Shown here piece by piece: positions 1-32,045 of a stretch of DNA of 32,045 nucleotides. The stretch comes from Acetobacteraceae bacterium (GTDB lineage: Bacteria; Pseudomonadota; Alphaproteobacteria; Acetobacterales; Acetobacteraceae). Below the pieces are notes generated by a model. The model did no database searches and was not told the origin of the DNA. It was given only the letters and a program-made list of their open reading frames with translations. The stretch's first letter is position 1; every line of letters starts with the position of its first letter. The translations under genes were made by a program, and so were the position numbers. Location: positions 1 through 32,045 of the forward strand of contig DAIDIQ010000080.1 in assembly GCA_027459285.1 (NCBI GenBank), written 5' to 3'.

Positions 1-2
1 CC

Positions 3-1337
3 TCGGTCGGGCGGCATGGCGGGCGTTTCGTCCGCGCGCTCGGTCTTCTGCCCGGGCTTTACCCCGCGCAGGCCGCGGCGCAACCGGCCCCGGCCGCGGT
101 GGCGCCCATCGCCGCGCTCGAGGCCAACGGCATTACCCCCAGCCTCACGTTCACCGGCGAGTTTCTGCGCAACACGCGCGGGGGCTACGAAATCGGCAAC
201 GGCGTCGAATCCATGACCGAATTGTCCGTCAGTCTGGATACGGCGGCCGCTTTCGGCTGGCCGGGCGGCACGGTTTATGGCTCGGCCCTGGCAATCACCG
301 GCCAAGGCCTCTCGACCGACGCGGTCGGCAGCCTCACCACCATCTCCTCGATCGAGGCCACGCGCTCGGTCCGTCTGTTCGAGTTATATTACGAACAGAC
401 CCTGGCCAATGGCCGCGCCTCGATCCGGATCGGCCAGATGTCCGCCGACGAGGAATTCATGATCGCGCCCGACGGCGCCGTGTTCGTGGATGCGAATTTC
501 GGCTGGCCGACCCTGCCCTCGGTCGATCTGCCGGCGGGCGGTCCAGCCTATCCGCTGGCAACACCCGGCATCCGCCTGCGGCTCACACCGCGGCAGAAAT
601 GGTCGCTCTGGCTTGGCCTGTTCAACGGCAATCCTGCGCCGGACGGGCCCGGCAACCCCCAGCAGATGGACCCGACCGGAACCAATTTCCGGCTGAACGG
701 CGGCGCCTTCACCATTGCCGAACTGCAACGGCAAACCGCCTTCGCCAGCCGCCACGGCACGCTGCCCGGCACCTTCAAGCTCGGGGCCTGGTGGAATCGC
801 AACCGCTTCGCCGATGTGCTGGTCGATACACGGGGCATATCGCTCGCCAGCCCGCGCAGTAATGGCCGCCCGCGCGAGCACGGTGACGATTACAGTTTCT
901 ATGCCATCGCCGATCAGATGCTGTGGCGCGCCCGGGCCCGGAATGGGCTGCGCATCGGCGCCTTCGCGCGCGCCATGTGGGCCCCGCGAGATCGCAACCT
1001 CGTCTATGCCCAGGTCGATGGCGGGCTCACCCTCACCGGGCTTTTTCCTTCCCGGCCGAATGACGTGCTGGCCTTCGGCACCGGCCTGTTCCGCGTCAAT
1101 CGCGCCGCGCTGCCGCTCAGGCAGTATTTCGTGCGCCTCGGCCGCAGCCCGGATGTCAACGGCATCGAAACCTTGATCGAGGCTACGTACCGCCTGCAAC
1201 TCGGCCCGCACTGGCAGCTGCAACCCGATATTCAATATAGCCTGCAACCCGCCGGCTATAGCGCGCAGCTGCTGGAACACCATAAGGGCCCGGTCGATGC
1301 GCTGATCATCGGCCTGCGCGCGACCGGGGAATTCTAG
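3..1337 (+). CDS. Carbohydrate-selective porin, OprB-like (5' end outside window)
   Basis: The reading frame is open from base 3. The translation upstream of the listed GTG (99) reads RFVRALGLLPGLYPAQAAAQPAPA, which looks like a signal-peptide tail, so the true start is probably before the window. The body has OprB-like features (GEFLRNTRGG, RIGQMSADEEF, GLFNGNPAPDGPGNPQQMDPTGTNFRLNGGAF, C-terminal ATGEF). Confidence 0.8.
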   Translation, partial: SVGRHGGRFVRALGLLPGLYPAQAAAQPAPAAVAPIAALEANGITPSLTFTGEFLRNTRGGYEIGNGVESMTELSVSLDTAAAFGWPGGTVYGSALAITGQGLSTDAVGSLTTISSIEATRSVRLFELYYEQTLANGRASIRIGQMSADEEFMIAPDGAVFVDANFGWPTLPSVDLPAGGPAYPLATPGIRLRLTPRQKWSLWLGLFNGNPAPDGPGNPQQMDPTGTNFRLNGGAFTIAELQRQTAFASRHGTLPGTFKLGAWWNRNRFADVLVDTRGISLASPRSNGRPREHGDDYSFYAIADQMLWRARARNGLRIGAFARAMWAPRDRNLVYAQVDGGLTLTGLFPSRPNDVLAFGTGLFRVNRAALPLRQYFVRLGRSPDVNGIETLIEATYRLQLGPHWQLQPDIQYSLQPAGYSAQLLEHHKGPVDALIIGLRATGEF

Positions 1338-1343
1338 GGCGGT

Positions 1344-1360
1344 CAGGCAAGCCTTGCCTG
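1344..1360. repeat. Short perfect inverted repeat CAGGCAAG-C-CTTGCCTG
   Basis: Read directly; it lies just after the porin stop codon, in the convergent porin/ugd intergenic region. Confidence 0.6.
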
Positions 1361-1406
1361 TGGCGCGGCTGAACGCTCACGGTCCACCCGCCCCGCGGCG
1401 ATCCGC
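1350..1406. repeat. Copy 1 of a 94-bp-offset imperfect direct repeat
   Basis: Ungapped comparison with 1444-1500 gives 46/57 identical positions, including CCACCCGCCC(C/T)GCGGCGATCCGC. Confidence 0.8.
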
Positions 1407-1410
1407 GCTC

Positions 1411-1443
1411 TGGCGCGCTTCCCGCCGGACGGGAACCGCGCCA
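1411..1443. terminator. Strong GC-rich hairpin, possible bidirectional terminator between convergent genes
   Basis: TGGCGCG-c-TTCCCG-CCGGA-CGGGAA-c-CGCGCCA: 7 bp + 1 mismatch + 6 bp stem with a 5-nt loop. No clear T-run. Confidence 0.5.
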
Positions 1444-1500
1444 AACCTTGCTTGTCGAGCGGATTCACGCCTACGGGCCACCCGCCCTGCGGCGATCCGC
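1444..1500. repeat. Copy 2 of the 94-bp-offset imperfect direct repeat, running up to the ugd stop codon
   Basis: 46/57 ungapped identity with 1350-1406. Confidence 0.8.
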
Positions 1501-1501
1501 T

Positions 1502-2851
1502 CTATGCCGCTTGTCCCACCAGCGCCGCCTCGCCAACCCGCGCCTCTCCCCGGCCGATGCCATGATAGGCAAATCCGGCGGCGCGCATCTTTGCCGGATC
1601 ATAGACATTGCGCAGGTCGATCACCCGCCGCCCTCGCATCAGCGCCGCCATCGCCGTCGCGTCCAGCGCCCGGAACTCGTTCCATTCCGTTATCAGCACC
1701 AGCACATCGGCATCGGCCAGGGCATCGCGCGCGCTCGCGCAATAGGTCACCGCCTCGGGCAGCAGCGCGCGCGCCTGCCCCATGCCGGCCGGATCGAAGG
1801 CACGAATTCTGGCCCCCGCCTCGACCAGTCGCGGCACGATCGTGATCGATGGCGCATCGCGCATGTCATCGGTCTCCGGCTTGAAGGCAAGGCCGAGCAC
1901 GGCGATGCCGAGGTTCCGCACGGAGCCGCCGCACAGCCCGATTATTCTCGCCGCCATGCCGGCCTTGCGCGACTCATTCACGCTTACCACCGTCTCCACC
2001 AGCCGGCTCGGCGCGCCCGCATCCTGGGCAATGCGCATCAAGGCCATCGTATCCTTGGGAAAGCAGCTGCCGCCGAATCCAGGCCCCGCATGCAGGAATT
2101 TCCGCCCGATCCGGCCGTCGAGGCCGATGCCCTTGGCCACGTCATGCACATCGCCGCCCACCCGCTCGCACAGATCGGCCATTTCATTGATGAACGTGAC
2201 CTTCATCGCCAGATAGGCATTGGCGGCGTATTTGATCAGCTCGGCCGTCTCCAGCCCGGTGAACACTATCGGCGTTTCTATCAGGTAAAGCGGCCGATAC
2301 AACGCGCGCAGCGTGGCGCAAGGCCGCTCGCTCATGGTCCCGATGACAACCCGGTCGGGCCGCATGAAGTCCTCGATCGCACTGCCCTCTCGGAGGAATT
2401 CCGGGTTCGAGGCGACATCCAGCGCGAGGTCCGGCCGCAGTTCCGCGAGCAGCCGGGCGATCTGCCGCCCAGTGCCCACCGGCACGGTCGATTTCGTGAC
2501 GATCACCGCATTGCCGGTCAGGTGCGGCGCCAGTTGTTCCACCGCGTCGAACACGAAATGCAGATCGGCATGGCCATCGCCGCGCCGGCTCGGTGTGCCC
2601 ACGGCAATGAATATCACGTCCTTGCCGGCAACCGCCGGCCCCACCGCGCCGCTGAAGCGCAATCGCCCCGCGGCCATGTTGTCCTCCACCAGCTTGTCGA
2701 GCCCCGGCTCGTAGATCGGGATATGGCCCGCGCGCAGCGCCTGCAACCGCGCCGGGTCCGTCTCCACCACGCAAACATCCGTGCCCAGCGCCGCGAAGCA
2801 GGCGCCCGAAACCAGGCCCACATACCCACCGCCAATGACCGCGATTTTCAT
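1502..2851 (-). CDS. ugd: UDP-glucose/GDP-mannose dehydrogenase family protein (UDP-glucose 6-dehydrogenase)
   Basis: N-terminal MKIAVIGGGYVGLVSGACFAALGTDVCVVE, catalytic-type GPGFGGSCFPKDTMAL, GLAFKPETDDMRDAPS. Confidence 0.95.
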   Translation of the reverse strand: MKIAVIGGGYVGLVSGACFAALGTDVCVVETDPARLQALRAGHIPIYEPGLDKLVEDNMAAGRLRFSGAVGPAVAGKDVIFIAVGTPSRRGDGHADLHFVFDAVEQLAPHLTGNAVIVTKSTVPVGTGRQIARLLAELRPDLALDVASNPEFLREGSAIEDFMRPDRVVIGTMSERPCATLRALYRPLYLIETPIVFTGLETAELIKYAANAYLAMKVTFINEMADLCERVGGDVHDVAKGIGLDGRIGRKFLHAGPGFGGSCFPKDTMALMRIAQDAGAPSRLVETVVSVNESRKAGMAARIIGLCGGSVRNLGIAVLGLAFKPETDDMRDAPSITIVPRLVEAGARIRAFDPAGMGQARALLPEAVTYCASARDALADADVLVLITEWNEFRALDATAMAALMRGRRVIDLRNVYDPAKMRAAGFAYHGIGRGEARVGEAALVGQAA

Positions 2852-3864
2852 CAGGCAACGCTCCTCTGCATGAATTCCTCATCCTGTTCCGCCGGCTCCG
2901 CGTGCCACGTCTTGAACCATTCGGCAAAGCGGGGAATACCCTCCGCCAGCGTGGTCGTCGGGGCAAATCCGCTCAACGCCGCAATCCGGTCCAGCCGCGC
3001 GCACGTCGCCGGGGTATCGGCGCGGGGGCGCGGCGCCGCCCGCACCACCGCGCGCCGCCCCAGCGCGGCCTCGAGCAGCCCGATCAACCTGCCCACCGTC
3101 TCCGCGCGGTGATTCCCGATATTCAGCAGGCGTGGCATGTCACCCGCGGCCGGTGGCCTGTCCAGGCAGCCGATCACGCCAGCGACGATGTCATCGATAT
3201 AGGTAAAATCACGCCGCGGCCGGCCATGGTCGTAAACCGTGATCGGCCTGCCTTCCAGGATGGCGCGGGCGAAGGTGAAATAGGCCATGTCCGGCCGGCC
3301 CCAGGGTCCATACACGGTGAAAAACCGCAGGCCCGTCGCCGGCACCCCGAACAGGTGCGCATAGGCATGAGCCATCAATTCGTTCGCGCGCTTCGTTGCC
3401 GCATACAGCGAAAGCGGCTGGTCGGCGCGGTCGGCCTCGTCAAACGGCAGCGCCGCGCTCGCGCCATACACCGAGGACGAACTGGCATAGACCAGGTGCC
3501 GGCAGGTGCCGAGGTTGCGCGCGAATTCCAGCACCTCCAGATATCCGGCAATATTCGCATGAATATACTGGCGCGGTGCCTCCAGCGAATAACGCACGCC
3601 GGCCTGCGCGGCCAGATGCACGATGCGCTCGATGCCGGGGTGGGCGGCGGCGGCGGTGGCGATCATCCCCGGCTCGGCAATATCCGCGCGCTGGAAATGA
3701 AACCCCGAAAGCCCGCTCAACCGGGCCAGGCGCGCCGCCTTCAGCCGCACATCGTAATACGGATTGAGGTCGTCGATGCCCAGCACCGTATCGCCACGCG
3801 CCAGCAGCGCTTTTGCCACATGAAAGCCGATGAAACCGGCACAGCCGGTCACGAGAATGGTCAC
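2851..3864 (-). CDS. NAD-dependent epimerase, UDP-glucuronate 4-epimerase-like
   Basis: Rossmann motif TGCAGFIGFHVAKALL, DDLNPYYDVRLKAARL typical of UDP-GlcA 4-epimerases, SSSSVYG, YAATKRANE, TVYGPWGRPDMAYF. Its stop overlaps the ugd start (TGATG). Confidence 0.9.
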   Translation of the reverse strand: MTILVTGCAGFIGFHVAKALLARGDTVLGIDDLNPYYDVRLKAARLARLSGLSGFHFQRADIAEPGMIATAAAAHPGIERIVHLAAQAGVRYSLEAPRQYIHANIAGYLEVLEFARNLGTCRHLVYASSSSVYGASAALPFDEADRADQPLSLYAATKRANELMAHAYAHLFGVPATGLRFFTVYGPWGRPDMAYFTFARAILEGRPITVYDHGRPRRDFTYIDDIVAGVIGCLDRPPAAGDMPRLLNIGNHRAETVGRLIGLLEAALGRRAVVRAAPRPRADTPATCARLDRIAALSGFAPTTTLAEGIPRFAEWFKTWHAEPAEQDEEFMQRSVA

Positions 3865-4529
3865 CCGATTGAACTCCCCTCATTCGCCGCAATCCGGGGC
3901 AGGTCGCGCTCACCCCGCCCGTCTCCCGCCATTCGTAATGCCGAGCCGTGCCACACCAGGTGGCAGGCGGTGCCGGTCGCAACCCGCAGGGTGCGGTAAG
4001 CGGCAAGCTCGCGCCCCGTGGCCATCAGGCAGGCGAGCCGGATCATCGCTTCATGCGTCACCACCGCCAGCGCTCCCTCGCCCGGCAGGCTCGCATCCGC
4101 CAGCCCGGCAAGAAATTCCCGCAGGCGCGTCTCGGCCTCCAGCAGCGTCTCGCCAGTCGGAAACGCCATCAACTGCGGCGTCGTCTTCCAACACCGCAAA
4201 TGCTCGGGATAAAGCTGCTTCACCTCGGCCTGGGTCAGCCCCTCCCAGTCGCCGTAATCGAGTTCGGTCAGGCTCGGTGCCACGCGTATCGGCGCACCGA
4301 GCCGTCCGGCCAGCAGGCATGCGCTTTGCCGGGCCCGGCGCAGCGGGCTGGTCAAAATCGCGCAAAGTCGGAGCCGCGCCAATTGTCCGGCCAGATGCCG
4401 CATCTCCCACTCTCCCCTGGCCGAGAGTTTGGTATCCGCGCGTCCCTGGTAGCGGCCGGCCTCGTTCCACGCCGTGCTGCCGTGGCGGATCAGCCATAAA
4501 TCCCGTGTCGGGGCATATGATCCCGTCAT
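3861..4529 (-). CDS. Histidine phosphatase family protein (phosphoglycerate mutase-like/CobC-like)
   Basis: LWLIRHGSTAWNEAGRYQGRADTKLSARG and VVTHEAMIR. The internal ATG at 4529 overlaps the ABC transporter stop (ATGA), so the listed 342-aa ORF is over-extended. Confidence 0.88.
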   Translation of the reverse strand: MTGSYAPTRDLWLIRHGSTAWNEAGRYQGRADTKLSARGEWEMRHLAGQLARLRLCAILTSPLRRARQSACLLAGRLGAPIRVAPSLTELDYGDWEGLTQAEVKQLYPEHLRCWKTTPQLMAFPTGETLLEAETRLREFLAGLADASLPGEGALAVVTHEAMIRLACLMATGRELAAYRTLRVATGTACHLVWHGSALRMAGDGRGERDLPRIAANEGSSIG

Positions 4530-6379
4530 GTCGGCGCAAGCCCTAGCCGGAAGCCCGTCCGCCCGGCGGGTGGCCCGGCGGGTGGCATCGTCAGGGTTTC
4601 GGCCTCCGGCATCTGGGCGCGCAGCAATTCGGCGTATGGTCCGCCGCTTCGTGCCAATACCGGGTGGGTCCCCGTCTCCACGATCTTGCCGCCGTCCAGC
4701 ACCAGAATCCGGTCGGCATGGCGGATCGTCGCCAGCCGATGGGCAATGATCAGGGTCGCCCGATCGTGCGTCAGTCGGCGCAGCGCCGCCATCACCCGCG
4801 CCTCGGTGCCGGGGTCGAGGTTGCTGGTCGGCTCGTCGAGAATAACCATCGGCGCGTCGGCCAGCATCGCGCGGGCAATGGCAAGGCACTGGCGCTGCCC
4901 GCCGGAAAGGGTCGCGCCGCGCTCGGCGACGATCTGGTCGAATCCGCCGGGCAGGGCGGCAATGATATCGGCGATGCCGGCCGCCTCGGCCGCCCGCACG
5001 GCATCATCGCGCGTGGCGCCCGGCCTTCCATAGGCGATATTCTCCCACACCGTGCCGTGCAGCAGTAGCGGCGCCTGGGCCAGCAACGCGATGCTGCGGC
5101 GCACATGCGCGAGCGGCAGGTCCCTGAGGTCGATCCCGTCCAGCCATATCGTGCCCTGGTCGGGGTCGATGAAGCGGGTGGCGAGCGCCGCGATCGTCGA
5201 TTTGCCCGCGCCACTCGGCCCCACCAGGGCGGTCGTCCGTCCGCGCTCCAGTATAAAGGAAATATGGCTCAGCGTGCGGGTATCGGCGGCAAACCCGAAG
5301 CTCACGTCATCGAAGGTCAGGTGGCGCGGCCGGCCGCGCGGCGCCACCGCCCCGGGCCGGTCGGTGACGCTCGGCCGCTCGGCGAAAATCTCCGCCAGGC
5401 GTTCCAGCGCCACGCTGGTCTTGCCGAAAATTGGCGCCGATTTGGCAATCTGGCGCGCTGGCGTCACCATGCCGCGCAGATAGGCCAGAAACACCAGCAG
5501 CGTGCCGGTCGAAATCTGCCCGGCCAGCACCAGTGTCGCGCCATAGAAAGTCAATGTCGCGGCGCCGGTGGCAACGATGAAATTGACCAGCGGCGGAAAC
5601 TGCGCCTGGCTCAGGCTCGCCTTCAGGCTGGCCTCCAGGCTCTGTCTGGCCTTGGCCAGGTAGCGTGCCGCCTCGTGCTGCTGGCGCCCGCTCGCCTGTA
5701 TCAATTGCACCGCGCCGAGCAATTCCTGGGCGGCGCCGTAAAGCTCGCCGTCGCGCTTGCGCACCTCCCGCATCCTGGTCCTGAGCAGCCCCGACCAGCG
5801 GGCGCTGATCGCAATCAAGATCGGCGCCATCGTGCTCACCGCCAACGCATAGCGCCAATCCACCGTCAGCATCACGCCCAGCATCCCGAGTATGGTGATC
5901 ACGTGCGGCAGCACCCCACTGCCGATTACGGCAACGAAATCCTGAATGCGCTGCACATCCTCTGAAACCCGGGTCATCAATTCCCCGGCCCGCCGTTTCT
6001 TATGGAATTCCGGCGTAAGCCCGATCAACCGCACGAACAGGTCCCGCCGCACCGCGAGCACGATGCGCTGGCCGCATTGCAGGAAAATCCGGTTGCCGGT
6101 GAAGTCCAGCACCGAATCGAGCGCCCCCAGCACCAACCCGGCGCCGCTCAACACCAGCAGCAACAGCCGCCGGTGGTGCAGCGGGTCGGCCACCACTGCC
6201 CCGATCCAGCTCGGCGCGGCATGGCCCAGCAATACCGTATCCACGATATATTTCAGCGGCCAGGGAGCCAAAATCAGCACCGCGGCGCGCGCCGTCATGG
6301 CCAGCAGGCCCGCCGTCAGCGACGCGCCGTGAACACGCACATACGGGCCAAGCCGCCAGGGGTCGGGTGGCGCGCTCAT
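4526..6379 (-). CDS. ABC transporter, fused permease/ATP-binding (MsbA-like exporter)
   Basis: N-terminal membrane domain, Walker A GPSGAGKST, signature LSGGQRQ, Walker B MVILDEPTSNLD, H-loop AHRLATI. Confidence 0.95.
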   Translation of the reverse strand: MSAPPDPWRLGPYVRVHGASLTAGLLAMTARAAVLILAPWPLKYIVDTVLLGHAAPSWIGAVVADPLHHRRLLLLVLSGAGLVLGALDSVLDFTGNRIFLQCGQRIVLAVRRDLFVRLIGLTPEFHKKRRAGELMTRVSEDVQRIQDFVAVIGSGVLPHVITILGMLGVMLTVDWRYALAVSTMAPILIAISARWSGLLRTRMREVRKRDGELYGAAQELLGAVQLIQASGRQQHEAARYLAKARQSLEASLKASLSQAQFPPLVNFIVATGAATLTFYGATLVLAGQISTGTLLVFLAYLRGMVTPARQIAKSAPIFGKTSVALERLAEIFAERPSVTDRPGAVAPRGRPRHLTFDDVSFGFAADTRTLSHISFILERGRTTALVGPSGAGKSTIAALATRFIDPDQGTIWLDGIDLRDLPLAHVRRSIALLAQAPLLLHGTVWENIAYGRPGATRDDAVRAAEAAGIADIIAALPGGFDQIVAERGATLSGGQRQCLAIARAMLADAPMVILDEPTSNLDPGTEARVMAALRRLTHDRATLIIAHRLATIRHADRILVLDGGKIVETGTHPVLARSGGPYAELLRAQMPEAETLTMPPAGPPAGRTGFRLGLAPT

Positions 6380-7635
6380 GCCACCCGGGCCGGCCGCGCG
6401 GCCGCCGGCACCGCGGCCAGAATGCGCCGCGCCACCTCGGTCCAGTCCCAGCCCCGCGCGGCCACCGTTTGCGCGGCCCGCCCCATGGCGCGCCGCATCG
6501 CCAAATCGCCGGCCAGCGTCGAAATTCCGGCACCGCAGCCGGCGCGGTCATCGGGCGCGTACAGCCAGCCGCTCTCGCCATGCGTTATCAACTCGGGTAT
6601 CTGCCCGGTCGCGGGCGCCACCACCGCGCGGCCCGCCGCCATCGACTCGACGATTTTCAGCGGCGAGAAATAAAAATCGGGCTGGTCTGCATACGGGGCG
6701 ACGGTGAAATCCATCGCCGCCAGATAGGCGGGAATATCATCGTGCGGCACGCTGCCGGTGAAATGCAGCCGGTGCCCCCAGCGCCCCGCCGCGGCGCGCG
6801 CGCGCAAACCCGCCAGCAGCGGCCCATCGCCCACGGCAAGCAGGTGCAGCGCGTCCGCGCCGGCAAAAAGATCCTCGAGCGCATCGAGCAGGAAGCCCAT
6901 GCCATGCCATGGCTTGAAGCTGCCGATGAAGCCGCACACCGTGGCGCCGCTCAGCCCCAATCGCGCGCGTCGCGTGTCGCGCGCGCGCGCCCCTTGCGTG
7001 AACCGCGCGACCTCCACCCCATTCGCGGCGACCATGACCCTGTCCGCCGGCACCCCGCGCGCCAAAACATAGTCCCGCACCGCGGCCGAAACCGCCACGA
7101 TCAGATCCGCCGCGAGGAAGGATCGCCGTTCGATCGCCACCGCCGCTTCGCGCAAGGCAAGCCCGCGGTGGCGCGCCTGTTCCTCGATCAGCGGCGCATT
7201 CACCTCCAGAATGCGCGGCACCCCCAGCCGGCGCGCCAGCGCCGCGCCCGAGGCATGGAACAAGGCGTGGCGCTCATAAATCAACGCGGGCGGGAAATGC
7301 CGCGCGGCCAGGTCATCGGCCACCCGGGCGGCGAGCGTCGCATCCAGCGCCATCCGCCCGATGTCGCGGCACATCTGCCGGTCGGCCAGCGCGCTGTCGG
7401 GGTCGCGCCCCAGCGCCGCGCACATCAGGCGGACGCTGCTTTCCGGCGCGTCACGGCCGAATTCCAGCAGCAGCGCCGGCGGCGGCCGGTTGCCGGCGCC
7501 GAGACGCGAGCAGGCCAATGCCACCTCATGGCCAAGGGCTGCCAGCGCCGTCACGAAGGCACGCACATGCACCGAAGCGCCCTTTTCCCCGAGAACCGGA
7601 ATTCCGCCATCCGGGTTGAGATAGAGAACCTTCAT
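6376..7635 (-). CDS. Glycosyltransferase family 4 protein
   Basis: Internal ATG at 7635 gives MKVLYLNPDGGIPVLGEKGASVHVRAF. GT4-like GFIGSFKPWHGM, VGDGPL and FYFSPLKIVESMAAGRAVVAP. Its stop overlaps the ABC transporter start. Confidence 0.88.
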   Translation of the reverse strand: MKVLYLNPDGGIPVLGEKGASVHVRAFVTALAALGHEVALACSRLGAGNRPPPALLLEFGRDAPESSVRLMCAALGRDPDSALADRQMCRDIGRMALDATLAARVADDLAARHFPPALIYERHALFHASGAALARRLGVPRILEVNAPLIEEQARHRGLALREAAVAIERRSFLAADLIVAVSAAVRDYVLARGVPADRVMVAANGVEVARFTQGARARDTRRARLGLSGATVCGFIGSFKPWHGMGFLLDALEDLFAGADALHLLAVGDGPLLAGLRARAAAGRWGHRLHFTGSVPHDDIPAYLAAMDFTVAPYADQPDFYFSPLKIVESMAAGRAVVAPATGQIPELITHGESGWLYAPDDRAGCGAGISTLAGDLAMRRAMGRAAQTVAARGWDWTEVARRILAAVPAAARPARVA

Positions 7636-7646
7636 CGGCCCCTTCC

Positions 7647-8948
7647 TCACAGCGCGAAGGCCGGCGCGCGCGCGGGCGCCACCGCCGCGCACACCAGCCG
7701 GCTGCCACTGATCAGGGTGCTGATATGCCGGGTGGTCTGCCAGCAATCGTAGCAACGCTCCAGGTTGGCGCGGGCTTGCCTGGCCATTTGCCGGCCGAGC
7801 GCCGCATCCGCCAGCAGCGTGCGCATCGCCTCGGCCAGCGCCCATGGCGCGCGCGGCGGCGTCAGCAGCCCGGTTTCGCCATCGATCACCATTTCCGGAA
7901 TGCCGGAAACCAGGGTCGAAACCACCGGCACCCCCACCGCCATCGCCTCGACGATGACATTGGGAATGCCGTCCCGGTCGCCATCCTCGGCGATGCGCGG
8001 CGGCAGCACGAACAGATCCGCGCCGGCATAGAGATCGATCAGCCTCGCATGGGTGATCGCGCCCATGAGCGTGATCCGCCCCGCGAGCCCATGCGCCGAA
8101 ATCTGTGCCGCCAGCGCCGCGCGCAACGGCCCCTCGCCCACGATGGTGCAGCGGAACTCGAAATTCTCCGCGTAAAGCAGCGCGCATGCCTCGATCAGGT
8201 CATCGAGTCCCTTTTTCGCCACCAGCCGGCCGACCGACAGGATGTGGGGGGCGCCGCCTTCGGCCAGAAACCGGTACGGCGGCGCCCGATAGCCGAAACG
8301 GCCGAGATCGATACCGTGATAGACGAGGTTGATTTTCTCGCAGCCGGCTTCCGGGGCGAGCCCGCGCAGATGCTCGGCATTATAGCCGGTGCAGGTCACA
8401 ACGAATTTCGCCGCCCGCATGCGCTGCGCCACCAGGTCTGGCGGGGTCAGATAGATGTCCTTGGCGTGCGCCGTGAAGCTGAACGGCAACCCGGTCATCA
8501 AAGCCACGAAATGCGCGACCGCCGAGGGCGCATTCGCGAAATGCGCGTGCAGGTGGGCAACCCGCGCGCGCCGCGCCGTGTGCGCGAAAAACCCGGCCCG
8601 CAGAAATTGCCGCCAGGCCGAAAGCCGCTTGTCGCGCGCCCGCGCGCTCAGTCGCAGCGCGTGCGCCAGCGCCCGCCGATAGCCGCCGGGGTTCGCCATC
8701 AGCGCGCCCGCATGCGCCCGCGCCAGCGCCATCAGCTTGGCCGGAATCGGCACCGGCAGATGCGTCACCCGCGCCCGCACCTCGGCCACCATCGGGTGGT
8801 GGGGCGGCGGCTCGGGTGGTAAAAGCGAGAATATCCGCAGCTCATGCCCGAGCCGTTCCATCGCCAGGATCTCGTTCAGTATGAACGTCTCGCTGAGGCG
8901 CGGATAGCGCTTCACCACATACGCGACCGGGCCCGCTTCCTGCCTCAT
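7647..8948 (-). CDS. Glycosyltransferase family 4 protein (WcaL/colanic-acid-type)
   Basis: VKRYPRLSETFILNEILAMERLGHELRIFSL, HAHFANAPS, ILSVGRLVAKKGLDDLIEA, GIPNVIVEAMAVGVPVVST. ATG 8948 is preferred because the 8990 start overlaps the upstream gene. Confidence 0.88.
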   Translation of the reverse strand: MRQEAGPVAYVVKRYPRLSETFILNEILAMERLGHELRIFSLLPPEPPPHHPMVAEVRARVTHLPVPIPAKLMALARAHAGALMANPGGYRRALAHALRLSARARDKRLSAWRQFLRAGFFAHTARRARVAHLHAHFANAPSAVAHFVALMTGLPFSFTAHAKDIYLTPPDLVAQRMRAAKFVVTCTGYNAEHLRGLAPEAGCEKINLVYHGIDLGRFGYRAPPYRFLAEGGAPHILSVGRLVAKKGLDDLIEACALLYAENFEFRCTIVGEGPLRAALAAQISAHGLAGRITLMGAITHARLIDLYAGADLFVLPPRIAEDGDRDGIPNVIVEAMAVGVPVVSTLVSGIPEMVIDGETGLLTPPRAPWALAEAMRTLLADAALGRQMARQARANLERCYDCWQTTRHISTLISGSRLVCAAVAPARAPAFAL

Positions 8949-8949
8949 T

Positions 8950-10371
8950 TCATGCTTCCTGTCTGCAAGGATCCATCGAGATATCGTCATTCGCCATGGC
9001 CTCGGCCGGCAGCCAGGCCGCGAGCAAATCCCCCAGCCGGCGCGCCCCGCTCATGTCCAGCCGGTCGAAATCCGGCAGCCCGTCCGCTGAGCCCGCCAGC
9101 ACTTCGGGCAGCAGGTCGGCCAGCCTTTGGTCGAGCCCCTCACCCGGGGCGGCGGTCCAGGCCAGGCCGAGCCGGTTCAGGATTCCGGCGCGCATCTTCT
9201 GCTCCTCGCGCGGGGCCGCGCGCGGCACCAGAATGGATTTCTTGCGCAGGCGCAGAATTTCCACGCTCGTGTTATATCCCGCCATCGAGACCACGAGATC
9301 CGCCGCGACCATCAGTTTCGGCAGATCGGTGGTGTACGGCAGTATCGCCACGTCACGCCGCCCCCCGACATGGCAGTTCAGCACGGCCACCTGTTCGGGT
9401 GGCATGAGTGGCCCGGTCACGATCAATGAGCGGGTAAGGCCGGCCGGCAGGCGGGCAATCGCCCGCAGATAGCCATCCATCAGCGCCTGCCCGTCGCCGC
9501 CGCCGCCGGCGGTTACCAGAACCTTGTGGCCGCCCGCCGGCGAATTCTCGCCCGCCGGCCATGGTCCCGTTCCCGCGTCACGGGCGGCGGGAACGGGGCG
9601 CGCGATATAGCCCACATAATGCACCCGCTCGCTCACGGTCTGCGGCATGGCATAGGCGGCCACCGCGTCGAACACATCGCGGCTGCCATAAATAAGAATC
9701 TCATGATAAGCCTGTTCGAGCAGCGCATAGACCTCCTCCTCGGCCCAGAGCCGGCGCACCGTCTCCGGGCTGTCGAGAATGTCACGCAGGCCCACGATCA
9801 CCCGCACCCCGGGCATTTCCCGCCGGATGAGGGCCAGGGCCGGCAGTAATTCTCCGCCCATGCCGGCCGGGGCATGGTCTATCAGCAGGAAATCCGGCTG
9901 GAAACGCTGGATGGTCTTGAGAATCAGCGCCTGGCGATAGCCTTTCACCATCGCGAAGGGTTCGTGGCTGCACCGGGAGGCATATTTCTCCGCGCCCACC
10001 TTCACTACCGGCGGGAGCGGTTGCACCCGCAGCCCGGCCGGCAGATCCCACGCGCGTATCACCGGCGAACCGGTCATCAGCTTGACCTCGAACCCGCGCC
10101 CGAGCAGATGTTCGGCAATCGCGAGGTTGCGCCGCAAATGACCGAGCCCATAGGTATCGTGCGAATATATGCAAACCCGTGGCCGCCGCCGGCCCGCGGC
10201 GGGCTGGCCGCGCCCCGGGTCGTGCGCATGGTCCGTATCGAGCGACGGCACCCGAAAGGGAAGAATTTCGCCGGAACCTATACCATCCAGCATAGCCCGC
10301 TCCATGGCTGGGATTTTGCCGTCCTGACCATGCCGGCAAATCATGTGCCGACATCGCCTGGTCGTCACCAT
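8950..10371 (-). CDS. Predicted glycosyltransferase, COG4671/MurG-like type
   Basis: RVCIYSHDTYGLGHLRRNLAIAEHLLGRGFEVKLMTGSP, DFLLIDHAPAGMGGEL, VLVTAGGGGDG, VSMAGYNTSVEILRLRKKSILVPR. Exact start is uncertain; several in-frame ATGs lie downstream of 10371. Confidence 0.85.
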   Translation of the reverse strand: MVTTRRCRHMICRHGQDGKIPAMERAMLDGIGSGEILPFRVPSLDTDHAHDPGRGQPAAGRRRPRVCIYSHDTYGLGHLRRNLAIAEHLLGRGFEVKLMTGSPVIRAWDLPAGLRVQPLPPVVKVGAEKYASRCSHEPFAMVKGYRQALILKTIQRFQPDFLLIDHAPAGMGGELLPALALIRREMPGVRVIVGLRDILDSPETVRRLWAEEEVYALLEQAYHEILIYGSRDVFDAVAAYAMPQTVSERVHYVGYIARPVPAARDAGTGPWPAGENSPAGGHKVLVTAGGGGDGQALMDGYLRAIARLPAGLTRSLIVTGPLMPPEQVAVLNCHVGGRRDVAILPYTTDLPKLMVAADLVVSMAGYNTSVEILRLRKKSILVPRAAPREEQKMRAGILNRLGLAWTAAPGEGLDQRLADLLPEVLAGSADGLPDFDRLDMSGARRLGDLLAAWLPAEAMANDDISMDPCRQEA

Positions 10372-10411
10372 GACCCTATCGGCTGAACCTTACGGTTGGA
10401 TGAGATGCCGG

Positions 10412-10432
10412 AAAAAAGCGCGGCGGCCGCAA
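10412..10432 (-). terminator. Possible weak terminator after the RND operon (GC-rich stem then T6 on the minus strand)
   Basis: Minus strand reads GTTGCGGCCGCCGCGCTTTTTT in the 97-bp gap between the outer-membrane factor stop and the COG4671 start. The stem is only about 4 bp. Confidence 0.3.
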
Positions 10433-10468
10433 CAATGTCCGGATGCGACGCCCGGGCGGTCGAAATTC

Positions 10469-11911
10469 TCAGCCATGGCGCCCTGCCCGCCGGTCGGCCG
10501 GGGCCGGCATGTCGGCGAGGGCGAGGCCCCGCCAGCCGCCGCCAATCGCCTCGGCCAGCGCCACACTCGCCTGCAACCGGCTCACCTGCAGCAGAATCAT
10601 GTTGCGCTGCTCGGCCAACGCCGCTACCTGGGCGGTAATAACATTGGTGTAGACCGTGGTGCCGGCCCGATATTCATTCAGGGCGACGCGCTCGGCCAGC
10701 AGTGCTGAGCGTACTGCCGCCGCCTCCTCAGTCGCCTCGCGCTGCAAAATCCGCAGCGCGGCCAGTTGATCCTCCACCTGTTGGAAGGCGCTCAGCACGG
10801 TGGCGCGGTAAAGCGCCACACTCTGCCGGTAATTGGCGCCCGCCGCCGCCACGCTCGCCGCCCGCGCGCCACCCTCGAACAGGGGCAGCGCCGTCGCGGC
10901 GCCAATGCCCCATAATTGGTTCGCGGCGGAAAACACGGCGCTCGCCGGGCTCGCTGCAATCGAGAAGGCGGCGGAGAGGCTAATATCCGGGTAATAGGCC
11001 GCCATCGCCACGCCGATCAGCGCGTTCTGCGCCGCCATGGTCCGCTCGGCGGCGGCAATATCGGGGCGCCGTTGCAGCAGCACCGATGGCACCGCCACCG
11101 GCACCACCGGCACGGTGCCCGGCAGATCGGCCACCGTGAGCCGGAAGCGTTCCGGCGGCATGCCGGCCAGCACCGCAATCGCGTCGGCCAACTGGGCACG
11201 CTGCACGCCAAGCGCGGTTTCCTGCACCCGTGTGCTGTCCAGCAGGCTCTGCGCCAGCGCCACGTCGGACCGCGCGGCGGTTCCCGCGCTATACTGATCG
11301 CGGGTAATTCTGAGCGCCCGCGCATAGGCCGCAACGCTGCGGCGGTAAAGGGCAATCTGCGCGTCGTCGCCCCGCAGCAGGAAATAATCGGTGGCCAGCA
11401 GGCTTTGCGCGGAAAGCGTCGCCCCCGCGAGGTCGGCCGCGCTGGCCGCAGCCGCCGCCTTGCTGCTCTCCACCGCGCGGCGGATCCGGCCCCATAAATC
11501 GGTGTCCCACCCCACGGCCACGCCCATGCCCAGCGTGGTCGCGGTGCGGCCGGCGCCGCCGCTGCCCTGGCGGGACAGGCTTGCCGTGGTGCCAAGGCTC
11601 GGCAGCGCGCCGGCCCGGGTCTCGTCCACTACCGCCATCGAGAATTGATAGGCCGCCAGCGCCGCCCGCACCGTCTGGTTGGAAACCGCAACCCCCGCCT
11701 CCAGCCCCTCCAGCGTCGGATCGTGATAGATCGACCATATATCTCCACCCGCCTCCGGCACCGCCGGGCTCGCCGGCCGCCAATTCACGCCTTGGAGGAA
11801 CCGCGGCGGCATATCCGCCGCCGGTCGATGATAATCCGGCCCCACCGTGCACCCCGTGGCGGCAAGGCAGGCCAACAGCCCGCCCAGGTATGGGATGCGT
11901 GAAAACCTCAT
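10469..11911 (-). CDS. RND efflux outer-membrane factor lipoprotein, NodT family
   Basis: N-terminal lipobox-like LAATGCTVGPDYHRP, DIWSIYHDPTLEGLEAGVAVSNQTVRAALAAY, VGWDTDLWGRIRRAVE, LLQRRPDIAAAERTMAAQNALIGVA. Confidence 0.93.
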   Translation of the reverse strand: MRFSRIPYLGGLLACLAATGCTVGPDYHRPAADMPPRFLQGVNWRPASPAVPEAGGDIWSIYHDPTLEGLEAGVAVSNQTVRAALAAYQFSMAVVDETRAGALPSLGTTASLSRQGSGGAGRTATTLGMGVAVGWDTDLWGRIRRAVESSKAAAAASAADLAGATLSAQSLLATDYFLLRGDDAQIALYRRSVAAYARALRITRDQYSAGTAARSDVALAQSLLDSTRVQETALGVQRAQLADAIAVLAGMPPERFRLTVADLPGTVPVVPVAVPSVLLQRRPDIAAAERTMAAQNALIGVAMAAYYPDISLSAAFSIAASPASAVFSAANQLWGIGAATALPLFEGGARAASVAAAGANYRQSVALYRATVLSAFQQVEDQLAALRILQREATEEAAAVRSALLAERVALNEYRAGTTVYTNVITAQVAALAEQRNMILLQVSRLQASVALAEAIGGGWRGLALADMPAPADRRAGRHG

Positions 11912-14900
11912 GCCGGCCTGCCTTCAAGTGAGGGGAGCGTGCGTGGTCGGCGCCGCAGGCGGCTCAGCCACATATACATGGCGGGTGTCGTAAACAGGCT
12001 CAGGGCCTGGCTCACCGTCAGCCCGCCCACGAGCGCAAGCCCCAGTGGCCGGCGCAGCGCCGCGCCCACGCCACCCATCAGCAGCAGCGGCAGGGCGGCA
12101 AGCAGGGTGGCGGCCGTGGTCATCAAAATCGGCCGCAGGCGCTCGGCGCAGGCGGCTTCCAGCGCCACCCGGCAAGCGGCGCCGGCACGCTCGCCGCGCC
12201 GCGCCGCGTCCACGATCAAAATCGCGTTTTTCTGGCTTATCCCGATCAAAAGAATAATCCCCACCAGCGCCACCAGGCTCAGCATGGTGCCGCTCAGCCA
12301 GAACGCCAGCAGCGCGCCACTGCCGGCCGATGGCACGGTAGAAAGCACGATCAGCGGGTCGAGCAGGCTTTCATAGAAAATTCCGAGCACGACAAATCCG
12401 GCCAGCAGCGCCGCCAGCACGGCGGCCATCTGGCGCGCGCGGCCGGGCGCGGCCGCGTCGTCGCCACCAAGCGTGCCATGCAGGCTTGGTGGCATGCGCA
12501 ATCCGGCAACCGCCGCCGCAATGGCGCGCCGCGCCCCGGCAAGGGTTTTCCCCCGGCCGAGATTGAAGGAAATCGTCACCGCCGGCAGGCCGCCATCATG
12601 GTTCACCGCCACCATGGCGGCCGCCTCGCGCATCCGCGTGACCGCGCCGAGCGGCACCAGCGTATCGGCGCCGAAGGCAACCGGCAGCGCGCCGGCCAGC
12701 GGCGTGCCGGGCACGGGCGGGGTAATGCCGGCGGGCAGCGGGGCATGCGCCCGCGCCACGTAAAGCCGGTCGAGTGCCGCCGGCGTGCGGCTGAATGCCG
12801 GCGCCAGCGTCATGACCAGCTGATAGGCATCGCGCGGACCATAAAGTGTCGCGATCTGGCGCTGGCCGTACGCATCGTCGAGGGTCTCATCGATCACCGC
12901 CGGGTCGAGCCCGGCGCGCGCGGCGCTCGCGCGGTCCAGTACCAGCCGCACCGCCCGCCCGCCCGGCGCGAAATCGGAGGTCACATCCTCGAGGCCCGGC
13001 ACCGCCCGCATCGTCGCCAGCAGGCGCGGCGCCCATTGCGCCAGCAGGTCCAGCCGGTCGGCGCGCAGCGTATAGGCAAAGGCCGCCGGGCCTTCGCGCG
13101 CGCTCACCCGCAAATCCTGCGCGGATTTCAGGTAAAGCCGCGCGCCGGTCACCGCCGCCAGCCTCGGCCGCAACCGCGCCATCACCGCCTCGGCCGAAAC
13201 CGCGCGCGCCCGCGGCGGCTTGAGGCTCGCGAACAGATAGCCTTCATTGGCGGCGCGCCCCCCGGTATAGGCCACCACCGAGGCCACCGCCGGGTCGGCC
13301 TGCACGATGCGGGAAAACCGCAACAGCTTGTCGCGCAGCGCCGTGAAGGAAATCGCCTCGTCACCGCGCAGGCTGCCAATCAGCCGCCCGGTATCCTGGC
13401 GTGGAAAGAATTCCCGCGGCAAGGTGCCGAGCGCATAGGCGCTGAAGCCGAGGCACGCCAGCAGCACGGCGCCGGCCAGCGCGGAATGGTCGAGCCCCCA
13501 TCCCAGGCCGCGCCGATAGGCCCGCGCGAGCCAGGTGGCGGCCGCGCCCGCCGGCCGCCCAGGGGCAAAGCCGGCCGCGCCCGCGCCGAGACGCTGCTGG
13601 CAGGCAACCGGCGTCAGCGTCACCGCCACCAGAAACGAAATCGCCACCGCCGCCGCCAGCGTCATCGCGAATTCATGCAGCAACCGCCCGGCCACGCCCG
13701 GCATCAGCAGCAGCGGCACGAAAACCGCCAGCAGCGCCAGCGTCATGGCCAGAATGGCGGGACCGGTTTGCGCAAGCCCGGCCGTCACCGCCCGCGCCGC
13801 CGGCACCCCGGCCTCGAGCCGTTGCGCCACCGCCTCCATCACCACCACGGTGTCGTCCACCACGAATCCGGTAGCCAGGGTCAAGGCCATCAGCGACAGC
13901 GTGTCGAGGCCATAATTCATCAGATACAGAACCGCGAGGCTGCCCAGCAGCGAAACCCCGATCGCCATCGCCGGCACCACCACCAGCCCCGGCAGCCGCA
14001 GAAACAGGAACACCACCCCCACCACCAGCAGCACCGAAAGGCCGAGCGTGCGTATTCCCTCCGCGAGCGATGCGCGGATGGTGGCGCTGTCATCCGCCAT
14101 CACCCGCACCGTCACCGCCTGTGGCAGCCCGGCCACCAGCGCGGGCAGGCGCGCGCGCACGCGCCGCGCCGCGGCCACGATATTCGCGCCCGGCTCACGG
14201 TAAATCAGCAGCAGCACCGCCGGGGTCGAGCCGGCAAACCCCGCGCGCCGCACATCCTCCACCCCGTTCACCACCCGCGCCACATCGCCAAGCCGCACCG
14301 CGGCGCCGTTGTGATAAGCAATCACCACCGAGCGGAAATCCGCCGCGCGGCGCGGGCGGTGCGCGAGCGTGAGCGAAACCGCCCTCGCCCCGGTCGAAAA
14401 TCCGCCCAGCGGCCGCACCGCGCTGTTCGCCACCAGCGTCTGGCGCAGGCTCTCAAGCCCTATCCCGCGCGAGAACAGCGCCGCCGGATCGAGCTCGACC
14501 CGCACGGCGGGAATCCCGCCGCCGGTAATATCCACCAGCCCCACCCCGGCAATCCGGGAAAGTCCGGTCTGCAACGCCACCGCCGCGGTCTCATACAGGC
14601 GCTGTGGCGTCACCCGGTCGGATTGCAGCGCCAGAATGAGCATCGGCGCTTCGGCCGGGTTCACCTTGCGATAGGTCGGGTTGAAGCGCAGTTGCGCGGG
14701 CAAATCCGCAAGCGCCGCACTGATTGCCGCCTGCACGTCGCGCGCGGCGCCGTCAATCGCGCGGTCCAGGCCGAATTCCAGCGTAATCCGGGTGCCGCCG
14801 GTCACGCTTTCCGAGGTCATCTGGCGCAAATCGGCAATCTGTCCCAATTGCCGCTCCAGCGGCGTGGCCAGGCTCGCGGCCACGGTCCGCGCCGCCGCGC

Positions 14901-15057
14901 CGGGTAATTTGGCCTGCACCAACAGGGTCGGAAACGCGACGCGCGGCAGCGGCGCCACCGGCAGGTGCAGCGCCGCCGCCACCCCCGCCAGCGCAAGCCC
15001 CGCGCCAAGCAACCGCGTGGCCACCGGGTGGCGCAGCGCCAGGCGCCAAAGGCTCAT
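11908..15057 (-). CDS. RND efflux permease (HAE1/MdtC-like), pump 2
   Basis: 1049 aa, ATPLERQLGQIADLRQMTS, TLATGFVVDDTVVVMEAV, duplicated RND architecture, C-terminal MTTAATLLAALPLLL. ATGA overlap with both neighbours. Confidence 0.95.
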   Translation of the reverse strand: MSLWRLALRHPVATRLLGAGLALAGVAAALHLPVAPLPRVAFPTLLVQAKLPGAAARTVAASLATPLERQLGQIADLRQMTSESVTGGTRITLEFGLDRAIDGAARDVQAAISAALADLPAQLRFNPTYRKVNPAEAPMLILALQSDRVTPQRLYETAAVALQTGLSRIAGVGLVDITGGGIPAVRVELDPAALFSRGIGLESLRQTLVANSAVRPLGGFSTGARAVSLTLAHRPRRAADFRSVVIAYHNGAAVRLGDVARVVNGVEDVRRAGFAGSTPAVLLLIYREPGANIVAAARRVRARLPALVAGLPQAVTVRVMADDSATIRASLAEGIRTLGLSVLLVVGVVFLFLRLPGLVVVPAMAIGVSLLGSLAVLYLMNYGLDTLSLMALTLATGFVVDDTVVVMEAVAQRLEAGVPAARAVTAGLAQTGPAILAMTLALLAVFVPLLLMPGVAGRLLHEFAMTLAAAVAISFLVAVTLTPVACQQRLGAGAAGFAPGRPAGAAATWLARAYRRGLGWGLDHSALAGAVLLACLGFSAYALGTLPREFFPRQDTGRLIGSLRGDEAISFTALRDKLLRFSRIVQADPAVASVVAYTGGRAANEGYLFASLKPPRARAVSAEAVMARLRPRLAAVTGARLYLKSAQDLRVSAREGPAAFAYTLRADRLDLLAQWAPRLLATMRAVPGLEDVTSDFAPGGRAVRLVLDRASAARAGLDPAVIDETLDDAYGQRQIATLYGPRDAYQLVMTLAPAFSRTPAALDRLYVARAHAPLPAGITPPVPGTPLAGALPVAFGADTLVPLGAVTRMREAAAMVAVNHDGGLPAVTISFNLGRGKTLAGARRAIAAAVAGLRMPPSLHGTLGGDDAAAPGRARQMAAVLAALLAGFVVLGIFYESLLDPLIVLSTVPSAGSGALLAFWLSGTMLSLVALVGIILLIGISQKNAILIVDAARRGERAGAACRVALEAACAERLRPILMTTAATLLAALPLLLMGGVGAALRRPLGLALVGGLTVSQALSLFTTPAMYMWLSRLRRRPRTLPSLEGRPA

Positions 15058-18000
15058 CCCGCCGCGCCCTGCCAGAAGCCGCGCCGGCGCGCGCGCCGCC
15101 GCCCCAGCCGGTCAACCGCGAGATAAATCACCGGTGTCGTGAACAAAGTCAGCGCCTGGCTGACGATCAGGCCGCCGACGATGGCGATGCCCAGCGGCCG
15201 GCGCAGTTCGGCGCCGCTGCCCTCGGCCAGCGCCAGCGGCAGCGCGGCAAACAGCGCCGCCAGGCTCGTCATCAGTATCGGCCGCAACCGCAGCTTTGCC
15301 GCCCGGTGAATTGCCGCCTGCGGGCTCATCCCGGCCTCGCGCTCGGCCACCAGCGCGAAATCCACCATCATGATCGCGTTTTTCTTCACGATCCCGATCA
15401 GCAGCACGATCCCGATCACCCCCATGATGCCCAGCGGCTCGCCGGCCAGCCACAACGCAACCAGCGCGCCGATCGCGGCCGATGGCAGAGTCGATAATAT
15501 CGTCACCGGGTGCAGAAAACTCTCATACAGAGAGCCGAGCACGATATACATGACAATGATTGCCGCCAGCACGAGCGAAATCTCGCTCGCCCCTATCCGC
15601 GTCATCGCGGCGGCCCCGCCGGTGAAGGCCCACGTCACGCCGGGCGGCGGCGGCATCGCGGCCACGGTGCGCCGGATCGCCGCCATCGCCTCGCTGAGCG
15701 CGTGCCCGGCCCCGACATTGAACGAAATCACCGTGGCCGGCTCCTGGTTCACCCGCATCAGGGCCAGCTTGCCGCGCACAGTCGCCTCGCTCGCCACCGC
15801 GGCCAGCGGCACCGCCCCGCCTTGCCCCGCGGCCGAGGGCAGATACACCGCGCCGAGCCCGGCGCCGTCGGTATCCGCGGTCAAAATCACCCGATATTGG
15901 CTCGCGCGCGTGAAAATCGTCGCGGCAATGCGCTCGCCGAACATGTCGTACAGCACATTGTCCACCAAGGCCGGGGAAATACCAAGCCGCGCCGCGCTCG
16001 CCCGGTCCACGGCAAGGCGCCGGAACCGCCCCGCCGCCGGCAGAAAATCGGCCGGGTCGGCCAGTTGCGGCAGTCGCGCCAGAGCCCCGGTCAGCCGCGC
16101 CACGTAGCGGTCCAGCGCCGCGCGGTCGCCGCCGCTCACCCTCAGTTGATAAAGGCCCGGCGTCACCAGCGTATCCACCGTCAGCGCCTGCAAGGGGTGC
16201 AGGCGGAGCGTCAGGCCCGGCAGGCCGGCCGCCGCCTGCCGCAACTCGGCCATCACCCGCGCCGCCCCCGGTCGCCGGCCGCGCGGCGCGAGGTCGATCA
16301 GCAGCCGCCCCTGGCTCAGGCTCGGATTGTCACCGTCCACGCCAATGAAGCTGGTCAGTCGCCGCACATGCCGGTCGGCCAGAAGTCGCGCCGCCAACCG
16401 GTCCTGCAACGCCGCCATGGACGTGAACGAAATATCCGGCGCCGCCTCGGTCACGCCAATGAGCGTCCCGGTATCCTGCACGGGGAATAGGCGGTGGCGC
16501 GCGACCAGCCCCAGCAATGGCGCAGCCAGCGTCATCGCCACCGCCGCCGCCAGCACCGGGCGCTGATGCGCGAACACCCAGCGCAGCGCCCGGTCATAAG
16601 CCGCAAGCCAGAAAGCCGTGGCCCTCGGCTCCGCGCCGGAGGCCGCCGGCGCGGCGCTCAGCCGCGCGCACAGCATCGGCACCAGCGAGAGGGAAACCAG
16701 CGCCGAAATCAGGATCGTCGCGGCCAGGGTCATCGCGAATTCCCTGAACATCCGACCGATCACGTCCTGCATGAACAGCAGCGGTATCAGAACCGCCACC
16801 AGCGATACCGTGAGCGACACGATCGTGAAGCCGATCTGCCGCGCCCCCTGCAACGCCGCCGCGCGCGGGGCCAGGCCGCCTTCCGCCAGCCGGGTTATAT
16901 TCTCGATCATGACAATCGCGTCATCGACCACGAAGCCGGTCGCGATCGTCATCGCCATCACCGACAACGTATCGATCCCGTAGCCCGCCAGATAGAGAAA
17001 GCCGAGCGTCGCGGCGAGCGATATCGGCACGCTCAGCGCCGGTATCAGCGCAACGAGCGGCCGGCGCAGAAACAGCAGCAGCACGAGCCCGACCAGCCCC
17101 ACCGCCGCCGCCAGTTCGAAGCCCAATTGCCGGATCGCGGCCCGGATCGCCACCGTCCGGTCGCTGGCAATCGTCAGCCGAACCCCGGCCGGCAGCAACG
17201 GACGCAGCCGCGCCAGGCTCGCGCTCGTCCGCGCGGCCACGCGTATCACATTCGCCCCGGGCTCGCGGTACAGCGTCAGCAGAACGGCCGGCGTGCGGTT
17301 CAGCCAGGCGGCCCGGGCCGGGTCCTCGGGGCCGCGCCAGACCCGCGCCACATCGCCCAGCCGCACCGCCGCGTTATTGCGAAAGGCAATTACCGAAGCG
17401 CGATAAACCTTGGCCGACACGATCTGGTCCGTCGCATCCACCCCGTAGGCGCGCATATTCCCTTGCAACATGCCTTTCGGCGCGTTGCTGTTGATGCCGG
17501 CAATCGCCAGGCGCAACGCCTCCATCGACAGGCCCTGGCTCGCGAGCTTGCGCGGGTCGGCCGCCACCCGGATCGCCGGTCGCTGCGCGCCGCTGATCTG
17601 CACATGCCCCATGCCCGGCACCTCCGCGAGGCGCGGCAGCAATTCGCGCTCCGCCACCTCGGTCAGCGCCATGCGCGTGAGCGTCGGGGAGGTCAGGGCC
17701 AGGGTCATCACCGGCGCGTCGGCCGGGTTGATTTTGGTGTAAACCGGCGGCTCGGGCAGGTCGGGCGGCAACAGGGTCGCCGCCTGGTTGATCGCCGCCT
17801 GCACATCCTGCTCGGCGATGTCGAGCCGCGTCGCGAGCGAGAATTGCAGCGTGATCACCGAGGCGCCACCGCCACTCACCGCGGTCATCTGCGTCAGCCC
17901 CGGTATCAGCCCCAACTGGCGCTCCAGCGGCGCGGTCACGGTTGCCTGCATCACATCGGCCGAGGCGCCGGGCATGAAGCTGCGCACCTGCATCGCCGGG

Positions 18001-18125
18001 TAGGTAATATCCGGCAGCGCCGAGACCGGCAGCAGCGGAAGGCAGGCAAGCCCGCCGAGAAACAAGGCCGCCATCAGCAGGGCAGTGCCGATCGGCCTCG
18101 TTATGAACGGCGCCGACAGGCTCAT
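15054..18125 (-). CDS. RND efflux permease (HAE1/MdtB-like), pump 1
   Basis: Internal ATG at 18125 gives MSLSAPFITRPIGTALLMAALFLGGLACLPLLPVSALPDITYP. TIATGFVVDDAIVMIENI, MTSLAALFAALPLAL. The ATG overlaps the adaptor stop (ATGA). Confidence 0.95.
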   Translation of the reverse strand: MSLSAPFITRPIGTALLMAALFLGGLACLPLLPVSALPDITYPAMQVRSFMPGASADVMQATVTAPLERQLGLIPGLTQMTAVSGGGASVITLQFSLATRLDIAEQDVQAAINQAATLLPPDLPEPPVYTKINPADAPVMTLALTSPTLTRMALTEVAERELLPRLAEVPGMGHVQISGAQRPAIRVAADPRKLASQGLSMEALRLAIAGINSNAPKGMLQGNMRAYGVDATDQIVSAKVYRASVIAFRNNAAVRLGDVARVWRGPEDPARAAWLNRTPAVLLTLYREPGANVIRVAARTSASLARLRPLLPAGVRLTIASDRTVAIRAAIRQLGFELAAAVGLVGLVLLLFLRRPLVALIPALSVPISLAATLGFLYLAGYGIDTLSVMAMTIATGFVVDDAIVMIENITRLAEGGLAPRAAALQGARQIGFTIVSLTVSLVAVLIPLLFMQDVIGRMFREFAMTLAATILISALVSLSLVPMLCARLSAAPAASGAEPRATAFWLAAYDRALRWVFAHQRPVLAAAVAMTLAAPLLGLVARHRLFPVQDTGTLIGVTEAAPDISFTSMAALQDRLAARLLADRHVRRLTSFIGVDGDNPSLSQGRLLIDLAPRGRRPGAARVMAELRQAAAGLPGLTLRLHPLQALTVDTLVTPGLYQLRVSGGDRAALDRYVARLTGALARLPQLADPADFLPAAGRFRRLAVDRASAARLGISPALVDNVLYDMFGERIAATIFTRASQYRVILTADTDGAGLGAVYLPSAAGQGGAVPLAAVASEATVRGKLALMRVNQEPATVISFNVGAGHALSEAMAAIRRTVAAMPPPPGVTWAFTGGAAAMTRIGASEISLVLAAIIVMYIVLGSLYESFLHPVTILSTLPSAAIGALVALWLAGEPLGIMGVIGIVLLIGIVKKNAIMMVDFALVAEREAGMSPQAAIHRAAKLRLRPILMTSLAALFAALPLALAEGSGAELRRPLGIAIVGGLIVSQALTLFTTPVIYLAVDRLGRRRARRRGFWQGAAG

Positions 18126-19336
18126 TGGCCGGCCGGCGCCGGTTGCGGGCGCACGGTCTCGCCGGGGCTCAGCCGGTCGGCGCCATCCACCACCACCCGC
18201 GCCCCCGGGGCAAGCCCGCCCGCAATCGCCCGCGTCGCGCCATTGCGCGCGGCCAGGCGCACGTCCACCGGCCACACCCGGTCATGCAAATCCAGGCGCC
18301 AGACGAAATTCCCTTGCGGGCCATGCATCACCGCCGCGTCCGGCACCAGCACCGTCCCGGTAATCGTGCCGAGCGTGATCCGCGCATTCACGAACTGGTT
18401 GGGATAGAGGTGGCCTTCCCGGTTATCGAACATCGCCCGCAGCCGGATGGTGCCGGTGGTCGGGTCGATCTGGCTGTCCACCGCGGTCAGCACGCCGCTC
18501 GCCAGACGCTGGCGGTCGGTGCGGTCATAGGCGCTCACCCGCAGCTTATGCCCGTTCACATATGCCGCCAGCAGCGGCGGCAGGTCATCCTCCGGCAGGG
18601 TGAATTCCACCGTGATCGGCGCCTGCTCGGTGATCGTCGCGATGCCGGTCACATCGGTGGTCTGCACGTAATTGCCGGCATCCACCGCGCGCAGCCCGAT
18701 CCGGCCGGTGATGGGTGCCGTTATCCTGGCATAGCCGAGATTGAGCCGGGCATTGTCCACCGCCGCCTGGTCGGCGGCAACCGTGCCCTGATATTCCTGC
18801 ACGAGATAGAACTGGGTATCCACCTGCTGGCGGGCAATCGAGTCCTGGGCGCGTAATTTCTGGTAGCGGGCCAGATCGGCCTCGGCGCCTGCCAGCAGGG
18901 CCTGGTCGTGCGCCAGTTGCCCCTGTGCCTGGGCCAGCGCCACCTGGAATGGCCGCGGGTCGATCTCGGCCAGCAGATCGCCCTTATGAACCATCTGTCC
19001 CTCATGGAAATCCACCGCAACCAGAATACCATTCACCTGCGGGCGCAGCACCACGGTCGCCATCGGCACCACATTGCCAAGCCCCTCGCGCATGATCGGC
19101 AGGGCGCCCGCGCGGGCCACGGAAATTCCCACAAAGGGCGCGGGCGGCGCCGGCAGGCGCAAAGCCCCCCTGCCATTCAGCCATGGTCGCGCCACCACGA
19201 AAGCCAAAGTCCCGCCAATCAGCAGCAACGGCAGCAGCAAGGGCAACAGGCGCGGGCGCTTCCGTGTCAGCGGTGTCATCAGGCGGCGCGCGGTCTTTGC
19301 ATCGCCGCGCGCGCGGGTTTCGATATTGCCGTCCAT
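18122..19336 (-). CDS. RND efflux periplasmic adaptor (MdtA-like)
   Basis: VLRPQVNGILVAVDFHEGQMVHKGDLLAEIDPRPFQVALAQAQGQLAHDQALLAGAEADLARY and typical barrel motifs. Start 19336 is preferred over 19378 because of the AAAGGGAGA Shine-Dalgarno-like sequence upstream. Confidence 0.93.
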   Translation of the reverse strand: MDGNIETRARGDAKTARRLMTPLTRKRPRLLPLLLPLLLIGGTLAFVVARPWLNGRGALRLPAPPAPFVGISVARAGALPIMREGLGNVVPMATVVLRPQVNGILVAVDFHEGQMVHKGDLLAEIDPRPFQVALAQAQGQLAHDQALLAGAEADLARYQKLRAQDSIARQQVDTQFYLVQEYQGTVAADQAAVDNARLNLGYARITAPITGRIGLRAVDAGNYVQTTDVTGIATITEQAPITVEFTLPEDDLPPLLAAYVNGHKLRVSAYDRTDRQRLASGVLTAVDSQIDPTTGTIRLRAMFDNREGHLYPNQFVNARITLGTITGTVLVPDAAVMHGPQGNFVWRLDLHDRVWPVDVRLAARNGATRAIAGGLAPGARVVVDGADRLSPGETVRPQPAPAGQ

Positions 19337-19392
19337 CGCCCGTCTCCCTTTGTCCGGCAGGCAGGGCCAGACTGCCATGCCAACCTGACCAG

Positions 19393-19417
19393 TGTCTGAG
19401 ACGAGCCAGACATTATA
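19393..19417 (-). promoter_or_regulatory. Probable -10 box TATAAT overlapped by TGTCTG-N8-CAGACA inverted repeat upstream of the RND adaptor
   Basis: Minus strand has TATAAT at 19417-19412; perfect 6-bp inverted repeat at 19393-19398/19407-19412. Confidence 0.5.
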
Positions 19418-19425
19418 TGGAAACT

Positions 19426-19443
19426 TCCGGCCACCCGGCCGGA
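19426..19443. promoter_or_regulatory. TCCGGCC-ACCC-GGCCGGA inverted repeat covering the expected -35 region
   Basis: Perfect 7-bp arms, 4-bp spacer, about 10-25 bp upstream of the putative -10. No consensus -35 is visible. Confidence 0.4.
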
Positions 19444-19501
19444 GATGGCCGTATTCCCCGCGAAAAACGGCACAAGCGCGGGAATTCGGCTGGCGTCGGC
19501 C

Positions 19502-20887
19502 TCAGGCGGGCACGGGTCGCGGCATCGGGCGCGTATCGGCGGTCAGTGTCAAACTCAGCACGAAGCGGGCGCCGCCGCCCGGCACGTCCTCCACGGTCAC
19601 GCGGCCGTCATGCAGGGCCATCACCCCGCTGACAATCGCAAGGCCAAGCCCGGCGCCGCCCGCGTGCGGCGCCTCGGCGCGCCAGAAGGGCTGAAAAATC
19701 CGCGCCTTGTCCTCGTCACTGACGCCCGGCCCGTGATCCTCGACGGTAATCGTGGCCCCCGGCCCCACCTGCACCCGGACGCAATCTCCCGGCGGGGTAA
19801 ATCTCAGCGCATTCTCCACCAGGTTGCGCACGGCGCTGTTCAACGCCGCCTCGTTGCCCCGCACCACCGGTTGGGAAATTACCTCCAGCATCAACTGCCG
19901 GCGGGTCTGATCGGCCAGCGGCACCAGATCGGCCAGCACCTCGCGCACCAGCGGCACCAGGGCCAGCGGCGCCATCTCGCCCACCTGCCGGCTCTGCACC
20001 CGCGCGGTCAGCAGCATCTGCGCCACCGCCCGGCTCATGCGGTCGATATCGCGTTCGAGAAATTGCCGGGCTTCACCCGGTGGCAGCCCCTCCACCCGCG
20101 CGCGCAGCACCGCCAGGGGGGTGCGCAATTCATGCGCCGCGTTGGCGGCAAAGCGGCGCTGCGCCGCCACATCCGCCTCCAGCCGGGCCAGCGCCTGGTT
20201 GACGGCGTGGATCAGCGGCAGCACCTCGCTGGCAATCTCGTCGGTGCCCACACGCTGCCCCGGCGCATCGACCGAAACCCGCGCCGCCTCGGCCGAGGCG
20301 CGCCGCAGCGGTCGCAGGCGGCGGCGCAGCGTAAGCCACGTCACCAAGATCGCCAGAGTCAGCGCCGGCAGAAAGCACGGAATTATCTCCTGGGTGAACT
20401 CGTCGGTCAGGCCGAGAATCTCTATCTGTTCACGGCTCATCGGCATCTGCAGAATGATCCGGAATGCCTGGCCATCATGGTGCACGGTCTGCACCGTGCG
20501 CACGGTCAGCCCGTCCTCGACCAGGCTGATGCGCGAATTCAGCACCGCGTCGGCCGGGCTGTTCAGCAGCGCCGGCAGCAGGCCCGCCGAGGATCCCGCG
20601 ACCAGCCGGTTCGAGGGCAGGGCAATCGCCGCAATGCCCGCGCCGCGCGTCTGGCGCGCCATCATGCGCCGGGTCGCGGCATTGAAAGTGAAGCCGCCAT
20701 CCGCCGTGCGGTGAATATGCTGGCCGATGCTGGCGGCACGCTCGCCCACTTCCTCAAGCGCATGAAATTGCGCGTCGTTCTTGATCAGAAACAGGTAAAC
20801 GACGCCGAACAGCAGAAATGAGCCGAGAAATATCGCGCTCAGCCGAAGCAGAAGCTGGCGCTCCAGTGAAAACGCGCGGTGCGTCAT
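19502..20887 (-). CDS. Sensor histidine kinase, HAMP/HisKA type (OmpR-partner family)
   Basis: Two hydrophobic segments, H-box AANAAHELRTPLAVLRARVEGL, N-box NAVRNLVENALRFTPPG-like, VEDHGPGVSDEDKARIFQPFWR, GLGLAIVSGVM. Confidence 0.95.
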   Translation of the reverse strand: MTHRAFSLERQLLLRLSAIFLGSFLLFGVVYLFLIKNDAQFHALEEVGERAASIGQHIHRTADGGFTFNAATRRMMARQTRGAGIAAIALPSNRLVAGSSAGLLPALLNSPADAVLNSRISLVEDGLTVRTVQTVHHDGQAFRIILQMPMSREQIEILGLTDEFTQEIIPCFLPALTLAILVTWLTLRRRLRPLRRASAEAARVSVDAPGQRVGTDEIASEVLPLIHAVNQALARLEADVAAQRRFAANAAHELRTPLAVLRARVEGLPPGEARQFLERDIDRMSRAVAQMLLTARVQSRQVGEMAPLALVPLVREVLADLVPLADQTRRQLMLEVISQPVVRGNEAALNSAVRNLVENALRFTPPGDCVRVQVGPGATITVEDHGPGVSDEDKARIFQPFWRAEAPHAGGAGLGLAIVSGVMALHDGRVTVEDVPGGGARFVLSLTLTADTRPMPRPVPA

Positions 20888-21591
20888 GGGTCGGCGGCCA
20901 TGTCCGGCGCCGCCGCCGCGGTCGTCGCCACCAGCCGGTAGCCCACGCCGCGCACCACCCGGATCTCGATCGTCGCCCCCTCACCCGCCAGCCGCCGCCG
21001 CAACCGCGACACGCTGCTTTCCAGCACGTTCGACTGGCGTTCCTCGTTCATGGCGTAAATCGCGTCCTCCAGGGTCTCGCGCGTGATCACCCGGCCATCC
21101 GCGCGCATCAGCGCCTCCAGCGCCGCCAGTTCGCGCCGCGGCAGCAGCACCGGCCGGGCATCGATTTCCACGGCACAGCTCACGCAATTGAACCGGACAT
21201 TGCCCAGCGCCAGCTCCACCCCCAGCGCCCGCCCCGGCCGGCGCAGCACCGCGCGAATCCGCGCCACCAGCTCATCGAGCGCGAACGGTTTCACGATGTA
21301 ATCATCGGCCCCGCCATGCAGCCCCGCCACCCGGTCCTGCACCGCATCCGCCGCCGACACCACGATCACCGGCGTCTCATTGCGCTTCGCCCGCAGCCGC
21401 CTCAGCAGGTCGAGCCCATTGCCATCCGGCAGGCGCTGGTCCAGCAGCACCAGGTCATACCCCCCCGCCGACACGAAATCCGCCGCCGTCGCCACATCCG
21501 TTGCGAGGTCAGCGGAAAGTCCCAGCCGGGCCAGATTGGCCAGCAACAACCGCCCCAGCTCCGGCTCATCCTCCACGACCAACAGGCGCAT
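20884..21591 (-). CDS. DNA-binding response regulator, OmpR/PhoB family
   Basis: MRLLVVEDEPELGRLLLANLARLG, YDLVLLDQRLPDGNGLDLL, DDYIVKPFALDELVARIRAVLRR, C-terminal winged helix VLESSVSRLRRRLAGEGATIEIRVVRGVGYRL. ATG 21591 is preferred; ATG 21627 is an alternative. Confidence 0.93.
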   Translation of the reverse strand: MRLLVVEDEPELGRLLLANLARLGLSADLATDVATAADFVSAGGYDLVLLDQRLPDGNGLDLLRRLRAKRNETPVIVVSAADAVQDRVAGLHGGADDYIVKPFALDELVARIRAVLRRPGRALGVELALGNVRFNCVSCAVEIDARPVLLPRRELAALEALMRADGRVITRETLEDAIYAMNEERQSNVLESSVSRLRRRLAGEGATIEIRVVRGVGYRLVATTAAAAPDMAADP

Positions 21592-21737
21592 GATCCATCC
21601 CCCCCCGATACGCTTGGGTTCGGACATGAAACTACGCCGGCAAACCTTACGGCAGAATGATCTATCGCAATCCGCCGCCTCAACCTGTCGCAAGTTTCGC
21701 AAGCCCTGGTTAGGGCCTCGGCAGGACAATCAATCCG

Positions 21738-21827
21738 GTGCCGGCGCTTACCGGCGTGATCAGCGATGGTAGTACTATCGCACCCATAGCGCATTTGCAT
21801 CATGACGGCGCGGCACCGACGGTGTAG
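21738..21827 (+). pseudogene. Degenerate fragment of a paralogue of the downstream HAF-repeat-like gene
   Basis: Ungapped comparison with 22098-22187 (exact 360-nt offset, same frame) gives 63/90 identical bases, including the exact 20-mer ACGGCGCGGCACCGACGGTG (21805-21824 and 22165-22184). Translation VPALTGVISDGSTIAPIAHLHHDGAAPTV* versus GTLLAGVVVNGGTVTTIPHLYQYGAAPTVQ. Confidence 0.75.
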
Positions 21828-21917
21828 CCTGGAAAATGGAAGAGCCTTGTGGGTTTCCTGGCAGCCGGGCAGACCGGGCTGCCAACCAGATATACGCATT
21901 TCCCAGAAAGGGTAATC

Positions 21918-22958
21918 ATGTCGTTCATCAAATCCATTGCCTTGGCCACGGCGCTGTCTACGCTGTCGGTGGCGCCTTATGCGTTCGCCCAGACCACGTT
22001 CACCAGCCAACCCATCGTGATCGGCAAGCACGCCAACGTGCAGGCCGTGAGCATCAATGATTCCGGCGCCTATGCCGCGAATGTCTATGCCTACGGCGGC
22101 ACGCTGCTTGCCGGTGTCGTCGTCAATGGCGGCACCGTCACCACCATACCGCATCTATATCAGTACGGCGCGGCACCGACGGTGCAGGCGATCGATAATA
22201 ATGGTGATATTCTCGGTTACGAGACAGAGGGCCTGTTCGCGGTTCCGCACATGTATTTGATCCGCAATGGCGTGCTCGACCGGCGCTACAATATCGTGCT
22301 GGTCGGCAGCTTTGGCGGGCAACCGGTGCAGCCAAACCCGATCGGGTTTGCGGATGGCCGGCTGATTTTCTACACCGAGGTGGTCAGCTTCACGGCGCCG
22401 ACCGACCCGAGCTTCGGCATTCCCTCGCATCTTTTTCATTCGCCGATGTATGATCAGTTCCAGACCGCCCGCAGCATCAACAAAGCTGGCGTCGTAGCCG
22501 GCAATGATTACGGGCTTTCCGGCAATCACACCGTGTTCTTCGGCCGGTATCCGAACTTTACCCAATTGCTGCCGCCCGGCGCGGTCTCGGCTGGTGGCGG
22601 CTATGTGAACGACAAAAACGAGGTCGCCGGGTCCTATGTGGATGCCGCCGGCGTGCCGCACGGGTTTGTCTATCAGAACGGCGCCTATACCAGCTTCGAC
22701 ATGCCGACAAAGGCGAGAAAAGTGACCGTGACCGCGATCAGCGATACCGGGCGGGTTGCCGGCACCTACGTTTCGGGGTCGGGTGGCAAGCAATTTGGCT
22801 TTCTCTATAACGGCACCACCGTCAGCAGCTTTGGCACGTTTTCGGGCTTCGACAACGCGACCGTTGCCTTGAACAACAATAATCAGTTGTTGCTGGCAGT
22901 GCAAAACGGCGCCGATTGGCGGTCCTATCTGGTGACCTGCCAGGGCTCGGGCTGCTGA
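21918..22958 (+). CDS. Secreted HAF-repeat-like protein of unknown function
   Basis: Signal peptide MSFIKSIALATALSTLSVAPYAFA|QTT. Repeated units such as NDKNEVAGSYVDAAGVPHGFVYQNGAYTSFDMP and SDTGRVAGTYVSGSGGKQFGFLYNGTTVSSF. AGAAAGGG ribosome-binding-like sequence before ATG 21918. Confidence 0.8.
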   Translation: MSFIKSIALATALSTLSVAPYAFAQTTFTSQPIVIGKHANVQAVSINDSGAYAANVYAYGGTLLAGVVVNGGTVTTIPHLYQYGAAPTVQAIDNNGDILGYETEGLFAVPHMYLIRNGVLDRRYNIVLVGSFGGQPVQPNPIGFADGRLIFYTEVVSFTAPTDPSFGIPSHLFHSPMYDQFQTARSINKAGVVAGNDYGLSGNHTVFFGRYPNFTQLLPPGAVSAGGGYVNDKNEVAGSYVDAAGVPHGFVYQNGAYTSFDMPTKARKVTVTAISDTGRVAGTYVSGSGGKQFGFLYNGTTVSSFGTFSGFDNATVALNNNNQLLLAVQNGADWRSYLVTCQGSGC

Positions 22959-23006
22959 GATCTGCGCGCGACCGGTTTTTACTCACCAGTCGAGAAACTA
23001 TCGCTC

Positions 23007-23039
23007 ATGCCAACGGTCAGAAAGAATGACCGTTGGCAT
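23007..23039. terminator. Perfect 13-bp hairpin overlapping the 3' end of the OPT gene
   Basis: ATGCCAACGGTCA-GAAAGAA-TGACCGTTGGCAT between convergent genes; no adjacent T-run. Confidence 0.55.
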
Positions 23040-25029
23040 CGATCGTCGGCGGGCGTGCTTCGGCCCGCCGCCAGATCGCCCAATAAACCGTGAGCGGCAC
23101 GGCAAAGAACGCGAGTAGCGCCAGCCAGTCGGACCAGGCGGCAAAGCCTGGTCCGACCACCGCGAGCGGCGATGCCTCGTTGGTGGCCACGATCAGCCCC
23201 GCCATCAGCACCTGAAACAGGCTTTCCCCGACGATCAGGCCACTGGCCACCAGCACCCCCAGGCGCTTGCGCGCCTCACCCGCCGGCCCGCTGGCCAAAG
23301 CGCGCCGGTCATGGAAATACCCGATCACGGCGCCCACGATCAGCGGTGTGGTTACCGCGCTCGGCAGATAAATCGCCAAGGCAACACCCAGTGGCGGGCA
23401 CGACATTTTGCGCGTGCCGTGCCGCAACGCCTCGTCGAGCCCGACCAGCAACGCGCCCACCAGCACGCCCACGCCGAGCATCGACCAATCGAGATTACCC
23501 TCGATCACGCCGCGGGCGAGCGTGCTGATCAGCACGGCTTGCGGCGCGGGCAGGGGGGTTGCCGAGATGGCGTGGTTGTGCGCGCCGGCGAAGCCGAAGG
23601 CATGGTTCATCAGGTCAAGAATTGGCGGTATCACTAGCGCGCCCGCGAAAACGCCGATAACCAGCGCCACCTGCTGCTTCCATGGCGTGGCCTCGACCAA
23701 CTGGCCGGTTTTCAAATCCTGGAGATTATCATTGGCAATGGTGGCCACGCATTCCACCACGGCGGTCACGAACAGCGTGAAGGCGACCAGCGCCGGCGCG
23801 CCGGTGGCACCCACATGGGCGCGCGCCAGCAAATTCAGCAACACCGCGGCCCCCAGCACGCTCAATATGCACAGGCCGGAAATCGGGCTGTTGGAACTGC
23901 CGATCAACCCGGCCATGGCGCCGCACACGGCGGCGACCAGAAACCCGGCAAGCACCACATAGACCATGCCGGCCGCGACCAGCGGCAGCCAGATTGGCGC
24001 CAGCGGCGTGCCGCGCAGAAACAGGCCCAGCAGCAGCGCCAAGGGCGGCAGGCAGGCCAGCATGACCGCGCCGACGATGGGCAGCGGCAAATCCCGCTCC
24101 TGCAAGGGCAGGCTGCCGCCATTGCCGCCGGCCGAAACGCGTGATGCCCGCAGCGACGATGCCAGACCGTTCCACACCGGCACCACCAGTTGCGCCAGGG
24201 TCCAGATCGACGCGGTGCCAATGGCGCCGGCGCCGATCAGCCGCACATCGTGCCCCCACACCGCCTGAGCAACCGTTGCCGCCGGGCCCGCCACCGGGTG
24301 CAGCGCGGTCAGCACCGGGGTGGCAATGCCCCAGGCGATGAATACGCCGAGCAGCATCGACAGCCCGACCGCGAGCCCGACCAGGTGGCCAACGCCGAAC
24401 AGCGCCAGCGACAACGCGCCGCCAATGCCGCTGGCGGTGGTGGGGGTGGGCCGGAAAAACCAGTCCACCTCGTCGGCCAGTAATTTCATGCCCACCATCG
24501 CCGCCGTCGCGGCCGAGGCGACGCTCGCCAGCACCAGCGCCAGCACGCCCAGCCGCGCCTCCCGCCCGGCCTCGGCATCACCCTCGGCGGCGCCGACGCG
24601 CAGCACCGCGGCGGCGGCCACGCCCTCGGGGTACGGCAGGGGGGAGTTGGTAACCATGGCCCGGCGCAGCGGCACCGTGTACATGACGCCCATGGTGCCG
24701 CCGATGGCGCAGGTGGCAAAACTCGCCCAAAAGGGAAATCCGGTCCACCAGCCGACCATCACCAGCCCGGGCAACACGAAAATGATCGAGGACAGGGTGC
24801 CGGCGGCGGACGCCACGGTCTGCACGATGTTGTTTTCCCAGATCGTGCCGCCACGCAACGCCTTCAGCGCCGCCATCGAAATCACCGCCGCGGGAATGGA
24901 ACTGGCGAAGGTCAGCCCCACCCTGAGGCCGAGATAGACATTGGCCGCCGTGAACACGGTGGTGATCAGGGCCCCCAGCACCACGCCACGCAGCGTCAGC
25001 TCACGCGCCGTCAAATCCCGCTCCGCCAT
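23017..25029 (-). CDS. OPT (oligopeptide transporter) family protein
   Basis: ELTLRGVVLGALITTVFTAANVYLGLRVGLTFASSIPAAVISMA, GTIWENNIVQTVASAAGTLSS, PYPEGVAAAAVLRVG, NDNLQDLKTGQLVEATPWKQQVALVIG. Start 25029 (GGGAG upstream) or 25077. Confidence 0.93.
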   Translation of the reverse strand: MAERDLTARELTLRGVVLGALITTVFTAANVYLGLRVGLTFASSIPAAVISMAALKALRGGTIWENNIVQTVASAAGTLSSIIFVLPGLVMVGWWTGFPFWASFATCAIGGTMGVMYTVPLRRAMVTNSPLPYPEGVAAAAVLRVGAAEGDAEAGREARLGVLALVLASVASAATAAMVGMKLLADEVDWFFRPTPTTASGIGGALSLALFGVGHLVGLAVGLSMLLGVFIAWGIATPVLTALHPVAGPAATVAQAVWGHDVRLIGAGAIGTASIWTLAQLVVPVWNGLASSLRASRVSAGGNGGSLPLQERDLPLPIVGAVMLACLPPLALLLGLFLRGTPLAPIWLPLVAAGMVYVVLAGFLVAAVCGAMAGLIGSSNSPISGLCILSVLGAAVLLNLLARAHVGATGAPALVAFTLFVTAVVECVATIANDNLQDLKTGQLVEATPWKQQVALVIGVFAGALVIPPILDLMNHAFGFAGAHNHAISATPLPAPQAVLISTLARGVIEGNLDWSMLGVGVLVGALLVGLDEALRHGTRKMSCPPLGVALAIYLPSAVTTPLIVGAVIGYFHDRRALASGPAGEARKRLGVLVASGLIVGESLFQVLMAGLIVATNEASPLAVVGPGFAAWSDWLALLAFFAVPLTVYWAIWRRAEARPPTIDANGHSF

Positions 25030-25077
25030 GCCGTCTCGTCTCCCGCCCGCTGATCCCGGAGCCACCGGCACAGCCAT

Positions 25078-25134
25078 GAGGTCACAAAAGTTTTTTGGGT
25101 CTTTTTTTCAAAAAAGAACGAAATTTGTTACCTC
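25078..25134. repeat. Nested A/T-rich inverted-repeat element between sulfotransferase and OPT genes
   Basis: Outer arms GAGGT-c-ACAAA / TTTGT-t-ACCTC flank a core GTTTTTTGGGTCTTTTTTTCAAAAAAGAACG with two mutually exclusive A/T hairpins. Confidence 0.7.
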
Positions 25135-25146
25135 ACCTCAACCCCT

Positions 25147-26067
25147 TCACGCGGTTTTCGCCAGTTCCGGCGCCAGGTCGCCGGCCAGCTCCGTCACCAG
25201 CGCGCGTTCCGCGTCGCTCAATTCAGCCTCGTGCTGGCCGCTGGTGCCGGCGCGGAAAAAGCTCGTGTCATCGGTCTCGCCCGGCTGGCGCCCGCCGGAC
25301 ATGGCCTGGAACGAACAGGCGGCGACCGAGTTGGCAATGATCTCGTCGGTAATGGTCACGCCTTCCAGGTGGGCATACAGCCGCCGGAATTGCGGTGCCG
25401 GGTCGGCCACCAGGTCCTCGTAGCGCACCTGCAGCAACCGGCCCTGCAGCCGCTCACGCGCGCGCCTGATGCTGTGGTTATGTTCAACCCAGCGCGCCAT
25501 GGCATGGCGGATCAGCTCGTGTCGCTTCGCGGTATCGCCGCGCACATCGGTCAACGACCCGGCGCGCACACCATGATACAGCACCGACACCGCCACATCC
25601 CGCGGGTCGCGCACGATATCGATGAAGCGGCTCATGGGGAATAACCGGTCCAATTCCCCGATATGGCGTGAATAGGCCGGCGTCTTGTCACCCCACCAGA
25701 GCAGGCCGAGTTCCGCGAGCGCCGAGGCGCGCGCGCCCGCCGTCCCCCCCCGTTCCGCCCAGCGCTGGCGCCGCTTCTGGCGCAGTTCGGGCACGGCACG
25801 GCGCATCAGCCCGCCGATCAATGGCCGGATCAGGCTTATCGCGTCATCGCCATCGATCGGCGGGTAATAGGGTTGGCCGCCATACACCGCCTCCGCCACC
25901 ACCTCGAGCTTCTGGTTGTAATGGCGCAGCAGCGCCTGCATCGGCAGCACGATCTGCTCGATGAAATGCCCCTCGCCGAAGCAGGCGATCTGCGGGTGCG
26001 CGTTCATGATGGTCTGCAGCCAGGTGGTGCCGGATTTCGGCGCCCCCATCACAAAGAATGGCTTCAC
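25147..26067 (-). CDS. Sulfotransferase family protein
   Basis: MKPFFVMGAPKSGTTWLQTIMNAHPQIACFGEGHF (5'-PSB-like PKSGTTWLQ), FIDIVRDPRDVAVSVLYH (3'-PB-like), RYEDLVADPAPQFRRLYAHL. Confidence 0.92.
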   Translation of the reverse strand: MKPFFVMGAPKSGTTWLQTIMNAHPQIACFGEGHFIEQIVLPMQALLRHYNQKLEVVAEAVYGGQPYYPPIDGDDAISLIRPLIGGLMRRAVPELRQKRRQRWAERGGTAGARASALAELGLLWWGDKTPAYSRHIGELDRLFPMSRFIDIVRDPRDVAVSVLYHGVRAGSLTDVRGDTAKRHELIRHAMARWVEHNHSIRRARERLQGRLLQVRYEDLVADPAPQFRRLYAHLEGVTITDEIIANSVAACSFQAMSGGRQPGETDDTSFFRAGTSGQHEAELSDAERALVTELAGDLAPELAKTA

Positions 26068-26813
26068 TTCGGCGCCGCCGCCGGGCCGGCATCGGCGCGC
26101 GGGCCGCTGATGCTCGCCAGGCGCTGTTCCACATCCGCCCGCCAGGGCGCGTTGGCCGGCGCCGCGGCCAGCGCCTGGCGGAACAAGGCGGCGGACCGCG
26201 CGCTGACCCGCCCCTCGAGCCGGCTATCCGCCTCCGCGACCTCCGCGGCCAGGTTGGGGTCGAACCGGATGGCCAGCGCCGTCGCCCAGGACGTGGCGGC
26301 CGCCTTCAGGTCACCCTCGGAATCCTGCAAATTGCCCAACAGAATATACCCGTGCCGCGCCAGCTCGGAATGCGGGTCGAGAGTCGCGATTTTTGCCTTC
26401 AGCTTGGCTTCCAGCGCCGCCTGTTTCGCCGCCTGCTGCCGCAGTTCCGCCATCCGCGCCCGCAAGGGCTGCGCCGGCAGGCCGGGAATGGCGTTGGAAT
26501 ACAGATAAAGCGGCAGCGCGATCGCCGGCACGGCAAACATCAGCGCCAGCAGCACGGCGCGGTCGCTTTCGCGGGTCTTTTCGGTCACGGCCGCCTCGGC
26601 CAGGGCCCGACGCTCGATTTCCAGCACGGCCACCGCGTGTTCGGGCGCGCCGATGCGCCGTTCGGCCAGGTCGCGGTCCACCTCGGCGCGTTGCGCCCGA
26701 TACAGCGCCAGCGCCGATTCGCGCCGCATGCGCGCCCGCCCTGGCCGGATCACGGTCCAGACCAGCGGGCCAAGGCAAATCACGGCCACCACGGCCAGTT
26801 TCAGCCAGATCAT
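26064..26813 (-). CDS. ccmI: Cytochrome c biogenesis protein CcmI-like
   Basis: N-terminal TM and RESALALYRAQRAEVDRDLAERRIGAPEHAVAVLEIERRALAEA, followed by TPR-like region; located directly after ccmH. Confidence 0.8.
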   Translation of the reverse strand: MIWLKLAVVAVICLGPLVWTVIRPGRARMRRESALALYRAQRAEVDRDLAERRIGAPEHAVAVLEIERRALAEAAVTEKTRESDRAVLLALMFAVPAIALPLYLYSNAIPGLPAQPLRARMAELRQQAAKQAALEAKLKAKIATLDPHSELARHGYILLGNLQDSEGDLKAAATSWATALAIRFDPNLAAEVAEADSRLEGRVSARSAALFRQALAAAPANAPWRADVEQRLASISGPRADAGPAAAPK

Positions 26814-27265
26814 GGTTCCAGCAGCGCCCGCGCCCGCGCCCGTTCGTCATCACTCAGGCTGATGGGTGCCGCCGGCCGGCGCCGGCTGAGCGCCGCCGCG
26901 CCAACACCCACGCCCAACGCCAGCAGCGGCGAAAACCACAACACCCAGGTCAGGGGTTCGAACGGCGGCCGCAACCGGACGAACGCGCCATAGCGCGCCA
27001 CCATCCAGGCAATGACCTGCTTGTTGCTTTTACCCGCCACCACCTGCTCGCGCACGATGTGGCGCAGTTGCTTGGCGAGCTTGGCGTCACTGTCCTCGAT
27101 CGTCATGTTCTGGCACACGAGGCAGCGCAACTGGCTGCCAATCGCCTCGGCGCGCAATTCCTCGGCATGGTTGGGCAGCATCTCGGACGGGTCGGTCACG
27201 GCCCAGGCGCGCGCCGGCAGGCCGGCCAGCAGCACCAGGATGACCAGCCAGGCCCCGCGCCTCAT
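26810..27265 (-). CDS. ccmH: Cytochrome c-type biogenesis protein CcmH
   Basis: LRCLVCQNMTIEDSDAKLAKQLRHIVREQVVAGKSNKQVIAWMVARYG. Confidence 0.95.
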   Translation of the reverse strand: MRRGAWLVILVLLAGLPARAWAVTDPSEMLPNHAEELRAEAIGSQLRCLVCQNMTIEDSDAKLAKQLRHIVREQVVAGKSNKQVIAWMVARYGAFVRLRPPFEPLTWVLWFSPLLALGVGVGAAALSRRRPAAPISLSDDERARARALLEP

Positions 27266-27843
27266 GGATAGGCCGCCATCAGGCTGTGCAACCGGCCGAT
27301 TCCCGTCTCCTCGGTCAGCGGGCCGGCCCAGCGCCAGCGGATAATGCCGTGCCGGTCGATGTAATAGGTCTCTGGCACGCCATACAGCCCGAAATTGATC
27401 GCGGTGGTGCCGGTATCATCGCGCGCCAGCCGTGTATACGGGTTGCCGTTGCGGGCCAGAAAATCGCTCGCCGCCGGCGCCGCGTCCTGATAGGCGACAC
27501 CCCAGAGGGGAATGGTCTTGCTGTCGTGCAGCGCCATCAGCGTCGGCGCCTCCTGCAGGCACGGCACGCACCAGCTGGCAAAAAAATTGATCAATATCGG
27601 TCGGCCCGCCGCCATCACATCGGCCGAGGAAAAACCCCGCGTCGCCGGTGGCTGCGCCGGCAGGCTGAAATCCGGCACCGGATGGCCGATGCGCGGGTCG
27701 TTGATGGCGTGCGGGTTATAGGTGCCGTTGCGCATGCGCCGCAGCAATTCCATGCTGCCCAGCCCGGCCAGCCCGGCAATACCCAGCGGCACCGCCAGCA
27801 ACAGGCGGCGGCGTGCCAGGCCAGGCTCGGGTTCGGCCATCAC
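27262..27843 (-). CDS. ccmG: Thiol:disulfide interchange protein DsbE/CcmG
   Basis: Thioredoxin-like INFFASWCVPCLQEAPTL and GVPETYYIDRHGIIRWRWAGPL. Confidence 0.93.
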   Translation of the reverse strand: MMAEPEPGLARRRLLLAVPLGIAGLAGLGSMELLRRMRNGTYNPHAINDPRIGHPVPDFSLPAQPPATRGFSSADVMAAGRPILINFFASWCVPCLQEAPTLMALHDSKTIPLWGVAYQDAAPAASDFLARNGNPYTRLARDDTGTTAINFGLYGVPETYYIDRHGIIRWRWAGPLTEETGIGRLHSLMAAYP

Positions 27844-27850
27844 GCTCGCC

Positions 27851-29812
27851 TCAGGCCGGCACCGCCGGCACGTGCGCCCGCGCCGGCGCGCCCACCCGCA
27901 CCCGCCGCCGGTCGACCAGCGACAAGCCGCCGCCGCCTGCCATTACCAGCGCACCCAGCCATATCCAGGGTGCCAGCGGGTTGAAGTGCAGCCGCAGCAC
28001 CACCTTGCCGCCGCTCTCATCGCCCATCGCCGAATAGAGATCGAACAGGAAATTGGTGCGGATCGAGGTATCGTTGGTGGTCTGCTGCTCCAACGGAAAG
28101 GACCGCCGCCCCGGGTGCAGCACCGCGACAACGTGCCCATCATGCGCCACGGTGACGGTGGCGATGCGCGCCACGTAATTCGGCCCCTGCACCGTGCTGA
28201 TCTTGTCGAGCGTCCAGTCATACCCGGCCAGATGCGTCACCTGCCCCGGCTTCACCGCCACGATCGCCTGGCTTTGCAACGCCATGCCGGCAATGCCCGC
28301 CACCGTGACGCCGAGCCCCGCATGCGCCATCGCCGAGCCCCAGGTGGCCAGCCGCAGGCCCTTGGCTCGGGCCCAGCTTTGCGCCAGGGGGGCGCGGAAC
28401 AGCAGGGTGCGCTCGGCCAGTTCCGCCGCCGATCCGGCAATGATCCAGGCCGCGGCCATGAACGCCAGCGCCGGCAGAATACGGTGCCAGCCAATGGCAA
28501 TCGTCAGCCCGACCGCGGCCGCGATCAGCGCCGCCCACCACAGCCGCGCGAAGGCCGGCATCAATTCCGCCCGCTTCCACGACAAGGTGGGCCCGACCGC
28601 CATGGCCAGCATCAGCGGTATGGCCAGCGGAAACACGGTGGAATTGAAGAACGGCTCACCGACCGAGATTTTCGCGCCGACCAACTCCGCGAACAGCGGA
28701 AAGACCGTGCCGGTCAGCACCACCGCGCACATGGCGCACAGCAGGATATTGTTCACCACCAGCATGCCCTCGCGTGAGACGGGGGCAAACAGGCCGGACG
28801 GCGCCATGGCCGGCGCCCGCCAGACGAACAATATCAGCGACCCGCCAATGACCAGGCCGAGCAGCGCCAGAATGAACACGCCCCGGCCTGGATCCTCGGC
28901 GAAGGAATGCACTGAATTCAAAATGCCCGAGCGCACCAGGAATGTGCCGGACAAGGACAGGCTGAACGTACCGATGGCCAGCAGCACGGTCCACACCTTC
29001 AGCGCCTCGCGCTTTTCGACGACGATGGCCGAATGCACCAGCGCGGTGCCGGCCAGCCAGGGCAGCAGGCTCGCGTTTTCCACCGGGTCCCAGAACCAGT
29101 AACCGCCCCAGCCCAACTCGTAATAGGCCCACCACGACCCGAGCGCGATGCCGCCGGTCAGAAAACACCAGGAAACCAGCGCCCATGGCCGCACCCAGCG
29201 CCCCCAGGCGGCATCGATTCGGCCTTCCAGCAGGGCGGCCACGGCAAAGGCGAACGGCACCGCGAAGCCGACATAGCCGCAATAGAGAATGGGCGGATGG
29301 AAGGCGAGCCCGGGGTCCTGCAACAGCGGGTTCATGCCCTGGCCCTGCAATGGCGCCGGCCAGATCCGCGTGAAAGGGTCGCTGGTCAGCAGCGCGAACA
29401 ATTCGAACCCCGCCGCGGTAAGCCCCAACACCCCGATCACCCGGGCGCGCAGCCCGGTTGGCAGATTGCGGCCAAATACGGCCACCGCCCCGCCGCACAG
29501 GCCCAAAATCAGGCACCATAGCAGAATCGAGCCTTCATGGTTGCCCCAGGTGCCGGTGATTTTATACAGCAGCGGCTTCAGGCTGCTGCTGTTCTCGGCG
29601 ATGTTCAGCACCGAGAAATCATTGGTCACGGCGGCATGCACCAGGGCGGCGGCGGCAATCACCAGCCCGGCCAATTGCCCCAGCGCCAAGGCCGGCGCCG
29701 CCTGCATCAGCCGCATATCCCGGCGGCTCGCGCCGAAGATTGGAAAAATTCCCTGTGTGAAGGCGAACACGCAGGCCAATGCCAGCGCGAAATGGCCAAT
29801 CTCAGGCGTCAT
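27851..29812 (-). CDS. ccmF: Heme lyase subunit CcmF
   Basis: TGTWGNHEGSILLWCLIL, ALVSWCFLTGGIALGSWWAYYELGWGGYWFWDPVENASLLPWLAGTALVHSA. Confidence 0.97.
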   Translation of the reverse strand: MTPEIGHFALALACVFAFTQGIFPIFGASRRDMRLMQAAPALALGQLAGLVIAAAALVHAAVTNDFSVLNIAENSSSLKPLLYKITGTWGNHEGSILLWCLILGLCGGAVAVFGRNLPTGLRARVIGVLGLTAAGFELFALLTSDPFTRIWPAPLQGQGMNPLLQDPGLAFHPPILYCGYVGFAVPFAFAVAALLEGRIDAAWGRWVRPWALVSWCFLTGGIALGSWWAYYELGWGGYWFWDPVENASLLPWLAGTALVHSAIVVEKREALKVWTVLLAIGTFSLSLSGTFLVRSGILNSVHSFAEDPGRGVFILALLGLVIGGSLILFVWRAPAMAPSGLFAPVSREGMLVVNNILLCAMCAVVLTGTVFPLFAELVGAKISVGEPFFNSTVFPLAIPLMLAMAVGPTLSWKRAELMPAFARLWWAALIAAAVGLTIAIGWHRILPALAFMAAAWIIAGSAAELAERTLLFRAPLAQSWARAKGLRLATWGSAMAHAGLGVTVAGIAGMALQSQAIVAVKPGQVTHLAGYDWTLDKISTVQGPNYVARIATVTVAHDGHVVAVLHPGRRSFPLEQQTTNDTSIRTNFLFDLYSAMGDESGGKVVLRLHFNPLAPWIWLGALVMAGGGGLSLVDRRRVRVGAPARAHVPAVPA

Positions 29813-29815
29813 GCG

Positions 29816-30337
29816 TCAGGTCCCAACCGGTTTCGGCTTCGCCAGGCTGCGCGGGTTCAGCATGTCCCAGGTCGCGGCGGGCGGCGGCGCGCCCTCGCTC
29901 GGGTGCCATTTGCCCGAGGCGATCAGCGCCTGTTCCACGTCCTTCGGCATATAATTGGCGTCGTGCTTGGCCAATACCTCGGTGGCCAGGAACGTGCCGT
30001 TGGGCCGCATATGCCCCATCGTCACCACCCCCTGCCCCTCGCGGAACAGGTCGGGCAGTATGCCCTTATAGGTCACGGTGACGTCGCCCTTCAGGTCGGT
30101 CACCTTGAACACCGCCACAGGCTGGCCGTTCACGGTCTCGTGCTTCAGGCTGCCGGCCTCGACCAGGCCGCCAAGCCGGAAGGTGCGCCGGACCGAGGGG
30201 TGCTTCGCGGCGATTTGCGAGGGCGACAGATAATACACCATGTCGCTGCTCAGCGCCGAGAAAGCCAGCGCCGCGGCGCTGCCCACGCCCACCGCGCACG
30301 CCGTCAAAATCGCCAATCGCCTGTGTTTGCGTTTCAT
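29816..30337 (-). CDS. ccmE: Cytochrome c maturation protein CcmE (heme chaperone)
   Basis: MKRKHRRLAIL, FRLGGLVEAGSL, VTVTYKGILPDLFREGQGVV, LAKHDANYMP heme-binding histidine region. ATG 30337 overlaps the ccmD stop. Confidence 0.93.
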   Translation of the reverse strand: MKRKHRRLAILTACAVGVGSAAALAFSALSSDMVYYLSPSQIAAKHPSVRRTFRLGGLVEAGSLKHETVNGQPVAVFKVTDLKGDVTVTYKGILPDLFREGQGVVTMGHMRPNGTFLATEVLAKHDANYMPKDVEQALIASGKWHPSEGAPPPAATWDMLNPRSLAKPKPVGT

Positions 30338-30471
30338 GATACCCGCGCCGCCTCCAGCGCCGCCAGGCGCCGCTTCGCCCGTCGCGCCCGCAAGGCGGCC
30401 GCCACCCCCAACCAGATGGGGATCGATATCCCCAAAATGTAGGCGGCGGTGACGAAGCGCCAGTCCTTCAC
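30334..30471 (-). CDS. ccmD: Heme exporter protein CcmD, GTG start (45 aa)
   Basis: VKDWRFVTAAYILGISIPIWLGVAAALRARRAKRRLAALEAARVS: single TM then basic tail. The GTG overlaps the ccmC stop (GTGA). Confidence 0.8.
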   Translation of the reverse strand: MKDWRFVTAAYILGISIPIWLGVAAALRARRAKRRLAALEAARVS

Positions 30472-31253
30472 GCCGCCCGCTCCGCCCGCGCCTGCAACAG
30501 CCCGCGCACCCGCCGCTCCATGATGCCCGACCGGGTGCGCGACACCACGATGGCGGCAAACAGCAGCGTATAGCCCAGCGCCGAGACGAACAGCGGCGCC
30601 AGCATGCCCACATACATTTTTGGCGCGCTGAACAGCGAGATGCTGGCCGGCTGATGCAGCGTGTTCCACCAGGTCACGCTGAATTTGATGATCGGCAGGT
30701 TGATGACTCCGACCAGGGCCAGAATGGCGCCGGCGCGGGCGCCACGCTCCCGGTCATCGAAGGCATTGATCAGCGCGATGTGCCCCAGATACAGAAAAAA
30801 CAGCACCAGCACCGAGGTCAGCCGCGCATCCCACACCCACCAGGTGCCCCAGGTCGGCCGCCCCCACAGGCTGCCGGAGGCGAGGCACAGCGCCGTGAAC
30901 GATGCCCCGACCGGGCTGATCTCGGCCGCCGCGATATCCGCCAGCGGATGCCGCCACACGAGCGATATCACCGAGCACACCGCAAGCCCGGCATAGCCCG
31001 ACATCGCCAGCCACGCCGAGGGCACATGGATATACATGATCCGCACCGTCTGGCCCTGCTGCCAGTCCGCCGGGGAAAACCACAGGCCCCAGACCAGCCC
31101 GACCGCGGTGATCAGCACGCCGGCGATGCTCAGTGGCAGCAGGAAACGCGCCGAGACGCGCAGGAATTGGCCCGGATTGGCCAGTTTGTGCCAGTTCCAG
31201 CGCTTGCCGCGGGCAGCGCCAAGTATCGGTTGCGCGGAGTCCATGCCCCGCAC
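30468..31253 (-). CDS. ccmC: Heme exporter/handling protein CcmC
   Basis: RIMYIHVPSAWLAMSGY, GSLWGRPTWGTWWVWDARLTSVLVLFFLYLG tryptophan-rich heme motif. Confidence 0.96.
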   Translation of the reverse strand: MRGMDSAQPILGAARGKRWNWHKLANPGQFLRVSARFLLPLSIAGVLITAVGLVWGLWFSPADWQQGQTVRIMYIHVPSAWLAMSGYAGLAVCSVISLVWRHPLADIAAAEISPVGASFTALCLASGSLWGRPTWGTWWVWDARLTSVLVLFFLYLGHIALINAFDDRERGARAGAILALVGVINLPIIKFSVTWWNTLHQPASISLFSAPKMYVGMLAPLFVSALGYTLLFAAIVVSRTRSGIMERRVRGLLQARAERAA

Positions 31254-31330
31254 ACTAGACCCCTAAGCACGCATTTTGATAGAGGCCCCGCCCAACAGGG
31301 CCAGGCACCTGGTCAAACCCCGGACCTCTC

Positions 31331-31801
31331 ATGTCGCAAATCCCGTCCGCCTATTGGCTCGTCAAATCCGAACCCGATGCCTTCAGTTGGGCGCAACAGC
31401 AGGCCAACGACATCGAGCCCTGGACAGGTGTGCGCAATTACGCCGCGCGCAATCATCTGCGTGCCATGCGCGTGGGCGACCTCTGCTTTTTCTATCATTC
31501 CAACCAAGGTAGACAGATCGTCGGCATCGTCCGCGTGGTCCGCGCCGCCTACCCCGACCCCACGGCGACCGAGGGAGACTGGTCGGCGGTCGATATGCAG
31601 GCGGTCGCCACCCTGCCCGAACCCGTGACCCTGGCCACCATGAAACAGGACCCGGCCCTGGCCGGGCTCGACCTGCTGCGCCAGTCGCGCCTGTCGGTCA
31701 TGCCGGTGCGGGCCGCGCATTGGCACCACATCTGCGCGCTCGGCGGCCTGCCGGACCAGGCACGCCCGCAGCGGGGCAAGCGAAGCCCGCCAGCCAGATA
31801 A
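31331..31801 (+). CDS. EVE domain-containing protein
   Basis: YWLVKSEPDAFSWAQQQ, WTGVRNYAARNHLRAMRVGDLCFFYHSNQGRQIVGIVRVVR, DLLRQSRLSVMPV. Confidence 0.93.
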   Translation: MSQIPSAYWLVKSEPDAFSWAQQQANDIEPWTGVRNYAARNHLRAMRVGDLCFFYHSNQGRQIVGIVRVVRAAYPDPTATEGDWSAVDMQAVATLPEPVTLATMKQDPALAGLDLLRQSRLSVMPVRAAHWHHICALGGLPDQARPQRGKRSPPAR

Positions 31802-31924
31802 AGCCGTGCCGCCCCCGCTATGCACCCACCCAAGGCGCGGCCAAGGCGGCTGGGCTGCCCCCGCGGATCACGGGCCGTTTCCGGTTCGCTCGGTCAGCGG
31901 GATGCCGCCGTCTCCGACGCCCGT

Positions 31925-32045
31925 CATCCGCCCACGGTTTCCGGTGTCTTGCCTTCCGCCTGTGGCTCCGCCGGCGGCGGGTTCGCGACAATGTCGAACT
32001 CCAGCCGCCCTTCCTTCAGGGCCACCGTCACCGCGCCGCCATGCA
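31925..32045 (-). CDS. 3' end of a minus-strand gene, possibly an ATP-dependent Clp protease ATP-binding subunit (ClpA-like)
   Basis: Open minus-strand frame HGGAVTVALKEGRLEFDIVANPPPAEPQAEGKTPETVGG*; the GG-V-V tail resembles ClpA C-termini, but only 39 codons are visible. Confidence 0.4.

Follow-up and report, generated by a model that had tools for sequence, protein, structure and literature searches.

Organization of the HAF-like locus

The window, by which we mean the whole 32,045-nt stretch of DNA analyzed here, carries a gene for a 346-aa HAF-like protein, preceded in the same low-GC block by a short stretch homologous to part of that gene. The features of the locus are as follows.

21610-23016, no strand: low-GC block (GC 55-61%) of spacer, fragment, gene, and tail
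21738-21827, plus strand: fragment with homology to gene codons 61-89 (63/90 identical, no gaps; core 21746-21827)
21805-21824, plus strand: exact 20-mer ACGGCGCGGCACCGACGGTG, common to 22165-22184
21918-22958, plus strand: gene for a HAF-like, secreted protein of 346 aa, predicted to be beta-propeller-like (from the orthologue, the HAF_rpt model, and Foldseek)
22098-22187, plus strand: homologous segment inside the intact gene, encoding predicted blade strands 3 and 4 and the loop to the next
23007-23039, no strand: REP-like palindrome 3' of the HAF-like gene; one likewise lies 3' of the congener orthologue

The N-terminus of the 346-aa product, read directly, is a hydrophobic, signal-like stretch. 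No Pfam family matched the product over its cut-off, and against the HAF repeat model (NCBIfam TIGR02913, HAF_rpt) it reached 13.9 bits, under the cut-off of 22.65. We call the gene HAF-like because an orthologue from a congener, 72% identical to the protein, passes that cut-off (23.9 bits); a distant full-length homologue from another genus of the family passes as well (35 bits). It is through these two homologues that the protein resembles HAF repeat proteins, from which its own score sets it apart. An AlphaFold model made from two sequences is beta-rich and of moderate confidence (pLDDT 68.6, and about 78-88 around the 22098-22187 segment). The PDB neighbours of the model found with Foldseek are beta-propellers, with TM-scores so low that they indicate fold class only. 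The HAF-like protein is secreted and, as modelled, probably propeller-shaped, and its residues 61-89 would form the last two strands (63-70 and 73-76) of a four-stranded unit together with the loop into the next (88-92).

The low-GC block lies between a response regulator gene (70% GC) and an OPT transporter gene (68%), in a window that is 68% GC overall, and it was probably acquired or moved as one unit. In the congener, the orthologue has a ClC channel gene accompanied by a small ORF on one side and an MFS gene on the other, and the OPT gene is followed by genes that we recognized from sequence as fmt- and def-like, with no HAF gene. Because the context of the orthologue differs in this way, the congener offers no intact paralogue and no ancestral site without the gene. 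Comparison of the DNA upstream of the two orthologues gave no significant similarity, and the fragment is absent upstream of the congener orthologue.

Several other repeats and palindromes were observed. The REP-like palindrome just 3' of the HAF-like gene has the form CCAACGGTCA(6-8 nt)TGACCGTTGG and belongs to a family of dispersed extragenic palindromes; sites were also seen in G000 (contig 79, 14189-14309; contig 115, 1023-1050) and G001 (contig 91, 24231-24257), at a few further places in the genome itself, and at about 22 in G013, another genome from this family, where most have the form CCAACGGTCATTCTTTATGGCCGTTGG. A stable hairpin, GGCAGCC...GGCTGCC (21858-21892; -20.4 kcal/mol), lies between the fragment and the start of the HAF-like gene and has no T-run after it. 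A 79-nt direct repeat (1348-1426 and 1442-1520; score 43, offset 94), lying in a non-coding-looking spacer and containing internal palindromes, is stronger than the repeat formed by the HAF fragment. Long, diverged direct repeats (11948-14964 and 15097-18032; offsets of about 3.07-3.15 kb) fall within two adjacent minus-strand ORFs of 1049 and 1073 aa, which are evidently tandem paralogues and probably RND pump genes.

A truncated relative of codons 61-89 upstream of the gene

The original prediction had described 21738-21827 as a gap-free match to 22098-22187 (63 of 90 bases, at an offset of exactly 360 nt and in the frame of the gene) that includes an exact 20-mer, and alignment and shuffling bore this out. 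The detectable core spans 21746-21827 (73% identical), and beyond the 90-bp repeat identity is at background immediately on both sides. Ungapped alignment of the spacer to the gene (+1/-1) scored 38, and 500 dinucleotide-preserving shuffles gave at most 15 (mean 11.0, sd 1.2); thus, where shuffled sequence scoring equally well and nothing related aligning had been named as grounds for doubt, the reverse was found. When the fragment was searched against the whole genome, the gene segment was its sole significant match besides itself (E 5e-7), and at the protein level the intergenic DNA was matched by the genome's own HAF-like protein (E 3e-7) and by the congener orthologue (E 6e-7). With these scores chance similarity, which no observation favours and to which we give a negligible probability, is ruled out, and the similarity between fragment and gene is true homology. 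The fragment is open only in the reading frame of the gene. It retains 28 of the 346 codons, lacks the signal peptide, and has a stop at its edge.

The sequence had further been proposed to be an old tandem paralogue reduced to a stub. The homology, the register, and the present state as a stub all agree with that proposal; the full paralogue itself was not found at the locus or anywhere else in this genome, nor in the single congener examined, whose one orthologue occupies a different place. Among 36 genomes no closer relative of the fragment was found beyond the gene and the congener orthologue, in a search with a 37-aa query that has little power, and none was found on plasmids, phages, or viral contigs. 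The 308-nt spacer contains no further convincing piece of a HAF gene. Two weak candidates from it were taken as noise: a match of 21670-21729 to the congener gene (E 0.007), which is out of order, gapped, and unseen with the genome's own gene, and a match to a G169 protein (E 0.011), which falls on the fragment but involves a part of the protein that does not correspond to it.

The assembly is a draft in 300 contigs, in which a strain variant of the gene might have been joined in front of it. Such an artefact appears very unlikely: the exact word common to the two segments is just 20 bases long, the fragment is unique and sits within a unique spacer, and the assembly contains no second variant of the gene.

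The exact 20-mer had been read as a possible trace of gene conversion. A 20-base run of identity is mildly unusual for this alignment (P 0.005-0.007 by shuffling), and silent differences at codons for conserved residues number five of eight before the run and none of six within it (Fisher P about 0.03). The run covers only six codons, however, and is partly conserved at the protein level, its GAAP portion being conserved in the orthologue. It hints weakly at a possible conversion or recombination edge. The view that a TAG had replaced the CAG just after the 20-mer is uncertain, because the resemblance of TAG to CAG may consist of two bases matching by chance at the edge of the homology.

Substitution pattern of the fragment

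Mismatches between fragment and gene are distributed 15:3:9 over the three codon positions, dominated by the first; a sequence strongly conserved as protein would be expected to show its excess at the third. By the NG86 method, dN is 0.34 and dS 0.49, a ratio of 0.7 from a short sequence; between the gene and its orthologue the ratio is 0.35 over the same stretch and 0.17 overall. When changes were polarised with the orthologue, 19 fell on the branch of the fragment (4 of them at ambiguous sites where the ancestor was set to the base of the gene) and 7 on that of the gene. The higher ratio (0.7 against 0.17) and the larger number of changes (19 against 7) indicate relaxed constraint on the fragment. 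The fragment has several residues (A, I, I, and D) in common with the orthologue at positions that have changed in the gene, and it is therefore not a very recent copy.

The original prediction had taken several synonymous differences as a sign that the fragment once evolved as protein, and proposed dN/dS on the aligned codons as a check. The ratio obtained speaks for relaxed constraint and does not show that the fragment evolved as protein. In neutral simulations with 19 changes, the synonymous codons (5, against a mean of 3.5; P 0.27) matched neutral decay, so the data do not carry the claim; this count, the residue identity, the BLOSUM sum, and the absence of stops were all ordinary (P 0.22-0.78). 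Only the second codon position departed from neutrality, with fewer changes in the fragment than simulated (P 0.015), which hints at past constraint and at a possible former coding phase.

Origin and meaning of the fragment

We consider it very probable that the fragment is what remains of either a whole or a partial HAF copy. Our preferred reading, to which we give slightly better than an even chance, is that it is the non-functional remnant of a whole second HAF-like copy that stood head to tail before the present gene. The HAF-like gene would have been duplicated head to tail, the upstream copy would have lost function, deletions would then have stripped all but about 28 codons (61-89) of it, and the remaining stub would have drifted by base substitution. 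The analysis demonstrates the homology of the fragment, its register with the gene, the lack of other copies, its gap-free divergence, and its excess of changes over the intact gene; we infer that a complete, tandem copy was lost and that deletions trimmed it on both sides. We place a whole paralogue pruned by deletion first because the family holds such tandem pairs. On contig 47 of G407, from another genus of the family, two HAF genes that are 65% identical lie head to tail about 200 nt apart. This pair shows that such duplications occur, and it is the intact form of the arrangement proposed for the ancestor; it differs in that both copies are intact and in belonging to another HAF subfamily and locus. 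Also in favour of a whole copy are a homology score far over the shuffles, on the same strand and in the one open frame of the fragment, the relaxed constraint on a copy that is not recent, and the hint of a coding phase in the second-position deficit. Against it, no relative examined has an intact paralogue at the locus, the spacer holds no other recognisable HAF piece, two independent trims are required, and most substitution statistics match neutral decay from birth.

In a rival account, a single event, either a partial tandem duplication or an ectopic insertion, placed upstream no more than the region of codons 61-89, possibly along with some 5' sequence that has since disappeared; this copy was never a gene and has undergone neutral decay throughout its existence. 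We put this short of an even chance but nearly as probable as a whole copy, and it accounts for the data almost as well. A single event is enough, fewer than a whole copy needs; the edges of the homology are sharp; no other gene remnants were found nearby; and the simulated neutral measures fit. Against it stand the second-position deficit (P 0.015) and the persistence of 90 bases without a gap over about 19 changes, which has a probability of 0.06-0.39 for the indel rates assumed.

A functional element, either a 29-aa leader ORF (GTG at 21738 to TAG at 21827) or a structured 5' region of the HAF-like gene under selection, is improbable. The 29-codon frame is open from its GTG, two local hairpins are present (21763-21781 and within 21858-21892), and the leader folds a little more stably than its shuffled versions do (z -1.8). 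Function is nonetheless unlikely because the fragment is absent from the orthologue locus and its changes, with dN/dS near 0.7, look close to neutral; nor did the 36 genomes yield a relative beyond the gene and the orthologue. Equally hard to credit is a more elaborate version, in which a leader ORF or hairpin built from a piece of the gene controls the HAF-like gene downstream and still exchanges sequence with it through the 20-mer.

Returning to a relic of a duplicated HAF-like gene, the fragment and the gene probably arrived together in one low-GC segment, so decay may have started before they reached this site. The fragment can be explained without any function and, under either main origin, is ordinary gene debris. 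Pseudogene relics in intergenic DNA have been surveyed across 64 prokaryote genomes (PMC522871). The present case resembles such relics in being a disabled, truncated copy that lies in a spacer while an intact homologue persists in the genome, and it differs in being shorter than annotation usually calls and in lying directly before its intact relative, in its frame. Were the fragment functional after all, it would be a gene fragment recruited as the leader of its own gene. The case also carries a caution, in that a few synonymous differences over 29 codons cannot distinguish what was once a gene from a piece that was simply copied. Overall, the fragment appears to offer a small, well-bounded example of the pruning of duplicated repeat-protein genes.
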